Source: Alphaproteobacteria bacterium (GTDB lineage: Bacteria; Pseudomonadota; Alphaproteobacteria; UBA8366). From it: a stretch of DNA of 64,000 nt. Below, piece after piece: positions 1 to 64,000 of this stretch; the first letter of the stretch is position 1; every line of letters starts with the position of its first letter. The stretch is taken from the NCBI GenBank assembly GCA_028281325.1, contig JANQKC010000027.1, forward strand, positions 62,001 through 126,000. The letters run 5' to 3'. The position numbers and the translations under genes were made by a program. The notes under the pieces were generated by a model that searched no databases, was not told the DNA's origin, and worked only from the letters and a program-made list of their open reading frames with translations.

Positions 1-264
1 TCAACCAATCAAGGTCGCCCCGCTTCCGCGCGACAAACCCGTCGAGACTGATGGCGATAAACACATGACCGGTAATCATCGGGCCGTCCGGCAATCGTAA
101 GGGGGAACTGCCTCTCGACAATCCCCGGAGAGATAGCGAATACCACGGAAAACCCAGGCCTTGATCCTAAAGCACCCCTAAAGAGATAGACGCAAGAACC
201 ATTCGGACGAGCGTTTCCCGTGGCGGTATTGATACACTGATCGGCAGGAAGGACACTACGCCCG
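1..264. other. leading stretch without a recognised gene
   Basis: No convincing gene is seen. All three plus-strand frames that enter from the left edge close within about 100 bases. One of them could be the last ~32 codons of a gene starting outside the window, but I recognise nothing in it. The only long minus-strand ORF here (9..398) runs antisense over the TPR-like gene and looks like a shadow. The right end carries the ribosome binding site AGGAAGGA (246-253) of the gene at 265. Confidence 0.5.
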
Positions 265-591
265 ATGAGCGAACGAACCGAAAAAACCACATTGGCGTAC
301 ATCTCCACCGTCGCGAAGTCCGGCAACCTGGCCGAGGCGGAGAGCCTACTCCAGCAGCTTCTTCTTGAGGCGCCGACCGACGCCCGTGCGCTCTGCAACC
401 TGGGCGCCGTCTTGATGCGGCTCCACGATCATGACGCCGCGAAGGCGATCACCGAGGCCGATATCGACAAATTCCCGTACCGGCGTTCCCGGCAGGCAGA
501 ACTGATTTCCCGGATCGAGACCTACTTGCTCGAAAAGGCCGCGACGGCGTCCAAGCCGCCTCTGCACGCCCCGGCGCAAACCGTCGGCTGA
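265..591 (+). CDS. small TPR-like protein
   Basis: A 108-residue soluble protein. Residues ~10-60 read as a pair of amphipathic helices of the tetratricopeptide type (gNLaEAESLLQ, then DARALCNLGAVLMRL), the pattern of a single TPR unit plus a capping helix. There is no signal peptide or membrane segment, so it is probably cytoplasmic and protein-binding. The start is supported by AGGAAGGA 11 bases upstream. It converges on the poly-Asp gene, with a terminator-like hairpin between them. The partner and pathway are unknown, and a link to the neighbouring ECF locus is only positional. Confidence 0.7.
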   Translation: MSERTEKTTLAYISTVAKSGNLAEAESLLQQLLLEAPTDARALCNLGAVLMRLHDHDAAKAITEADIDKFPYRRSRQAELISRIETYLLEKAATASKPPLHAPAQTVG

Positions 592-671
592 CCTTTTCAC
601 GGCGTCTTTCATACGCCTCATACGCCGCGGCGCTGCTTTCGCAGCCGGCGTCAAGCTTGTCTGAAACAGTC

Positions 672-702
672 GAGGCCGGGCTGCGTCATGCCGCCCGGCC
701 TC
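672..702. terminator. GC-rich hairpin between convergent genes
   Basis: GAGGCCGGGC and GCCCGGCCTC form a perfect 10-bp stem with an 11-base loop, between the TPR-like gene (+) and the poly-Asp gene (-). The downstream T-tract is weak (ATTGTC), so it may be a stem-only or bidirectional terminator. Confidence 0.5.
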
Positions 703-767
703 ATTGTCGTATAGGTTCGGAGCCTTTCCTTTCAAAAAAGGTCCGAGTGCGTTAAGCGAGACGCGCT

Positions 768-1061
<294 letters not shown>

Positions 1062-1122
1062 AGTCAGATTCCTTCCGGTCAGAATTGAGAAAACCGCAGC
1101 GCAAGACCGCTACAGTCGATCC

Positions 1123-1147
1123 AACAGACCGGCGTCGAAATTATTCC
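1123..1147 (-). promoter_or_regulatory. ECF-type promoter candidate of the poly-Asp gene
   Basis: Read on the minus strand: GGAATAATT, 11 bases, CTGTT. The element upstream of the ECF sigma gene (2570-2594) has the same two blocks at the same spacing. The layout matches the common ECF pattern of a GGAA-type -35 and a GTT-containing -10 about 16 bases apart. The start codon lies ~60 bases downstream. Confidence 0.55.
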
Positions 1148-1182
1148 CCCGAAAATGCATTTTTCCCGTCCGACAGGCGGTG

Positions 1183-2004
1183 CTAGCTGCCGGACCATCG
1201 GTCCAGAAGCGTCCGCTCCGCCGCCGGGTCGAGCACCGACTCGCCCCCCAGCGCAGCCGCCGCCTTCGACATCGTTTCCTCCGTCGGCCCCGATGCCGTC
1301 TCATAAGTGCCCGGATTCCGTGGTTCGGACGGCGGCGTCACCATGACGAAGGAAGTGGACCAAGCCCCGTCGCCGTCGCGGCACGCGATCGCCAGCAGCC
1401 GCGTGCCGCCGTCCGCCGACGATACTTCCTGGGTAAACTGCCGGCAGTACTGCCCGAACCGGCTCTCGAATGTGGCAATCGGCATGATTCGTCCCGATGC
1501 ATCACCATCGGCGCTCCGCCAGGGAACGACCTCGCCGCTCGGCGTTCGGGCAAGCATCGCATGCGTATTCGGATCGTCGGCCGCCATCAACTCGGCGGAC
1601 AGGATCACGCCGCCCGACCCGCTGTCCAGCAGTGGGACCAGCAATCCGCCGAAACCCCAACCCGCAACCAGCATGAGACAGGCGGCGACCGCCGCGTAGC
1701 GGCGAATCCGGCCGAAGGCGGGCCGTTTCAGAAAATGGGCGAGACTTACGACATTGGAGTCCGCCGCGCCCTTTCCATCGATATCGGCATTCACGACGAG
1801 GTCGCGCAAACGATCCGGCACGGGCCGATCCGCTTCAGCGGCGAAGGCTTGCCTCAGCATCTCGCGGCTCTCGCGCATCTCCCGTTCGAGTTCTTTCAAC
1901 GCCGGCGACGCCGCCAACCGGCGTTCGACGGCGGCGTGCTGCTCCGGCGGCAACTCGCCGTCGACATACGCCATGATCAGAATCTCATCGGTCTCATCCG
2001 GCAT
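1183..2004 (-). CDS. transmembrane anti-sigma factor for the adjacent ECF sigma
   Basis: A 273-residue protein with the usual anti-sigma layout. The N-terminal cytoplasmic domain (~1-75) begins with the helix signature LIMAYVDGELPPEQ. One membrane segment lies at ~102-126, followed by a periplasmic C-terminal domain of ~145 residues. The His-Cys-Cys zinc motif of the ZAS subgroup is absent. The periplasmic part has two Cys (in GQYCRQF and LAIACRD) that could form a disulfide. I chose the start at 2004 rather than 2031 because GGGGAG sits seven bases before it and it falls four bases after the sigma stop codon, implying translational coupling. Role by family: binds and silences the sigma factor until a signal at the envelope releases it. 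The signal is unknown; the divergent secreted protease is a candidate component. Confidence 0.8.
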   Translation of the reverse strand: MPDETDEILIMAYVDGELPPEQHAAVERRLAASPALKELEREMRESREMLRQAFAAEADRPVPDRLRDLVVNADIDGKGAADSNVVSLAHFLKRPAFGRIRRYAAVAACLMLVAGWGFGGLLVPLLDSGSGGVILSAELMAADDPNTHAMLARTPSGEVVPWRSADGDASGRIMPIATFESRFGQYCRQFTQEVSSADGGTRLLAIACRDGDGAWSTSFVMVTPPSEPRNPGTYETASGPTEETMSKAAAALGGESVLDPAAERTLLDRWSGS

Positions 2005-2008
2005 GCTC

Positions 2009-2533
2009 TTACTCCCCGATCTTCGCGACACGGCCCGTCCCCGCGTCGGCCATCGCTAGATGCTGAATCTTCCGCCGCCCCCGCGCCAGCCGGCTCATGA
2101 CGGTCCCGACCCGGATGTCGAGGATCGTCGCGGCCTCGGCATAGGAAAACCCTTCGACACAAACAAGCAACAGGACCTGTCGCTGTTCATCCGGCAAATC
2201 CCGCAGCTTCTCCATCACCCGTTTCAGGAGGAGGGTCTGTTCCGCGGCGGCCACGCCGTCGGACGCATGGCGTCCGCCCATCTGATCCAGCGGCACCTCA
2301 ACGCCGCGCGTCTGGCGGCGATGCCAATCGTTGATCCAAACCGACCGGGCGACGGTGAACAGCCAACTGTCCATCCGCGTTCCGGTCTTCCACTGGTCGA
2401 GCCGCGCCAGCGCCCGTTCACAAGTGGCTTGCGCTAGGTCGTCGGCACGCTCCCGGGATCCCGTCAGCCCGAGGCAAAACCGCCGCAGCCGAGGCAGCAG
2501 CGAAATCAGTTCCTCTTTCTTGGCGTCCGTCAT
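2009..2533 (-). CDS. ECF-family RNA polymerase sigma factor
   Basis: 174 residues, typical for the group. Region 2 is at ~25-75 (ADDLAQATCERAL, then GTRMDSWLFTVARSVWIND). A short linker leads to region 4 at ~108-158 (LPDEQRQVLLL, then the helix-turn-helix SYAEAATILDIRVGTVMSRL). The ORF track starts at 2566, but the promoter-like motif at 2570-2594 would put the RNA start near 2563, so ATG 2533 (MTDAKK) is preferred. The gene is followed by the anti-sigma gene with a four-base gap. The motif in front of it also precedes the poly-Asp gene, which suggests autoregulation and a small regulon. The ECF subgroup cannot be assigned by eye. Confidence 0.85.
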   Translation of the reverse strand: MTDAKKEELISLLPRLRRFCLGLTGSRERADDLAQATCERALARLDQWKTGTRMDSWLFTVARSVWINDWHRRQTRGVEVPLDQMGGRHASDGVAAAEQTLLLKRVMEKLRDLPDEQRQVLLLVCVEGFSYAEAATILDIRVGTVMSRLARGRRKIQHLAMADAGTGRVAKIGE

Positions 2534-2569
2534 ATTTCCGGACCGCAGACATGTGCCATCGCCCATTAA

Positions 2570-2594
2570 AACAGGTCAGCCGGGGAATTATTCC
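2570..2594 (-). promoter_or_regulatory. ECF-type autoregulated promoter candidate
   Basis: Minus-strand GGAATAATT, 11 bases, CTGTT, positioned to start transcription ~30 bases before the sigma start codon. The -35 block is part of a palindrome (GGAATTATTCC), so the same block also faces the divergent protease gene, but no matching -10 is seen on that side. Confidence 0.55.
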
Positions 2595-2668
2595 GTCTTG
2601 CGGAAAAAATTTTTTTGGGCACGATAGGATGGTAACGATGCATCGAGAAAAACCTTAATTATCTGATT

Positions 2669-2674
2669 TATAAT
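2669..2674 (+). promoter_or_regulatory. TATAAT -10 box candidate for the subtilase gene
   Basis: A consensus TATAAT lies in an AT-rich stretch 35 bases before the protease start codon. No convincing TTGACA-like -35 is present at 16-18 bases, so this is weak evidence for a housekeeping promoter. Confidence 0.3.
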
Positions 2675-2708
2675 ATATTTTCCCCATCTTCTCATTCCTG
2701 AATTCCGG

Positions 2709-4268
2709 ATGGTCCGAGCCGTGAAAGATTTAGCCGCTATCGAGATGACAGTCGACGATGAATTCACTGCACCGCCGAAAGGGACCGCCGTGACCGATGC
2801 GAATGATCGGACCGTGGGTGAAACCACCGCCGTGGGAGTGAGGAGAACGGGATCGCTCTTCGGCGGGCGCGCCATCGGACTTGCCCTGATGCTTGCCGTA
2901 GCGCTGCCCGGCGTCGGCGTCATCGGACCGGAAATCGGTTTCGTCACGCCGGCGGCGGCCGACGACGATGACGGGGGCGATGACGATGGCGGCGACGACG
3001 GCGGGGATGACGACGGTGACGACGATGGAGACGACGACGGCGACGATGGGGATGACGAGGGCGACGATGGGGATGACGGCGACGAGGACGAAGGCGAGGA
3101 CGACGACAGCGCGGGCACATCATCCGGCAGCGGTGGAACGGCGGCGAGCGACCAAGGCGACGACGGCGACGATTCCGAGGATATCGGGAACGTCCTCGGC
3201 GCCAACCTGACCGGCGATGAGATCTCAGCGGCGCGAAGCTTGGGTTTCACGGTGCTGCGCCAACGAACCTTGCCGAACCTGTCCCTGGTCCTGACCACGC
3301 TGGCCGCCCCGGGGGCGACGGATGAATCCAGCGCCATCACCGCGTTGAACGCCCGTACGCGCGGCAACCGTTTCGCGGCGCATCCTGTCTACCGGCTCGC
3401 CAACCGGCCCGGGCACGACGGTCATCCCGATTTCGCGCGGCGTCTGATCGGATGGCCGGCGAATACCGACCGATGCGGCGCCGGCATTCGGATCGGCATC
3501 CTCGATACCGCCGTCGACAAACGCGCCGTCGCCTTGCGCCGCAGCGACATCGTTCGGCGAAACGATGGCCGCGGCGGGTCTGCGGCATCGCGCCAACACG
3601 GCACCGCGATCGCGACCTTATTGGTGGGTCGTGATCGCGCGGGGTTTTCCGGAACCGTTCCCGCCGCAAAACTGTTCTCCGCGGCGGTTTTCCGGAACGA
3701 TGGGTCCGGGGAAACCCAGTTGGAGAACATCCTCGTCGGCCTCGACTGGTTGCTGGCGCGACAGGCGCAAGTGATCAACTTCAGCCTGACCGGGCCGGAT
3801 CATCCCTTGCTCAAACAATCGATCCGGCGGACGCAGGCGCGCGGCATTCACATCGTCGCGGCCGCGGGGAACAAGGGACCGTTCGGCGCGGCGGCATTTC
3901 CCGCCGCCTATCGGGGGGTCATCGCCGTAACCGCGGTCGATCGCGACCGACGGCCCTATAGGCACGCGAACCGGGGCGCCTACATTACCTTAGCCGCCCC
4001 GGGGGTAGACCTGTCGGTGCCCAGCGCGTCCGGGACGATCCGATCCTTGAGCGGCACGTCCTTCTCCGCCGCCATCGTCACGGGTATGGTTGCCGAAATC
4101 CTGCGCACGCAGCCCGATGCAAGCATCAAGGCGCTTCGGCGCATCCTGCGGCGAAACGCACAAGACCTCGGGCGCAGCGGGCGTGATCAGGTTTTCGGTT
4201 GGGGGCTAGCACAGCATACCCCCGCCTGTGGCGACCCGAGAGAGACCGCCGAACGGGCGACACGATAA
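2709..4268 (+). CDS. subtilisin-like (S8) serine protease with poly-Asp tract
   Basis: 519 residues. The N-terminal ~53 residues look cytoplasmic, followed by a hydrophobic segment (~55-80) ending PAAA. Residues 85-133 are Asp/Gly/Glu-rich, followed by a Ser/Gly linker, a prodomain-like stretch (~160-250) and the peptidase domain. The catalytic residues are visible: Asp266 (RIGILDTAVD), His297 (RQHGTA), the oxyanion Asn388 (AAAGN) and Ser451 (LSGTSFSAAIVTG). It should therefore be an active secreted or membrane-tethered endopeptidase. The gene is divergent from the ECF sigma gene. The Asp tract directly after the export signal is shared with the 97-residue protein at 768, tying the two into one functional unit (inference). 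It could act on the anti-sigma factor or on surface proteins; the sequence does not say which. No clear ribosome binding site precedes ATG 2709, so the start is uncertain. Confidence 0.85.
   Translation: MVRAVKDLAAIEMTVDDEFTAPPKGTAVTDANDRTVGETTAVGVRRTGSLFGGRAIGLALMLAVALPGVGVIGPEIGFVTPAAADDDDGGDDDGGDDGGDDDGDDDGDDDGDDGDDEGDDGDDGDEDEGEDDDSAGTSSGSGGTAASDQGDDGDDSEDIGNVLGANLTGDEISAARSLGFTVLRQRTLPNLSLVLTTLAAPGATDESSAITALNARTRGNRFAAHPVYRLANRPGHDGHPDFARRLIGWPANTDRCGAGIRIGILDTAVDKRAVALRRSDIVRRNDGRGGSAASRQHGTAIATLLVGRDRAGFSGTVPAAKLFSAAVFRNDGSGETQLENILVGLDWLLARQAQVINFSLTGPDHPLLKQSIRRTQARGIHIVAAAGNKGPFGAAAFPAAYRGVIAVTAVDRDRRPYRHANRGAYITLAAPGVDLSVPSASGTIRSLSGTSFSAAIVTGMVAEILRTQPDASIKALRRILRRNAQDLGRSGRDQVFGWGLAQHTPACGDPRETAERATR
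2961..3107 (+). repeat. GAC/GAT/GGC codon repeat (Asp-rich tract of the protease)
   Basis: A run of short Asp/Gly units with a few Glu encodes residues 85-133 of the protease. It resembles the tract at 777-914 in base pattern and in its place immediately after a hydrophobic export segment. Confidence 0.8.
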
Positions 4269-4333
4269 GCCGCGCAACATCGCAGGGCCAACGCAGCGCC
4301 GGCGCCCGGTTGCTCGCTGGCGGCGCGCTGGGC

Positions 4334-4753
4334 CTACTTCCAGCCGACCGGCTCGTAGCCGCGCTCCTTCAGGCATTTGTTGACGAATTTCTTGTGAACG
4401 GGACTGGGCTCCCGCGTCTTGAAAAGCCCGCGGATCAAACCCGCCGTGGCGCCGGTTGCCGCCCCGACCGCAGCGCCGCGCCCGGCCGACCCAACGATGG
4501 CGCCGCCGACGGCGCCCACTGCCGCCCCGACCCCGCCGCCGACCGCCGTACCGCCCGCGACATCGCCGACCGCACCGTCATTGGCCGACGCGCCGTGCGC
4601 TTCGGCCAATTCGACGCATTGCGCGATATCCCGCTCCGCCGCCGCTTGCCCGACATTCGACAGATGCCAGTTCGGATACAACACCGGCTCCGGCGACGCG
4701 CAGCCGGAGAGGACCAACGCAGCCAATCCGACAAAACCCCAAGACGCTTTCAT
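4334..4753 (-). CDS. glycine-zipper lipoprotein
   Basis: 139 residues from ATG 4753. It has a short signal peptide with lipobox LSGC (Cys ~18). A predicted periplasmic region at ~20-60 holds a Cys in DIAQCVELAEAHG. Residues ~65-110 form a Gly/Ala-rich zipper (GGTAVGGGVGAAVGAVGGAI) that may insert in or lie against a membrane. The C-terminal tail has another Cys (NKCLKERGYEPVGW), an ending common in this lipoprotein type. A GTG start at 4765 is possible. The family is widespread in the outer membrane, usually without known function. It converges on the subtilase gene. Confidence 0.8.
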   Translation of the reverse strand: MKASWGFVGLAALVLSGCASPEPVLYPNWHLSNVGQAAAERDIAQCVELAEAHGASANDGAVGDVAGGTAVGGGVGAAVGAVGGAIVGSAGRGAAVGAATGATAGLIRGLFKTREPSPVHKKFVNKCLKERGYEPVGWK

Positions 4754-4880
4754 AGCCAAGTTCACAGTGGTTACGGTTAAGCACTCCTTACCATAGAAGC
4801 CTTGCCCGAAGTAGGTTGATTCGCAACGATGGCCGAGGCCAGCCGCCGCGATAAGTCCCCGTCAACCTTCGAAAATGCGT

Positions 4881-5174
4881 CTAAGCGCCCCACACGTCGT
4901 CATACCGCGCGGTGCCGTCTTCCACCGGACAATCGCGATAGCTGGCCGCCCGGTTGGCGCGATGAAATGTCACGCCGGTCACGAGGAATCCCAACGCAAT
5001 CAGCACATGCCCGATCATCAACTCGCCATAGATTGACCACGCGCCGGCAGCGGCGGAAAAGATGGTCGTCCACATCACGCTCAAAAAGAGCATCGCCTGG
5101 AACCGCTGCGCGGGGCGCAAGTACCTGAGCGGATTGACATTTGCATCCATGATAGCCCGATAAATTGAAATCAT
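4881..5174 (-). CDS. small two-helix membrane protein
   Basis: 97 residues with two hydrophobic segments, ~28-48 (FLSVMWTTIFSAAAGAW) and ~55-75 (MIGHVLIALGFLVTGVTF), and a polar C-terminus with one Cys. The start at 5174 is preferred over 5201 because GGGAG lies six bases upstream. No family is recognised. It lies about 65 bases downstream of, and on the same strand as, another small membrane protein (5272), so the two may be co-transcribed. Confidence 0.6.
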   Translation of the reverse strand: MISIYRAIMDANVNPLRYLRPAQRFQAMLFLSVMWTTIFSAAAGAWSIYGELMIGHVLIALGFLVTGVTFHRANRAASYRDCPVEDGTARYDDVWGA

Positions 5175-5271
5175 CGCTAACTCCCGTTTCAATACATGCA
5201 CGGTATACGGGATATGACACAGGCTGGATCAGCCTTTGCCTGCAAGGCAACCAGCACGAACCGGCGAAAAG

Positions 5272-5640
5272 TTACTTTTCGCAAACCTGGAAGTCGTAAT
5301 TCCACCGGCCACCCGAATCGAGACAACGATCTACGTCGAAGTAATGGTCCACGCGCGGTGCCAATAAGCCAAACATCGCAATCACAAACAACAAGATATT
5401 CCACTTCCGTCTTAGGTACGGGAACCCTTTGCGCAGGTTCAGCATGATGAATACCGCAGCCGCGAACAGCGCCAGGGAATACCCAAGATAGCGGTACACG
5501 ACATAAGCCCAAAACTCCGGATGCTGATTCGTCGGGGGCGCTGCCGTCGCCATCACAGCGAACATCGCATGATTCAACGTCAGGAGAGCCCAGATCAACA
5601 CTGCCAAGCCCAAAATCCAGCGGGCTAGATTCCAAAACAT
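5272..5640 (-). CDS. small membrane protein of unknown function
   Basis: 122 residues with three predicted membrane segments, at ~5-25 (ARWILGLAVLIWALL), ~48-66 (YLGYSLALFAAAVFIML) and ~80-97 (NILLFVIAMFGLLAP). A short C-terminal tail carries two Cys (DRCLDSGGRWNYDFQVC), a spacing that would allow a disulfide on the outside. AGGGG precedes the start by 11 bases. No family is recognised. Confidence 0.65.
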   Translation of the reverse strand: MFWNLARWILGLAVLIWALLTLNHAMFAVMATAAPPTNQHPEFWAYVVYRYLGYSLALFAAAVFIMLNLRKGFPYLRRKWNILLFVIAMFGLLAPRVDHYFDVDRCLDSGGRWNYDFQVCEK

Positions 5641-5814
5641 CGGGATGCGACCCCTAACTCAATATCGTCTGCCAGCAAACCGACATAAATATCTCATTTT
5701 TAGTCAGTGATGGTATTTTCGGCTCGTCTCGTCACCTGCTCTTTCGGCGATGTGACACATGTGCCGAAACGCGCGATATTCGGGCTTTCCAACCGTTGGA
5801 CAGCCTGCCGCAGC

Positions 5815-6978
5815 ATGAGCCCTGCCCCCGCGATACAGCCCGCCTCCGACCCCGCCGCCCTCGCGGCGCGGGTCCGGGAGTTCGCCTTGCGCGAGATCGT
5901 GCCGCGCGGCGATTTGCGGGCGCATGCGGTGATCCCCGCCGACCTCTGGCAAGCCATCGGGGATGCGGGTCTGGCGCGGATCGGGCTGCCGGAAGCCTAT
6001 GGCGGCGACGGCGGCGATCTTCGCGCGCTTGCGGTCGCGGCCGAAGCGATGGCCGCCGCCTGCGGCATACGCGGCGTGGTGAACCCCTGGTTGGGCCGGC
6101 AGCTCAACACGCGGCAGCAGATTCTGCTGCATGGCACCGAGGAACAACGCCAACGCTATTTGCCGGGCCTGGCCGCCGGAACCCTCACCCCCTGCCTCGC
6201 CATTTCCGAGCCGAAAGCCGGCGCGCATCCGAAATACCTGTCGGCCACAGCCGAGCGTGACGGCGGCGACTTCGTCCTGAACGGCGAGAAGGCTTATCTG
6301 AGCAACGGACCCATCGCCGATTTCTTCATGGTCCTGGCCGTCACGGGCACCGAGAATGGCCGCAAACGGTTCTCCGCCCTGATCGTGCCACGCGATACGC
6401 CCGGTCTGGAACTGACCGAAGGCGTGAAGATCGATTTCATGCGCCCAGCACCCCATTGCGGCCTGCGGCTGACCGACGTGCGGGTGCCCGCCGCCAATCT
6501 GTTGGGCCAGGAAGGCAATGCCTTCGAGACGATCTCGCTGCCGATGCGGCGGACGGAGGACGCCCTGTTCGCCGCGTCGATCGCGGGTGCGATGCGGCAT
6601 CAGTTGACCGCCCTCGGTCAGGCGATCGGAACCGCCGCGCTGGACGACAACCGGGTTGCCGAATTGGGGCGACTCGCCGCCGTGCCGGACGGTCTGTTCG
6701 CCATCGCCCATAGGGCCGCGGAACTGCTCGACCTGGACGCCGACGCCAACGCGGATGCGGTCAGCGCCATGGCCGCGGCCGCGCGCGACTGGGCGGGGCA
6801 ATCGCAACACCGCGTCCGGACGCTGATCGACTCCCTCGGCCTTGATCTTCCCCCGATGCTCGCGGACGAAACCCGCGACCTGGAAAAGGGCCTCGGCATC
6901 GCCCGGTCCGCCCATGACATTCGCGCGCGCCAACGGGCCCGTGCGCTCCTCCCTGACACAGAAGAAGAAAAAGCATGA
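5815..6978 (+). CDS. divergent acyl-CoA dehydrogenase-family flavoprotein
   Basis: 387 residues from ATG 5815; the ORF extends to GTG 5707, but family N-termini fit the later start. The N-terminal helical domain has RIGLPEAYGGDGGDL. The middle beta domain has the flavin/substrate segments LAISEPKAGAHPKYL and GEKAYLSNGP, the usual acyl-CoA dehydrogenase pattern. The C-terminal helical domain is atypical: the conserved glycine-rich segment with the catalytic Glu and the final arginine-rich helix are not recognisable. Substrate and even dehydrogenase activity are therefore uncertain. The stop overlaps the start of the MoxR gene by four bases, so the three genes to 9264 probably form an operon. 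Confidence 0.75.
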   Translation: MSPAPAIQPASDPAALAARVREFALREIVPRGDLRAHAVIPADLWQAIGDAGLARIGLPEAYGGDGGDLRALAVAAEAMAAACGIRGVVNPWLGRQLNTRQQILLHGTEEQRQRYLPGLAAGTLTPCLAISEPKAGAHPKYLSATAERDGGDFVLNGEKAYLSNGPIADFFMVLAVTGTENGRKRFSALIVPRDTPGLELTEGVKIDFMRPAPHCGLRLTDVRVPAANLLGQEGNAFETISLPMRRTEDALFAASIAGAMRHQLTALGQAIGTAALDDNRVAELGRLAAVPDGLFAIAHRAAELLDLDADANADAVSAMAAAARDWAGQSQHRVRTLIDSLGLDLPPMLADETRDLEKGLGIARSAHDIRARQRARALLPDTEEEKA

Positions 6979-7931
6979 ACGACACGACCCCGACCTCCGC
7001 CGCCGGCGACAACACCGCAACCGTCGAGGAGATCATCGACGGGCTCGGCGACATCGGCTACATCGCCTCGCGCCGCATCGCCACGGCCATCTTCATCGCG
7101 CAGAACTTGTCGAAGCCGATCCTGGTCGAAGGGTCGGCCGGCGTGGGCAAGACCGAACTCGCCGTCTCCGCCGCACGGTGGCTCGGCCTGCCGCTGATCC
7201 GCATGCAGTGTTACGAAGGCCTGGACGAGTCCAAGGCGCTCTACGAATGGAAATACGGCAAACAGCTTCTCTACACCCAGATCCTGAAGGACAAGATGGG
7301 CGAGACGCTGAGCGGCACAAAGACGCTGAATGACGCGATGGACCGGCTACATGGATTCGGCGACCTGTTCTTCTCGGAACAGTTCCTCGAACCGCGCCCG
7401 CTGCTCAAGGCGTTGCGCCAGGAACACGGCGCGGTCCTGCTGATCGACGAGGTGGACAAGTCGGACGAGGAGTTCGAAGCCTTCCTGCTGGAAGTGTTGT
7501 CGGCCTTCCAGGTTTCGATCCCGGAAATCGGCACGATCCAGGCGACGAAACCGCCGCTCGTCTTCCTGACGTCGAACAACATGCGCGAGATGGGCGACGC
7601 CCTGAAGCGGCGCTGCCTCCACCTGTTCATCCCGCTGCCGGACGCCAAGCTGGAGCAACGCATCGTCGCCGCCCGCGTGCCCGATATCGACGAAAAGCTG
7701 AAACGCCAACTCGTCGCCTTCGTGCAGTTGCTGCGCGAGGAGGAATTGAAGAAGTTTCCGTCGATCTCGGAAACCATCGATTGGGCGCGGGTTTTGATGC
7801 TGTTGCACGCGGAGTCGCTGAATGTGGACCTGGTGCGCGACACCTTGAACGTGCTGCTGAAGTTCGAACAGGACTTCGCCGCCGTCCGCCGCAGCATCCC
7901 GGAGATCACGCGCAAGGCGACACGGGAATAA
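6975..7931 (+). CDS. MoxR-family AAA+ ATPase (CoxD-like)
   Basis: 318 residues, one AAA+ module. Walker A is GSAGVGKT (53-60), Walker B is VLLIDEVD (155-162), and sensor 1 is in VFLTSNNMREM. The stretch MQCYEGLDESKALYEWKYGK is typical of MoxR proteins paired with CoxE-type VWA proteins. These pairs act as chaperones that mature metal- or cofactor-containing enzyme complexes; in CO dehydrogenase systems they help assemble the active site. Here no molybdenum hydroxylase is nearby and the upstream partner is a divergent acyl-CoA dehydrogenase, so the client is unknown. The start overlaps the upstream stop (ATGA), and the VWA gene follows after seven bases. Confidence 0.88.
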   Translation: MNDTTPTSAAGDNTATVEEIIDGLGDIGYIASRRIATAIFIAQNLSKPILVEGSAGVGKTELAVSAARWLGLPLIRMQCYEGLDESKALYEWKYGKQLLYTQILKDKMGETLSGTKTLNDAMDRLHGFGDLFFSEQFLEPRPLLKALRQEHGAVLLIDEVDKSDEEFEAFLLEVLSAFQVSIPEIGTIQATKPPLVFLTSNNMREMGDALKRRCLHLFIPLPDAKLEQRIVAARVPDIDEKLKRQLVAFVQLLREEELKKFPSISETIDWARVLMLLHAESLNVDLVRDTLNVLLKFEQDFAAVRRSIPEITRKATRE

Positions 7932-7938
7932 GCCGCCG

Positions 7939-9264
7939 GTGCAGCAGATCCTCGAACAGTTCTTCCATGCGCTGCGATCGGCCGACGTTAACGTCACGCC
8001 CGCCGAGGCGATCGATGCGCACCGGACGCTGGAGACCGTCGGCTACGGCGACCGGCAATTGATGCGGGACGCGCTCTGCGTCGCCCTGGCGAAGACGGAG
8101 GGAGAGACGGAACGGTTCGAGCGATGCTTCGACGCCTTCTTCAGCCGCGACGAATTCGACGTCCCGCCGTCGCTCGACGACGCCGACGACGACCTTCTCG
8201 CCGACCAGCCGCTCGCCCAACTCGTGCTGCACGGCACCGAAAACGACCTCGCCCACGCGATGGAACAGGCCGCCGCCGAGGCCGGCGTCACCAACATCCG
8301 ATATATGACCCAACGCGGACTGATGGTCCGGCGCATCCTCGACGGCATGGGGCTGCGCGAGATGCAGGGACGCATGTTCGAACTGCGGCAATCGGATGCG
8401 CCGGGCGCGGCGGCCACCGCGGCGGCGCTGGAACAGGCGCGGGATTACCTGTTCGACCAGGCGCGGCAGTTCATCTCCCGGCAGTTCGAGCTTTACGCCC
8501 GGCCCGCCAGCGCCAAGCTGCACGAGGAAATCCTCGAGGAGCGCGCGCTATCTGTGGTCGAGCGCCGCGATTTCGAGACCATGCACCGCATCGTGAAACG
8601 TTTGGCGAAGCGGCTCGCCACCCGCTACAACCGCCGGCGCAAACACACCAAGCGCGGTGTTTTGGACGTGCGGCGCACGCTGCGGCGGAACATGGCGCAT
8701 GACGGCATTCCCTTCGAGACGGTGTGGAAGCAGACCAAGATCGAACGGCCGAAGATCGTCGTGATCTGCGACGTCTCGCAATCGGTCGCCGCGACGGCGC
8801 GGTTCCTGCTGATGTTCCTCTACTCGCTGAACGAGGTGATCGCCACACTGAAGTCCTACGCCTTCTCCGCCAGCCTCAGCGACATCAGCGAGATTCTGGA
8901 GGAAAAGTCCGTCGAGGACGCGATCCCCGACATCCTGGAGAAGATCGGCTTCCGGCCGACCGATTACGGCCAGGCGCTCGCCGATTTCGACGACGAACAC
9001 GCCGACACCGTGGACCGGCATACGACCGTCATCATCCTGGGCGACGGCCGCACCAACAACACCGACCCGCGCCTCGACCTGATGCGCGGCCTGCACAACC
9101 GGGCGAAGGCGGTGATCTGGCTGAATCCCGAGCCGGAGACATTCTGGGGCAGCGGCGATTCGGAGATGCACCGCTACCGCACCTTCTGTCACGTCGCCAA
9201 GACCTGCAACACGATCCTGGACCTGGAACGCATCATCGACGACGTGCTGAAAAGCTACTACTGA
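7939..9264 (+). CDS. CoxE-like von Willebrand factor A domain protein
   Basis: 441 residues with a GTG start. The N-terminal half is helical, with a basic stretch at ~225-250 (RYNRRRKHTKRG). The C-terminal VWA domain has the metal-binding MIDAS motif DVSQS (278-282), the second loop in FRPTDYGQAL and the third in IILGDGRTNN. This is the CoxE layout; such proteins work with a MoxR ATPase, the gene immediately upstream. It is probably cytoplasmic, as no signal or membrane segment is seen. It ends 27 bases from the convergent cupin gene. Confidence 0.85.
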   Translation: MQQILEQFFHALRSADVNVTPAEAIDAHRTLETVGYGDRQLMRDALCVALAKTEGETERFERCFDAFFSRDEFDVPPSLDDADDDLLADQPLAQLVLHGTENDLAHAMEQAAAEAGVTNIRYMTQRGLMVRRILDGMGLREMQGRMFELRQSDAPGAAATAAALEQARDYLFDQARQFISRQFELYARPASAKLHEEILEERALSVVERRDFETMHRIVKRLAKRLATRYNRRRKHTKRGVLDVRRTLRRNMAHDGIPFETVWKQTKIERPKIVVICDVSQSVAATARFLLMFLYSLNEVIATLKSYAFSASLSDISEILEEKSVEDAIPDILEKIGFRPTDYGQALADFDDEHADTVDRHTTVIILGDGRTNNTDPRLDLMRGLHNRAKAVIWLNPEPETFWGSGDSEMHRYRTFCHVAKTCNTILDLERIIDDVLKSYY

Positions 9265-9291
9265 CGCCGCCGGGCCGTCAGGGCCGGGTCG

Positions 9292-9852
9292 TCAGGAAAG
9301 CGGCGCCTTGTCCGCCGCCGAGGCACGTTGAGCGAGGCCTTCGTATTTCGACCAGTCCAGTTCCTGTTCTTCCAGGGTGTCCGGATCCCACATCTTACGC
9401 TCCAGGCCCAACACGTTGCCGCCGTAGACATGCAATCCGATGGCGGGCTGGTCGCTGGTGCATTCGGCCACATGGACGGCGCCGGCAGGCATGAAGATGA
9501 CGTCGCCCCGCGCAAGATCGATAGACCGCTCGTAGGTCAGCGACCCGTCGTCGTTGCGCGTATAGAGCGAGTTCTTTTCCGATCCCGACAGCACGAGGAT
9601 CGCCGCCCAGGTGCCGTGATCATGCGGCGGCGTGCGGCGGCCATCCGGGAACCGCACCTTCAGCAAGCTCAGATTCGGTGCGCGGTAGAACGCCTGCAAC
9701 GCATTGCCGCCGCTGCCCGTGAGATACGACATCGCATCGGCGACCCCGTCCAAGTCATCCTTGAGTTCGTTGATGACCGCAACCGCCGCCTTATGCGGGT
9801 AGTCATCCGCGGCCGTTTTCGAAAACCGTGCGACGAGTTCCGCGACGTCCAT
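9292..9852 (-). CDS. cysteine dioxygenase-like cupin protein
   Basis: 186 residues with a single cupin barrel. Metal-ligand histidines are visible in TPPHDHGTWAAIL (His77, His79) and in MPAGAVHVAE (His127), the three-histidine arrangement of the cysteine dioxygenase superfamily. It most resembles the bacterial branch annotated as cysteine dioxygenase or 3-mercaptopropionate-type thiol dioxygenase. The exact thiol substrate cannot be decided by eye. Family role: oxidises a thiol to a sulfinate using Fe(II) and O2. It stands alone, convergent with the VWA gene and divergent from the binding-protein gene. Confidence 0.75.
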   Translation of the reverse strand: MDVAELVARFSKTAADDYPHKAAVAVINELKDDLDGVADAMSYLTGSGGNALQAFYRAPNLSLLKVRFPDGRRTPPHDHGTWAAILVLSGSEKNSLYTRNDDGSLTYERSIDLARGDVIFMPAGAVHVAECTSDQPAIGLHVYGGNVLGLERKMWDPDTLEEQELDWSKYEGLAQRASAADKAPLS

Positions 9853-10021
9853 GTCCTTGCTCCCGATTTCTGAAATTTCCTTGGCATCCTAAAATTATCA
9901 GATTGAGTTCCCGCCCGCATCTTCCGCCTGCGCGTATTGGTTGCTACCCTTTACACTCTTGCCCGCAACCCGCCGAACAGGCATCGTCCGCAAAACTCGC
10001 TGACCTATAGGAGACCCCCAT

Positions 10022-10867
10022 ATGCTTCGGACCGCCTTTACCGCCCTGGCCGCGCTCGTGTTGATGATTTCAAGCGTTAGCGCCGGCGCGCTGGACCGGA
10101 TCAAGGAAACAGGCGTGATCAAGATCGGCTATCGGACCGACGCGCCGCCTTTCTCCTACAAGACTTCCAGCGGTGAATTGGCGGGCTACAGCATCGCCTT
10201 GTGCCAAGCTGTGGCGGTGCAAATCGAGCAGCAGCACAAGCTCAAGAAGCTGTCGTTGGAATACGTGCCGGTGACGGCGGAGAACCGGTTCAAGATGATC
10301 CAGGACGGCAAGGCCGACCTGCTATGCGGCGCCACGACGGCGACCCTGTCGCGGCGTGAGACCGTCGACTTCTCGCTGCCGACCTTCATCGACGGCGCCA
10401 GCGTCTTGATGCGGGCCGGCGGACCGCAGACCTTTGGCGACCTGGAAGGCCGGAAGATCGGCGTGCGCGCGGGAACGACGACCGAGGACGCCCTGCGCAA
10501 TACCGTGAAGGATCTGTCGATGACGGTGGAAACCGTCGCGGTCCAGGACCACAAGGACGGCGTCGCCAAACTGCTGAACAACGATATCACCGCCTATTTC
10601 GCCGACCGCGCGATCCTGGTCTACCTCATGGCCGGAAGCGGCGCGGCCGACAGGCTGTTCCTGTCCGACCAGCAGCTCACCTACGAGCCCTACGCCCTTG
10701 CGCTGCCGAAGGGCGACGGCGACTTCCGCCTCGCCGTGGACCGCGCGCTCAGCCGCATCTACCGCTCGAGCGGGATCGGCGCCCTGTTCGCCAAGACGTT
10801 TGGTGCAAACGCACAACCGACGGCGGAATTACGGGCGCTGTATCGGATCAGCGCACTGCCGAACTGA
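10022..10867 (+). CDS. periplasmic amino-acid-type substrate-binding protein (family 3)
   Basis: 281 residues. A signal peptide (~1-24) ends SVSAGA. The mature protein shows the family 3 solute-binding pattern: IKIGYRTDAPPFSY near the start, DLLCGATTATLSRRETVDFS in the first lobe and GRKIGVRAGTTTEDAL in the hinge/second lobe. Such proteins deliver polar amino acids to an ABC permease. No permease or ATPase gene is adjacent, so this is an orphan. It ends immediately before the convergent dioxygenase gene. Partners must be encoded elsewhere. Confidence 0.85.
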   Translation: MLRTAFTALAALVLMISSVSAGALDRIKETGVIKIGYRTDAPPFSYKTSSGELAGYSIALCQAVAVQIEQQHKLKKLSLEYVPVTAENRFKMIQDGKADLLCGATTATLSRRETVDFSLPTFIDGASVLMRAGGPQTFGDLEGRKIGVRAGTTTEDALRNTVKDLSMTVETVAVQDHKDGVAKLLNNDITAYFADRAILVYLMAGSGAADRLFLSDQQLTYEPYALALPKGDGDFRLAVDRALSRIYRSSGIGALFAKTFGANAQPTAELRALYRISALPN

Positions 10868-11752
10868 TCAGGCCAGCGCCATCCGGGCTTCGGCTTCCAA
10901 GGCCGGCGTCCAGCCGTGCTCCATCATCGAGGCGCGCCAGTGAATACGCCGCTCCTCGGGCGGATAGTCGCCGGTCGCCGCGTGGACGAGGCAACGGTTG
11001 TCCCAAATGATCAGGTCGTCGACCTGCCACGCGTGCCGGTAATCGCCATCCGGTGATTCGACATAATCGGTGAGAGTCGCGATCAGGTCGTCGCTCTCGG
11101 CCCTGTCCAGACCTTCGACCTCCATCACTTGGCCCGGGTTGAAATAGATCGTCTTGCGCCCGGTTTCTGGGTGCACCCGGACCAGCGCATGCACCGCGGC
11201 GGGACGCACGCGATCTTCGTCCTCCAGCAGTTGCACCTCGCGTTTCAACCGGCCGCCGTATTTGTAGGACGCGCGCAGTCCTTCGATGCGGCGCTTCAGC
11301 GTATCCGGCAATGCGTCATAGATGGCATAGGCGTTGGAGAACAGCGTGTCGCCGCCCCGGCTCGGGATGGCGCGCGCGTAAAGCTGCGTCGCCTTGGCCG
11401 TGACATAGTCGTAGGAGGTATCCGTATGCCACACCGCGCCGCGCTTCACGAGATTGACCGACGGGGTCTTCTCCGCCCCCTTCTTCGTATCGACGATCTT
11501 GTTGTCCATGACCATCAGGTCGGGAAGGACGGGGTGGCGGCTCTTTTGCACGATATGCGGACGGACCGGGCCGTACCGCCGGCCATGGGCGAGGAAATCC
11601 TCCATCGCCAAGTCCTGGCCCCGGAACACCAATACGATACGGTCGAGGAAGGCGGCATAGATTTCGGCGAAATCGCCATCGTCGAGCGTCTTGAGATCGA
11701 CGCCGGATATCTCCGCGCCGATCTTGGCGCTCAGCGGTCGTATCTTCAGCAT
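10868..11752 (-). CDS. TauD/TfdA-family Fe(II)/2-oxoglutarate dioxygenase
   Basis: 294 residues from ATG 11752, chosen over the longer ORF because a GAGGAG ribosome binding site lies just upstream and the N-terminus (LKIRPLSAKIGAEISGVDL) is the family start. The iron ligands are WHTD (His109, Asp111) and the distal His in RCLVHAATGDY. The 2-oxoglutarate-binding Arg is probably in ERRIHWR. It should couple 2-oxoglutarate decarboxylation to substrate hydroxylation, as in taurine or phenoxyacid catabolism. The substrate is unknown. It lies next to a paralogue at 11778 on the same strand, 25 bases apart. Confidence 0.88.
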   Translation of the reverse strand: MLKIRPLSAKIGAEISGVDLKTLDDGDFAEIYAAFLDRIVLVFRGQDLAMEDFLAHGRRYGPVRPHIVQKSRHPVLPDLMVMDNKIVDTKKGAEKTPSVNLVKRGAVWHTDTSYDYVTAKATQLYARAIPSRGGDTLFSNAYAIYDALPDTLKRRIEGLRASYKYGGRLKREVQLLEDEDRVRPAAVHALVRVHPETGRKTIYFNPGQVMEVEGLDRAESDDLIATLTDYVESPDGDYRHAWQVDDLIIWDNRCLVHAATGDYPPEERRIHWRASMMEHGWTPALEAEARMALA

Positions 11753-11777
11753 GGTGGCGTCTCCTCTGTCGGAGCGA

Positions 11778-12632
11778 CTATTCCGCCGCCGCGCAGCTTC
11801 CATCCGCCGTATCCGCGATCGACACACGCCAGTGGATACGGTCCTCCTCCGGCGGATAATCGCCGGCCGCCTTATGGACCAGGCACCGGTTATCCCAGAT
11901 CACGATGTCGCCCACCCGCCATGCGTGACTGTATTCCGCGTCCGGTTGGATCATCAAATCGGCAAGCTCCGCGATGACGTCGGCGCTCTGCCGTTCCTCC
12001 AGGCCGTCGATATAGACGATCTTACCGGGGTCGAAATACAGCGACGTGCGACCGGTTTCCCGATGGGTGCGGAACAGCGGGTGCAGCACCGGTGTCCAGT
12101 CGCGGTCCTCCTCGTTCAACAGCGTCCGCGCCACCTTGCTGCTGCTGTAGATGTAAGCGCCCTTGCGTCCCTCCAGCAGGGTTTTCAAGCGGTCCGGCAA
12201 GGCGTCATAGGCCATGTACATGCTGGCGAAATGCGTATTCCCGCCCCGGCTCGGCACCGCCAGGGCATAAAGCTGGGTCGCCTTGAACGGCACTTCGTCG
12301 TAGGCGCCGTCGGTATGGAAGCTGAAACCGCCGCGACGGTAGACCGCGTCGATCAGCTTGCCGTCGGAATCGAACTTATTGGTCCCCAGCATCGTGATCT
12401 CAGGGTAGTCCGGATGCCGGGTGGATTTGGACGGGTGTAAGGCGATCTCGCCGCACCGCCGGCTGTAGCGGAGGAAGTCGTCGATTTCGAGCTCTTGATC
12501 GCGCACCACGATGACGCCGTATTTCAGCCACGCCGCGTAGATCGGCGCGAAGCCGTCGTCGTCGATTTGCCTCACATCGACGCCGGTAATCTCGCCGCCG
12601 ATATTCGGTCCTAAGGAACGGACTTGCAGCAT
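11778..12632 (-). CDS. TauD/TfdA-family dioxygenase, tandem paralogue
   Basis: 284 residues with the same fold as the downstream gene. The N-terminus is LQVRSLGPNIGGEITGVDV, the iron ligands are FHTDG (His106, Asp108) and the distal His is in RCLVHKAAGDYPPEE. The two proteins share many short blocks (KATQLYA, SRGG, IWDNRCLVH, GDYPPEE), consistent with an old tandem duplication followed by divergence, since the metal-site flanks and central loop differ. They may act on related substrates, and operon transcription is likely. The genes alone give no direct hint of substrate. Confidence 0.87.
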   Translation of the reverse strand: MLQVRSLGPNIGGEITGVDVRQIDDDGFAPIYAAWLKYGVIVVRDQELEIDDFLRYSRRCGEIALHPSKSTRHPDYPEITMLGTNKFDSDGKLIDAVYRRGGFSFHTDGAYDEVPFKATQLYALAVPSRGGNTHFASMYMAYDALPDRLKTLLEGRKGAYIYSSSKVARTLLNEEDRDWTPVLHPLFRTHRETGRTSLYFDPGKIVYIDGLEERQSADVIAELADLMIQPDAEYSHAWRVGDIVIWDNRCLVHKAAGDYPPEEDRIHWRVSIADTADGSCAAAE

Positions 12633-12770
12633 TGCTCGCCCCCTCTCCTAACCAACTGTCGAAGTGAACTGACGCGGTGCGACCAAGGATATCCATCGTC
12701 ACAACCGGTGACAAATTGATGCCCGCCCGCGCCGCCGCGAACATCCCCTGCGATGGCCGACCGGGACGTT

Positions 12771-13250
12771 CTAGGCCCCCGTCTCCTCGTCGTTATTCAC
12801 CTCGGCCTTCACTTCCCACCGTCCGCCGTCGTTCTGCTGCCAGTAGGTCATCTTGAACCCGGCGTCCTTGCAACTCTTCCAACGGTCGCGCGCGCGGGCC
12901 ACGGCTTCGTCGTCGCGGCCGTCGAACATGTCGCAACAGAGGTCGTAGCTCTCCAGCTTGGACGATTCCGCCCCATCGACCAGAAACAGCACGGTCGCGT
13001 CGTTCGGATTCTCGTCCTCGTGGGTCAGCCAAACCGGCTGCAATTCGGGATAGCCCTCCCGCCGCGTGCCGTGCGGCAGGAAACCGTCCTTCTTGTAGGT
13101 CCAGAGCTGGTTGTTCAGCGCCTCGACGCGCTGCTCGGTCCCGATCAGGACAACGGCGCGCCAATCGCGCTCCAGCGTCTTTTCCAGAAGCTGCGGCAAT
13201 GCCCGTTCGAGGGGCAACCGTTGCAGATGATAGAACCGAACCTCCGTCAC
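12771..13250 (-). CDS. holC: DNA polymerase III chi subunit
   Basis: 159 residues from GTG 13250. The ORF track merges it with a 257-residue upstream extension that is antisense-type noise inside pepA. The N-terminus TEVRFYHLQRLPLERALPQL and the segment VLIGTEQRVEALNNQLWTY are the HolC signature. Chi links the clamp loader to single-stranded DNA-binding protein during replication. It follows pepA by 17 bases on the same strand, the usual pepA-holC pair of proteobacteria. A GGAGGG element lies ~12 bases before the start codon. Confidence 0.88.
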   Translation of the reverse strand: MTEVRFYHLQRLPLERALPQLLEKTLERDWRAVVLIGTEQRVEALNNQLWTYKKDGFLPHGTRREGYPELQPVWLTHEDENPNDATVLFLVDGAESSKLESYDLCCDMFDGRDDEAVARARDRWKSCKDAGFKMTYWQQNDGGRWEVKAEVNNDEETGA

Positions 13251-13267
13251 GACGCCGGGCCGCCCTC

Positions 13268-14746
13268 CTACCGCTCGTAGTGATCCTTGATCAGCCGGTC
13301 GAGCAGGCGGACCCCATAACCGGTCCCCCCTTTCGGCACGGTATCGGCGGTCTTGTTCGACCAGGCCATCCCGGCGATATCGAGATGCGCCCACGGCACC
13401 TTGTTGGTGAAACGCTGCAGGAACTGCGCCGCCGTGATCGAACCGGCATCGCGGCCGCCGATATTCTTCATGTCGGCGACATCCGTGTTCAGCATCTTGT
13501 CGTAGGCGTCGTCGATCGGCATCCGCCACACCTTCTCGCCGGTGGCGTCGCCGGCCGCCGAGAGCCGCTCGCTGAGGGTATCGTCGTTGGAGAACATGCC
13601 GGCATATTCGTGGCCAAGGCTGACGATGATCGCACCGGTCAGCGTCGCCAGATCGATCATGAAACGCGGCTTGAAACGGTCTTGGCAATACCAGAGCGCA
13701 TCGGCAAGCACCAACCGCCCTTCCGCGTCGGTATTCAACACCTCGATCGTCTGCCCGGACATCGACGTGACAATATCGCCCGGCCGCTGCGCGTTGCCGT
13801 CCGGCATGTTCTCCACCAGGCCGATGATGCCGATCACGTTCGCCTTGGACTTTCGCCCGGCGACCGCCTTCATCAGGCCGGAAACGGTGCCGGCGCCGCC
13901 CATGTCCCATTTCATGTCGCCCATGCCCGCGGGCGGCTTCAGCGAGATACCGCCGGTATCGAAGGTCACGCCCTTGCCGATGAACGCGACCGGCTTGCGC
14001 GTCTTGGGGCCACCGTTCCACTGCATGACGACGAGTTGACTTTCACGGCGCGACCCCTGGCCGACGCCCAAAAGGGATCCCATGCCGAGCTTCGCCATCT
14101 GCTTTTCGCCCAGCACTTCGACCTTGACGCCGAGCGACGTCAGTTTGCGGGCCTCGCGCGCAAATGTCGCGGGATAGAGCTTGTTGGGCGGCTCGGAGAC
14201 CAAGTCGCGCGTGAAGAACACGCCGTCCGCCACCTTGCCGAGCGGGCCGAACGCCCGCCGTGCGGCCGCCGCCCCCTTCACCGAAATCTTCAGCGCCGTC
14301 AGGCTGTGCTTCTTCATCGGCCGCTTCTTCGTGCGGTACTTAGCGAATTGGTAGCTGCGCAACAAGGCGCCATAGGCGATCTGCACCGCCATGTCGCGCT
14401 GCCCCTTGCCGCCGAAATCGACCGCGACCGATGCCGTCTTCTCGCCGGCGCCGGCGAGATGGGCGAAGAGTCGTCCCCCAAGGTCGGCCTGCTCCCGCTC
14501 CGACATCTCCTCCTTGCCGAGGCCGACCAAAACGATCCGGCTCACGGCAATCCCGGCCGGCGCGACCACGTCGAGAATCTGCTTTGCCTTGCCTTCGAAG
14601 GAGCCATGCTTCAGCGCCCGGGTCAGCGCGCCGTCGGTGGCGTTATCGACATCCTTGGCCACGACGCCAAGTTTCTTGCCGTCCGGCACGCCCAAAACAA
14701 GTGCGCCCGACTTGGGCAACGAAGGTTCGGCGAAGGAAATTTTCAT
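13268..14746 (-). CDS. pepA: leucyl aminopeptidase (M17)
   Basis: 492 residues from ATG 14746 (MKISFAE), the family N-terminus. The M17 signature NTDAEGRLVLADAL is present, as are the metal-binding and catalytic segments FIGKGVTFDTGGISLKP and the Lys/Arg active-site environment around WDMGGAGTV. It releases N-terminal residues, preferring Leu, as a two-metal hexameric enzyme in the cytoplasm; in some bacteria PepA also binds DNA. It is co-oriented with holC and divergent from lptF, the standard alphaproteobacterial arrangement. Confidence 0.95.
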   Translation of the reverse strand: MKISFAEPSLPKSGALVLGVPDGKKLGVVAKDVDNATDGALTRALKHGSFEGKAKQILDVVAPAGIAVSRIVLVGLGKEEMSEREQADLGGRLFAHLAGAGEKTASVAVDFGGKGQRDMAVQIAYGALLRSYQFAKYRTKKRPMKKHSLTALKISVKGAAAARRAFGPLGKVADGVFFTRDLVSEPPNKLYPATFAREARKLTSLGVKVEVLGEKQMAKLGMGSLLGVGQGSRRESQLVVMQWNGGPKTRKPVAFIGKGVTFDTGGISLKPPAGMGDMKWDMGGAGTVSGLMKAVAGRKSKANVIGIIGLVENMPDGNAQRPGDIVTSMSGQTIEVLNTDAEGRLVLADALWYCQDRFKPRFMIDLATLTGAIIVSLGHEYAGMFSNDDTLSERLSAAGDATGEKVWRMPIDDAYDKMLNTDVADMKNIGGRDAGSITAAQFLQRFTNKVPWAHLDIAGMAWSNKTADTVPKGGTGYGVRLLDRLIKDHYER

Positions 14747-14923
14747 ATGCACCTCTCGACGTTCAGGATCATGACTTTCTTGTGAACAATATCTACCGAT
14801 GGACGCTGCCATCAGCCCCGGAAACACCGCAATCTATCGTTCTTCGGGAAAAATGGAAGCCCGCCGGCGCCGCCCATGCCCAATTGATATCACAGACGCG
14901 CGCCCGTGGCGGCGCAAACAGCG

Positions 14924-14952
14924 TTGACCCCGCAAGCCGCGATCGATACAGC
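14924..14952 (+). promoter_or_regulatory. promoter candidate upstream of lptF
   Basis: TTGACC and TACAGC are separated by 17 bases, ~90 bases before the lptF start codon. The -35 is good and the -10 weak. The whole 296-base pepA/lptF divergent gap holds no other recognisable element. Confidence 0.3.
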
Positions 14953-15042
14953 TTGTTCCGTAACGCATTGGGATTCGGATGCGGCGCTTAGTGTCTGCCG
15001 CACCGGCTGGCGATTTCACAACGCGGAGCACCATCGACAGGC

Positions 15043-16218
15043 ATGAAGAGCATCACCTGGTACATCGTGCGCCAAGTGACAGCGGTAACGCTGTTGGCGG
15101 CGTTCGTGCTGTGTTTCATGGTTTGGTTGTTCCGCTCGCTGGATATCGTCGACATGATGCTCAACCGTGGGCTTGCGCTGTCGGACTTCCTGCATTTCGC
15201 ATCTCTTCAACTGCCGCGGTTCTTCCTGTTCGTCGGCCCCATGGCTGTCTTCGGCGCAGCGCTCTTCACCTATAACAAAATGATCATGGACAGCGAGCTG
15301 ATCGTCCTCCGCTCCGCGGGCCTCAGCCCTTTCACCTTGGCAAAGCCGGTCATCATCGTCGGAGCCGTCGTCTCGATCTTCTCACTCTTCCTCAGCGTCT
15401 ATCTCGTTCCGCTGACCTATCGGGAATTCAAGGAACTTGAGTTCAAGTACCGTCAGGACCTCCCGAAACTGTTGTTGCAGGAGGGTGTCTTTACCAATTT
15501 GATGGCCGGTATCACGGTATATTTCAAAGACGTCGGGGAAGACGGCGAACTGCGTAATGTCATTATTCACGACAACCGGAACCGCGCCCAGCCGATGACG
15601 TATGTCGCGGACTGGGGGCGACTGATGGAATCCCGGAACGGCCAATGGATGGCGGAACTCTCACAGGGCAGCGGCCAGGTACTCAAGCGCGGCGTCTCCG
15701 AATGCGGCCCGGAGGAAGCGGCGGCTGGAACGGCAACCGGCTGTGCCTTTCCCCGCTTCGAGTATTTCATCGGCGACCGCGCGGATAACTTCAGCCTCAA
15801 TCTCTTCGACAATGACAAGGAGCGTACCGGTCGGAAAACGCGCGAGTACTTCCTGATGGAGCTATACAACGCCGCGCCGGACAACCCGCGCCGTCCGACC
15901 TTCCTCGCGGAATTTCACAGTCGCCTTACGAAACCCTTCCTGCCGCTAACCTGCGCGCTGCTCGGCGTCGCCATTATCCTGTCGGGCAACTTCAATCGCC
16001 GCGGTCAACTGAAACTGATCCTGCTGGCGGTCGGGGTCGCCGGGGCGATCATCATCGGGAACCACGTGCTGCACAATTACGCGCCGCGATTCCCAGTGCT
16101 GAACATAGCCATGTATGCCAACGTGGTGCTGCCGATCATCATAAGCCTGATGATCCTCTTGTTCCCGCGGCGACTTGGGCGACCGTCCGCGCCGGCAATC
16201 GGCCCGCCGGCGACCTAG
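15043..16218 (+). CDS. lptF: LPS export ABC transporter permease LptF
   Basis: 391 residues of the YjgP/YjgQ family. Membrane segments are grouped at the N-terminus (~10-115, three helices) and C-terminus (~300-375, three helices), around a periplasmic beta-jellyroll-like domain. With LptG and LptB it extracts LPS from the inner membrane and passes it to LptC/A/D. The sequence SELIVLRSAGLSPFTLAKP is the cytoplasmic coupling-helix region. Normally lptF and lptG are adjacent; here three opposite-strand genes separate them. Its TAG stop shares the palindrome CTAG with the stop of the convergent DprE2-like gene. Confidence 0.92.
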   Translation: MKSITWYIVRQVTAVTLLAAFVLCFMVWLFRSLDIVDMMLNRGLALSDFLHFASLQLPRFFLFVGPMAVFGAALFTYNKMIMDSELIVLRSAGLSPFTLAKPVIIVGAVVSIFSLFLSVYLVPLTYREFKELEFKYRQDLPKLLLQEGVFTNLMAGITVYFKDVGEDGELRNVIIHDNRNRAQPMTYVADWGRLMESRNGQWMAELSQGSGQVLKRGVSECGPEEAAAGTATGCAFPRFEYFIGDRADNFSLNLFDNDKERTGRKTREYFLMELYNAAPDNPRRPTFLAEFHSRLTKPFLPLTCALLGVAIILSGNFNRRGQLKLILLAVGVAGAIIIGNHVLHNYAPRFPVLNIAMYANVVLPIIISLMILLFPRRLGRPSAPAIGPPAT

Positions 16219-16970
16219 ATACTCAGCCGTTTGAAGATCGGTTCCGGAATGGATTTGATGATCGTCATGATCAGAAACCAGAAATTGGGGAAATAGGCCG
16301 TTTCCCGCCCCTTGTCGCTGAGCCGCAAACAAGCGGCCGCGCACGCCTCCGGCGACGCGACGAGGAAGAGGCCCGGCAATCCGAATGTCATATCGGTGTC
16401 GAGGAAACCGGCCTTGACCGTCGTTACCGACACGCCCGCGGGAAACAGGCGTGCCCGCAGGCCCTGCAAGTACAGGTTCAACGCGCCCTTCGCCGATCCA
16501 TAGAGATAGTTTTTCCGGCGACCGCGATCGCCCGCGACGGATGACAGAACCACCAAGCGACCGTCGCCTTGCTTTTCCAAGATCGGGGCCAAGCGGTCGA
16601 GAATGGAGACGGCGCCCAGGTAATTCACATTGACGGTCTGGCGCGCAAGATCGAAATCCTCGTCGGTGGCGTCCTGCTCGTGCATCGCGCCGAACAGCAG
16701 GAAGACATCGATTGCCGTATCGCGGCGCGCGCAGTCCGCGGCAAAATCCGCATGGCTATCGAAATCCTCGGCGTCGAACGCCACGACATCGACGAAGACG
16801 CCGGCGCGCAGCGCGACATCGGCCGCCGTGCGGTTCAGGTCGTCGGTGTCCCGCCCGGCAAGCACGATATCCGCCCCTTGCCGCGCGGCGAGGCGGGCAA
16901 AGGCCCGGCCCACCGACGACGACGCGCCGAGCACCAGCCAGGTTCGCTTCTGCGGTGCCGTCTCGCTCAT
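16215..16970 (-). CDS. DprE2-like reductase of decaprenylphosphoryl-arabinose synthesis
   Basis: 251 residues, short-chain dehydrogenase fold. The nucleotide-binding motif is VLGASSSVGRAFA, and the catalytic Ser is in VVLSSVAGDRGRRKN with YxxxK as YGSAK. The block after the Ser and the C-terminal ending IIKSIPEPIFKRLSI closely recall mycobacterial DprE2, which reduces the 2-keto sugar lipid made by DprE1 to decaprenylphosphoryl-D-arabinofuranose. It overlaps the DprE1-like gene by four bases, as a true partner would. A generic SDR reading is excluded mainly by this context and the C-terminal motif. Lipid length in this organism is unknown (decaprenyl is by analogy). Confidence 0.85.
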   Translation of the reverse strand: MSETAPQKRTWLVLGASSSVGRAFARLAARQGADIVLAGRDTDDLNRTAADVALRAGVFVDVVAFDAEDFDSHADFAADCARRDTAIDVFLLFGAMHEQDATDEDFDLARQTVNVNYLGAVSILDRLAPILEKQGDGRLVVLSSVAGDRGRRKNYLYGSAKGALNLYLQGLRARLFPAGVSVTTVKAGFLDTDMTFGLPGLFLVASPEACAAACLRLSDKGRETAYFPNFWFLIMTIIKSIPEPIFKRLSI

Positions 16971-18307
16971 CGGCCGGGTCCTCGAATGCCAAGACGCAAC
17001 GCTTGATCGGACATGAAAAGCCCCTTCGGGTCGACGTGTTCCAGGACGGCGCGAAACTCGCGCAACGCCGGGTACATACGGGCAAACCCCGCCTCAGACA
17101 TCATCGAATCCTTCGCAAGGTAAATCCGGCCGCCGTAATCGAGGGTGATGTCCTCGAGCCGTTGCAGCAGATCGGTCACGCCGGCGCGCGCTGGGAAATC
17201 CAAGGCCAACGTGTACCCGCGCACCGGGAAGGACAGGTGCCCGCGCCCCTCGCCGCCCATTGTCTTCAAGACCGCAAGAAAGGAGGCGGACCCGGACGCC
17301 GAAATCTCTTCCAGCAGACTCCGGATTCCGGAGGCGCCGCCTTCTTCCGGCACCACGCACTGGAATTGATGAAATCCGGCCCGTCCATACAGCCGGTTCC
17401 AGTCATGAAGAGCGTCGAGCGGATGGAAAAACGCCGTCAGCGATTTCTTGCTCACCTCGCCGCCGTCCGGCACGCGGCGGTAATAAACCTCGTTGAAGGC
17501 AGACATGGTCAGACGATTGAGCAGTATCCCGGGCATGTCGAACGGCACTCGAAGCCGGCGCGGCGCCTTGTCCGGAATACCGGCGGGGGACGGGTCGGCA
17601 AGTTCCAGGACGCCGCGACCCAATTTTGCCCCGCGCGCCAGCGCATCGATCCATCCGACCGAATAGGTCGCCCGGTCCCGATGCTCCGCGAACAATTCGA
17701 AGAAATGATCCAGATCGCGCACCCGCATTTCCGTGACCTGCACCGCGTTCGACGGCATCGGCAGCACCTTTATGCAGACGGTAACGATGATGCCCGTCAG
17801 GCCAACGCCACCGATGGTCGCCGCGAAAAGGTCGCCATCGTTGTCCGGCGCGACCTGCTTGACCGTGCCGTCCGCCATCAACAGGTCGAACCAGCACACA
17901 TGGTCGCCGATGCTGCCATGCCGGTCATGATTCTTGCCGTGCACGTCATTCGCCACGATACCGCCAACCGTGGCGAACCCCGTGCCCGGCACCGCCGGCA
18001 GCGAGTAGCCACGCGGCACCAGGAAGGCCTGCATATCCGCGACGGTGATGCCCGGCTCGCACACGACCACCTGCTCGGTTTCGTCGAACGCGAGGATGCG
18101 GTCCAACCGTTCAGTCAACAACGCCGCCCCACCGGTGCGGACGGCGGAATCGCCATAGCTGCGCCCGCCGCCATAGGCAACGACGTTTTCCGCGCCGGCC
18201 GCGCGAACCAAGTCGGCGGCCGCGGAAATCCGTTCCGGACGGTACGCGGAAACCGCCGCCGCCGTCGTACGCCCCCAACCGCTAAGCTCTAGCTGCTTAA
18301 ATCTCAT
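16967..18307 (-). CDS. DprE1-like FAD oxidase of decaprenylphosphoryl-ribose
   Basis: 446 residues, vanillyl-alcohol-oxidase fold. FAD-binding segments are AYGGGRSYGDSA (44-55) and TVGGIVANDVHGKNHDRHGS (113-132), both near-identical in pattern to mycobacterial DprE1. The C-terminal active-site block contains the catalytic Lys in YLAKDS (Lys399). The position matching Cys387 of M. tuberculosis, the residue attacked by benzothiazinones, appears to be Ala368 here. It should oxidise the 2-OH of the polyprenylphosphoryl ribose so that the DprE2-like partner can epimerise it. In mycobacteria the reaction occurs at the outer face of the inner membrane. It is four bases overlapped with the dprE2-like gene. 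Confidence 0.88.
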   Translation of the reverse strand: MRFKQLELSGWGRTTAAAVSAYRPERISAAADLVRAAGAENVVAYGGGRSYGDSAVRTGGAALLTERLDRILAFDETEQVVVCEPGITVADMQAFLVPRGYSLPAVPGTGFATVGGIVANDVHGKNHDRHGSIGDHVCWFDLLMADGTVKQVAPDNDGDLFAATIGGVGLTGIIVTVCIKVLPMPSNAVQVTEMRVRDLDHFFELFAEHRDRATYSVGWIDALARGAKLGRGVLELADPSPAGIPDKAPRRLRVPFDMPGILLNRLTMSAFNEVYYRRVPDGGEVSKKSLTAFFHPLDALHDWNRLYGRAGFHQFQCVVPEEGGASGIRSLLEEISASGSASFLAVLKTMGGEGRGHLSFPVRGYTLALDFPARAGVTDLLQRLEDITLDYGGRIYLAKDSMMSEAGFARMYPALREFRAVLEHVDPKGLFMSDQALRLGIRGPGR

Positions 18308-18388
18308 TCATGGAATCCGAACGGTGCTGTCGACGCGCAACACGCCGTAGGTAAGAACGCCATCGGGGTTATACGCCATCCCAGCGAC

Positions 18389-19303
18389 TTAGAAATGAAT
18401 CATGTAAGCGTAAGTTGCCAGCCATCCGGAAACGCACGCCAGCAAGAACCCATCCTTGAACAAAAGGTCGGTCGGCGACCCCGATCGTTCGTAGACGACG
18501 GTGAGTTGGACATACCGGAAAATGCCGGCAATGACATAGGGAACCGTCAGATAAATATTCTTGCTTCCAAGTCGCTTCATCGCATCGCCGTCGAGTGTGA
18601 ATATCAGATAGGAAATCAACAGCGCCGATAAAGTGACGACGATGCAGATATCGAGAAATGGTTTGGTGTATCCGTCGAGGCTGGCGCGATGCTCAGTCCC
18701 GATCTCGAGCGACACATCGTCGCGGCGCTTGGCCAATGCAATGAACAACGCCAGCAACCCGCCGCAAACCTGGATCCATGGCGTGGGATCAATGTCGATC
18801 ACGGTGGCGCCCGCATAGAGCCGCAGGACGAACCCGACGGAGATCACCATCACGTCGACAATGGATATCTTCTTCAGACCGAGGCTGTATCCCGCATTGA
18901 TCGCGAGATAGGCGATCAGCGCGACCGCCGCCAACGGAGCTTTCCAAATGGCCAGCAGCATTCCGCTGAGCACGAGCAACAGCGCCAGAACCATGGCGGC
19001 GGCAGCCGAAACCCGACCGGACGCAACCGGCCGATTCCGTTTCGATGGATGCAGCCGATCGCTTTCGCAATCGCGCGCATCGTTGAAGCAGTAGACGCCG
19101 CTGGACACGAGGCAGAATGCCGCAAACACCACCAGAACGATGCCGACGTTATCCACCGTTACGGCGGCCGGCGTGAAGAAAATCGGCGCGAAGACGAAGG
19201 TGTTCTTCACCCACTGTTTCGGGCGCATCAACGCGAAGGCAGCGGCGATGAAACCGGTGCGCTTCCGCGACGCGTTCCGTTCGGTTGTCTCCGTGGTGAT
19301 CAA
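18389..19303 (-). CDS. UbiA-type polyprenyl-phosphate phosphoribosyltransferase
   Basis: 304 residues with about nine membrane helices. The aspartate-rich prenyl-binding motif is NDARDCESD (74-82), the first loop reads RPKQWVKN, and LFIALAKRRDDV lies in the central loop. These match decaprenyl-phosphate 5-phosphoribosyltransferase (Rv3806c type) and the Azorhizobium NoeC protein rather than ubiquinone-pathway UbiA. It would transfer 5-phosphoribose from PRPP to polyprenyl phosphate, the committed step before DprE1/DprE2. The phosphatase that follows in the pathway is not in the window. The ORF-track start is TTG with no good ribosome binding site, so the true start may differ by a few codons. 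An 81-base gap separates it from the DprE1-like gene. Confidence 0.85.
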   Translation of the reverse strand: MITTETTERNASRKRTGFIAAAFALMRPKQWVKNTFVFAPIFFTPAAVTVDNVGIVLVVFAAFCLVSSGVYCFNDARDCESDRLHPSKRNRPVASGRVSAAAAMVLALLLVLSGMLLAIWKAPLAAVALIAYLAINAGYSLGLKKISIVDVMVISVGFVLRLYAGATVIDIDPTPWIQVCGGLLALFIALAKRRDDVSLEIGTEHRASLDGYTKPFLDICIVVTLSALLISYLIFTLDGDAMKRLGSKNIYLTVPYVIAGIFRYVQLTVVYERSGSPTDLLFKDGFLLACVSGWLATYAYMIHF

Positions 19304-19667
19304 GACGTTAATCCGCCGCTTCCGTGTCCGCGATCCGGGTCATCACGCAGAAATATTGCATGAGCCGATTAATACCTTGTTAACGATCTTCACCGTCCGA
19401 CAAAATACTACGGCAGCATAAAAAGATTTTGGCCAAATTTCCTTCCAATAACGCGACGATCCGTACTATTACTCAACAATAAAATAAGAAAGACAGGGTA
19501 TGGGCACCATAGTAAGTACGTTCCGGCACATTGTCGGTCCGCTTCGGACATGCCGCTATACGGGTACCGCGCGCAAGTCTTGCGGCTCGACAGTTGCGCG
19601 TCGTCCCATCGTCACATCCCTGCGTCTCCGATCCATAAGGAGCATATAGCCCGGATCGGAGCCGTAC
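19304..19667. other. AT-rich divergent intergenic region between the UbiA-type gene and lptG
   Basis: 364 bases without a gene, clearly richer in A/T than its surroundings. It contains a full CtrA-type box (19369-19383) and a perfect inverted repeat TATGGGCACCATA (19499-19511). No consensus -35/-10 pair was identified with confidence. It must hold the promoters of both the DPA cassette and the lptG operon. Confidence 0.6.
19369..19383. promoter_or_regulatory. CtrA-type binding site TTAA-N7-TTAA
   Basis: TTAATACCTTGTTAA matches the full consensus of the alphaproteobacterial cell-cycle regulator CtrA. It sits 66 bases before the UbiA-type start and ~285 bases before lptG, so the DPA cassette is the nearer target. 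One short motif in an AT-rich stretch could arise by chance. Confidence 0.4.
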
Positions 19668-20765
19668 GTGAAAATCTCCACAACCCTGTTCTCCTATCTC
19701 GGACGCCAGTTTCTGTTCTGGCTGGTCAGCGTGTTCATGATTTTCATGGCGATTGCCTTGCTTTTCGACGTGGTCGAAATGCTGCGCCGTACATCGGAAA
19801 AGGCTGATGTCACGCTGGGTCTCGTCTTGCAGATGAGCTTGCTGAAACTGCCCTTCCTGTCGCAAGTGACGCTGCCGTTCATGATCCTGTTCGCGGCGAT
19901 GCTGACCTTCTGGCGTCTTGCCCGCGCCAACGAAGCGGTTGTGGCGCGGGCCGCCGGTATCTCCGCCTGGCAATTCATCCTGCCCGCCTTCCTCATCACC
20001 GTTTTCGTCGGCAGCCTGCAGGTTGCCGTCGTCAATCCTTTCTCCGCGGCGATGCTGGCGCAGTTCCAAAAACTCGAAGCCGAGCACATCAAGAACCGGA
20101 CGAGCATGATCTCCGTCTCGAAGAACGGACTATGGCTGCGGCAGGCCAGCCCGCAGGGCGACTTCGCCGTAATCCATGCCCTGCGCGTCTCGCAGAAAGA
20201 CCTGATTCTGCATCAGGTCATCATTTTCCGGTTCGACGAGAACAGCCGCTTCGTCGATCGAATCGACGCCGACCGGGCCGTCCTTACGGACGGCTATTGG
20301 GTCATTCCGAATGGTTGGCTATCGTCGCCGAAGCCCGAAACACGGCCGATCACCAACGTCCGCGTGCCGACGGACATGACGAAGACCAACATTTTGGAGA
20401 GTTTCGCGCCGCCGGAAACCATGTCGTTCTGGGGCTTGCTGGACTTCATCGATACCATCGAAGCGGCCGGCTTCTCGGGCCATCGCCATCAACTGCACTT
20501 TCACGCACTCACCGCCTTTCCGTTACTGCTTTCGTCGATGATTCTGATCGCCGCGTCCTTCACCTTGCGCATCAACCGGCGCACCGGCACGACCGCGGCG
20601 CTGCTCGGCGGCTTGTCGTGCAGTTTCGTCGTTTATTTCCTGACCGACATCGTTCATGCGCTTGGTCTGTCGGCGAGTATTCCGATCCCGCTGGCGGCTT
20701 GGACACCGGCCGGCGTGTCGATGCTGGTCGGACTCGCCATGCTCTTCCATCTGGAGGATGGGTGA
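19668..20765 (+). CDS. lptG: LPS export ABC transporter permease LptG
   Basis: 365 residues, the second YjgP/YjgQ permease. It has N-terminal helices (FWLVSVFMIFMAIALLFDVVE), a periplasmic domain at ~110-260 and C-terminal helices (ending WTPAGVSMLVGLAMLFHLED). The coupling segment is NEAVVARAAGISAWQFILP. It partners LptF in the LptB2FG exporter. Its stop overlaps the lptD start (TGATG), so lptG and lptD are translationally coupled, and surA, pdxA and rsmA follow on the same strand. Confidence 0.92.
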   Translation: MKISTTLFSYLGRQFLFWLVSVFMIFMAIALLFDVVEMLRRTSEKADVTLGLVLQMSLLKLPFLSQVTLPFMILFAAMLTFWRLARANEAVVARAAGISAWQFILPAFLITVFVGSLQVAVVNPFSAAMLAQFQKLEAEHIKNRTSMISVSKNGLWLRQASPQGDFAVIHALRVSQKDLILHQVIIFRFDENSRFVDRIDADRAVLTDGYWVIPNGWLSSPKPETRPITNVRVPTDMTKTNILESFAPPETMSFWGLLDFIDTIEAAGFSGHRHQLHFHALTAFPLLLSSMILIAASFTLRINRRTGTTAALLGGLSCSFVVYFLTDIVHALGLSASIPIPLAAWTPAGVSMLVGLAMLFHLEDG

Positions 20766-22939
20766 TGCGGTCAAGCGGGTTCATCGCCCTGCTGACGGTG
20801 ATCGCGGCCTTTGTGACCGGGATCGCCGAGGCGCAGGTGACGGCGCCGGCTGTCCCCGATCAACCGGTGCTGATCACGGCTGACGAATTGAGCCAGGACG
20901 AAGAACTCGGCACGATAACCGCGCGCGGCAATGTGGAGATAACCCAAGGCGAAAGGCTGCTGCTGGCCAATACCGTCAGCTACAATCAGAAATCCGACAC
21001 GGTCAGCGCGTCCGGCAACGTGACGCTGATGGAGCCCGGCGGCGAGGTCATCTTCGCCGAATTCGTCGAACTGACCGATAAGCTGAAGAACGGGATCGTC
21101 CGCCAGCTCCGGATCCTGTTGACCGACGAAAGCCGTTTCGCCGCCAGCGAAGCGGAAAGACGCGACGGAAACCTGACCGTCATGAAGCGCGCCGTCTATT
21201 CGCCGTGCGAGGCCTGCGAAAAGGACCCGGAACGCCCCTTGGTCTGGCAGCTCAAGGCGGAAACCGTGGAGCATGACCAGGAACGACAGGAAATCCGCTA
21301 CCGCAATGCGTTTTTGGAGATGTTCGGCGTGCCGGTGGTTTATGTGCCGTACTTTTCGCACCCCGACCCGACGGTGACGCGAAAGAGCGGTTTTCTCGCG
21401 CCGGATTTCGGTACCGGCGGCAATCTGGGCGGCTTTATTCGCCTGCCCTATTACGTGGTCTTGGACAAGGACAAGGACGCGACGGTCACGCCCATCTACA
21501 CCAAGGACGAAGGCTTGGTTATGAGCGGGGAATACCGACAACGCTTTAACAACGGCGAGATCAAGTTGGCCGGCAGCATCACCGAAGCGGACCGGACCAA
21601 GACCCAGGACGGCGTCCAAGTGGTCCGCCGCGACAGGATTCGCGGTCATGTCGCGATCGATGGCCGATATGATTTCAACGAGACCTGGCGGGCGGGCGCC
21701 AACATCGAACGCGCGAGCGACCGCAGCTACCTCCAACGGTTCAACTTCTTCGAGCAGGGCGGCGACATGTTGGAGTCGAACGCCTATGTCGAAGGGTTCC
21801 GCCCCCGCACCTACGCGGCGGCGAACATCTACGCCTTCCAGGACCTGCGGTCCGGGGACCGCCCCGAACAACCCTTCATCGCGCCGCTGGTGCAATACAA
21901 TCACGTCAGCGAAGCCGATCGGTATGGCGGCCGCTACAGCGTCGATACGGACTTTCGCGTGCTTACCCGCAGCGATGGCCCGACGACGCAACGCTTTTCC
22001 TTGCGGCCGGGATATGAAATCTCGCATGTGACGGATTTCGGATTGCTCGCCACCTTCCGCGGATCGCTCCGGGCCGACCTTTACAACGTGAACCAAACGT
22101 CGGACGCGCGCGTGAACGAAGGCGTCGACGATTCCGTCACCGGCCGGTTCCTGCCTCGGGCGACGTTAGATGTCCGCTACCCGTTGGTCCGCTCGACCGG
22201 CAGCATCCGACAGATCATAGAACCGATCGCCATGTTCACCGCATCGCCGACCGGGCAGAACCCCAGCGAGATTCCCAACGAGGACAGCACCGCGTTCGAA
22301 GCCGACGACACGAATCTGTTCAGCGAGGATCGGCTGGCGGGCGGCGACCGGGTGGAAAGCGGCCAGCGGTTCGCCTATGGCGTTCGCGTCGCCGCCTATG
22401 GCGCGCGAGACGGAAAGGCGAGCGCCTTCATCGGACAAAGCTATCGCGTGAACACCGACGAGAAACTGTCGACCAACAGTCTCCTGGACCGGGACAAATC
22501 GGACATCGTCGGCCGGGTGGACATCCGGCCGAACCAGTATATCGATGTGTTATACCGCTTCGCCTTCTCCGCCGACGATTTTGCGGAACCGAAACGCAAC
22601 GACGTCACTTTTACCCTTGGGCCCCCGGCCTACCAGCTCAGCGGGTCGTATAGCTTCATCACCGCGACGAGCGAGTTCGAGGAACGCGAGGAAATTAAAC
22701 TGTCGATCAAGACGAAGATCACGGACAATTGGTCATTCCAAGCCTCGACCCACCGTGACATCGATGCGGGGGAATACCTTCAGCATCGCGGACAGCTGAC
22801 CTACGAAGACGAATGTATCGCCTTCGATATCATCGGAACGCGCAGTTTCTTCGAGGATGAAGATATTGATCCTTCCGATTCCATACTATTTCAGCTTAGA
22901 TTCAAGCATCTGGGCGAGGTCAAAACCACGGCCGGATAA
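20765..22939 (+). CDS. lptD: LPS-assembly protein LptD
   Basis: 724 residues from ATG 20765; the longer ORF in the track begins inside lptG and is not credible. A signal peptide ends AEAQ. The N-terminal OstA/LptA-like beta-taco domain (LITADELSQDEELGTITARGNVEI) is at ~35-140. A C-terminal beta-barrel of ~500 residues of alternating strands follows. Cys pairs lie in SPCEACEKDP, with another Cys near the end (DECIAFDI), consistent with the disulfides that control LptD maturation. It forms the outer-membrane LPS translocon with LptE (not in this window). SurA, its chaperone, is the next gene. Confidence 0.92.
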   Translation: MRSSGFIALLTVIAAFVTGIAEAQVTAPAVPDQPVLITADELSQDEELGTITARGNVEITQGERLLLANTVSYNQKSDTVSASGNVTLMEPGGEVIFAEFVELTDKLKNGIVRQLRILLTDESRFAASEAERRDGNLTVMKRAVYSPCEACEKDPERPLVWQLKAETVEHDQERQEIRYRNAFLEMFGVPVVYVPYFSHPDPTVTRKSGFLAPDFGTGGNLGGFIRLPYYVVLDKDKDATVTPIYTKDEGLVMSGEYRQRFNNGEIKLAGSITEADRTKTQDGVQVVRRDRIRGHVAIDGRYDFNETWRAGANIERASDRSYLQRFNFFEQGGDMLESNAYVEGFRPRTYAAANIYAFQDLRSGDRPEQPFIAPLVQYNHVSEADRYGGRYSVDTDFRVLTRSDGPTTQRFSLRPGYEISHVTDFGLLATFRGSLRADLYNVNQTSDARVNEGVDDSVTGRFLPRATLDVRYPLVRSTGSIRQIIEPIAMFTASPTGQNPSEIPNEDSTAFEADDTNLFSEDRLAGGDRVESGQRFAYGVRVAAYGARDGKASAFIGQSYRVNTDEKLSTNSLLDRDKSDIVGRVDIRPNQYIDVLYRFAFSADDFAEPKRNDVTFTLGPPAYQLSGSYSFITATSEFEEREEIKLSIKTKITDNWSFQASTHRDIDAGEYLQHRGQLTYEDECIAFDIIGTRSFFEDEDIDPSDSILFQLRFKHLGEVKTTAG

Positions 22940-22993
22940 ACACCGTCGATCAAGGATAGATGACGGACATGTTTTCCTGTAAAACAGTGACTT

Positions 22994-24283
22994 ATGGATG
23001 GGATGTTTAAGCGTAAGGTGAGTTTGGCGCTGTTTCTTGGCGTCATCCTGTTGTTGCCGTGGGCGATTGCGAACAACGCGCCGGCCCAGGGTGTCCTGCG
23101 GATCGCCGCCGTCGTCAACGAGGACGTGATCTCGGCCTACGACTTGGCGCAGCGGGTGCGCATGGTGATGGTGACCAGTAGCCTGCCCGACACGGCCGAG
23201 TCGCGGCGGCGTCTCACGCCGCAGGTTTTGCGCAACATGATCGACGAACATCTGCAGGCCCAGGAAGCCAGGCGCTTGAATATCCGGGTCACGGACGAAG
23301 AAGTAGACGCCATGATGGCGCGGCTAAACAGGCAGAACGACCTCGCGCCGGGCGAGCTCGAAGCGTTGCTGGAACGCGCGAATGTTGACGTCAACTCGCT
23401 TCGGTCGAAGCTGCGCGCCGAAAATGCGTGGAACAAGGTCATTCGGCAACGGCTGCAACGGCAAGTGTTCATCGGCGACGAGGAGGTCGAGGAAGAGCTT
23501 GCCCGCCTCAGGGCGGTGCGAAACCTTCCCCGCCATCGGATCGCCGAGATATTCCTGAGCGTGGACACACCCGACGCCGAGAACGAAGTCCGCGACCTCG
23601 CACAACGGCTGTTGCAGCAGATACAAAACGGCGCCCGTTTCAGCGCCTTGGCCCGGGAATTTTCACAGAGCACAAGCGCGGCGGTCGGCGGCGATCTCGG
23701 TTGGGTCACCAAGGGCCAACTTGCCCCGGAACTCGACAGCCTGCTCGACGGAATGACCCAGAATCAAGTCGTTGGCCCGGTCAAAACATTGTCCGGGTAC
23801 TATATCCTGCTGTTGCTCGACCGACGAACGCCGACGGCGGCCCAAAACGCCGCCACGACGGTCAGTTTGACCCAACTGGTCCTGCCGTTGAGCGCCAATC
23901 CAAGCCCCGCCGAACTGCAGGCGCAGCAGGCGACCGGTCTCCAGGTTCGTTCCCAGGTCCGCAGCTGCGATGACATGCGCCAGGCCGCGCAAGGCATCGA
24001 TGCGCCGCAGTCTGGCGATATTCGCAGCATCGGCCTGGACAGGCTGCCGCCCACAATCCGCGACGCCGTCGCGCCGTTACGCATCGGAGAGACCACGGAG
24101 CCCATCCGGGTCGCGGAAGGGCTTCTTCTCGCAACACTCTGCTCGCGCACCGAAGACGACACCGCCGGACTGCCGAGCCGAGAGCAAATCACCAACCGGC
24201 TGGGCAACCAGCGCTTCGATCTGCTGGTCCAACGCTACATGCGCGACCTGAGGCGCACCGCCTTCGTGGACATTCGCGGATGA
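22994..24283 (+). CDS. surA: periplasmic chaperone and peptidyl-prolyl isomerase SurA
   Basis: 429 residues. A signal segment lies at ~8-32 (LFLGVILLLPWAIANNAPAQG), followed by the SurA N-terminal domain (AAVVNEDVISAYDLAQRV) at ~35-175. A first parvulin domain is at ~175-280 (EIFLSVDTPDAE, then GGDLGWVTKGQLAPELD). A second, less conserved one is at ~300-400. It escorts outer-membrane proteins such as LptD to the Bam complex. It overlaps pdxA by four bases in the classic lptD-surA-pdxA-rsmA operon. Confidence 0.92.
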   Translation: MDGMFKRKVSLALFLGVILLLPWAIANNAPAQGVLRIAAVVNEDVISAYDLAQRVRMVMVTSSLPDTAESRRRLTPQVLRNMIDEHLQAQEARRLNIRVTDEEVDAMMARLNRQNDLAPGELEALLERANVDVNSLRSKLRAENAWNKVIRQRLQRQVFIGDEEVEEELARLRAVRNLPRHRIAEIFLSVDTPDAENEVRDLAQRLLQQIQNGARFSALAREFSQSTSAAVGGDLGWVTKGQLAPELDSLLDGMTQNQVVGPVKTLSGYYILLLLDRRTPTAAQNAATTVSLTQLVLPLSANPSPAELQAQQATGLQVRSQVRSCDDMRQAAQGIDAPQSGDIRSIGLDRLPPTIRDAVAPLRIGETTEPIRVAEGLLLATLCSRTEDDTAGLPSREQITNRLGNQRFDLLVQRYMRDLRRTAFVDIRG

Positions 24284-25314
24284 CCAACCGCGCAAGGGCT
24301 ATCGCGATCACGATGGGCGAGCCTGCGGGTATCGGCGGCGAATTGACCCTTTCGGCCTGGCGGGGCCGTACCGAGCGGAGCTTGCCGCCTTTCTTCGCCG
24401 TCGACAATCCGGACCGCCTCGGACGCCTCGCGGAACGGCTCGGTTGGGATGTTCCGGTGACCGCGATCGACGCCCCGGAGGCGGCAACCGATCGTTTCGC
24501 CGACAGCCTGCCGGTCCTGCCGATCGACCTGCCGGGATCGATGACCCCGGGCCAACCGGATCCGGCAAACGCGCCCGGCGTCATCGCCTCCATCCGCAAG
24601 GCCGCCGAATGCGTCATGATCGGACATGCCGACGCGGTCCTGACCAATCCCATTCAAAAGAAAACTTTGTACGACGCGGGATTCCAACATCCCGGCCATA
24701 CCGAGTTCCTGGCCGAGATTGCCGGAATCGACCGGTCGGTCATGATGCTGTTATGCCCCGGTCTGCGTGTCGTACCGATCACGAGCCATGTTTCCTTGGC
24801 GCATGCCATACAGGCGCTAAGAACCGACGATATCGTCGCGGCGGCGCGCATAACCGTTCAGGCACTGCACCGCGATTTCGGCATCGACACGCCGCATATC
24901 ATGATGGCCGGGCTGAATCCCCATGCCGGCGAAGACGGGGCGCTGGGCCGGGAAGAACAGGACATCATCATCCCGGCGATCGACGCACTGAAGCAACAAG
25001 GCGTTTCGGTCAGCGGGCCGGCCCCGGCCGATACGATGTTCCACGATCGCGCGCGCGAAGGGTACGACGCGGCGATCTGCATGTACCACGACCAGGCGCT
25101 GATCCCGCTCAAGACGATCGATTTCCACAGCGGCGTCAACGTCACGCTCGGCCTGCCCTTCGTTCGCACGTCGCCCGATCACGGCACGGCCCTGGAAATC
25201 GCGGGAATGGGCGTCGCCGACGACAGAAGCTTCGTCGCATCGCTGTGCACCGCGGCCGACATCGTGCAGAAGCGCCGGCAATTCCGCGCGCGCGACCGCA
25301 AAGCCCTTGCATGA
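24280..25314 (+). CDS. pdxA: 4-hydroxythreonine-4-phosphate dehydrogenase
   Basis: 344 residues. Family blocks are visible: TMGEPAGIGGEL at the start, HPGHTEFLAEI, and the metal/substrate segment MYHDQALIPLKTIDFHSGVN followed by FVRTSPDHGTALEIAG. It oxidises 4-phosphohydroxy-threonine in the DXP-dependent route to pyridoxal phosphate, using NAD(P) and a divalent metal. It overlaps surA (ATGA) and runs eight bases into the rsmA start, so it is translationally coupled on both sides. Confidence 0.95.
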   Translation: MTNRARAIAITMGEPAGIGGELTLSAWRGRTERSLPPFFAVDNPDRLGRLAERLGWDVPVTAIDAPEAATDRFADSLPVLPIDLPGSMTPGQPDPANAPGVIASIRKAAECVMIGHADAVLTNPIQKKTLYDAGFQHPGHTEFLAEIAGIDRSVMMLLCPGLRVVPITSHVSLAHAIQALRTDDIVAAARITVQALHRDFGIDTPHIMMAGLNPHAGEDGALGREEQDIIIPAIDALKQQGVSVSGPAPADTMFHDRAREGYDAAICMYHDQALIPLKTIDFHSGVNVTLGLPFVRTSPDHGTALEIAGMGVADDRSFVASLCTAADIVQKRRQFRARDRKALA

Positions 25315-26170
25315 TCGCGGCGACATCGACCCTTTCGGCAACTTGCCGCCGTTGCGGACGGTCATCGCGCAACACGGCCTGAACGCGCGCAAGTCGCTTG
25401 GCCAGCATTTCCTCCTCGACCTCAACCTGACCCGCCGCATCGCCCGCGCCGCGGGCGATCTTCGCGACGCAAGCGTGATCGAAATCGGCCCGGGGCCCGG
25501 TGGGCTGACCCGCGCCTTGCTGGCCGAAGGCGCGGGATCGGTGATTGCCATCGAACGCGACCGCCGCTGCATCGACGCCCTCGCCGATCTCGTGGCGGCC
25601 GCGGAGGGACGGTTGACGCTGCTCGAAGGGGACGCCGCCAAAATCGACGCGGCCTCGCTCGGCGCCGCGCCCCGCCATATCGTCGCCAACCTGCCCTATA
25701 ACGTCGCCACACCCCTGCTTATCGACTGGCTGCGAAACGCCGACGCCTTTGCCGGGCTGACGCTGATGTTCCAAAGAGAGGTCGCGGAGCGGATCATCGC
25801 CACGCCGGGCACCAAGGCGTATGGCCGTTTATCGGTCATGGCGGGATGGCGCTGCGAGGCGCGCATATGCCTTACCCTGCCCGCCCGCGCCTTCACGCCG
25901 CCGCCCAAGGTCGATTCCAGCGTGGTCCAACTCGTTCCCCGGCGGTCCGACGAACATCCAGCGGCATGGGACGCCATGGAAAAGGTGGTCGCCGCCGCCT
26001 TCGGGCAACGCCGCAAGATGCTGCGCCGGGCGCTCCGCACGCTGCCGGTGGATCCATCGTTGCTGTTCGAAACAACCGGGATCGATCCGGCTGCGCGCGC
26101 CGAAAACCTGTCGGTCGCGGACTTCGCCGCCATGGCGCGCGCCTTCACTGCCCTGCGCGCAACCCCTTGA
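25307..26170 (+). CDS. rsmA: 16S rRNA dimethyladenosine transferase RsmA (KsgA)
   Basis: 287 residues. The family N-terminus LPPLRTVIAQHGLNARKSLGQ is present. Motif I for S-adenosylmethionine is EIGPGPGGLT, and the catalytic NLPY motif is VANLPYNVATPL. It dimethylates two adjacent adenines near the 3' end of 16S rRNA during 30S maturation. The assigned start is TTG 25307, overlapping pdxA by eight bases; another start a few codons later is possible. The 3' end overlaps the convergent gmk gene by 26 bases. Confidence 0.92.
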   Translation: MHDRGDIDPFGNLPPLRTVIAQHGLNARKSLGQHFLLDLNLTRRIARAAGDLRDASVIEIGPGPGGLTRALLAEGAGSVIAIERDRRCIDALADLVAAAEGRLTLLEGDAAKIDAASLGAAPRHIVANLPYNVATPLLIDWLRNADAFAGLTLMFQREVAERIIATPGTKAYGRLSVMAGWRCEARICLTLPARAFTPPPKVDSSVVQLVPRRSDEHPAAWDAMEKVVAAAFGQRRKMLRRALRTLPVDPSLLFETTGIDPAARAENLSVADFAAMARAFTALRATP

Positions 26171-26795
26171 CGAATTCGCCCAATCCGACCATCCGTTCGC
26201 GGCGCAGCCGTTCGGACGTGAGGATCGCCATCGCCCGCGCGACGCTTTGCTCGATATCGTGGTTCACCAGCACATAGTCGTATTCGGCGTAATGGCTCAT
26301 CTCATCCGACGCCTTGCTCATGCGCCGCGCCACGACTTCCAACGAATCCTGCGCCCGCTTCTTCAGGCGCCGTTCCAGTTCGGCCGTCGACGGCGGCAGG
26401 ATGAAGACGCTGACCAGATCGTCACGCGCCTGCTCGGCGATCTGCTGCGTGCCCTGCCAATCGATATCGAAGAGCACGTCCCGCCCCGCCGCCAGCGCTT
26501 CCAGGACGGGTTCGCTCGGCGTGCCGTAGTAATTGTCGAACACCTTGGCGTATTCGAGGAACTCGCGCCGGTTCACCATGAGATTGAATTCGGCCTTGTC
26601 GACGAAGTGATAGTCGCGCCCCGCGACCTCGCCCGGCCGTTTCGGCCGCGTGGTCATCGACACCGACATCGCAATGTTGTTGTCCCGCGCGAGGATTTCC
26701 CGGGCGATCGTCGATTTTCCGGCGCCGGACGGCGACGACAAGACCAACATCAGCCCACGGCGGTGAATCGGCTCCGACTCCATCGAATTGCTCAT
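26145..26795 (-). CDS. gmk: guanylate kinase
   Basis: 216 residues. The P-loop is LSSPSGAGKSTIARE, the GMP-binding region reads MTTRPKRPGEVAGRDYHFV, and DIDWQGTQQI follows. It phosphorylates GMP/dGMP, essential for nucleotide pools. It overlaps yicC by four bases (yicC-gmk, as in most proteobacteria). The last ~9 codons overlap the end of rsmA on the other strand. Confidence 0.95.
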   Translation of the reverse strand: MSNSMESEPIHRRGLMLVLSSPSGAGKSTIAREILARDNNIAMSVSMTTRPKRPGEVAGRDYHFVDKAEFNLMVNRREFLEYAKVFDNYYGTPSEPVLEALAAGRDVLFDIDWQGTQQIAEQARDDLVSVFILPPSTAELERRLKKRAQDSLEVVARRMSKASDEMSHYAEYDYVLVNHDIEQSVARAMAILTSERLRRERMVGLGEFVKGLRAGQ

Positions 26796-27688
26796 TCCAC
26801 GTTTTGGACCTGTTCGCGGAACTGCTCGACGGTGGCCTTCATAGCGAGCCCGACCCGGGTCAGGTCAACATCGCCGGATTTCGAGCAGATCGTATTCGCT
26901 TCTCGGGTCATCTCCTGGCATAGAAAATCGAGCCGACGGCCGATCGCGCCGCCCTTTTTGACATGCTCCGTCGCCGCCGCGATATGCGCTCCCAGGCGGT
27001 CGATCTCTTCCCGGATATCCGCCTTCGCCACCAACAGCGCCACCTCCTGCGTCAACCGTTCCTCGGACATGGCGGTTCCGCCGTCGAGCAAATCCTTCAC
27101 CTGAGCGCTCAACCGATCGAGTATTTTTTCCGGTCGGGTTGCCTCCACGGTCGACGCTTCCCCGCAGAGCCGCGTCAGTTCCTCAAGCTGGTCATCGAGG
27201 AACGCCTTCAGCCGCGCGCCTTCCTCCAGCCGGGAGTCGGAAAGCTGGGACAACGCCGATTTCAGCGACGTCAGCATGGCGTCGAAGCGGGCCGTCACCT
27301 CGTCCTCGTCTTCCACAAGGTCGATCGGTTCGACCACGCCGCGCACCGCCAGCAGCGTTTCGATCCGCGGCGGCTCCTGCGCCACGCGGCCCGTGTACCG
27401 ACGCGCTTCCTCGACCAGTTGATCAAGCAGCTCGCGGTTGATCTGCATCGGCCGGCTCGAGTCCTCGGCCTCGTTGCGCTGCACCGACAGGTTCAGATTG
27501 ATGGATCCGCGTTTGAAGGTTTTCGTAACGGCCTCGCGCGCCGCCATTTCGAGACGATCGTGGCCCGGCGGCGTCCGGAACCGCACGTCCAACGACCGGG
27601 CGTTGACGCTTTTCGCCTCCCACGCCCAGCACCAGCTTCCATGCTCGCCGACGGCCCGTGCAAATCCGGTCATGCTGGCAACGGTCAA
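26792..27688 (-). CDS. yicC: YicC-family protein (putative endoribonuclease)
   Basis: 298 residues using TTG 27688, which has AGGGAG six bases upstream and gives the family N-terminus MTVASMTGFARA; ATG 27673 is the alternative. The 612-residue ORF in the track is an unsupported extension. YicC_N lies at ~1-160 and the DUF1732 C-terminus at ~215-298 (GRRLDFLCQEMTREANTICSK). E. coli YicC has reported RNase activity and links to small-RNA turnover, but the function is less certain here. It is coupled with gmk and divergent from the SDR gene at 27791. Confidence 0.88.
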   Translation of the reverse strand: MTVASMTGFARAVGEHGSWCWAWEAKSVNARSLDVRFRTPPGHDRLEMAAREAVTKTFKRGSINLNLSVQRNEAEDSSRPMQINRELLDQLVEEARRYTGRVAQEPPRIETLLAVRGVVEPIDLVEDEDEVTARFDAMLTSLKSALSQLSDSRLEEGARLKAFLDDQLEELTRLCGEASTVEATRPEKILDRLSAQVKDLLDGGTAMSEERLTQEVALLVAKADIREEIDRLGAHIAAATEHVKKGGAIGRRLDFLCQEMTREANTICSKSGDVDLTRVGLAMKATVEQFREQVQNVE

Positions 27689-27790
27689 AAAAATCTCCCT
27701 GGCCATCATGGCCGGATACGCGGTTATAGTCGGACGCACTATATCCCCGAGACGGGGCAGCAACAACAAACAGCGGGATGGACGGCATCC

Positions 27791-28564
27791 ATGAAGGAAC
27801 CGGCGATACGACGCCCGAGATCGATCCTCATCACCGGCGCGTCCAGTGGAATCGGGGAGGCGTTGGCGCTGGAATACGCCGCGCCCGGCGTCAGACTCGC
27901 GCTCAGCGGGCGCAGCGAAAAACGGATCGCCCGCGTCGCCAAGGCCTGCCGGGCGAAAGCCGCGACGGTGGACGCAGTTGCCCTGGATGTCGCCGACGAG
28001 CACGCCATGCGGCAATGGATAGAGCGTGTCGATGGCCAGGGCCCGCTGGACCTGGTGATCGCCAACGCCGGCATATCCGGGGGCACGTCCAGCGGCGGCG
28101 AGGCCGACGCTCAGGTCCGCCGCATCTTCGACATCAATATCAACGGAGTCCTCAACACAGTCCTGCCGGCAATCCCCGGCATGCAGGGCCGCGGCGGCGG
28201 ACAGATCGCGGTGATGAGTTCGGTGGCATCCTTCCGGGGCTTTCCCGGCGCACCCGCCTACAGCGCCAGCAAGGCCGCGGTCCGCGCCTACGGAGAAGCA
28301 TTGCGCGGGGCGTTGCGGGCCGACGGCATCAAGGTATCGGTGATTTGCCCCGGCTTCGTCCGCAGCCGTATCACCCGCGCCAATAAATTCAAGATGCCGC
28401 TGCTGATGGATGCGGACCGGGCCGCCCGGATCATCCAACGCGGCTTGGCGGCGGACAAAAGCCGTATCGCCTTCCCCTTCCCGACCTATTTCACGGCCTG
28501 GTTGACGGGCGCCTTGCCGCCGGCGCTTACCGACCCGTTTTTCCGGAAACTGCCCGAAAAATAG
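27791..28564 (+). CDS. short-chain dehydrogenase/reductase
   Basis: 257 residues. The Rossmann motif is LITGASSGIGEAL, followed by NAG in IANAGISGG. The catalytic Ser is in VMSSVASFRG with YSASK (YxxxK), and the C-terminal block is VSVICPGFVRSRIT. NAD(P)-dependent alcohol/ketone chemistry is expected. The C-terminal stretch FPTYFTAWLTGALPPAL is hydrophobic, suggesting membrane association and a lipid-like substrate, which is inference. It is divergent from yicC and followed 86 bases later by the MmgE/PrpD gene. Confidence 0.82.
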   Translation: MKEPAIRRPRSILITGASSGIGEALALEYAAPGVRLALSGRSEKRIARVAKACRAKAATVDAVALDVADEHAMRQWIERVDGQGPLDLVIANAGISGGTSSGGEADAQVRRIFDININGVLNTVLPAIPGMQGRGGGQIAVMSSVASFRGFPGAPAYSASKAAVRAYGEALRGALRADGIKVSVICPGFVRSRITRANKFKMPLLMDADRAARIIQRGLAADKSRIAFPFPTYFTAWLTGALPPALTDPFFRKLPEK

Positions 28565-28650
28565 GCCGCGCGATCGCCGCCGGGGGTTCGCACCCCGTCC
28601 TGCCACCTGATACAATTCCCGTGCTCTCAAACCGCCCGAGGAGACCCGTC

Positions 28651-30036
28651 ATGGAACGCGCGCCCAACACCACCGACATCACCGACGCAACCATCGATGT
28701 CACCCAGCGCTTGGCCGATTACGCCAGCGGGCTGACCTTGAAGGACGTTCCGGAGGACGTTCAGACAATCGCCAAGCAATGCCTACTCGACTGGCTCGGC
28801 GTGACGCTTGCGGGTGCGCAAGAGCCGCTAACGCAGAAGTTGCTGGACTACGCCCGCGCCGAAGGCTGCGGCGATCACGCGACGCTGCTCGGGTTGGACG
28901 GCCGCGGATCGGCAAGCCAAGCGGCGCTGATCAACGGGTCCGCCGGCCACGCGTTGGATTACGACGACGTGCTGCGGCTGCTGCGGGGCCACCCCACGGC
29001 GCCCGTCGCACCCGTCGCCCTTGCCCTCGCGGAACGTGATTTGAAATCGGGCGAAGACCTCCTTCTCGCCTTCATCGCCGGCGTGGAAGTCGAAGCGCGT
29101 ATCGGCGGGCTGATCGGCGACGCGCATTACGCCAAGGGCTGGCATCAGACGGCGACCGTCGGCACGTTCGGGGCGGCCGCCGCCGGCGCCCGTATCCTCG
29201 GCCTCGACGGGCCGGACACCGCGGTCGCGCTCGGCATCGCCGGCACCCAGGCGGCCGGCCTGAAGGCGATGTTCGGCACCATGTGCAAACCCCTGCATGC
29301 GGGCAAGGCGGCGGCGAACGGGCTGCTCGCCGCGGAATTGGCCAAACGGCAGTTCACCAGCCGGCCGGATGTTCTCGAATGCGCGCAAGGATTTGCGGCG
29401 ACGCAGGCTGACGGAACGGACCCGTCGGCCGCGCTGGACGGGCTCGGCGAGGCGTTCTGCATCCCCAAGCTGCTGTTCAAGTACCATGCCGCCTGTTACG
29501 GCACCCATGCCGGAATCGAGTCCGCCCGCGCCGTTGCGGGGAACCCCGCCTTCGCCCTCGACAAGATCGAACGGGTCGAGGTCAACGTGCCCGAACGAAC
29601 GATGAATATGTGCAACATCCTCGAACCGACGACCGGACTGGAGGTCAAGTTCAGCCACCGTTTCACGACGGCGCTCGCCCTCGCCGGCGAGGAGACCGGC
29701 AGCCTCGAGGTCTATGACGACTCCCTCGCGACGCGGCCGGACCTCGTCGCCTTGCGGGACAAGATCACGATCCACGGCCGGGAGGACTACACCCCCAACC
29801 AGACCGACGTCACCGTCCATCAGTCGGACGGAACGGCGATTATGGAAAGCCGTGACATGGCGGTTCCGAATGCCGATCTCGGCGATCAGTGGCGCAAACT
29901 CGAAACGAAATTCCGGGCCTTGGCCGACCCGCTGATCGGCGTGGAGAATGCGGAACGCACCGTCACGATCGTGCGGGATTTGGAGCGACAAGACGACGCA
30001 TCCGGAATCGCCGCCGCGTGTAGGACCTGCCGTTAG
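28651..30036 (+). CDS. MmgE/PrpD-family protein
   Basis: 461 residues from ATG 28651, preceded by GAGGAG. The family pattern is clear: KQCLLDWLGVTLAGAQEP near the start, NGSAGHALDYDDV, and KWHQTATVGTFGAAAA-type segments (here GWHQTATVGTFGA). Members include 2-methylcitrate dehydratase (PrpD), cis-aconitate decarboxylase and others. No methylcitrate synthase or methylisocitrate lyase is nearby, so the substrate is open. It is probably cytoplasmic, with no obvious operon partner other than possible read-through from the upstream SDR gene. Confidence 0.85.
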   Translation: MERAPNTTDITDATIDVTQRLADYASGLTLKDVPEDVQTIAKQCLLDWLGVTLAGAQEPLTQKLLDYARAEGCGDHATLLGLDGRGSASQAALINGSAGHALDYDDVLRLLRGHPTAPVAPVALALAERDLKSGEDLLLAFIAGVEVEARIGGLIGDAHYAKGWHQTATVGTFGAAAAGARILGLDGPDTAVALGIAGTQAAGLKAMFGTMCKPLHAGKAAANGLLAAELAKRQFTSRPDVLECAQGFAATQADGTDPSAALDGLGEAFCIPKLLFKYHAACYGTHAGIESARAVAGNPAFALDKIERVEVNVPERTMNMCNILEPTTGLEVKFSHRFTTALALAGEETGSLEVYDDSLATRPDLVALRDKITIHGREDYTPNQTDVTVHQSDGTAIMESRDMAVPNADLGDQWRKLETKFRALADPLIGVENAERTVTIVRDLERQDDASGIAAACRTCR

Positions 30037-30052
30037 GGCGTCAACACCACCT

Positions 30053-30559
30053 CTAACGGAGTTCGATTTCGTCGATCAGCATCCGTTCGGCGGAAACGCC
30101 GTAGGGATGCAGCACGCTGTTCGACTGGTTCAGGACGACACGGGTTACGACGGCCGGGTTCTTAAGGGCGGTGGCCTCCTCGCGATACATGCCTGTCATG
30201 ATAGCGTCCATGATACTGGGCGTCAGGAGGTTCGCCATCCGCATACTGTGGATCAATTGCTTGTCGGATTTCCCCTTAAACTGCAGAGACCCGTTGACGA
30301 CCAAGGAACGCGGCGTGCTGGACTGCACAGTGTTTGGAACCTGAAGGACGATCAGGGGCAAGACAAACGCATACTGTTCCTTCTTGTCCGCAAGCGTTTC
30401 GGCCCGCGCCGTGTCGTCGGACATATCGCCGCCGACCAGCAACAAGACCAATGCCAAGCCCGCCGCAAAGGCGCCAAGCGCAGAGAAAATATAGATTTTC
30501 TCGATCCGGCTAAAGATGGCGGAGCACGAGTACAGTATCTTCTTCAACTCGTGAAGCAT
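30053..30559 (-). CDS. membrane-anchored periplasmic protein of unknown function
   Basis: 168 residues. A short cytoplasmic start is followed by a membrane helix at ~22-44 (FSALGAFAAGLALVLLLVGG). A ~120-residue outer domain has alternating beta pattern (FVLPLIVLQVPN, then LVVNGSLQFKG) and an ending VSAERMLIDEIEL. The layout is like the flagellar protein FliL, but the sequence match is too weak to claim it, and no flagellar gene is nearby. AGGGGG lies ~11 bases before the start. It converges with the MmgE/PrpD gene, 16 bases apart. Confidence 0.6.
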   Translation of the reverse strand: MLHELKKILYSCSAIFSRIEKIYIFSALGAFAAGLALVLLLVGGDMSDDTARAETLADKKEQYAFVLPLIVLQVPNTVQSSTPRSLVVNGSLQFKGKSDKQLIHSMRMANLLTPSIMDAIMTGMYREEATALKNPAVVTRVVLNQSNSVLHPYGVSAERMLIDEIELR

Positions 30560-30658
30560 TTTAGATAAATCCCCCTAAAAGCGAACTTAGATTCGCTGCC
30601 TCTCCTAGAAGCTGTAATAGCCGATTCCCCCTTCAGTCGGGTATGATCCCCGTCACCC

Positions 30659-31489
30659 ATGGAAAAAAGAGACTCCCTACATCCTGTACGACTGGGCGTG
30701 ACGGCCTGCGCCGGCCGCATGGGCCGGACGATCATGGCTGCCGCGTTGGACGCGCCGGGCTGCGACCTTGCCGGCGCCAGTCAATATCCCGGCCATCCCA
30801 CGGTCGGGAAGGACGCCGGCCAGCTCGCCGGCGCAAAAGCGGTCGGTCTTTCGGTTATCGATGACGCCGCGACGATGCTGGGCACGGTAGACGTGGCCAT
30901 CGATTTTTCGACGCCGGACGCCACGTTGGCCCATCTTCGAGCCGCGCGCGACACGGGCACGCCGATGGTCATCGGGACAACGGGATTGTCCGCCGCGCAC
31001 AAGGAGGAGATCGCGGGCGCGGCCGGCGAACTGCCGATCCTGGCCGCCCCTAACATGAGCATCGGGGCCACCCTCGTCGCAATGATGACCCGGCGGTTGG
31101 CCGGGATTCTCGACACCGACTACGACATCGAAGTGTTGGGCCTGCAACATCGGCACAAGGTCGACGCCCCTTCCGGCACCGCACGCGGGCTGGCGGAAGC
31201 GGCGGCGGCGGGGCGTAGCCTCAGCGGCTATATCCCCGCGGCATCCCCCAGGGACGGCCATACCGGCCCCCGGCGGACCGGCGCCATCGGCTTGGCGACC
31301 GCGCAAGGCGGCGACATGCCGGGCGAGCACCGCACCATATTCGCCGGCATCGGCGAACGTATCGAACTCGCCCATAAACCGGCCAACCGCCGCGTCTACG
31401 GCGCAGGCGCCGTGCGCGCGGCGCAATGGCTCGCGACCCGACCGCCCGGCCTCTACGGCATGACCGATGTGGTGGATTTCGCCGTTTAG
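30659..31489 (+). CDS. dapB: 4-hydroxy-tetrahydrodipicolinate reductase homologue
   Basis: 276 residues. The NAD(P)-binding motif is GVTACAGRMGRT, then IDFSTPDATLAH, VIGTTGL and APNMSIG. The catalytic segment is LQHRHKVDAPSGTA (162-175), and the C-terminal blocks are GDMPGEHRTIFAGIGERIEL and AHKPANR. Family role: the second step of the diaminopimelate/lysine branch. The first of the two adjacent catalytic histidines (His159 in E. coli) is Gln163 here, while the Lys that binds substrate (Lys167) remains. It is outside the usual dnaJ-dapB setting. It may be the organism's only DapB with altered kinetics, or a paralogue with a shifted role. Confidence 0.8.
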   Translation: MEKRDSLHPVRLGVTACAGRMGRTIMAAALDAPGCDLAGASQYPGHPTVGKDAGQLAGAKAVGLSVIDDAATMLGTVDVAIDFSTPDATLAHLRAARDTGTPMVIGTTGLSAAHKEEIAGAAGELPILAAPNMSIGATLVAMMTRRLAGILDTDYDIEVLGLQHRHKVDAPSGTARGLAEAAAAGRSLSGYIPAASPRDGHTGPRRTGAIGLATAQGGDMPGEHRTIFAGIGERIELAHKPANRRVYGAGAVRAAQWLATRPPGLYGMTDVVDFAV

Positions 31490-31496
31490 GCCGACC

Positions 31497-32267
31497 TTAC
31501 AAGTTCATGTAGGCACCGCCGTTGCTGTGCACGGTCTGACCCGTCATGTAGACCGCGCCCGGGCCAACGAGGAAGCGGATCAGGTCGGCCATGTCCTGCG
31601 GGTACCCCTTGCGGCCCAACGGAATGGCGGTGTTCGCGGCCAAGGACGGCGTCTGCGCCGAGGACGGATTGTTTTCCCGCACGGTGTCGAAGGTGCCGAC
31701 GACGACCTGGTTCGCCCGGATGTTGAATTCCGCCAGATCGAGCGCCAGGCCGCGGATAAAGGCATTCAAGCCCATCTTCCCCGCCATCACGTGGGACCGG
31801 CCCCGCGATCCCTTCAACGAGGACATGCCGCCCACGCCGATGATGCAGCCGCCGCCCCGTTCCTTCATCGCCGGGACCGTCGCCTTGGCCAGATGGAATG
31901 TCCCGTGGATGGAGATATCGATCGTCCGCTGCCAGGTTTCCCAGTCCAGGTCGTCGAAATGCGTGTTGGAGCGGTTCGCCGCGTTGCAGACAAGGATATC
32001 GATGCCGCCGAATTCCTTGACCGCCGTCTCGGCCATCGCGCGAACCGCATCGGGATCGGTGATATCCGCCATCACCGGAATGGCCTTGCCGCCGGAAGCG
32101 TTGATGCCTTCCGCGACCTCCTCGCAGAGTTCCTTGGCCTGCACGGCGTTGACCACCACCGCCGCCCCGGCGCGCGCCAGTTCCTCGACGGTGGCGCGTC
32201 CGATGTTGCGGGCGCTGCCGGTGACGATGGCGACTTTTCCGTCCAATTCATCAACGAGATCAACCAT
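31497..32267 (-). CDS. short-chain dehydrogenase (FabG-like)
   Basis: 256 residues. The motifs are AIVTGSARNIGRAT, VCNAANRS in place of the classical NAG, and the C-terminal glycine block TGQTVHSNGGAYMNL. The Ser/Tyr/Lys region reads IGVGGMSSLKGSRGRSHVMAGK. Here the expected catalytic Tyr of YxxxK is His (HVMAGK), so activity may be altered or the residue substituted. AAGGAC precedes the start by five bases. Substrate unknown. It is convergent with dapB and divergent from phoX. Confidence 0.78.
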   Translation of the reverse strand: MVDLVDELDGKVAIVTGSARNIGRATVEELARAGAAVVVNAVQAKELCEEVAEGINASGGKAIPVMADITDPDAVRAMAETAVKEFGGIDILVCNAANRSNTHFDDLDWETWQRTIDISIHGTFHLAKATVPAMKERGGGCIIGVGGMSSLKGSRGRSHVMAGKMGLNAFIRGLALDLAEFNIRANQVVVGTFDTVRENNPSSAQTPSLAANTAIPLGRKGYPQDMADLIRFLVGPGAVYMTGQTVHSNGGAYMNL

Positions 32268-32401
32268 TTCTTGTCCTTTTCAGCCGGCTCCGGGCGGCGC
32301 AACATGGAAGTCATGGCAGCGCCAACAGTCCGTCATATATTGTTGATAATGTTTTGCACGTCCAAACCGCAGCATATGACGAAGACACGCGAGCGCCAAT
32401 C

Positions 32402-34363
32402 ATGACCGACCCTCTCCGTCCCAATGCCGACATCGACCCCGATGACATACCGTCGAACGCCAGCACGGTTCCGGCGCTCGGCGACATCATCGCCACCCGG
32501 TTCAGCCGCCGCAATATGATCCGCGGCACGCTCGGCACCGCCGCGATCGCCGCGATGACCGGCAACAGCCTGCTGACGGTCTTAGGGTCGCCCGCGCAGG
32601 CCGGCGAAACCAAGTTTTCCTTCGCCGAAATCGAACATGGCGTCGACGAAACGCATCACGTCGCCGCGGGATACGATGCGGATATCCTGATCCGCTGGGG
32701 CGATCCGGTTCTGCCGGACGCGCCCGGTTTCGAGCCCCGCAACCAAACGCCCGAGGGACAGGCCAGGCAGTTCGGCTACAACAACGATTTCGTCGGCTTC
32801 ATCCCGCTGCCGCGCGGGTCGCGGTCGGCCACCCGCGGCCTGCTCTGCGTGAACCACGAATACACCAGCCACCGCGTCATGTTTCCGAGCGGGTTCAACG
32901 ACGACACGCGCCGCTTCGAAATCGAGATGGCGGCGCATGGCGGATCGATTCTCGAAGTCGCGCGTGGGTCCGACGGCCGCTGGTCCGTCGACGGCGGCAG
33001 CACATACGCCCGGCGTATCTCGGCGACCACGCCGATGCGCCTCTCCGGACCGGCCGCCGGCCATGCCCGGATGAAGACATCCGCCGACCCATCCGGCGCC
33101 CGCGTCTTGGGCACGGTCAACAACTGCGCCGGCGGCATCACGCCCTGGGGCACCTATCTGATGGCCGAGGAGAACTTCAACCATTACTTCATCGGATCGC
33201 TGAAAGGCCATCCGGAACAACGAAATTATGCACGATATGGATTGCCGAGCGGCCGGTACGGCTGGGGCAGGGTCGACCCGCGCTGGGATATCGACAAGGA
33301 ACCGAACGAACCGAACCGGTTCGGCTGGATCGTCGAAGTCGACGCGCTCGATCCCACGTCGGTGCCGGTCAAACGCACCGCCCTCGGCCGCTTCAAGCAC
33401 GAGGGCGCGGAGACCATCGTCAACGGCGACGGCCGGGTCGTGATCTATTCCGGCGACGATCAACGCTACGACTATCTCTACCGTTTCGTCAGCCGGGACC
33501 GCGTGGATAAGGATGACCGGCAGGCGAATTTGACCCTGCTGGATAACGGCACGCTGTCGGTCGCCAAGTTCGACCCCGACGGCAGTCTGGCTTGGCTCGA
33601 CCTGGTCTGGGGCGAAGGCCCGCTGACCCCGAGCAACGGATTCTCCAGCCAGGCCGACGTGCTGATCGAAACGCGCCGGGCGGCCGATATGTTGGGGGCG
33701 ACCCCGCTCGACCGTCCCGAGGACGTGCAGCCGAATCCCGCAACCGGCAAGGTCTACCTCAACCTGACGAACAACCACAAACGCACGGCCGACAACACCG
33801 ACAGGGTCAACCGCCGCGAAAAGAACATCTGGGGCCAGATCGTCGAACTGTCCCCGCCGGACGGCGACCACGCGGCGCGCGCCTTCCAATGGGACATCCT
33901 GGTGCAGTGCGGCGACCCGAGACGCCCGGAAACGCGGGCGATCTGGCATCCCGACACATCCGAGAACGGCTGGTTTTCCTGTCCCGACAACGCGGCGGTA
34001 GACGCCGAAGGGCGTCTTTGGATCGCCACCGACCAGGGCGGCAACTGGTCGCTCGCCTCCGGGACGGCCGACGGCTTGTGGGCCGTGGCGACATCGGGTC
34101 CGGGCCGGGGCACGGGGCGGATGTTCTATCGCGTCCCCGTCGGCGCGGAACTCTGCGGTCCCTGCTTCACGCCGGACGGCGAGACGCTGTTTCTGGCCGT
34201 GCAGCACCCGGGCACCGACGGCACCAAGCAGTTCGAAGGGTTCGGCCGGCGATCGACGTTCGAGGATCCGGCCACGCGCTGGCCCGACTTCGAGGACGGC
34301 ATCCCGCCCCGTCCCTCGATCGTCGCCGTCACCAAGAAGGGCGGCGGCCGCATCGGCGGCTGA
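32402..34363 (+). CDS. phoX: PhoX-family alkaline phosphatase-like protein (DUF839)
   Basis: 653 residues from ATG 32402. A twin-arginine-like signal is FSRRNMIRGTLGTAAIAAM (~39-57), with cleavage near SPAQAGE (~75). PhoX-family blocks are LLCVNHEYTSHRVMFP and NNCAGGITPWGTYLMAEENF, with metal-ligand-rich segments further on. PhoX enzymes are Tat-exported, Ca/Fe-dependent phosphomonoesterases that scavenge phosphate. No phosphate-regulon gene or clear Pho box is visible, so phosphate control is assumed from family only. A hairpin with a T-run follows the stop. Confidence 0.85.
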   Translation: MTDPLRPNADIDPDDIPSNASTVPALGDIIATRFSRRNMIRGTLGTAAIAAMTGNSLLTVLGSPAQAGETKFSFAEIEHGVDETHHVAAGYDADILIRWGDPVLPDAPGFEPRNQTPEGQARQFGYNNDFVGFIPLPRGSRSATRGLLCVNHEYTSHRVMFPSGFNDDTRRFEIEMAAHGGSILEVARGSDGRWSVDGGSTYARRISATTPMRLSGPAAGHARMKTSADPSGARVLGTVNNCAGGITPWGTYLMAEENFNHYFIGSLKGHPEQRNYARYGLPSGRYGWGRVDPRWDIDKEPNEPNRFGWIVEVDALDPTSVPVKRTALGRFKHEGAETIVNGDGRVVIYSGDDQRYDYLYRFVSRDRVDKDDRQANLTLLDNGTLSVAKFDPDGSLAWLDLVWGEGPLTPSNGFSSQADVLIETRRAADMLGATPLDRPEDVQPNPATGKVYLNLTNNHKRTADNTDRVNRREKNIWGQIVELSPPDGDHAARAFQWDILVQCGDPRRPETRAIWHPDTSENGWFSCPDNAAVDAEGRLWIATDQGGNWSLASGTADGLWAVATSGPGRGTGRMFYRVPVGAELCGPCFTPDGETLFLAVQHPGTDGTKQFEGFGRRSTFEDPATRWPDFEDGIPPRPSIVAVTKKGGGRIGG

Positions 34364-34386
34364 GCGACCGCCTTCCCGCCGATTTT
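34352..34386 (+). terminator. terminator-like hairpin after phoX
   Basis: ATCGGCGG and CCGCCGAT form an 8-bp perfect stem enclosing the phoX stop codon, followed by TTTTG. The loop is long (16 bases), so strength is doubtful. Confidence 0.4.
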
Positions 34387-34445
34387 GTCTCGCCGGGACC
34401 GGCGGCTATCATGGCCTCAGGGCATTCGCCCGCAGGGAGGACATC

Positions 34446-35498
34446 ATGGGAAAACGCGTGGCGGTTATCGGCGCCGGCGGCGTCGGCGGATATACCGGCG
34501 GACAGATGGCGCGGAACGGGATCGACGTCACCTTCATCGACGCCTGGCCGGACCATGTCGACGCGATGAACAACAAAGGCCTGGAACTGCGCGGCGTGAC
34601 CGAGCAGGAGCACTACGTCGTTCCGGTGAAGGCCATGCACGTCACCGAGGTGCAGATCCTCTCGAAGCAGGATCCGATCGACATCGCGATCATTGCCACC
34701 AAGTCCTACGACACCGAATTCGCGGCCGCGCTGATCAAGCAGTATCTCGCGCCGGAAGGGTTCTGCGTCTCGCTGCAGAACTGCATCAACGAGGAACGGC
34801 TCGCCGGCGTGGTCGGCTGGGGCCGGACCGTCGGCTGCATCGCCAGCACGATCTCGGTCGAACTGCAGGAACCGGGCCTCGTTCAACGGAACGTGCCGTT
34901 ACGCGGCGACGCCTACACCGTCTACCGTTGCGGCGAAGTCCACGGGCGCATCACCAAGCGCGTCGAGGAACTGGTCGACTGGCTGCGCTTCGCCGACAGC
35001 GCCAAGGCGACCGAAAACCTCTGGGGCGAGCGCTGGTCGAAGCTGGTCATCAACTCCAGTCATAACGGCCTCTCCGCCTGCACCGGTTATAGCGGCAACG
35101 AAATGTGCACCGTCGAGGCCGCGCGCCGGCTGTCGATCCGCCTGTCCGGCGAGACGATCCGCGTCGGCAAGGCGCACGGTTTCAATCTTGAGGTCATCAA
35201 GGGACACACGGCGGAGGAATGGGTCGCGGCGGCGGACGGCGACCCCGCCGCGCTCGATGCGGTCGAAAGCTCGATGATCGAGTCCGTCAAAACCCGCGGC
35301 GACGGCCAGCGCCCCTCGATGGGCCAGGACATGGCCAAGGGCCGGCGCACCGAAATCGATTTCCTGAACGGCCTGGTCGTCGAGAAAGGCCGCGAGGCGG
35401 GCATCCCGACCCCGGCGAACGACGGCATCGTCAAGGCCGTCACGGCGGTGGAACGCGGCGAGGCCAAGCAAGGCCCGCACATGATCGAAGGGGTTTGA
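34446..35498 (+). CDS. 2-dehydropantoate 2-reductase-family protein
   Basis: 350 residues. The N-terminal nucleotide-binding motif is VIGAGGVGGYTGGQMA. Catalytic Lys is in KLVINSSHNGLSA, and the C-terminal domain has SMGQDMAKGRRTEIDFLNGL, the ketopantoate reductase signature. GGGAGG lies five bases before the start. PanE reduces ketopantoate to pantoate for coenzyme A, but the family has several paralogues acting on other 2-keto acids, and this protein is longer than E. coli PanE (~300). Pantothenate synthesis is therefore likely but not certain. It follows phoX after a hairpin. Confidence 0.82.
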   Translation: MGKRVAVIGAGGVGGYTGGQMARNGIDVTFIDAWPDHVDAMNNKGLELRGVTEQEHYVVPVKAMHVTEVQILSKQDPIDIAIIATKSYDTEFAAALIKQYLAPEGFCVSLQNCINEERLAGVVGWGRTVGCIASTISVELQEPGLVQRNVPLRGDAYTVYRCGEVHGRITKRVEELVDWLRFADSAKATENLWGERWSKLVINSSHNGLSACTGYSGNEMCTVEAARRLSIRLSGETIRVGKAHGFNLEVIKGHTAEEWVAAADGDPAALDAVESSMIESVKTRGDGQRPSMGQDMAKGRRTEIDFLNGLVVEKGREAGIPTPANDGIVKAVTAVERGEAKQGPHMIEGV

Positions 35499-35535
35499 TC
35501 AAGGTTTCGACCCGAGCGGCGCTACGCGGCCGGGT

Positions 35536-36546
35536 TCAATCCCCGCCCTGCCGCTGTTTCCGCCGCTGTTCCCGGCGGAACTTGCGCCACTTCGCGACGT
35601 TCCGGTTATGCTCTTCCAGCGTCCTGGCGAAGGCGTGCCCGCCGGTACCGTCGGCGACGAAGAAATACTCGTCGGATTCGATCGGATTCATCACCGCGGC
35701 CAGCGAATCCCGGCCCGGATTGGCGATCGGTCCCGGCGGCAACCGCCTGATCCGATAGGTATTGTACGGGTTGTCCCGCCGCAAATCCTTGCGGGTCAGA
35801 CGCCGTCCGAGCGACCCGCTTCCCATCGTCAGGCCGTAGATGACCGTCGGGTCCGACTCCAGCCGCATCCTCTTGCGCAGGCGGTTCACGAAGACCGCGG
35901 CAACACGCGCGCGCTCTTCCGCGACCCCGGTCTCTTTTTCAACGATGGAGGCAAGGATGATCGCCTCGTCCATCGTTTCGAGCGGCAGATTCGGTGCCCG
36001 TGTTTCCCATAACTCCTCGACCGTGACCTTCATCGCGCGGGTCATGCGATCGAGGATTTCCTGCCGCGTATCCCCGAGCGAGAAATGATACGTGTTCGGC
36101 AGCAATGACCCTTCGGCGGGTTGGGTCTCGATCTCCCCCGCAAGCCCCTCGGTTTCGGCCAGCAAGCCGATGACCTGCTTGGCGGTGAGTCCCTCCGCGA
36201 CCGTCACGCGCCGCACCACCGTCTCGCCCTCAAGCAGAATGTCGAGCGTACGGTCGATGCTGATGCGCTCCTCGAAAACGTATTCGCCGGCCTTGAGTCT
36301 GTGCTGCGCGTCGCGCAACCACGCCCTCACCACGAACAAGGTTGGATGTTTTACGATGTCCTTCGCCGCGAGCTGATGCGCGATCTGCGTAAGTCCGGCG
36401 CCCCGTTCGACCACCACCGTCGTCGATTCGAGCAGCGGTCCGGGCGCTGACGTCGCCGAAACTCCCCATATAGCAACGCCGCCAGCAACGGTACTGGCGG
36501 CGATGAGCAATCCGGCGACGATCTTTGTCAGACGGGACTTGAGCAT
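35536..36546 (-). CDS. mltG: endolytic murein transglycosylase MltG
   Basis: 336 residues from ATG 36546. An N-terminal membrane anchor is at ~8-28. A LysM-like region follows (~40-90), then the YceG/MltG catalytic domain with the essential Glu in ILASIVEKETG and the block VAAVFVNRLRKRMRLESDPTVIYG. It cleaves nascent glycan strands and sets their length at the periplasmic face of the inner membrane. It starts seven bases after fabF, the conserved acpP-fabF-mltG order. Confidence 0.92.
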   Translation of the reverse strand: MLKSRLTKIVAGLLIAASTVAGGVAIWGVSATSAPGPLLESTTVVVERGAGLTQIAHQLAAKDIVKHPTLFVVRAWLRDAQHRLKAGEYVFEERISIDRTLDILLEGETVVRRVTVAEGLTAKQVIGLLAETEGLAGEIETQPAEGSLLPNTYHFSLGDTRQEILDRMTRAMKVTVEELWETRAPNLPLETMDEAIILASIVEKETGVAEERARVAAVFVNRLRKRMRLESDPTVIYGLTMGSGSLGRRLTRKDLRRDNPYNTYRIRRLPPGPIANPGRDSLAAVMNPIESDEYFFVADGTGGHAFARTLEEHNRNVAKWRKFRREQRRKQRQGGD

Positions 36547-36553
36547 GCCTGGG

Positions 36554-37819
36554 TTACGGTGCCTGCGACATAACGAGCGATGCATTCGTCCCGCCGAACC
36601 CGAAGGAATTCGACATGACGTTGCGTATTTTTCGTTCTTTCGATTCGTGCGGCACCAGGTCGATGTCGCAGCTCTCCGACGGATTGTCGAGATTCAACGT
36701 CGGCGGCACGATGCCGGTGTTGATCGACTTGATACCGAAGATCGCCTCGACCGCACCCGCCGCGCCGAGCAGATGTCCGATCGCCGATTTCGTCGACGAC
36801 ATGCAAAGCGCGTAGGCGTGGTCGCCGTAAAGCCGTTTCACCGCGTTCACTTCGATCTCGTCGCCGAGCGGCGTCGAGGTGCCATGGGCATTGATATAGT
36901 CGATATCCTCCGGGTTCATGCCGGCCCGCCGCAACGCCGCCTTCATGGCCCGGAACGCCCCGTTCCCGTCATCGGCCGGGGCGGTAATATGATGCGCATC
37001 GCCCGACATGCCGTAGCCCGTCACCTCGGCGTAGATCGTTGCGCCGCGCGCCTTCGCATGTTCCAGCTCCTCAAGCACGAGAACGCCCGCCCCTTCGCCC
37101 ATGACGAACCCGTCGCGGTCTTTATCCCAAGGACGCGACGCTTTTCCCGGCGTGTCGTTGAAGCTGGTGGAGAGCGCCTTCGACGCGGCGAAACCGGCGA
37201 TACCGATCCGGCAGACCGTCGATTCCGCGCCGCCGGCAATCATGACATCGGCATCGTCGAGCATGATCAACCGCGCGGCATCGCCGATCGCGTGCGCTCC
37301 CGACGCGCAAGCCGTCACCACCGCATGGTTGGGACCGCGGAACCCGAACCGGATCGACACCTGACCGGACGCGAGGTTGATCAGATTGGCCGCGATGAAG
37401 AAAGGACTGACCCGGCGCGGCCCGCGTTCATGCAAGGTGATCGACGTATCGCAGATGCCCGGAAGACCGCCAATGCCCGACCCGATTAAGACACCGGTCC
37501 TGTCGCGCGCGTCTTCGGCCTCGGGCGTCCAGCCCGAATCCTCAACCGCCTCGCATGCGGCCGCGATGGCGCACATGATGAAACGGTCCATCTTCCGCTG
37601 GTCCTTTGTATCGATCCATTCGTCCGGATCGAACTTCCCTTCGGACGCAGGCCCGTGGGGAATCTCCCCAGCGATCCTGCAACTCAGGTCCGATGTGTCT
37701 TCGAAGGATTGGATCGACGCAATGCCGGTCTCGCCGTTCGTGAGCCGATTCCAAACGTTATCGACCCCAATACCCAACGGACAGTTTACGCCGAGGCCCG
37801 TAACGACTACACGTCGCAT
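36554..37819 (-). CDS. fabF: 3-oxoacyl-ACP synthase II
   Basis: 421 residues. The Cys-His-His active site is visible: VTACASGAHAIG (Cys), NAHGTSTPLGD (His) and IGHLLGAAGAVE (His), with the Lys in STKSAIGHL. The C-terminus NSFGFGGTNASLVM is also typical. It condenses malonyl-ACP with acyl-ACP, including the palmitoleate to vaccenate step. It is part of the minus-strand fabD-fabG-acpP-fabF-mltG run. Confidence 0.96.
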   Translation of the reverse strand: MRRVVVTGLGVNCPLGIGVDNVWNRLTNGETGIASIQSFEDTSDLSCRIAGEIPHGPASEGKFDPDEWIDTKDQRKMDRFIMCAIAAACEAVEDSGWTPEAEDARDRTGVLIGSGIGGLPGICDTSITLHERGPRRVSPFFIAANLINLASGQVSIRFGFRGPNHAVVTACASGAHAIGDAARLIMLDDADVMIAGGAESTVCRIGIAGFAASKALSTSFNDTPGKASRPWDKDRDGFVMGEGAGVLVLEELEHAKARGATIYAEVTGYGMSGDAHHITAPADDGNGAFRAMKAALRRAGMNPEDIDYINAHGTSTPLGDEIEVNAVKRLYGDHAYALCMSSTKSAIGHLLGAAGAVEAIFGIKSINTGIVPPTLNLDNPSESCDIDLVPHESKERKIRNVMSNSFGFGGTNASLVMSQAP

Positions 37820-37864
37820 GATAAGAGCTCGAAATCTAGAAGGGCGGTGTTCTCCCGCGCGGCG

Positions 37865-38101
37865 CTAGCCGGCGTTCGTTTCGATGTAGCTGATCGCATC
37901 CTTGACCGTCAGGATTTTTTCCGCCGCATCGTCTGGAATCTCACAACCGAATTCTTCTTCGAACGCCATTACGAGTTCGACCGTATCGAGGCTGTCCGCG
38001 CCAAGATCATCGATAAAACTGGCGCCGTCGGTAACCTTCGCTTCGTCGACGCCGAGATGTTCAACGACAATCTTCTTTACGCGTTCAGAAACGTCACTCA
38101 T
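37865..38101 (-). CDS. acpP: acyl carrier protein
   Basis: 78 residues from ATG 38101 (MSDVSERV). The phosphopantetheine attachment Ser is in [20 protein letters not shown]. It is acidic and helical as expected. The AAGGG ribosome binding site is ~10 bases upstream. It carries growing acyl chains in fatty acid, lipid A and other syntheses. It lies between fabG (167-base gap) and fabF (45-base gap); the larger gap may hold its own promoter for high expression. Confidence 0.97.
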
Positions 38102-38268
38102 CTCATTCAAACCCTTCTTAGATTTCTGGGTCGCGGCCCGGCCTACCGACCGTCCGATTTACGGCCCCTACCCTCTGATTGATTAAGCCGCGCCACGCTG
38201 AGGCGGCGCTTGGTTATCACACTTTAATGGCAATGGCCAGCACTGGCGCGAGACTGCCGATTACCGTG

Positions 38269-39006
38269 TTATATCATCACCATACCACCGTTGATGTGCA
38301 ATGTCTGGCCGGTCACGTAGGCGGCTTCTTCACTCGCCAGATACAGGACGCCGGCCGAAACGTCCTGCGGAACGCCGAGGCGACCGGCCGGAACCGCGCC
38401 CAAGAGCTTTTCCTTGATGTCGTCCTTCAAGACATCCGTCATCGCCGTTTCGATGAACCCCGGCGCCACGCAATTCACCGTGATGCCGCGCGCCGCGACT
38501 TCCTGCGCCATCGATTTCGACATGCCGATCATGCCCGCCTTGGAGGCCGCGTAATTGGCCTGCCCCGCGTTTCCCGTGACACCGACGATCGACGTGATGT
38601 TGACGATCCGACCCCAACGCCGCTGCATCATGCCGCGCATGACGGCCCGGCTCAGCCGGAACGCCGCGCCCAGATTGACATCCATGACGGTCGACCAGTC
38701 GTCATCGGTCAGCCGCATCGACAACATATCGCGGGTAAGGCCGGCATTGTTGATCAAAACGTTGATCGGACCGAGGGCTTCTTCGACGTCCTTCACAAGC
38801 TGCGCAGGGGCGTCCGGATCCGACAGATTCGCCGGCGTGACCGCCGCCCGCTCGCCAAGATCTTCGGCAAGCGCGGCGAGCGCGTCCGCCCGCGTCCCCG
38901 ACAAGGCGACCGAGGCGCCGGCCGCATGCAGGCAGCGCGCGATATCGCCGCCGAGCCCCCCCGACGCGCCGGTTACGAGCGCCGTTTTTCCTGAAAGATC
39001 AAACAT
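38269..39006 (-). CDS. fabG: 3-oxoacyl-ACP reductase
   Basis: 245 residues from ATG 39006. The motifs are ALVTGASGGLGGDIA, LINNAGLTRD, the catalytic Ser in NITSIVGVTGNAGQ, YAASK and the C-terminal TGQTLHINGGMVMI. It performs the NADPH-dependent first reduction of the elongation cycle. Context (fabD upstream, acpP downstream) supports true FabG rather than another SDR. The ORF track extends it 122 codons upstream over fabD, which is not credible. Confidence 0.95.
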   Translation of the reverse strand: MFDLSGKTALVTGASGGLGGDIARCLHAAGASVALSGTRADALAALAEDLGERAAVTPANLSDPDAPAQLVKDVEEALGPINVLINNAGLTRDMLSMRLTDDDWSTVMDVNLGAAFRLSRAVMRGMMQRRWGRIVNITSIVGVTGNAGQANYAASKAGMIGMSKSMAQEVAARGITVNCVAPGFIETAMTDVLKDDIKEKLLGAVPAGRLGVPQDVSAGVLYLASEEAAYVTGQTLHINGGMVMI

Positions 39007-39041
39007 CGTAGCCGTCCTACCTAGTGTGCCGCAGCGCTGTT

Positions 39042-39983
39042 TCAAATCTCTTTCGCGACGGTATCGAAGTCCGCCGGCGTCTGCAGCGACTTGCCGGTCA
39101 GTTCGCGGTCGATGCGACGCGTGAGCGTGGTCAGCACCTTGCCCGCGCCGGCCTCGATCAACGTGTCGACCTGCTGCTCCTTCATATAGAGAACGCTCTC
39201 GCGCCAGCGAACCATGCCGGTGACCTGCTCGACCAAGAGCCGGCGTATCTCTTCGGGATCGCTGACCTTGCTTGCGGTGACGTTGGCGACCACCGGCACC
39301 GACGGGGCCGATATCGTCGTCGTGGACAGCGCCTCTTCCATGGCGTCGGCCGCGGGCTGCATCATCGGACAATGGAACGGCGCGCTGACCGGCAGCATCA
39401 CGCTGCGCTTCGCGCCGTGTTCCGCGGCGATTTCCACCGCGTGCTCGACCGCCGCCGTCGCGCCGCTGACAACGACCTGCCCCGGCGCGTTGTCGTTCGC
39501 GCAGGTGCAGACGCCCACCTCGGCCGCCGCCGTGGCGACCGATTGCGCTGCTTCCATTTCCAGCCCGATTAGCGCCGCCATGGCGCCCTCGCCGACCGGA
39601 ACGGCCTTCTGCATCGATTGCCCGCGCAGCTTAAGGAGCCGCGCCGCATCTTCGAGGCGCAACGCCCCGGCGGCGGCAAGCGCGGAATACTCGCCCAGCG
39701 AATGACCCGCCACGAAGGCGGCCTTGCCGGGGATCGTGATATTGCAGTCCTTTTCCAACACCCGAACGATCGCCATGCTGACCGCCATCAGCGCCGGCTG
39801 CGCGTTCTCGGTCAGCGTGAGATCGTCTTCCGGCCCCTCGAACATGAGGCGGCTGAGGTTCTGGCCCAGCGCGTCGTCGACTTCCTCGAACAAATGCCGG
39901 GCGGTCGTGAAGGCGTCGGCCAAATCCTGGCCCATCCCGACCTTCTGCGACCCCTGCCCCGGAAATACGAATGCTAATGTCAT
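39042..39983 (-). CDS. fabD: malonyl-CoA:ACP transacylase
   Basis: 313 residues from ATG 39983 (MTLAFVFPGQGSQ, the family start). The nucleophile elbow is AGHSLGEYSALAA, and the catalytic His is in VSAPFHCPMM. It loads malonyl groups on ACP. It is the first gene of the minus-strand fab run and is divergent from rpsF, with a ~300-base gap carrying the rpsF leader. Confidence 0.95.
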   Translation of the reverse strand: MTLAFVFPGQGSQKVGMGQDLADAFTTARHLFEEVDDALGQNLSRLMFEGPEDDLTLTENAQPALMAVSMAIVRVLEKDCNITIPGKAAFVAGHSLGEYSALAAAGALRLEDAARLLKLRGQSMQKAVPVGEGAMAALIGLEMEAAQSVATAAAEVGVCTCANDNAPGQVVVSGATAAVEHAVEIAAEHGAKRSVMLPVSAPFHCPMMQPAADAMEEALSTTTISAPSVPVVANVTASKVSDPEEIRRLLVEQVTGMVRWRESVLYMKEQQVDTLIEAGAGKVLTTLTRRIDRELTGKSLQTPADFDTVAKEI

Positions 39984-40121
39984 GTGTTTTCGGCCTCGCC
40001 CCCTCGTTAAGGCGGGGTCAGTGATACCCGCTGACCGCAAGCTGTCAAGCGCGCCTCGACCCGGGCTGGATCAGGCGGCTTGGGACAGGGCCTTTTCGCT
40101 TTTCCCAAGGCCGGAAATGTG

Positions 40122-40127
40122 TATAGT
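40122..40127 (+). promoter_or_regulatory. -10 box candidate of the rpsF operon
   Basis: TATAGT (as GTGTATAGTG, near extended -10) lies ~155 bases before rpsF. The -35 region is weak (TTTTC-type). It places the RNA start just before the hairpin at 40141. Confidence 0.4.
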
Positions 40128-40133
40128 GCGGCC

Positions 40134-40280
40134 CTTCTCGGCATACCGATTACGGTATGCTCATGACCATAGCTCCTTGCCGGCCTCTTCTTGGGTCGGC
40201 TAGACCCGGCCGGTCCAGTATGAATTCTTATGGATTATGATGGACTTCGGGTCGTTAAGAGCCGAAGGGAGTGCTTATAG
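40134..40280 (+). promoter_or_regulatory. structured 5' leader of rpsF-rpsR
   Basis: A leader of ~147 bases with a perfect 8-bp hairpin GCATACCG-ATTA-CGGTATGC (40141-40160) and a second hairpin GGGTC-GGCTA-GACCC (~40194-40208). The S6:S18 complex is known to bind a leader hairpin with a CCG element and repress its own operon. CCG is present here, but the match to the published motif was not tested. Confidence 0.4.
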
Positions 40281-40784
40281 ATGCCGCTTTACGAAAGCGT
40301 GTTCATCGTCCGTCAGGACGTTACCGCCGCTCAGGTCGATGCCCTGGGCGATGGGTTTGCCAAGATCGTCGAAGAGAATGGCGGAGCCGTCGACCGGCGG
40401 GAATACTGGGGTCTACGGACCCTCTCCTACCGCATTAAGAAGAACCGCAAGGGCCACTACGTCCTGTTCAACCTGAATGCGCCGCCCACCTGCCTGCAGG
40501 AAATGGAGCGCAACATGCGTCTGAACGAAGACGTACTGCGATACATGACCATCCGGTTGGACAAAGCCCGTCCCGAACCCTCGCCCATCATGCAGGGTAA
40601 GGGCGACCGGGAACGCGAACGCGCCGACCGCGGCGGCCGCGGCGGCCCGCGCGGCGGACGCGGCGACCGGTCCGATCGCCCGGACCGCGCCGACAAGCCC
40701 GCCGAAACGAAGGCCGAGGAAAAAGCCGATGCGAAGGCCGAAACCGCCGCCGCACCGGCAGAAACCAAAGAAACGGAGAGCTGA
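40281..40784 (+). CDS. rpsF: 30S ribosomal protein S6
   Basis: 167 residues. The S6 fold occupies ~1-95 ([42 protein letters not shown]). An Arg/Gly/Asp then Ala/Glu/Lys-rich C-terminal tail of ~60 residues is probably disordered and is commonly seen in alphaproteobacterial S6. S6 pairs with S18 on the platform of the small subunit, and rpsR follows after two bases. GGGAG is present nine bases upstream. Confidence 0.96.
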
Positions 40785-40786
40785 TC

Positions 40787-41035
40787 ATGGCACCACCACG
40801 TTCCGGCGGCGGCCGACGTCCGTTTTTTCGGCGCCGTAAGACGTGCCCGTTCACGGGCCCGAACGCGCCGACCATCGACTATACCGACGTCAAGCTGCTG
40901 AGCCGCTTTATCTCAGAACGCGGAAAGATCGTTCCGAGCCGCATCACCGCCGTTTCCGCGAAGAAGCAGCGCGAACTGGCGAAGGCGATCAAGCGCGCCC
41001 GGTTCCTGGCGCTGCTTCCTTACGTCCTGAAGTAA
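40787..41035 (+). CDS. rpsR: 30S ribosomal protein S18
   Basis: 82 residues, full length. S18 blocks are [28 protein letters not shown] and [28 protein letters not shown]. It binds 16S rRNA as a heterodimer with S6. The single Cys in KTCPF is the zinc-type relic position seen in many S18. It sits between rpsF and the DUF2232 gene. Confidence 0.97.
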
Positions 41036-41061
41036 GCGAAACCTACTCGGGTGCGACGTGG

Positions 41062-42009
41062 ATGTATTCCGGAAGACATTGGCTGACGATCCTGCTCGCG
41101 GGCGGGACCACGGCGTTTGCCTTCATTCTGGCGCTGACCGGCAGCGTCGGCGGCATGTTCCTGTCGAATTTCACCCAGCTTCCGCTCTTCCTGGCGGGGC
41201 TCAGCCTCGGCATGACGGGCTCGATCGCGGCCACCGCCGTCGCCGCCGGCGTGCTGCTGATCGCCGGCGCTTCGATCGGTATTCCTTTATTACTGGTCCT
41301 GTATGCGGCGCCGACCATCATTCTGACCCGGCAAGCGTTGCTGTCGCGGCCGGACGGGCAAGGCGGCCAGGAATGGTATCCCCCGGGCCTGCTTCTCTTA
41401 TGGGCCACGGGCATGGCCGCGGTGCTGATGACCGTCGGGTTCATATTGTTGAGCAGCGGCGGGGAAACCGTCGAGGCGGGCATCCGGCAACTGCTGGATC
41501 AGGTCTTCCAACGGATGCTGCCGGCCGGGCAGGCCGAGCAGCGCGACATCCTGACGGATGCGATTTCACCGTTACTGCCGGGCATCTCCGCGTCGATGTG
41601 GATTCTACTGGTTGCCGTGAACGGCGCACTCGCGCAAGGATTGCTGGTGCGCGGCCAACGCAACATGCGGCCAAGTCCGGACTTGGCGGCGCTCGAACTG
41701 CCGCGCGGGTTGTTGTTCGTCTTGGGAATCGCCATGGCGGCGGGTCTGCTGTTGCCCGGCAACTACGGCTATTTCGGGCGCAACATCGCGGTCGTTCTGT
41801 GCGTGCCGTATTTCTTCGCCGGGCTGGGCGTCCTTCATTTCATGGCGCGGCAGCATCCCGCCGGCGCCCGGATGCTGTTGCTCTGTTACATGATGCTCAT
41901 TCTGTTTTCCCTGTTATTCAAATGGCCCACGCTTGCGGTCGCCGCGGTCGGCGTCTTCGACCAATGGACCGGTTTGCGCCACCGGCTGCGCAATCGTGGA
42001 CCGAACTAG
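41062..42009 (+). CDS. DUF2232-type polytopic membrane protein
   Basis: 315 residues from ATG 41062. Eight or so hydrophobic segments span the whole length (for example LLAGGTTAFAFILALTGSVGG and LLLWATGMAAVLMTVGFILL). Alphaproteobacteria commonly have a DUF2232 membrane protein between rpsR and rplI; position and topology fit. The function is unknown. The stop codon TAG is embedded in the ribosome binding site of rplI (TAGGAGG), implying coupled translation. Confidence 0.78.
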   Translation: MYSGRHWLTILLAGGTTAFAFILALTGSVGGMFLSNFTQLPLFLAGLSLGMTGSIAATAVAAGVLLIAGASIGIPLLLVLYAAPTIILTRQALLSRPDGQGGQEWYPPGLLLLWATGMAAVLMTVGFILLSSGGETVEAGIRQLLDQVFQRMLPAGQAEQRDILTDAISPLLPGISASMWILLVAVNGALAQGLLVRGQRNMRPSPDLAALELPRGLLFVLGIAMAAGLLLPGNYGYFGRNIAVVLCVPYFFAGLGVLHFMARQHPAGARMLLLCYMMLILFSLLFKWPTLAVAAVGVFDQWTGLRHRLRNRGPN

Positions 42010-42020
42010 GAGGTTAAGCC

Positions 42021-42713
42021 ATGGAAGTCATTCTGCTGGAGCGGATCGAAAGGCTCGGGCAAATGGGCGATGTCGTCGCCGTAAAGCCTGGCTACGCGCG
42101 CAATTATCTCTTGCCGGCCAAGAAAGCGATGCGGGCAACGAAAGAAAATCTCGCGGTTTTCGAGACGCAGCGTAAGCAACTCGAAGCGGAGAATCTGCAA
42201 CGCCGCGACGAGGCGCAACAGGTCGGCGACAGGCTCGACGGCCTCAAGGTCGTGATCATCCGAAGCGCCGGCGAAAGCGGGCAGCTCTACGGCTCGGTCA
42301 ACGCGCGGGACATCGCCGAGGCGGTGACCGAAGGCGGCTTTACGATCAAACGCAACCAAGTCGTTCTCGAACGGCCGGTCAAGACGCTCGGCCTGTTCGA
42401 CCTTCGCGTCCGTCTCCATCCGGAAGTCGACGCGACGGTGACGGCCAACGTCGCCCGGTCGGACGAAGAGGCCGCCGAGCAACAGCGTCTGGGCCGCGCC
42501 ATTCTCTCGGCCGAAGCCGAAGAGGCCGCGCAGGAAGCGCAAGCGGCCGAAGAAGCACAGGCCGCCGCCGAAGCCATGTTCGACCCGGAAGCGGCCGAGC
42601 AAGCGAAGGAAGCCGCATCCGGTCTCGACGATACCGCCGAGGACGGCAGCGACGACACGTCGGATGCGCCGACCGCCCCGGCCGAAGGCGACTCGGAGAA
42701 AGATCCGGCCTGA
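42021..42713 (+). CDS. rplI: 50S ribosomal protein L9 with acidic tail
   Basis: 230 residues; a typical L9 is ~150. Residues 1-150 show the N-domain ([31 protein letters not shown]), the connecting helix and the C-domain ([21 protein letters not shown]). The last ~75 residues are Ala/Glu then Asp-rich, with no fold expected. A perfect AGGAGG ribosome binding site is seven bases upstream. The long acidic tail is a lineage feature of unknown use. Confidence 0.95.
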
Positions 42714-42815
42714 TCCGAGGGCCGGTTCCGGTCGACGGCGCCTACCCGGAAAGACTTTTGGGAAGCTCTGTTACGCCGGGTCAGCCTCGCGTTCGATAGT
42801 TATCCCCGGGTTCCT

Positions 42816-42821
42816 TATAAT
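42816..42821 (+). promoter_or_regulatory. TATAAT -10 box candidate upstream of dnaB
   Basis: A consensus TATAAT lies in the 152-base gap between rplI and dnaB, 45 bases before the start codon. The -35 region (TTCGAT) is poor. It suggests an internal promoter for the dnaB-alr-mla part of the run. Confidence 0.4.
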
Positions 42822-42865
42822 TCGGTGGTTGCCCCCTTTCGGCGTGGTGGTAAGTTGCGCCCCCG

Positions 42866-44398
42866 ATGTCGAACACGATTACCGATACGAACGTCGCGCC
42901 GCTGCACGGCGACGATGCCAGCACGCAGACGCCGCTTCGCGTTCCGCCGCATAACGCGGAGATCGAAGCCGCGCTGCTGGGTGCCATCCTGACCAACAAC
43001 CGCGCGTATGAGCGGGTCGGCGATTTCCTGCAGGCGGATCATTTCTACGAGCCGGTACACGGTCGGATTTTCGACGCCGCCGCCAAGCTGATGGAACAGG
43101 GGCAGATCGCCAGCCCGCTGACCTTGAAGTATTTTTTCGAAAACGACGAAGCGCTCGCCGCGGTCGGCGGGTCGCAGTATCTGTTCGATCTGGCCGCGTC
43201 GGTCGTGACGGTGATCAACGCCGGCGACTACGGCAAGACGATCCACGATCTGTATCTGCGCCGCCAGCTCATCGCGCTGGGCGAAGACGTCGTGAACGAC
43301 GCCTACGAGCCCGACATCGACACACCGGCGGGCGGCCAGATCGAAACGGCGGAACAGCGGCTTTACGACCTCGCCAACACCGGCGAGCTGGAGCGCAGCG
43401 TCATGCCGCTCGGCGACGCCGCCAATATCGCCGTGCAAAACGCCGAGGAAGCCTTCCGCCGCGACAGCCATGTGGTCGGCGTGACCACCGGCCTCAAGGA
43501 TCTCGACCAGAAGCTCGGCGGATTGCATCCGTCGGATTTGATCATCCTGGCGGGCCGGCCATCTATGGGCAAAACCGCGCTGGCCACGAATATCGCCTTC
43601 AACGCGGCCAAGCATTTCAAGGAAACCGTCGACGAGAACGGCCGCACGCATACCGAAGGCGGCCATGTGGTGTTCTTCTCGCTCGAAATGTCCGCCGAGC
43701 AGTTGGCATCGCGTATTCTGTCGGAGCAGGCGGAACTGTCGTCCGACGCGATCCGGCGCGGCGAGATCAGCAGCGAAGAATTCAACAACCTCGTCGTCGC
43801 CAGCCAGAAGATTCATAAACTGCCGCTCTATATCGACGATACGCCGGCGCTGACGATATCCGGGCTGCGCACCCGCGCGCGAAGGCTGAAGCGGCAGCAG
43901 AAGCTGCACATGATCATCGTCGATTATCTGCAGCTTCTGCACCCCGCCCCCGGCCGGCGGTCGGACAACCGGGTCCAGGAAATCTCGGAGATCACCCGCG
44001 GCCTCAAGACGCTTGCCAAGGAACTGGAAGTACCGGTCATCGCGCTGTCGCAATTGTCGCGTCAGGTGGAGAACCGCGAGGACAAGCGGCCGCAACTCGC
44101 CGACCTGCGGGAATCGGGATCGATCGAGCAGGACGCCGACGTCGTCATGTTCATTTTCCGCGAGGAGTACTACCTGGAAAAAGGCGAGCCGATCCAAGGG
44201 CTCGAAGAAGCGCAGGACAAATTCCTCGGCCGCAGCGAACAATGGGCACAGCGCCTTGAGCAGGTGCGCAACACGGCCAGCGTGATCATCGCCAAACAGC
44301 GGCACGGACCCGTCGGGACAATTGATCTATACTTCGACGGGAAATTCACCCGTTTCGGGGACTTGGACCGACAGCATAGCGAAGATGCCTTCCCCTAA
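42866..44398 (+). CDS. dnaB: replicative DNA helicase
   Basis: 510 residues. The N-terminal domain has PPHNAEIEAALLGAIL, then the linker. The RecA-like C-domain has Walker A GRPSMGKTALA, Walker B region MIIVDYLQLL and the DnaB block LAKELEVPVIALSQLSRQVE followed by IIAKQRHGPVGTIDLYF. It forms the hexameric helicase at the fork. The last 14 bases overlap the alr start. Confidence 0.97.
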   Translation: MSNTITDTNVAPLHGDDASTQTPLRVPPHNAEIEAALLGAILTNNRAYERVGDFLQADHFYEPVHGRIFDAAAKLMEQGQIASPLTLKYFFENDEALAAVGGSQYLFDLAASVVTVINAGDYGKTIHDLYLRRQLIALGEDVVNDAYEPDIDTPAGGQIETAEQRLYDLANTGELERSVMPLGDAANIAVQNAEEAFRRDSHVVGVTTGLKDLDQKLGGLHPSDLIILAGRPSMGKTALATNIAFNAAKHFKETVDENGRTHTEGGHVVFFSLEMSAEQLASRILSEQAELSSDAIRRGEISSEEFNNLVVASQKIHKLPLYIDDTPALTISGLRTRARRLKRQQKLHMIIVDYLQLLHPAPGRRSDNRVQEISEITRGLKTLAKELEVPVIALSQLSRQVENREDKRPQLADLRESGSIEQDADVVMFIFREEYYLEKGEPIQGLEEAQDKFLGRSEQWAQRLEQVRNTASVIIAKQRHGPVGTIDLYFDGKFTRFGDLDRQHSEDAFP

Positions 44399-45509
44399 CG
44401 TCAGCGGTCCGCCGACTGCGACCACGGTCCTGACGATCGATCTGGACGCGCTGGCGGCGAACTACAAGCTTCTCAAGCAGCGCGCCGCGCCGGCGCACTG
44501 CGCCGCAGTGGTGAAGGCCGACGGCTACGGCCTCGGCGTCGGTCCGGTCGGCCGCACATTACAGGCCGCGGGCTGCACCCGCTTCTTCGTCGCCCATCTC
44601 GACGAGGGCGTGACGCTCCGCGAAGCGCTGGGCGGCGCCGGCTCCACCGCCACGATCGCCGTGCTCAACGGGCTGATGCCCGGCCAAGAAGAGGTGTTTC
44701 GCGCGCATGACCTGATCCCTGTCTTGAACGACCTGGAACAGGTTGCGCGATGGTCCAATGAGTGCCGCGCCAATGGCCCGCACCCGTCGATCCTGCATCT
44801 GGATACCGGCATGTGCCGCCTCGGCCTGCCGCCCGACGAACAGCGAACCCTGTTCGACGATCCGCAGCGGCTCGACGGCCTCTCGCTCGCCGGCATCATG
44901 AGCCACCTCGCCTGCGCGGATACGCCGGATCATCCGCTCAACCGTCAACAGCAGTCCGACTTCGCCGCCGCGATCAAACGGCTGCCGGAGGTCGACGGAT
45001 CGCTGGCCGCGTCGTCCGGCATCTTCCTCGGCCCGGATTGGCACTTCGACATGGTGCGGCCGGGGGTGGCGCTCTACGGTGTGGCGCCGACGCCCGGCAA
45101 ACCGAACCCGATGGCGCCCGTCATCAAACTATCGGGGAAAATCATACAGATACGTCACGTTGACGCCCCCCAGACCGTTGGCTATGGTGCGACGCATCGC
45201 GTCACCGGCCCGACACTCGTTGCGACCGTCGCCGCCGGATACGCAGACGGCTACCTGCGCAGTCTGAGTGGCCGGGCTTCCGCCAATATCGGCGGCGTAA
45301 CAGTACCGGTGGTCGGTCGGGTATCGATGGATTTGATTACGCTCGATATTTCCAACGCGCCGGCGGCTCAACCCGGCGACATGATCGATCTGATCGGCCC
45401 GCATTTCGATGTCGATGCCGTCGCCGACGCGGCGGGAACGATCGGCTACGAAATTCTGACCAGTCTCGGTCGGCGCTATCAGCGACATTATGTAGGGGGC
45501 ACTGCATGA
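44385..45509 (+). CDS. alr: alanine racemase
   Basis: 374 residues from ATG 44385, overlapping dnaB by 14 bases. The PLP-binding Lys is in AAVVKADGYGLG, near residue 45, and the catalytic Tyr is in PQTVGYGATHRV. Domain 2 has RVSMDLITLDI. It makes D-Ala for peptidoglycan. The stop overlaps the mlaE start by four bases, so dnaB, alr, mlaE and mlaF are tightly packed. Confidence 0.94.
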   Translation: MPSPNVSGPPTATTVLTIDLDALAANYKLLKQRAAPAHCAAVVKADGYGLGVGPVGRTLQAAGCTRFFVAHLDEGVTLREALGGAGSTATIAVLNGLMPGQEEVFRAHDLIPVLNDLEQVARWSNECRANGPHPSILHLDTGMCRLGLPPDEQRTLFDDPQRLDGLSLAGIMSHLACADTPDHPLNRQQQSDFAAAIKRLPEVDGSLAASSGIFLGPDWHFDMVRPGVALYGVAPTPGKPNPMAPVIKLSGKIIQIRHVDAPQTVGYGATHRVTGPTLVATVAAGYADGYLRSLSGRASANIGGVTVPVVGRVSMDLITLDISNAPAAQPGDMIDLIGPHFDVDAVADAAGTIGYEILTSLGRRYQRHYVGGTA

Positions 45510-46285
45510 GTGCTGTGCAGACCGTTGGACGATTGTTCCTTTCCTTCTTGGAACTCGTCGGCGAAGTGACGCTTTTCACGCTCGTTTCCATTTCGCATTG
45601 CGTTCGGCGGCCGTTTTATTTCCGGCTGATCGGTCGCCAGATGATGGAGATCGGCTATTATTCGCTGCCGGTCATCGCCTTGACCACACTGTTCGCCGGC
45701 ATGGTGCTGGCGCTGCAAAGCTATACCGGATTTCAGCGCAATGCCGTCGGCGCGGAAGGCGTGATCGCCGAGATCGTGGTGTTGAGCATCACCCGCGAAC
45801 TCGGGCCCGTGCTGGCGGGCTTGATGGTCGCCGCGCGCGTCGGCTCGTCGATCGCGGCGGAAATCGGCACCATGCGCGTTACCGAACAGATCGACGCCTT
45901 GGTCACGCTCTCGACCAATCCCTTCAAGTATCTCGTCGCGCCCCGGATCATCGCCGGCGTGACGACCCTGCCGATACTGATCCTGATCGGCGACATCATC
46001 GGCGTGCTCGGCGGCTACATCGTCGCGGTCTACAAGCTCGGCTTCAACCCGACGCTCTACCTCAAGAGCAGCTGGGACAACCTGTTTCTCGAAGACGTGG
46101 TGACCGGCCTGGTCAAGGCCGCGGTGTTCGGATTCGTGGTGACCCTCATGGGCTGTTATCAGGGATACACCTCGCGGGGCGGCGCGCAGGGCGTCGGCGC
46201 GGCCACGATCAACTCGGTCGTCAGCGCCTCGATCCTGATCCTGATCCTGAACTATCTCATTTCGGCGATGTTCTTCGGCACATGA
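45506..46285 (+). CDS. mlaE: MlaE-family phospholipid transport permease
   Basis: 259 residues, the MlaE/YrbE permease family with five or six membrane helices. The characteristic segments are GYYSLPVIALTTLFAGMVLA, ELGPVLAGLMVAARVGSSIA and the EIGTMRVTEQIDAL coupling motif. With MlaF it moves phospholipids between inner membrane and a periplasmic MCE carrier. The ATP-binding gene overlaps by four bases. No mlaD/MCE gene follows; radA does. Confidence 0.93.
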   Translation: MSAVQTVGRLFLSFLELVGEVTLFTLVSISHCVRRPFYFRLIGRQMMEIGYYSLPVIALTTLFAGMVLALQSYTGFQRNAVGAEGVIAEIVVLSITRELGPVLAGLMVAARVGSSIAAEIGTMRVTEQIDALVTLSTNPFKYLVAPRIIAGVTTLPILILIGDIIGVLGGYIVAVYKLGFNPTLYLKSSWDNLFLEDVVTGLVKAAVFGFVVTLMGCYQGYTSRGGAQGVGAATINSVVSASILILILNYLISAMFFGT

Positions 46286-47055
46286 CGACACCGAAAATCA
46301 GCCTGCGCAACGTCACCAAGAGTTTCGGCCGCAAGGTCGTGCTCGACGGCGTCGACCTAGATGTCATGCCCGGCGAATCGGTGGTGATCATCGGCGGATC
46401 GGGATCGGGAAAATCGGTGACGCTGAAATGCATCCTCGGCCTGCTGACGCCCGATTCCGGCGAGATCGAGATCGACGGCGAATCCGTCGTCGGCATCAGC
46501 GACAGCGACCGCGAACATATCAACGCGAAAATCGGCATGCTGTTTCAGAGCGCCGCCTTGTTCGACAGCCTGACGGTTTGGGAGAACGCCGCCTTCGGCC
46601 TGATCGCCGGCAAGGGAATGTCGCGGACAGCGGCGCGGCCGATCGCCTTGGAGAAACTGGCGCTGGTCGGTCTCGACGAGAAGATCGCCATGATGACGCC
46701 GGCCGACCTCTCCGTCGGCATGCGGAAACGCGTCGGCCTCGCCCGCGCGGTGGCGACCGACCCGGAGATCATCTTCTTCGACGAGCCGACGACCGGCATC
46801 GATCCGATCATGGGGGACATCATCAACGAGTTGATCGTGGACTGCACCCGCGAGACCCACGCGTCGGGCCTGACGATCACCCACGACATGGCGAGCGCCC
46901 GCAAGATATCGGACAAGATCGCCATGCTGTATAAAGGCAAGATTGTATGGGCCGGCCCGACCGAGGAGATCGATACGGCGGATAGTCCGATCGTGCAGCA
47001 ATTCATCAACGGCCAGGCGGAGGGGCCCATCGAACTGGATATCAGCGCCGCATGA
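46282..47055 (+). CDS. mlaF: MlaF-family ABC transporter ATPase
   Basis: 257 residues from ATG 46282; the 485-residue ORF of the track is an extension over mlaE. Walker A is GGSGSGKS, Walker B is IIFFDEPTTGIDP, and the Q-loop lies in IGMLFQSAALFDSLTV. The signature motif is LSVGM rather than the usual LSGGM. It powers the MlaE permease. It is coupled to mlaE (ATGA overlap) and followed by radA after 54 bases. Confidence 0.94.
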   Translation: MTTPKISLRNVTKSFGRKVVLDGVDLDVMPGESVVIIGGSGSGKSVTLKCILGLLTPDSGEIEIDGESVVGISDSDREHINAKIGMLFQSAALFDSLTVWENAAFGLIAGKGMSRTAARPIALEKLALVGLDEKIAMMTPADLSVGMRKRVGLARAVATDPEIIFFDEPTTGIDPIMGDIINELIVDCTRETHASGLTITHDMASARKISDKIAMLYKGKIVWAGPTEEIDTADSPIVQQFINGQAEGPIELDISAA

Positions 47056-47109
47056 CCCCAGCGATGCGCAATGCGGCACGCCCTTTGATACGGCAACGCG
47101 GAGCCTGAA

Positions 47110-48525
47110 ATGGCCCGATCGACGACACGCTACGTCTGCCAGGTCTGCGGCACCATCCACCCGCGGTGGGTCGGCAAATGCGACGCCTGCGACGCGTGGA
47201 ATTCGATCGTCGAGGAATCCGCCTCGGAAACCGCGCCGCTGGGCAAGAAAGCCAGCGGTAAGCGCGACAACCGCGGCCGCAAGATCGACTTCGTCGAGTT
47301 GGACGGCAAGATCGAACCGGCGCCCCGGCGGCTGACCAAGATCGACGAATTCGACCGCGTGACCGGCGGCGGTCTGGTCAACGGCTCGGCGTTGCTGATC
47401 GGCGGCGATCCCGGTATCGGCAAATCGACACTGCTGCTGCAGGTCACCGCCGCTCTCTCGAACAACGCACGCTGCGTCTATATCTCCGGCGAAGAAGCCG
47501 AGCATCAGGTGCAACTGCGGGCGACCCGCCTGGGCGTCGAGAAGTCGCCGGCCCGACTGGCCGCGGCGACCGACATGCGCGACATCCTCGCCAGCCTGGA
47601 TACCGCCGACGGCCCGGAAGTCGTGGTCATCGATTCGATCCAGACGATGTATATCGACGCCCTCGAATCGGCGCCCGGCACGGTGGCGCAGGTCCGCGCC
47701 TGCGCGCAGGAGATCATCCGCCTCGCCAAACGACGCGGTTTCACCGTGCTGCTGGTCGGCCATGTCACCAAGGAAGGCACCATCGCCGGGCCGCGAGTGC
47801 TGGAGCATATGGTCGATACGGTGCTCTATTTCGAGGGCGAACGCGGCCACCAGTTCCGCATCCTGCGCGCCGTCAAGAATCGCTTCGGCCCGACCGACGA
47901 AATCGGCGTCTTCGAAATGACCGATCGCGGCCTAGTCGAAGTCACCAATCCGTCGGCCCTGTTCCTGGCCGAACGGCAGGGCGAGGCGACCGGATCCGTC
48001 GTGTTCGCCGGGATCGAAGGGTCGCGGCCGATGCTGGTGGAGATTCAGGCGCTTGTGGCCCCCTCGCCCTTGGCGACGCCGCGCCGCGCGGTGGTGGGCT
48101 GGGACAGCAGCCGGCTGGCCATGGTCATGGCCGTTCTGGAAGCCCGCTGTGGATTGCAGTTTGGCGGAAATGATATATATCTCAACGTCGCTGGGGGGCT
48201 TCGGGTCAGCGAGCCGGCGGCGGACTTGGCAGTCGCGGCTGCTCTGACCTCTTCGATCTCGGGACGGCCGGTTCCGGCGGAAACGGTGGTGTTCGGCGAG
48301 ATCGGATTGTCCGGCGAAGTGCGCCCCGTGGGCCAGGCCGAAGCGCGGCTGAAAGAGGCTGAAAAGCTGGGGTTCACGGCGGCATTGCTGCCCGGACGGC
48401 GTAAAGGAACGAAGGGCAAGAGAGCAGCCGGTGGACTCGACCTTCACGAACTGCGCGATCTGGATGAGCTTACACGGCTTTTCGAGCCCGGGGTCGGGCC
48501 GATCCGCGCGGTGGGGAACGGGTAG
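47110..48525 (+). CDS. radA: DNA repair protein RadA
   Basis: 471 residues. The zinc finger is CQVCGTIHPRWVGKCDAC at ~10-28, and Walker A is GGDPGIGKST. The RadA-specific KNRFG motif is in AVKNRFGPTDEIGVFEM. The Lon-like C-terminal domain is at ~300-455 (ending with the PLPGRRKGTKG-type region). It promotes branch migration in recombination. cvpA begins at the very next base. Confidence 0.96.
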   Translation: MARSTTRYVCQVCGTIHPRWVGKCDACDAWNSIVEESASETAPLGKKASGKRDNRGRKIDFVELDGKIEPAPRRLTKIDEFDRVTGGGLVNGSALLIGGDPGIGKSTLLLQVTAALSNNARCVYISGEEAEHQVQLRATRLGVEKSPARLAAATDMRDILASLDTADGPEVVVIDSIQTMYIDALESAPGTVAQVRACAQEIIRLAKRRGFTVLLVGHVTKEGTIAGPRVLEHMVDTVLYFEGERGHQFRILRAVKNRFGPTDEIGVFEMTDRGLVEVTNPSALFLAERQGEATGSVVFAGIEGSRPMLVEIQALVAPSPLATPRRAVVGWDSSRLAMVMAVLEARCGLQFGGNDIYLNVAGGLRVSEPAADLAVAAALTSSISGRPVPAETVVFGEIGLSGEVRPVGQAEARLKEAEKLGFTAALLPGRRKGTKGKRAAGGLDLHELRDLDELTRLFEPGVGPIRAVGNG

Positions 48526-49209
48526 ATGAGCGACCTTCCCTTTGGCATCATCGACGTCTGTTTCGTGATCATCCTGGTGATTTCGGGGATTCTCGCTTAT
48601 CTGCGCGGATTCGTCCGGGAAGTGCTTTCCGTCGCGGCCTGGGTCGGTGCCGCCTTCGCCACGCTCTACGGCTACACCTACGTCCAGCCTTACGCCCAAG
48701 AATTCATCGATAATCGTATGCTCGCCGATATGGCGGCCGGCGGATCGTTGTTCATCGGAACGTTGATCCTGTTTTCGGTCCTGGCGGGATTGGCTTCGAG
48801 CGGCATCCGCGACAGCGCGGCCAGCAGTTTCGATCGCTCGCTCGGCTTCGCCTTCGGCGTGTTGCGCGGTGTGATCCTGGTTAGCCTGTTGTATCTGAGC
48901 GCGGCCTGGTTCTGGGGGCGCGACGATTTACCCGATGTCGTGACCGAGGCGCGCACCTTCCCGTTGATCGAAGGCAGCGCCGAGATCCTGCTCGCCTTGG
49001 TCCCGGAAGAGGCGCGCGAATCCGCCGAAGAAGCGACCGGCATGGTGAAAGACGAAGCGGACCGGGCGCTCAATGCGGAACAGACCCTTCGCGGGCTAAT
49101 TCAGCCCAAACCCGATGCATCCCAGAAAACGCAAGGCGGCCGCAGCACGAGCGGCTACGGCAAGTCGGAACGCAGCGAAATGCAGCGTTTGATTGAGAGC
49201 AAACAATAG
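48526..49209 (+). CDS. cvpA: CvpA-family membrane protein
   Basis: 227 residues. Four hydrophobic segments fill the first ~130 residues (IDVCFVIILVISGILAYLRG, FVREVLSVAAWVGAAFATL). A polar C-terminal tail of ~95 residues follows. CvpA is named for colicin V production and is often next to purF, as here. In enterics it affects envelope tolerance, but its mechanism is unclear. It directly abuts radA and is 31 bases from purF. Confidence 0.92.
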   Translation: MSDLPFGIIDVCFVIILVISGILAYLRGFVREVLSVAAWVGAAFATLYGYTYVQPYAQEFIDNRMLADMAAGGSLFIGTLILFSVLAGLASSGIRDSAASSFDRSLGFAFGVLRGVILVSLLYLSAAWFWGRDDLPDVVTEARTFPLIEGSAEILLALVPEEARESAEEATGMVKDEADRALNAEQTLRGLIQPKPDASQKTQGGRSTSGYGKSERSEMQRLIESKQ

Positions 49210-49240
49210 CCAACCCAACAATCAGAAGGTGGCGCGACCG

Positions 49241-50692
49241 ATGATCACCACCAATCCGCTAGACGGCGATCATTTCAAGGAAGAATGCGCCGTGTTCGGC
49301 ATCCATGGTCATACCGAAGCGGCCGCCCTCGCGGCCCTGGGGCTGCATGCGCTTCAGCACCGCGGCCAGGAGGCCGCAGGGATCGTCACCCATGACGGCG
49401 CGCAATTCCACGCCCATCGCGGGATCGGCCTGGTGGGCGACATATTCGCCGACCAGGCGGTCATCGCGCGCCTCCGCGGCAGCAACGCCATCGGCCATAC
49501 CCGGTATTCCACCACCGGTGAGCCGATGCTGCGCAACGTCCAGCCCCTGTTCGCCGAACTCGAAATCGGCGGTCTCGGCATCGCGCATAACGGCAATCTG
49601 ACCAACGCACACTCGGTCCGGAAGGACCTGGTCCGCGACGGATGCATCTTCCAGTCCACCTCCGACACGGAGATCATCGTCCACCTGATGGCGACCAATT
49701 CGGGCACCGTGGTGGAACGCCTGATCGTGGCGCTGCGGCAGATCGAAGGGGCCTATTCACTCGCAATCATGGCGGAAGACTGCCTGATCGGGGTTCGCGA
49801 CCCGAACGGGGTCCGGCCGCTCGTCTTGGGTCAACTCGACGACAGCTATATCCTCGCCTCCGAATCCGTCGCCTTCGATATCATCGGCGCGGATTTCGTC
49901 CGCGACATCGAACCCGGCGAGCTGGTCGTCATCAACGCCGACGGCGTGCACAGCCATCGTCCCTTCCCGCCCGCGCAATCACGGTTTTGCATCTTCGAGC
50001 ATATTTACTTCGCGAAACCGGACAGCGTGGTCGACGGCACGTCGGTCTACCAAGCCCGCAAGCGCATCGGCGTCGAACTGGCGCGCGAGATACCCATCGA
50101 TGCAGATATCGTCGTGCCGGTGCCCGATTCCGGCGTGCCCTCGGCGATCGGGTTCGCCGCCGAGGCCGGGCTCCCCTACGAGTTGGGGATCATCCGCAAT
50201 CACTATGTCGGGCGGACCTTCATCGAGCCGAGCGATGAAATCCGCCATTTCGGCGTCAAGCTGAAGCACAACGCCAACCGTGCGATCATCCAGGGCAAAC
50301 GGGTCATCCTGGTCGACGATTCGATCGTCCGCGGCACGACATCGAAGAAGATCGTCGAGATGGTGCGCAACGCCGGCGCCAAGGAAGTGCACATGCGCAT
50401 CTCCAGCCCGCCGACCACGCATTCCTGTTTCTACGGCGTCGACACGCCGGAACGCGACCAATTGCTCGCCGCCAAACACGACATCGAGAGCATGCGCAAG
50501 CTGATCGGCGCGGACAGCCTTGCCTTCATCTCGATCGATGGCCTGTATCGGGCGATGGGCTTGCCCGGCCGCGATCCCGACGCGCCGCATTATTGCGACG
50601 CCTGCTTCTCGGGCGACTACCCGATCCGCTTGACCGACCAGATCGGCGGCAACGGCTCGCGGCAACTCTCCCTGCTCGCCGAGACCGGCTGA
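49241..50692 (+). CDS. purF: amidophosphoribosyltransferase
   Basis: 483 residues from ATG 49241, with AGAAGG 11 bases upstream. A short propeptide precedes the nucleophile Cys16 in KEECAVFGIHG, which must be exposed by self-cleavage. The class II glutamine amidotransferase domain is at ~16-240 (GHTRYSTTGEP). The phosphoribosyltransferase domain has the PRPP loop VILVDDSIVRGTTSKK. It catalyses the first committed step of purine synthesis. Its stop overlaps the next SDR start by one base. Confidence 0.95.
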   Translation: MITTNPLDGDHFKEECAVFGIHGHTEAAALAALGLHALQHRGQEAAGIVTHDGAQFHAHRGIGLVGDIFADQAVIARLRGSNAIGHTRYSTTGEPMLRNVQPLFAELEIGGLGIAHNGNLTNAHSVRKDLVRDGCIFQSTSDTEIIVHLMATNSGTVVERLIVALRQIEGAYSLAIMAEDCLIGVRDPNGVRPLVLGQLDDSYILASESVAFDIIGADFVRDIEPGELVVINADGVHSHRPFPPAQSRFCIFEHIYFAKPDSVVDGTSVYQARKRIGVELAREIPIDADIVVPVPDSGVPSAIGFAAEAGLPYELGIIRNHYVGRTFIEPSDEIRHFGVKLKHNANRAIIQGKRVILVDDSIVRGTTSKKIVEMVRNAGAKEVHMRISSPPTTHSCFYGVDTPERDQLLAAKHDIESMRKLIGADSLAFISIDGLYRAMGLPGRDPDAPHYCDACFSGDYPIRLTDQIGGNGSRQLSLLAETG

Positions 50693-51411
50693 TGGCAAGC
50701 CAAGGACGGCTCGACGGCCGGATCGCCCTCGTCACCGGCGCCAGCCGCGGCATCGGCGCGGCCATCGCAAAACGCTATGCGGCCGAAGGCGCGCGGCTGG
50801 TTCTGGTCGCCCGCACGGTCGGCGGTCTGGAAGAAGTCGACGATGCGGTGAAGGCCGCCGGCGGGTCCGCGACACTTGTGCCGATGGACCTGACCGACGG
50901 CGCCGCGATCGATCAACTCGGCGGCGCGTTGCACGAGAAATTCGGCCGGCTCGACATCCTGGTCGGCAACGCGGCGACGCTGGGCGTGATATCGCCAGTC
51001 GCCCATATCGACCCGAAAACGTGGGAGGCTGCCGTTACCCTCAACCTGAACGCCAACTACCGTTTGATCCGCAGCCTGGACCCGCTGCTGCGCCAGTCGG
51101 AGGCGGGCCGCGCCATCTTCGTGACCACCGGCGCCACGCAAAGCGCCACGCCGTTCTGGGGCGTCTATGCAGCAACCAAGGCCGCCCTCGAAAGCATGGT
51201 CCGCATCTATGCCGCGGAATGCGCGCAAACGAATATCCGCGCCAATCTGGTGAACCCCGGCGGACAGCGCACGGAAATGCGGGCGACCGCCTTTCCCGGC
51301 GAGGACCCGATGACCCTGCCCGACCCGGACGACATGACGGATGTCTTCGTCGACCTCGCCGAAGCCGCGTGCGAGCGCAACGGCGACATCGTGAAAGCCT
51401 ATGCGCGCTAA
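50692..51411 (+). CDS. short-chain dehydrogenase coupled to purF
   Basis: 239 residues from ATG 50692. The motifs are ALVTGASRGIGAAIA, VGNAATLG (NAA for NAG) and YAATK, with the preceding catalytic region reading FVTTGATQS, where Thr/Ser may replace the usual Ser. The cvpA-purF-SDR order recurs in alphaproteobacteria. The stop/start overlap (TGATG) with purF shows coupled expression. The substrate is unknown. Confidence 0.88.
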   Translation: MASQGRLDGRIALVTGASRGIGAAIAKRYAAEGARLVLVARTVGGLEEVDDAVKAAGGSATLVPMDLTDGAAIDQLGGALHEKFGRLDILVGNAATLGVISPVAHIDPKTWEAAVTLNLNANYRLIRSLDPLLRQSEAGRAIFVTTGATQSATPFWGVYAATKAALESMVRIYAAECAQTNIRANLVNPGGQRTEMRATAFPGEDPMTLPDPDDMTDVFVDLAEAACERNGDIVKAYAR

Positions 51412-51417
51412 CGGACC

Positions 51418-51744
51418 CTAAGCGGGTCGCGGGCCCCACAAGATAACGGCAGCGCCGATCAGGCAGATGCTGGTTCCGATCAGGTCCCAACGGTCCGGCC
51501 GCGCGCCTTCGACCGCCCAGAGCCAGGCCAACGAAGCGGCGATATAGACCCCGCCATAGGCCGCGAAGGCCCGGCCCGCCAAGGCCGCGTTCACCTGCGA
51601 CAGGGCGACGGCGAAGACGACCAGGCTGACGACTCCGGGCACCGCCCAGAAGACGGACTTGCCGAGCCGTAGCCAAGCCCAAAACGCGAAACACCCGCCG
51701 ATCTCGGCGACCGCCGCCAATCCGTACCAGAGGACCGATTGCAT
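51418..51744 (-). CDS. ynfA: YnfA/UPF0060 small membrane protein
   Basis: 108 residues from ATG 51744; the longer ORF is an extension. Four membrane helices cover the protein ([75 protein letters not shown]). The family has small-multidrug-resistance-like topology, but its transport role is unproven. It follows the flavoenzyme gene by five bases. Confidence 0.9.
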
Positions 51745-51749
51745 GCCGC

Positions 51750-53348
51750 CTACGGGACGATGACGCCGGGATTGAGGATGCCCGCCGGATCGAGTTGCCG
51801 CTTCGCCGCGTCGAGCACCGTACCGAACGTCTCCGGCCGCTGCTGCGTGTACCAGGGCATGTGATCCCGACCGACCGCGTGATGGTGGGTGATGGTGCCG
51901 CCCTGCGCGATCAGCGCCTCCGACGCCTTCTCCTTGATGTGCCGCCACTGATCGATCATCGCGCCCGGACGCCCCTGGCCCTGAAAGGTGAAATACGGCG
52001 CCGGCCCGTCGGGATAGACATGCGTGAAGCGGCAGGTGACCGTTCCCGGCTGGCCGGTCGCCTCCTCGATCGCGGCAAGCGTCGCCGCCTTCACCTCGTC
52101 ATGAAACTCCCGGAACCGGTCCCAGGTGATCGAGGTTTCGAAGGTATCGCCGATCACGCCGACCGACATCAGCACCTCACGATAGTGCGGCATGCGGATG
52201 AACGCGGTCCGCCACGCGCCGGCCTTGCCGGATCGGTGAGCCTCCGGGTCGCTGCCCGCCTCGTCCTCGAAGACGCCGCCATGGTCGCGGCAAATCTCCA
52301 ACCCGCGCGCCATCCAGGCCTCGACCGGATGATCCGCGGATTCGAAGGCAAGGATCAGCACCGACTGCTCCCCATCGCCGAAGCCGTTGTTATACGCCTC
52401 ACCGGCATCGAGCAGGCGCAGGTTGGACGGAAAGATGGCGGACTGCGACACGGCGCGCACCGCTTCCGCGGCCTTGTAGAAATCGTCGAACAGGATGGCG
52501 CTGGAGGCGCGGAAGGTGGGCCGGTCCTGCAGCCGCATCCAGGCTTCGGTGATGATCCCCATCGCGCCTTCGGAGCCGATCATGAAACGGTCCGGGCTCG
52601 GTCCCGCGCCCGAGCCGGGCAGACGCCGGCTCTCCATCACGCCCTGCGGCGCGATCATCCGGATGCTCTCGACGAAATCGTCGATATGGGTATACAGCGT
52701 CGCGAAATGCCCGCCAGAACGGGTCGCGATCATGCCGCCGAGCGTCGCCATCTCGAAGCTCTGCGGGAAATGCCGCATCGTCAGCCCTTCCCGTTTGAGC
52801 GCCGCTTCCATATCCGGGACGCGGATGCCGCCCTGAATGCGCGCGGCGCGGCTGCTGCGGTCGATCTCCAGCACCTGGTCCAGACGCGTCAGATCGAGGC
52901 TGATCGCCCCGGCGAACCCATCGCCGACCGATGGCTCGACGCCGCCGACGACGCTGGTGCCGCCGCCGAAGGGGATGACGGCCGCCCGTGCGCCGGTCGC
53001 CCAGTCGAGCACGGCCTCGACCTCCGCCTCGGTCCGGGGATAGGCGACGAAGTCGGGCGCGTTGGTGAACACGTCGTCGTAGATATAGGCGTAATCCGGA
53101 AAGGACTTGCCGTAAGTGTGCACCGCGCGGTCATAAGCGCCGTCGCTCGCAAACCCCGCCAGCGCCGCCGGCACGGACAGCTTCGGTTTCGGCAGCGTCG
53201 CCTCTTCCGCCGCGGGCGCCGTCAAGCGCTCCCCGTCCGACACGTTGAACCGCTCGCCGAGGCGTTGCAGGAGCGCCGTTTCCTCATCGGCGGATAGCCC
53301 GTCGCCTTCGAAACCCCATCCGCATAGCTTCAATCGCCGGTCCGTCAT
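51750..53348 (-). CDS. alkyl-dihydroxyacetonephosphate-synthase-like FAD enzyme
   Basis: 532 residues. FAD-binding segments are [17 protein letters not shown] and [20 protein letters not shown]. The C-terminal active-site block has three consecutive histidines, [14 protein letters not shown] (from 488), the hallmark of alkylglycerone-phosphate synthase (AGPS), which makes the ether bond of ether lipids. Bacterial relatives are usually annotated only as FAD-binding oxidase, and their products are mostly untested. No acyl-DHAP-forming partner is adjacent. It lies 82 bases downstream of the der stop on the same strand and just ahead of ynfA. Confidence 0.83.
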
Positions 53349-53430
53349 CGCACCCTCCCATTGTCATTTCCGCCATCTTCGCGCCGACGGACACGCCCGG
53401 CAAGACGGCAGGCGATGAAACGCGGAACGA

Positions 53431-54783
53431 TTATTTCTTCTTCGGGGCGTAGGGGTTCTTGCCACTGCGAAGCTGCAGACGGATGGGCACGCCGCCAAGG
53501 TTGAAGTCCGAGCGAAGCCCATTAATGAGAAAGCGCCGATAGGATTCGGGCAGTTCCTCGGTCCGCGACCCGAACACCGCAAAGGTCGGCGGCCGGGATT
53601 TCACCTGCGTCATGTAACGCAGGCGCAAGCGGCGTCCCAAACTCGTAAGCGGCGGCGGATGCGCCTCGGTCATCAGGTCGAGCCAACTGTTGAGCCGGGC
53701 CGTCGACACACGGCGGTTCCAAACCTCGTAGATCGAGAAGACCGCCTTCATCAGGTCATCGAGATTCTGCCCATTGAGCGCCGAGATGGTGACCACGGGA
53801 ATGCCCCGTACCTGCGGCATCGAGGTTTGCAGCCGGTCGCGCAGATTGCGCAGCGCCGCGTCGCGATCTTTCACCGCGTCCCATTTGTTGGCGGCGATGA
53901 CCAGCGCGCGGCCTTCGTCGATCACCTGACGGGCAATGGTCAGGTCCTGCTTCTCCAGCATCACCGTCGCGTCGAGCATCAGCACCGCCACGTTGGCGAA
54001 CCGGATGCTGCGCTGCGTGTCCGCGACCGACAGTTTTTCGAGCTTGTCATCGACCCGGGACCGGCGGCGCATACCGGCGGTATCCACCAGCCGCAACGGC
54101 TTACCGTTGTATTCCCAGTCGACGGCGATCGAATCGCGGGTGATGCCGGCCTCCGGCCCGGTCAGCAAGCGGTCCTCGCCGATCAGACGGTTCACCAGGG
54201 TCGACTTGCCGGTGTTCGGCCGGCCGATGATCGCGAGCTGCAACGGCGCACCTTCGTCGTCGCCGTCCTCCGCCGCGTCCTCTTGGTGCCTCTCCGCATG
54301 CGCTTGCACCGCCGCGAACAGGTCGGCCATCCCATCGCCATGTTCGGCCGAGATGGCGATCGGATCGCCGAGACCGAGGCGGTAGCTGTCGTAGACGCCC
54401 GCATCCCCCGCCGTGCTCTCGCATTTGTTGGCAAGCAGGACCACCGGCTTGCCGCGATGGCGAACCCAGTCGGCGAAATACTCGTCCATCGGCGTCAGGC
54501 CGGACCGGGCGTCGATCATCAGAAGGACCAGGTCCGCATCGTCCAACGCCTGTTCGGTCTGCGCCCGCATGCGCGCTTCCAGACTGTCGTCGGTCTTGTC
54601 CTCAAGACCGGCGGTATCGATCACGCGGAAAGACAGCCCGGCGATCCGGCCGTCGCCCTCGCGCCGGTCGCGGGTGACGCCGGGGGTATCGTCGACCAAC
54701 GCGAGACGCTTGCCCACCAATCGGTTGAACAAGGTCGACTTGCCCACATTCGGGCGTCCGATGATTGCAACAGTAAGGGTCAT
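53431..54783 (-). CDS. der: ribosome-assembly GTPase Der (EngA)
   Basis: 450 residues with two tandem GTPase domains: G1 [11 protein letters not shown] (~7-17) with DTAG and NKCE, and the second G1 [11 protein letters not shown] (~183) with DTAGMRRR and NKWD. A KH-like C-terminal domain ends with Lys-rich PYAPKKK. It is essential for 50S maturation. It follows bamB by 31 bases in the conserved yfgM-bamB-der order. Confidence 0.96.
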
Positions 54784-54814
54784 GTCACTTCAGCACGTAA
54801 ACCGACGGACAGTC

Positions 54815-56152
54815 CTAGCGATAGGCGATGAGGTCCGCGTCGTCGGTCAGGAAATAGATCGTCCCACCGGCCACCACCGGCGCCATCAGGATGCGGTCCG
54901 GCGCTTCCATCCGGCCCAGCGGCTCGCCGGTATAAGGCGAAACCGTCATGATTTCGCCATGGCTGCCCACCAGCACCAATCGGTCGCCGGCCAGTACCGG
55001 TCCGGACCAACGGATGGGATCCCTCTTCTTCTCCGGATTTTCATAGCGGGGCAACGGTTGCACCCACCGGATACGCCCGCCGCGACGGGTCAGGCAGAAC
55101 AGCTCGTTGTCGTTGCTCAGAACGAAAATGAATTCACCCGCGACCCAAGGCGTGTCGACGCCGCCGATATTGCGTTCCCAGACGCGGGCCCCGCTGCGTT
55201 TGTCGATGGCGACGAGCCGCCCGGAATGGCTGATCGCGTAGACGATGCCCCGGTCGATCACCGGGTTGCCGCGAATATGGGCCAATGTCGACAAGGCGTC
55301 GGAACGGCGCACCGCCGTGAGGTTATCGGACCAGACGACCCGGCCGTTCTCCGCGCGCATCGCGAACAGTTCGCCCGAACTGTAGGGTACGATGACCGTC
55401 GACCCTTCGACAGCCGGACTGCTGCCGCCGAGCAAGCCCGCCGATTCCGTGATCGCCGTATGCGACCATTCCCTTTCACCCGTCTCGGCGTCGAGAACCG
55501 ACAGCTGATTGTCGATGGTAATGACATAGACGCGGCCATCGGCCACCGTCGGCGCCGACCGCATCGGCCCGGACAATTCCTGCTCCCAATTGACGTCGCC
55601 CGTCCGCGCGTCGAGCGAGACCACCTTGCCGTAGCCCGTCGTGATGAACAGACTGCCGCCGTCGTATGACAACCCGCCGCCGAACGTATCTTCGTCCCGC
55701 TTGGGAACTTTCGGCGTATAGCGCCACACGCGGTCGCCCGTCCCGGCATCCAATGCCGTGACGCGGAAATTGAGATCCATGGCGAAGACACGACCGTCGG
55801 CGACGACCGGCGGCGTCAGGAACTGCCGGCCCGACCGCGACCCCCTGCCAACGCTCTCGTCCCACGCTTCCGCCGGCGCTTCCGCGACCTTCAGGTGGTG
55901 CATCGCATGCGTCGGGGAACCACCCGGCTGCGGCCACGCCTCGTTGACATAGGGCGGCGGCAGCAACACGCGCAAATCCGCGACGCGCGGGTCCGGTTCC
56001 AGATCGCGTTCGAAGACCATCACTGAAATGCGCTCTCCCGGCAGCGGCGGCTTATTGTCGCCGGGCAGGATGCTGTCGATCCAATCGCACCCGCCGATGC
56101 CGAGCATCATCAGGATTGCCAGGAAGCGCCACCGAACCGATACGGACATCAA
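54815..56152 (-). CDS. bamB: outer-membrane assembly lipoprotein BamB
   Basis: 445 residues. The lipoprotein signal is FLAILMMLGIGGC (Cys ~22). About eight PQQ-like beta-propeller repeats follow, each with the A-x-D-xx-TG-xx-W pattern (VTALDAGTGDRVWRY, SLDARTGDVNWEQ, SVLDAETGEREWS). It is the Bam-complex scaffold with BamA, placed between yfgM and der. SurA in the same window hands clients to this complex. Confidence 0.93.
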   Translation of the reverse strand: MMSVSVRWRFLAILMMLGIGGCDWIDSILPGDNKPPLPGERISVMVFERDLEPDPRVADLRVLLPPPYVNEAWPQPGGSPTHAMHHLKVAEAPAEAWDESVGRGSRSGRQFLTPPVVADGRVFAMDLNFRVTALDAGTGDRVWRYTPKVPKRDEDTFGGGLSYDGGSLFITTGYGKVVSLDARTGDVNWEQELSGPMRSAPTVADGRVYVITIDNQLSVLDAETGEREWSHTAITESAGLLGGSSPAVEGSTVIVPYSSGELFAMRAENGRVVWSDNLTAVRRSDALSTLAHIRGNPVIDRGIVYAISHSGRLVAIDKRSGARVWERNIGGVDTPWVAGEFIFVLSNDNELFCLTRRGGRIRWVQPLPRYENPEKKRDPIRWSGPVLAGDRLVLVGSHGEIMTVSPYTGEPLGRMEAPDRILMAPVVAGGTIYFLTDDADLIAYR

Positions 56153-56160
56153 TGCGTACT

Positions 56161-56805
56161 CTATTGCTTCAGGGCACGGAGCATTTCCGCCGCCCGCGCG
56201 CGCGCGCCGGACGGGGTTTGCGCATCGTCCGCCAACTGGGTGTAGATCTCGACCGCCTTGTCCGGTTCGCCCTGCCGGATCGCCAAGAGAGCCGAGAGTT
56301 CGCGCGCGGAAAACCGCCAGGGACTTTCGGCATCCGCCAGCGGCGTCAACCGCGCCGCCAGATCCGCCGGATCGCCGGTGTCGATCGTGTTCAGGACATA
56401 ATACAAGCCGGCCAAGCCGGAATAGAGTTCATCGACGCCGCGATCCTTCGACAGCGCGTCATAGACCGCGATGGCCCCTTCCCGATCGCCGGCATCGGCC
56501 TTCAACGCCGCTTCGCGGAACCGGGCGAGCGTCGCATACCCCACATTGGCATCCGCCGCCAAGGCGCCAAGCGCGTCGATCGCCTCGTTATTCTTATTGT
56601 CCTGTATCAACGTGACGGCGGCGGTGAACTCCTCGCTGTGCTGGATGCGCTTTTTTTCGGTGTATTCGCGCCAGCCGACGCCACCGGCGGTGCCAACGAC
56701 AATCAAGACCAACCCCGCAATGGCGAATTTGCCGTATTGCTTCCAATAGCGGTTGAACTGGTCGCGACGGAGTTCCTCGTCGACTTCATCAAACAGGTCG
56801 GCCAC
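56161..56805 (-). CDS. YfgM-like membrane-anchored TPR protein
   Basis: 214 residues from GTG 56805, which has GGAG six bases upstream and gives MADLFDEVDEELRRDQ. A membrane helix lies at ~28-48 (FAIAGLVLIVVGTAGGVGW). A periplasmic TPR-like helical domain follows to the end. Its E. coli counterpart associates with the Sec translocon and periplasmic chaperones. It is eight bases upstream of bamB. Confidence 0.88.
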   Translation of the reverse strand: MADLFDEVDEELRRDQFNRYWKQYGKFAIAGLVLIVVGTAGGVGWREYTEKKRIQHSEEFTAAVTLIQDNKNNEAIDALGALAADANVGYATLARFREAALKADAGDREGAIAVYDALSKDRGVDELYSGLAGLYYVLNTIDTGDPADLAARLTPLADAESPWRFSARELSALLAIRQGEPDKAVEIYTQLADDAQTPSGARARAAEMLRALKQ

Positions 56806-57050
56806 GATGATCTCCAAGCCGGAAAAAGGTCGGCTAACATAGCGGCGCGTCCCATTTCTGGCAAATGTCAAAACAGCGCAACCGCGCGCATTTTATACGG
56901 GAATCCCACCAATCCGCCCCGCCTGCCCCGCCCCGGCAGGCCGGAAGACCCCACTTGCGCCGATTGGGGCGATCGGTCAGAATATTGCGGAACGATGAAG
57001 GGTATTTGAGTGCCGTCGTCACGCGCTTTCTCTGCACGAAACGGCTGGAG

Positions 57051-57410
57051 ATGACCCCAGCGGGAGATGGTATAGAGTCGATACAGTCGGGCCGGCGCAA
57101 AGTCGGCCTGGTCATTGCTTTTACCGTTCTGTTGGCGGCCTGCGGCACGACGACGACGTTCTACTTCGCCGGCGCCAGCCTCGCGAACTTCATCTATACC
57201 GACAAACTGCCGACCGATTATCTGGCGGAATTCGCCAGCGGGCAGGAATGCAACTTCCTGAAATCGCAGAAAGACGGCGGACCGCTCTGCCGCGATTCGT
57301 TCGATCGGGTCGTCTATGAACGGCCACTCTATTGTTACCGGACGCTGGGAGAAATCGCCTGTTACGACAAGCAAGATCCCTACGGCCGAAACTCGACGCG
57401 GGTGCAGTAG
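57051..57410 (+). CDS. small putative lipoprotein
   Basis: 119 residues from ATG 57051. A hydrophobic segment ends with lipobox LLAAC (VGLVIAFTVLLAACGTTTTF). The mature part has paired Cys (QECNFL, PLCRDS, LYCYRT, IACYDK), four in ~60 residues, likely disulfide-bonded. The start is uncertain (TTG 57009 also possible). The family is not recognised, though the Cys-rich ending RPLYCYRTLGEIACYD seems a conserved type. It is divergent from the YfgM-like gene. Confidence 0.65.
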   Translation: MTPAGDGIESIQSGRRKVGLVIAFTVLLAACGTTTTFYFAGASLANFIYTDKLPTDYLAEFASGQECNFLKSQKDGGPLCRDSFDRVVYERPLYCYRTLGEIACYDKQDPYGRNSTRVQ

Positions 57411-57518
57411 GATGCACGGCATGACATGCCATGGGTCCGCGCAAACACGCATCACCGGGCGCTCCCGAACCGCCCGCACGGGAAAAGGGCAATAAGAACG
57501 AGAGAGGCCTCGACCACC

Positions 57519-57860
57519 ATGGCGAAGGTATTGCATCTGGCGAAATTTCGCCGAAAGGGCGGAAAACCGGTTACGTTCAACCGCCAGGAACTTCGGCAAC
57601 TGCTCGACGTCTACAGCCGGCGCGTCGCCAGCGGTGAATGGAAGGATTACGCAATCGATCACAGCGGCGGCGGCGCCGTCTTCTCTATCTTCCGCCATAC
57701 CTTCGATACGCCCGTCTTCTCGGTGGCAAAACGCCCAAACGGGCGCAATTGCGACTATCTCGTCATGAGCGGTCGCGAAGAAATCAAACAGGGCCGCTCT
57801 ATGGGCGAGGTCCTCTCCGTCTTCGACCGGCCCCTCCACGTCATTTCCCGCCACGGCTGA
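57519..57860 (+). CDS. DUF2794 protein
   Basis: 113 residues from ATG 57519. The alphaproteobacteria-specific DUF2794 pattern is visible: VTFNRQELRQLLDVYSRRVASGEWKDYAID (shown here only as motif pieces such as SGEWKDYAID) and a C-terminal VLSVFDRPLHV. No signal peptide or membrane segment is seen. Function unknown. It lies 108 bases after the small lipoprotein gene on the same strand. Confidence 0.82.
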   Translation: MAKVLHLAKFRRKGGKPVTFNRQELRQLLDVYSRRVASGEWKDYAIDHSGGGAVFSIFRHTFDTPVFSVAKRPNGRNCDYLVMSGREEIKQGRSMGEVLSVFDRPLHVISRHG

Positions 57861-57995
57861 CCAAGCCCCGATACGCCCAACCGATCCCTTGCCCACCGCG
57901 GCGGCGCAACTAAACCGCGTGCGCCTTGACGGATCTAAAATGTTCTTGTTATGTTCTGTTTATTGCAACAAGCAGAACGGGACGGCCGGGACATT

Positions 57996-58307
57996 ATGGG
58001 TCGATTGAAGCAGGATCACCTCGCGGCGGAGGAGCAGCGCAGACGGGCCACCATGCTTGGCGAACTTCAACATCAACACGTCGACATCTTCTGTTGGTGC
58101 AACCGATGCGGGCATAACGCCGTCGTCGCCGTCGATTTGTTCATTGCCCAACTCGGCCCGGATTTCCCCGTGCCGGATATCGGCGCGCGCCTACGATGCA
58201 GTGGATGCGACAGCAAAGATATCGCCGCCCGGCCCGCTTGGCCGTCGCTGGGACAGGTCGCGCGGCATCACGGACCGAAGCCCGCGCTCGACGATGCGGC
58301 CGATTGA
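57996..58307 (+). CDS. zinc-ribbon-like small protein
   Basis: 103 residues from ATG 57996; an ORF start at 57951 is possible. Two Cys pairs with the look of a zinc ribbon, CWCNRCGH (~31) and LRCSGCDSKDI (~69), are separated by a helix-like VAVDLFIAQLG. It has no DNA-binding signature beyond this. Similar short proteins occur in alphaproteobacteria as uncharacterised. It could bind nucleic acid or metal, which is inference. It precedes the gcrA upstream region. Confidence 0.65.
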   Translation: MGRLKQDHLAAEEQRRRATMLGELQHQHVDIFCWCNRCGHNAVVAVDLFIAQLGPDFPVPDIGARLRCSGCDSKDIAARPAWPSLGQVARHHGPKPALDDAAD

Positions 58308-58356
58308 TCACCGACGGCATATGCCGTCGCAACACCGCCGGCCAACGCACGGGAAC

Positions 58357-58449
58357 GACTCGAAAAAAACGACGTCCGAGTCGCGCCATGGAATCCGACG
58401 CGTTACGCAAACGCATGCCGGATTCGTCGAAGAGCGGCAAGAACGATTC
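58357..58449. promoter_or_regulatory. cluster of five GANTC methylation sites
   Basis: GACTC (58357), GAGTC (58378), GAATC (58391), GATTC (58421) and GATTC (58445). GANTC is the CcrM target whose methylation state directs GcrA in Caulobacter. By simple expectation one site per ~256 bases is normal, so five in 93 bases is unusual, just upstream of gcrA itself. Confidence 0.6.
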
Positions 58450-58557
58450 GCGGCGACAGGCCTTGCGCAAGACACGACCATGCATCTGTCATAAACGGAG
58501 GAATGCCGACGACGCGAAAAATTTTGAATTACGAAACAGGGGTTTAATGAAGCGACG

Positions 58558-58586
58558 TTGACGGCGGTGCGATCTACGTCCATAAA
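58558..58586 (+). promoter_or_regulatory. gcrA promoter candidate
   Basis: TTGACG, 17 bases, CATAAA: near-consensus -35 and acceptable -10 with ideal spacing, ~145 bases before the gcrA start codon. Confidence 0.55.
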
Positions 58587-58630
58587 AGTCGCAGGTGTGA
58601 AATCTTGTGGTGGGGTCCACACCGATATAT

Positions 58631-58643
58631 TGTGGTTACCACA
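58631..58643. promoter_or_regulatory. palindrome in the gcrA leader
   Basis: TGTGGTTACCACA is a perfect inverted repeat (6+1+6) about 45 bases after the promoter -10. It could be an operator or a small RNA hairpin; the protein that would bind is unknown. Confidence 0.35.
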
Positions 58644-58730
58644 GCCTGGTAACACGACATCTGGCCCCCACCGCCCACTCTCGGTGATCGGGTCAGGTAG
58701 ACCAAAAAAGACACGGAGAGAGGCAAAAAA

Positions 58731-59060
58731 ATGGTCTGGACCGACCATCGCGTCGATGAACTCAAGAAACTTTGGAACGAAGGCAAAACGGCGAGTCAAA
58801 TCGCCGATGAGTTGGGGGATGTCACTCGTAACGCCGTGATCGGCAAGGCCCATCGGTTGGGTCTGTCTTCGCGGCCGTCGCCGATCAAACGCAAGACGTT
58901 CGTTCTCCCCACGACGAACGAACGCATGTGCCAATGGCCGATCGGCAATCCGGGCGAACCGGGGTTTCGTTTCTGCGACCGTGTCGCAGCGCCGGGCCGC
59001 CCGTACTGCCAGGAACACTGCATTCAGGCCTATCGCCGCAAAAGCGAGTCCGCAGCTTAA
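58731..59060 (+). CDS. gcrA: cell-cycle regulator GcrA
   Basis: 109 residues, short for the family (~170 in Caulobacter) because the low-complexity middle is reduced. The N-terminal helix-turn-helix is WTDHRVDELKKLWNEGKTAS then VTRNAVIGKAHRLGL. The C-terminal domain is CQWPIGNPGEPGFRFCDR with YCQEHC. GcrA binds sigma70-RNA polymerase and methylated GANTC promoters to drive S-phase genes. GGAGAGAGG lies seven bases upstream. The upstream GANTC cluster suggests feedback with CcrM. Confidence 0.93.
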   Translation: MVWTDHRVDELKKLWNEGKTASQIADELGDVTRNAVIGKAHRLGLSSRPSPIKRKTFVLPTTNERMCQWPIGNPGEPGFRFCDRVAAPGRPYCQEHCIQAYRRKSESAA

Positions 59061-59169
59061 CCCGTCGCGGGCCACCGGTCCGCGACGCCTTATCCAACCG
59101 GGTGCCGGTGCTCTTGCTCCGGCCGCCTTTCTGCACGCGAAAATAGAAAAACGCCGACGCGCCGATGAA

Positions 59170-60174
59170 TCAGGCGGCGGCCGCCGTCGCTTGTCGGCGC
59201 ACCAAGGCGAGCGCCGTCTCCACGACCTCCGGCCCCGCGCCCGGACGGTGGGCATTCTCGCTGAGATGCCGCCGCCAACTCTTCGCGCCGGGCATTCCTT
59301 GGAACAGACCCAGCATGTGGCGCGTGATCGCCTTCAATGGGACGCCCCGCACAGTTTCCCGCTCGATATAGGGCAGCATACGCGCGACGACCTGGTCCCG
59401 CGTCACCGGCGGCGCGGCCCCGCCGAAAAACCGCCGATCCACATCGGCCAGAACATGGGGATTCTGATACCCTGCCCGCCCCAGCATCACGCCATCCAGG
59501 ACGGCAAGATGCCCTTCGGCCGCATCCAACGTCGTAATGCCGCCGTTGATCACGACGGTAAGGTCCGGCCGTTCGGCCTTCAACCGACGCACCAAGTCAT
59601 AGCGCAACGGCGGGATATCCCGGTTCTCCTTCGGGCTGAGGCCGGACAAGATCGCCTTGCGGGCGTGGACGATGAACCGGGTCGCGCCCGTCTCCGCAAC
59701 CGTATCGACGAAACCCTTCAGCGCGGGCCATTCTTCCTGGTCGTCGATTCCGATCCGCGACTTCACCGTCACGGGAATCGACACCGCATCCCGCATCGCG
59801 CCGATGCACCGGGCGACCAAGTCCGGTTCCGCCATCAGGCAGGCGCCGAAGCGGCCGGACTGCACCCGGTCGCTCGGACAACCCACATTGAGATTGACCT
59901 CGTCATAGCCCCAGGATTCCGCGATACGCGCGCACGCCGCCAGCGCCTTGGGATCGGATCCGCCAAGCTGCAGGGCGACCGGATGCTCCGCCGGATCGAA
60001 GCCGATCAGGCGATCCCGGTCGCCGTGGATCACCGCCCCAGTGGTCACCATCTCGGTATAGAGCAGACAGTGGCGGCTGATCTGGCGCAGGAAAAAACGG
60101 CAGTGCCGGTCCGTCCACTCCATCATGGGGGCGACGCAGACTCTATAAGGTTGATATGTCGATGTATTTTCCAT
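59170..60174 (-). CDS. dusA: tRNA-dihydrouridine synthase A
   Basis: 334 residues. FMN/active-site blocks are VAPMMEWTDRHCRFFLR and LNVGCPSDRVQSGRFGACLM (catalytic Cys), then IVHARKAILSGLSPKENR, the DusA signature. It reduces U20/U20a in the tRNA D-loop. It is convergent with gcrA, with about 110 bases between. Confidence 0.95.
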   Translation of the reverse strand: MENTSTYQPYRVCVAPMMEWTDRHCRFFLRQISRHCLLYTEMVTTGAVIHGDRDRLIGFDPAEHPVALQLGGSDPKALAACARIAESWGYDEVNLNVGCPSDRVQSGRFGACLMAEPDLVARCIGAMRDAVSIPVTVKSRIGIDDQEEWPALKGFVDTVAETGATRFIVHARKAILSGLSPKENRDIPPLRYDLVRRLKAERPDLTVVINGGITTLDAAEGHLAVLDGVMLGRAGYQNPHVLADVDRRFFGGAAPPVTRDQVVARMLPYIERETVRGVPLKAITRHMLGLFQGMPGAKSWRRHLSENAHRPGAGPEVVETALALVRRQATAAAA

Positions 60175-60311
60175 GCAACCGCCGAAATCGATGGCAGACG
60201 TTCATACCCTAAATCGACTCGAATTGCACCCGGTTGGCCTCTCTGACGCGCCGCACCGACCGCCGTATGAACAGCACGGCGGCGGTGCATCGTGGGAGGC
60301 GATCTCTGATC

Positions 60312-60692
60312 TTAGGCCAGTCCCTGTTCCTCGAGGACGGATTTGGCGACCCGGAAACACTCGAGCGATTGCGGAACGCCGCAGTAGATCCCGATCACAT
60401 GGATGATAGCGCGGAGTTCCTCCTTGCTGACGCCATTCTTCAAAGCGCCGCGGCAGTGGATTTCCCATTCCGTCATCTTACCCAGTGCGCCGATCATGGT
60501 GAGATTCATCATGGAGCGCGTCTTGGCGTCGATGGTATCGTCACCCCATCCGAAGCCCCAGCACCACTCCGTCATGATTTCCTGGAACGGCCGGGTAAAG
60601 TCGTCCGCCGCCGCCAGGTTCTTTTCGACGTATTCGGCGCCGAGCGTCGCCTTACGTTGCGCCAGGCCGAGTTCAAAACGTTCCTTGTCCAT
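60312..60692 (-). CDS. carboxymuconolactone decarboxylase-family protein
   Basis: 126 residues from ATG 60692. The CMD pattern is TEWCWGFGWGDDTIDAKTRS, with HCRGALKNGVSKEELRAI and IYCGVPQSLECF. The AhpD CxxC motif is absent, so this is the CMD type rather than a peroxiredoxin reductase. It may decarboxylate 4-carboxymuconolactone or act on another substrate; no protocatechuate genes are nearby. It sits 137 bases downstream of the dusA start region and just after the RpiR gene on the same strand. Confidence 0.85.
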   Translation of the reverse strand: MDKERFELGLAQRKATLGAEYVEKNLAAADDFTRPFQEIMTEWCWGFGWGDDTIDAKTRSMMNLTMIGALGKMTEWEIHCRGALKNGVSKEELRAIIHVIGIYCGVPQSLECFRVAKSVLEEQGLA

Positions 60693-60768
60693 CGCGTGTC
60701 TCCTTGCAGTCGTAAAAAAGCTGGGGATCGTATATCCCAAACACGCCGGAACCGCATCGGTCAGGGCG

Positions 60769-61683
60769 TCACGCCGCGTCCCCATCCTTCCAGTAAACGC
60801 CGAGCGCATGCCGACGGTCATGAAAGCGTTCGATATTGGCGACCGCGGCGGCGTCCGCATCGGCAATGACAAACGCGATGAGCGTCTCAAGGAAGGCGGA
60901 AACCGCGACGGTCGATGTGAAAAATTGCGGCGTCTGCGTCGGGATCACGAAGCGGTGTTTCGCATGGGTCAGGATCGGCGCCGCCGGACTGTCGGACATG
61001 CCGATCACCGTCACGCCTTGGTCGAGGGCCTGACGGACCGCCTCGACCACCTCGCGCCGGTAAGGCTTGAACGTCATGGCCAACAGCACATCGCCCGCCC
61101 GTGCCTGCACCAGGCCGTCGATCGGCAGGGAGCCGTCCTGGGGAATCGCCGTTACGTTGCCGATCGCCATGCCCGCCAGATAAGCGAAGTTCCGGGCGAA
61201 AACATTGGCGATGCCAACGCCGAGAACGTGCGTGGCGCGCGCCGCGGCGATGTCTTTTGCGGCGGCCCTCATCGCGCCGGCATCGGTACCGGCGAACATG
61301 CCTTCCACGTTGCCGATCGCCGCTTCCGCCATATCGCCATAGAGACCGCTCAGCGCCCCGCCCTTGGCGAGCGACTGCAACCATCTTGCACGGTCTGGAA
61401 AGTTCTCCCGCCCGGCAATGATCTCCGCCCGGAAGGGTTTACGGAAGCTCTCGTAACCGTCGAACCCGATCGTTCGCGCCATACGGACAAGTGTATTCGG
61501 CTTGACCTTGGCGGCTCCGGCAATCTCGCGCGTCGAACTGACGCCGATGGCGCTCGGGTTCTCGAGGATATAGGTCGCCGCCTTGCGGAGTTCGGGCGTC
61601 AGCGACTCGAAACGGGCAGCAAGATGGTCCAAAACCTGTTCGGGCCGCCATGTTTTGGTGGATTGAACAATTGTACTATCCAT
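60769..61683 (-). CDS. RpiR-family transcriptional regulator
   Basis: 304 residues from ATG 61683; the 782-residue ORF is not credible. The N-terminal helix-turn-helix reads SSTREIAGAAKVKPNTLVRMA at ~50-70. The C-terminal SIS (sugar isomerase) domain, ~125-270, has LGVGIANVFARNFAYL and LLAMTFKPYRREV. RpiR proteins sense phosphosugars or other small ligands and regulate adjacent genes. It is divergent from the class III aminotransferase, with two matching operator-like palindromes between them, one inside its own first codons, which implies autoregulation. Confidence 0.88.
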   Translation of the reverse strand: MDSTIVQSTKTWRPEQVLDHLAARFESLTPELRKAATYILENPSAIGVSSTREIAGAAKVKPNTLVRMARTIGFDGYESFRKPFRAEIIAGRENFPDRARWLQSLAKGGALSGLYGDMAEAAIGNVEGMFAGTDAGAMRAAAKDIAAARATHVLGVGIANVFARNFAYLAGMAIGNVTAIPQDGSLPIDGLVQARAGDVLLAMTFKPYRREVVEAVRQALDQGVTVIGMSDSPAAPILTHAKHRFVIPTQTPQFFTSTVAVSAFLETLIAFVIADADAAAVANIERFHDRRHALGVYWKDGDAA

Positions 61684-61706
61684 GGTTGACGATCGTACAT
61701 TTGTAC
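61665..61706. promoter_or_regulatory. paired operator candidates for the RpiR regulator
   Basis: Two related palindromes, GAACAATTGTAC (61665-61676) and GTACATTTGTAC (61695-61706), have centres exactly 30 bp apart (about three helical turns) and are each followed by CTAT... (TTGTACTAT direct repeat). They span the rpiR start and the region of the divergent promoter, whose TTGACG lies at 61686-61691. Confidence 0.55.
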
Positions 61707-61755
61707 TATTACCCTGTCCACCGCAATCGTGACAGACAATAGAAGGGTCGGACCG

Positions 61756-63039
61756 GTGGCTACATCCCATACATCCAATCAGCAAGACCTGATCGAACGC
61801 GCCCAAAAGGTTATGCCGGCCGGCGGCTTCGGGAATTTCGATTCCGGCGTCGTCATCCGCGAAGGAAACGGCGCGCGCATCTGGGATGAAGACGGAAACG
61901 AATATGTCGACTATCTGATCGGCTCCGGCCCGATGATCCTCGGCCACGGGCATCCGGAGGTCGTCGAGGCGGTGCAAGCCCAACTGACCAAGGGGACGAC
62001 CTTTTTCGCGAACAACGCCGCCGGCATCGAACTGGCGGAAGAGATCTGCAACGCCGTCGCCTGCGCCGACCAGGTTCGTTTCGTGTCGACGGGCGGCGAA
62101 GCGGACATGTACGCCATGCGCCTTGGACGGGCGCATACCGGACGCGACAAGATCATGAAATTCGAAGGGGGCTATCACGGCATGTCCGCGGAAGCGCAGA
62201 TGAGCCTGGCCCCCGAAAAGCTCGTCAACCTCCCGGTCGCGGTGCCGGATTCGGCCGGCATTCCCGACAGCGTCCGGGACGAGATGCTGATCGCCCCGTT
62301 CAACGATATCGATTTCGCACGGTCCCTGATCGGCGAGCATGGCGACGAGATCGCCGCCGTCATCGTCGAGCCGTTGCAGCGCGTCGTCCCCCCGGCGCCC
62401 GGCTTCCTGGAAGCCTTGCGGGAGGAATGCACCAAGCATGGTATCGTCCTGATATTCGACGAGATCGTGACCGGCTTCCGGGTCGCCTATGGCGGCGCGC
62501 AGGAACTCTACGGCGTGACGCCCGATGTCTGCACCCTGGGCAAGATCGTCGGCGGCGGTTTTCCGCTGGCGGCCATTACGGGCAAGGCCGACGTCATGGC
62601 GAATTTCGACAAGGCCAAGGTCGGCGACGATCGCTTCCTGATGCAGCACGGCACGCTGAGCGGCAATCCCGTCGCGGCCGTCGCCGGGCTGAAGACCCTG
62701 GAAATCCTGCGGCGGCCCGGACAGTACGAAAAACTCTTTGCCGCAGGCGAAACGGTCATGGGCTCGATCACATCGCACCTCAACGCCGCCGGCCACGCCC
62801 ATACGATCGCCGGCCATCCATCGCTGTTCAACGTCGTGTTCACCGATGCGCCGGTGCGGAACTACCGGGATGTCCTGAAAGGCGACACGCGCAAGCAGGC
62901 GCAGTTCGAAGCCGCGCTCCGCCGGAACGGCGTGTTCAAGTCGTCGGGAAAGACCTATATCTCGCTCGCGCTGACGGACATCGATCTCGCCCTCACCGAC
63001 GCCGCCGTCGCCGAAGCGGTCAAGGCTCTGGACGACTAA
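61756..63039 (+). CDS. class III PLP-dependent aminotransferase (GSA-aminomutase-like)
   Basis: 427 residues from GTG 61756, preferred over GTG 61729 because AAGGG lies eight bases before it. The PLP-binding region is VLIFDEIVTGFRVAYGG, and the catalytic Lys falls in TLGKIVGGGFPLAAI. It resembles glutamate-1-semialdehyde 2,1-aminomutase, but the substrate segments differ and the locus is not heme synthesis, so a transaminase of a small amino compound is likelier. It is regulated by the divergent RpiR gene (inference) and followed by the CmcJ-like gene. Confidence 0.87.
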   Translation: MATSHTSNQQDLIERAQKVMPAGGFGNFDSGVVIREGNGARIWDEDGNEYVDYLIGSGPMILGHGHPEVVEAVQAQLTKGTTFFANNAAGIELAEEICNAVACADQVRFVSTGGEADMYAMRLGRAHTGRDKIMKFEGGYHGMSAEAQMSLAPEKLVNLPVAVPDSAGIPDSVRDEMLIAPFNDIDFARSLIGEHGDEIAAVIVEPLQRVVPPAPGFLEALREECTKHGIVLIFDEIVTGFRVAYGGAQELYGVTPDVCTLGKIVGGGFPLAAITGKADVMANFDKAKVGDDRFLMQHGTLSGNPVAAVAGLKTLEILRRPGQYEKLFAAGETVMGSITSHLNAAGHAHTIAGHPSLFNVVFTDAPVRNYRDVLKGDTRKQAQFEAALRRNGVFKSSGKTYISLALTDIDLALTDAAVAEAVKALDD

Positions 63040-63164
63040 CGCCGGAACGCGCCGATCGCGCCCCGGCACGCATAATGCGGATTGGTTGAATTTGCCTTCC
63101 ACCGGTGGAATAACCACCTTTAGAGGAGGCCGCAGGCGCCTGGATTTGCCGGAGAAAACACGTC

Positions 63165-64000
63165 ATGTCGCAGCATAGGGTCAATCCGCCACACCTCGGC
63201 GGCGCGGTCGACGCCGCCCTCACCTTCATCGTGCCGCAGGACACGAAGCCCGTCTTCGAAAGCTCGGCCTCCACCGGCACGGTCCCGAAAATCCACTTCG
63301 AGACCGAGGATCGCGTCGTGCACATCGAAGACGTGCGCGCCAGGACGACACCGGCGTCGATCGAAAAGGAAGGCTTCGAGCTGTTGACGATCGATACCGC
63401 GGTCGACGACCTCAATGACGATGCGGCGATCGAGACGCAATACTATCCGGAAATTGAGGACATCCTGAAGAAGCGGTTCGGCGCGAGCCGGGTCGCCATC
63501 TTCGATGCCACGCGCCGTTCGGACAATGACACGGGCGCGGACAATCCGGATGGCAAACGCGGGCCCGCAACACGCGTCCACGTCGACTACACGCCCAAGA
63601 GCGGCCCGCAGCGGCTCAAGGACACCATCGGCGAGGCGGAGGGCGAGCGCGTGCTGGCGCGCGGCGCACGGGTCATTCAGGTCAACGTCTGGCGGCCGAT
63701 CAGCGGCCCGGTGCAACGGACCCCGCTCGCCCTGGCGGATGCATCGTCCATAGCAAAAAAGGAACTCATCGCGACCGATCAGGTCTTTCCGGACCGCGTC
63801 GGGGAGATTTTTCAACTGGCCTACGGTGCCGGGCAGCGTTGGTACTACGCATCCGAAATGCGCCGCGACGAGGTATTCCTGATCAAGGGGTGGGATTCGG
63901 CCGACCCCACCGGATCGCATTTCGCGCCGCACGGGGCCTTCGACCTGCCGAATACGGCGCCCGACGCCCCGCCGCGCGAAAGCATCGAAGTGCGTACCTT
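63165..64000 (+). CDS. CmcJ/NvfI/AsaB-like oxidoreductase, cut by the window end
   Basis: Open from ATG 63165 to the window edge, 278 codons seen; absent from the ORF track because no stop lies in the window. Family blocks are visible: THVHVDYT-type (here RVHVDYTPKSGP), VNVWRPISGPVQRTPLALAD, QRWYYASEM and WDSADPTGSHFAPHGAFDLP then RESIEVRT. This is the alpha-ketoglutarate-dioxygenase-like group that includes CmcJ of cephamycin and AsaB/NvfI of fungal metabolites. The ribosome binding site is GGAG ten bases upstream. It probably belongs to the aminotransferase operon, 125 bases downstream of it. The C-terminal end is missing. Confidence 0.78.
   Translation, partial: MSQHRVNPPHLGGAVDAALTFIVPQDTKPVFESSASTGTVPKIHFETEDRVVHIEDVRARTTPASIEKEGFELLTIDTAVDDLNDDAAIETQYYPEIEDILKKRFGASRVAIFDATRRSDNDTGADNPDGKRGPATRVHVDYTPKSGPQRLKDTIGEAEGERVLARGARVIQVNVWRPISGPVQRTPLALADASSIAKKELIATDQVFPDRVGEIFQLAYGAGQRWYYASEMRRDEVFLIKGWDSADPTGSHFAPHGAFDLPNTAPDAPPRESIEVRT

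Follow-up and report, generated by a model that had tools for sequence, protein, structure and literature searches.

GANTC sites retained upstream of gcrA in an alphaproteobacterial lineage suggest a control element linked to CcrM methylation

The closest described system is the gcrA promoter PG of Agrobacterium tumefaciens, which carries six GANTC sites in 250 bp. Its activity is lowered by CcrM methylation, even in E. coli, and an activation of gcrA after passage of the replication fork has been proposed, the gene being located about 0.43 Mb from ori1 (PMC11514494). GcrA has a preference for GANTC in the methylated state, with a wider protected region if both strands carry the mark; its footprint on ctrAP1 covers the -35 element and the adjacent GANTC (PMC3667746). 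In known GcrA-dependent promoters, the -35/-10 region contains GANTC or directly adjoins it (PMC4287350, PMC3667746). An extended motif, YGAKTCK, was reported for GcrA-activated genes in Caulobacter, while a preference for it was not found for Brevundimonas in the same study (PMC7987155). For ctrA, the 300 bp upstream contain from one up to five or six CcrM sites in some members of the Sphingomonadales and Caulobacterales (PMC8116508); these counts concern a different gene and come with no quoted test of site-level conservation.

The locus analysed here lies in a 64-kb stretch of DNA, in the following the window. As in Agrobacterium, GANTC is dense upstream of gcrA and CcrM is encoded. Unlike in Agrobacterium, all five sites fall within 93 bp, at a distance of 109-201 bp from the nearest putative promoter downstream, and are arranged around a pair of fixed spacing; the window also belongs to a different order. 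A second comparison is offered by the hemi-methylation-activated, GcrA-dependent promoter P1 of Caulobacter ctrA, where likewise the gene of a cell-cycle regulator has GANTC in its control region. The features of the locus are:

57951-58307, + strand: small upstream ORF, the gene preceding the gap, with CxxC pairs and a zinc-ribbon-like appearance by eye
58357-58361, + strand: GANTC site 1, GACTC inside CGACTCG, kept in the same-genus genome G001, not retained across genera
58377-58395, + strand: core pair CGAGTCG-N7-GAATC, i.e. sites 2 and 3 with 13 bp from start to start, seen in ten family genomes
58378-58382, + strand: GANTC site 2, GAGTC inside CGAGTCG, a context matching the extended GcrA motif YGAKTCK
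58391-58395, + strand: GANTC site 3, GAATC, from the sequence and the family alignment
58421-58425, + strand: GANTC site 4, GATTC, in G001 GAATC (middle base different, motif intact)
58445-58449, + strand: GANTC site 5, GATTC, kept in G001
58558-58586, + strand: putative sigma-70 promoter P2, TTGACG (58558-58563), 17-bp spacer, CATAAA (58581-58586), called by conservation
58605-58634, + strand: putative second promoter P1, TTGTGG (58605-58610) and TATATTGTG (58626-58634), called by a recurrent block
58731-59060, + strand: gcrA, 109 amino acids (PF07750, E=6.5e-35; PDB GcrA 7ye1, E=1.2e-28)

A recount placed five GANTC sites in 93 bp at 58357-58449, exactly where the initial annotation had seen them. 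Its remark that all four variants occur is correct for the letters; since GANTC is palindromic, these are just two double-strand types. The cluster is located in a noncoding gap of 423 bp between the end of the upstream ORF (58307) and the start of gcrA (58731). For this ORF, searches of Pfam and NCBIfam gave no match; right past its stop codon, 58313-58328 form a perfect 16-bp palindrome, GACGGCATATGCCGTC, which is not followed by a T run. The deduced GcrA aligns to PDB 7ye1 with both its DNA-binding N-terminus and its sigma-interacting C-terminus, and its linker is much shorter than in the 173-aa Caulobacter protein. The score of 124 bits against NF050816, under the equivalog cut-off of 280, is consistent with this short linker. 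CcrM is encoded elsewhere in the same genome (G000:C10, 387 aa), adjoining an rnhB-like ORF. It aligns nearly full length, including the C-terminal domain, to Caulobacter CcrM (PDB 6pbd, E=2.8e-156) and scores 623 bits against NF050803, under the Caulobacter-specific equivalog cut-off of 830.

Within this one genome the cluster is only modestly unusual. The initial annotation had expected one GANTC per ~256 bp, which is the wrong yardstick because the motif is strongly depleted in the window: 148 sites (one per 432 bp) were observed versus 345 in dinucleotide shuffles. With random placement at the actual density, any five GANTC in 93 bp anywhere in the window have a probability of 0.0083. In 874 kb sampled from the same genome, two clusters of five in 93 bp were present versus 0.19 expected; the second one (C24:50866-50944) was dropped as a comparable element, being inside a folP-like coding ORF. 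At least five GANTC occurred in 9 of 2160 windows of 400 bp (0.4 %; 864 kb of the same genome). A crude ORF-based gene caller gave, for the genome sample, a density of 3.13 GANTC per kb in intergenic DNA versus 2.50 per kb in the remainder, and at 3.13 per kb five sites in a 423-bp gap have a P of ~0.01. The richest intergenic stretch according to this caller (C24, L249:15175-15807) was set aside, as several small ORFs overlap it. A count that amounts to a 0.4-1 % event and the slightly denser GANTC between genes would suit a chance origin in relaxed, functionless intergenic sequence. The comparative evidence, in contrast, is strong and makes this account very improbable.

For the comparison, gcrA and its upstream DNA were retrieved from relatives, and palindromes of the same composition as GANTC served as control. 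All ten members of the window's family with a readable gcrA have three to six GANTC in the 400 bp before the gene, versus about one from the local GANTC background and about one for the control palindromes. G001, with an upstream identity of 0.83, kept all five sites, one with a changed middle base. In pairwise comparisons within genera of this family, 48 of 62 GANTC sites (77 %) were retained versus 27 of 102 control palindromes (26 %), which speaks against chance; a Fisher test on halved counts gave P = 1e-5, to be taken as indicative only, given the dependence between pairs from one genus. Genus g7 of the sister family f3 has 8-10 GANTC per 400 bp, ten of them in Pacificispira spongiicola (L140), with a within-genus retention of 194/285 versus 40/205 for control palindromes; the complete genome G039 of this genus has ten sites before gcrA, where the maximum in a 400-kb sample was six per 400-bp window. 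The same retention test revealed no excess of GANTC over controls in the f2 genera and in genus g16. Two further genomes, G020 and G029, encode CcrM and GcrA, yet have no GANTC cluster before gcrA. Across 63 other families the mean was 1.27 GANTC per 400 bp before gcrA versus a background of 0.61, and Azospirillum brasilense has none upstream of the gene; a class-wide universality of the cluster was thus rejected on these two observations. The initial annotation had named conservation in relatives as a check of its proposal, and the cluster is indeed kept in the family of the window as well as in part of the sister family. As judged from the sequence comparison, GANTC before gcrA is under site-level selection in these two groups and is lineage-restricted.

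Within the cluster, conservation across genera is confined to the core pair. CGAGTCG and the next GANTC at 13-bp spacing are invariant in ten of ten family genomes in the family alignment, with site 3 being GAATC or GATTC; sites 1, 4 and 5 are conserved within the genus only. Cross-genus identity is 0.65/0.56 at 58376-58405 versus 0.13-0.38 immediately outside. The pattern CGAGTCG-N7-GANTC matches 22 times in the ten genomes, ten times directly upstream of gcrA. From the 12 matches elsewhere, ~1.7e-4 would be expected upstream of gcrA per genome by chance, a second argument against a fortuitous cluster. G018, from another family, has a near-identical core, inverted, at the same distance from gcrA.

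A conserved pair of this kind could also be the operator of another transcription factor, with GANTC incidental to it; the factor might shield the sites from methylation or be modulated by it, and GcrA would not be the reader. The restriction of cross-genus conservation to 58377-58395, a site placement unlike that of a GcrA-dependent promoter and the local GANTC hypomethylation known in alphaproteobacteria (PMC5172544) are in line with such an operator. However, the excess retention concerns GANTC as compared to palindromes of the same composition, the middle base varies freely (site 4 from GATTC to GAATC, site 3 between GAATC and GATTC across genera) and relatives gained additional GANTC at other positions. 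These features are more consistent with the methylation motif than with a single operator as the target of selection, so that we regard another factor as unlikely.

The promoter of gcrA assumed in the initial annotation has a good counterpart in P2: TTGACG-N17-CATAAA is nearly invariant in the family, with TTGACG and CATAA unchanged in ten of ten genomes and a cross-genus identity of 0.61, and the 110-200 bases given between cluster and promoter agree with the distance to P2 stated above. P1 is farther from the cluster. A scan for consensus promoters gave nothing above threshold, P2 being below the cut-off, and the promoter calls therefore rest on conservation. Each of the four families in the order sample has a TATATTGTG-like block ahead of gcrA. 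This block is one arm of an inverted repeat whose partner is a CACAATATA-like arm downstream; at 58626-58660, the second arm follows TATATTGTG at ~20-25 bp, an arrangement common to the four families that overlaps the putative -10 element. The TATATTGTG/CACAATATA repeat looks like an operator or a 5' element. In L004, L006, L007 and L009 a DnaA-box-like TGTGGATAA, absent from the window, is located downstream of the GANTC cluster, ahead of the TTGACG promoter.

The main anatomical oddity of the locus is that, unlike ctrA P1, neither promoter in the window contains GANTC; from 58450 to the start of gcrA, none is in or beside either putative -35/-10 region. In most f3 genomes GACTC or GAGTC overlaps the -35 element of the second gcrA promoter, CTTGAGACTC-N13-TATATTGTG (loci L013, L014, L012, L015, L020, L022, L025 and L028), resembling ctrA P1 and the ctrAP1 footprint with GANTC over the -35 element. 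Genus g3 has GANTC within or adjacent to the promoter as well, at P2. The distance of more than 100 bp between cluster and gcrA promoters would be accounted for if the cluster served a separate transcript, from an upstream or antisense promoter or as a small RNA, with gcrA affected indirectly, and the inverted core of G018 would be compatible with a promoter facing either way. We consider this improbable: an Rfam search of the cluster region gave no match, no conserved -10-like sequence is present beside the core, and identities of 0.13-0.38 next to it exclude a conserved ORF across the cluster.

Our preferred reading, to which we assign a probability of roughly 60 %, is that the region before gcrA is a cis-regulatory element tying gcrA transcription to CcrM methylation. 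As the sites of the mark before gcrA were kept by evolution, the gene is probably controlled by the methylation mark that its own protein reads. From the observed sites and the encoded CcrM and GcrA we infer a course of events in which CcrM would methylate all five GANTC sites; passage of the fork would leave them hemi-methylated for the time before CcrM acts again. Their methylation state would set the occupancy by GcrA bound to sigma-70 RNA polymerase, or by another methylation-sensitive protein, and the occupancy of the cluster would tune the downstream gcrA promoters. GcrA is probably the reader at the cluster, which would make the circuit autoregulatory. CGAGTCG-N7-GANTC may act as the main docking site, the remaining three sites as lineage-specific extras. 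By analogy to Agrobacterium, the likeliest sign of the effect is negative, with gcrA dampened in the fully methylated state and released in the hemi-methylated one. Four observations stand against such a methylation-linked element: the location of the sites outside both putative promoters, the conservation of three of the five within the genus only, the cluster-less relatives that have CcrM and GcrA, and the lack of excess GANTC retention in f2 and genus g16.

The initial annotation had seen in the cluster a possible sensor of fork passage. In two complete genomes of order relatives, G039 and G018, gcrA is located ~80 % of the way from the origin to the terminus; the origins were placed near 1.5 Mb and near 0.65 Mb, respectively, from the location of dnaA and the GC skew in coarsely sampled stretches. 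This terminus-proximal position differs from the ~0.43 Mb between gcrA and ori1 in Agrobacterium and leaves a sensor of the early fork near the origin unsupported. In G039 and G018, a signal of fork passage would thus come late in S phase.

A mark's control of its own reader was previously reported in one species. As far as sequence comparison can tell, selection maintains GANTC before gcrA elsewhere in the class too, and the most important pair of sites is pinpointed. With lineages that have the cluster and lineages that do not, the feedback idea becomes directly testable. A more far-reaching version is doubtful, though conceivable: marine Rhodospirillaceae relatives may possess a dedicated epigenetic autoregulatory element, an orientation-independent docking module of two sites, CGAGTCG-N7-GANTC, that acts at a distance, so that methylated DNA and GcrA together set GcrA levels. 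If this were true, GcrA would work at a distance too, beyond its role as a promoter-bound sigma cofactor. Apart from these lineages, Kordiimonas and relatives (L160, L169, L177, L179) have three GANTC in a stretch of ~25 bp, 49-74 bp upstream of gcrA, which may represent an independent cluster close to the promoter.
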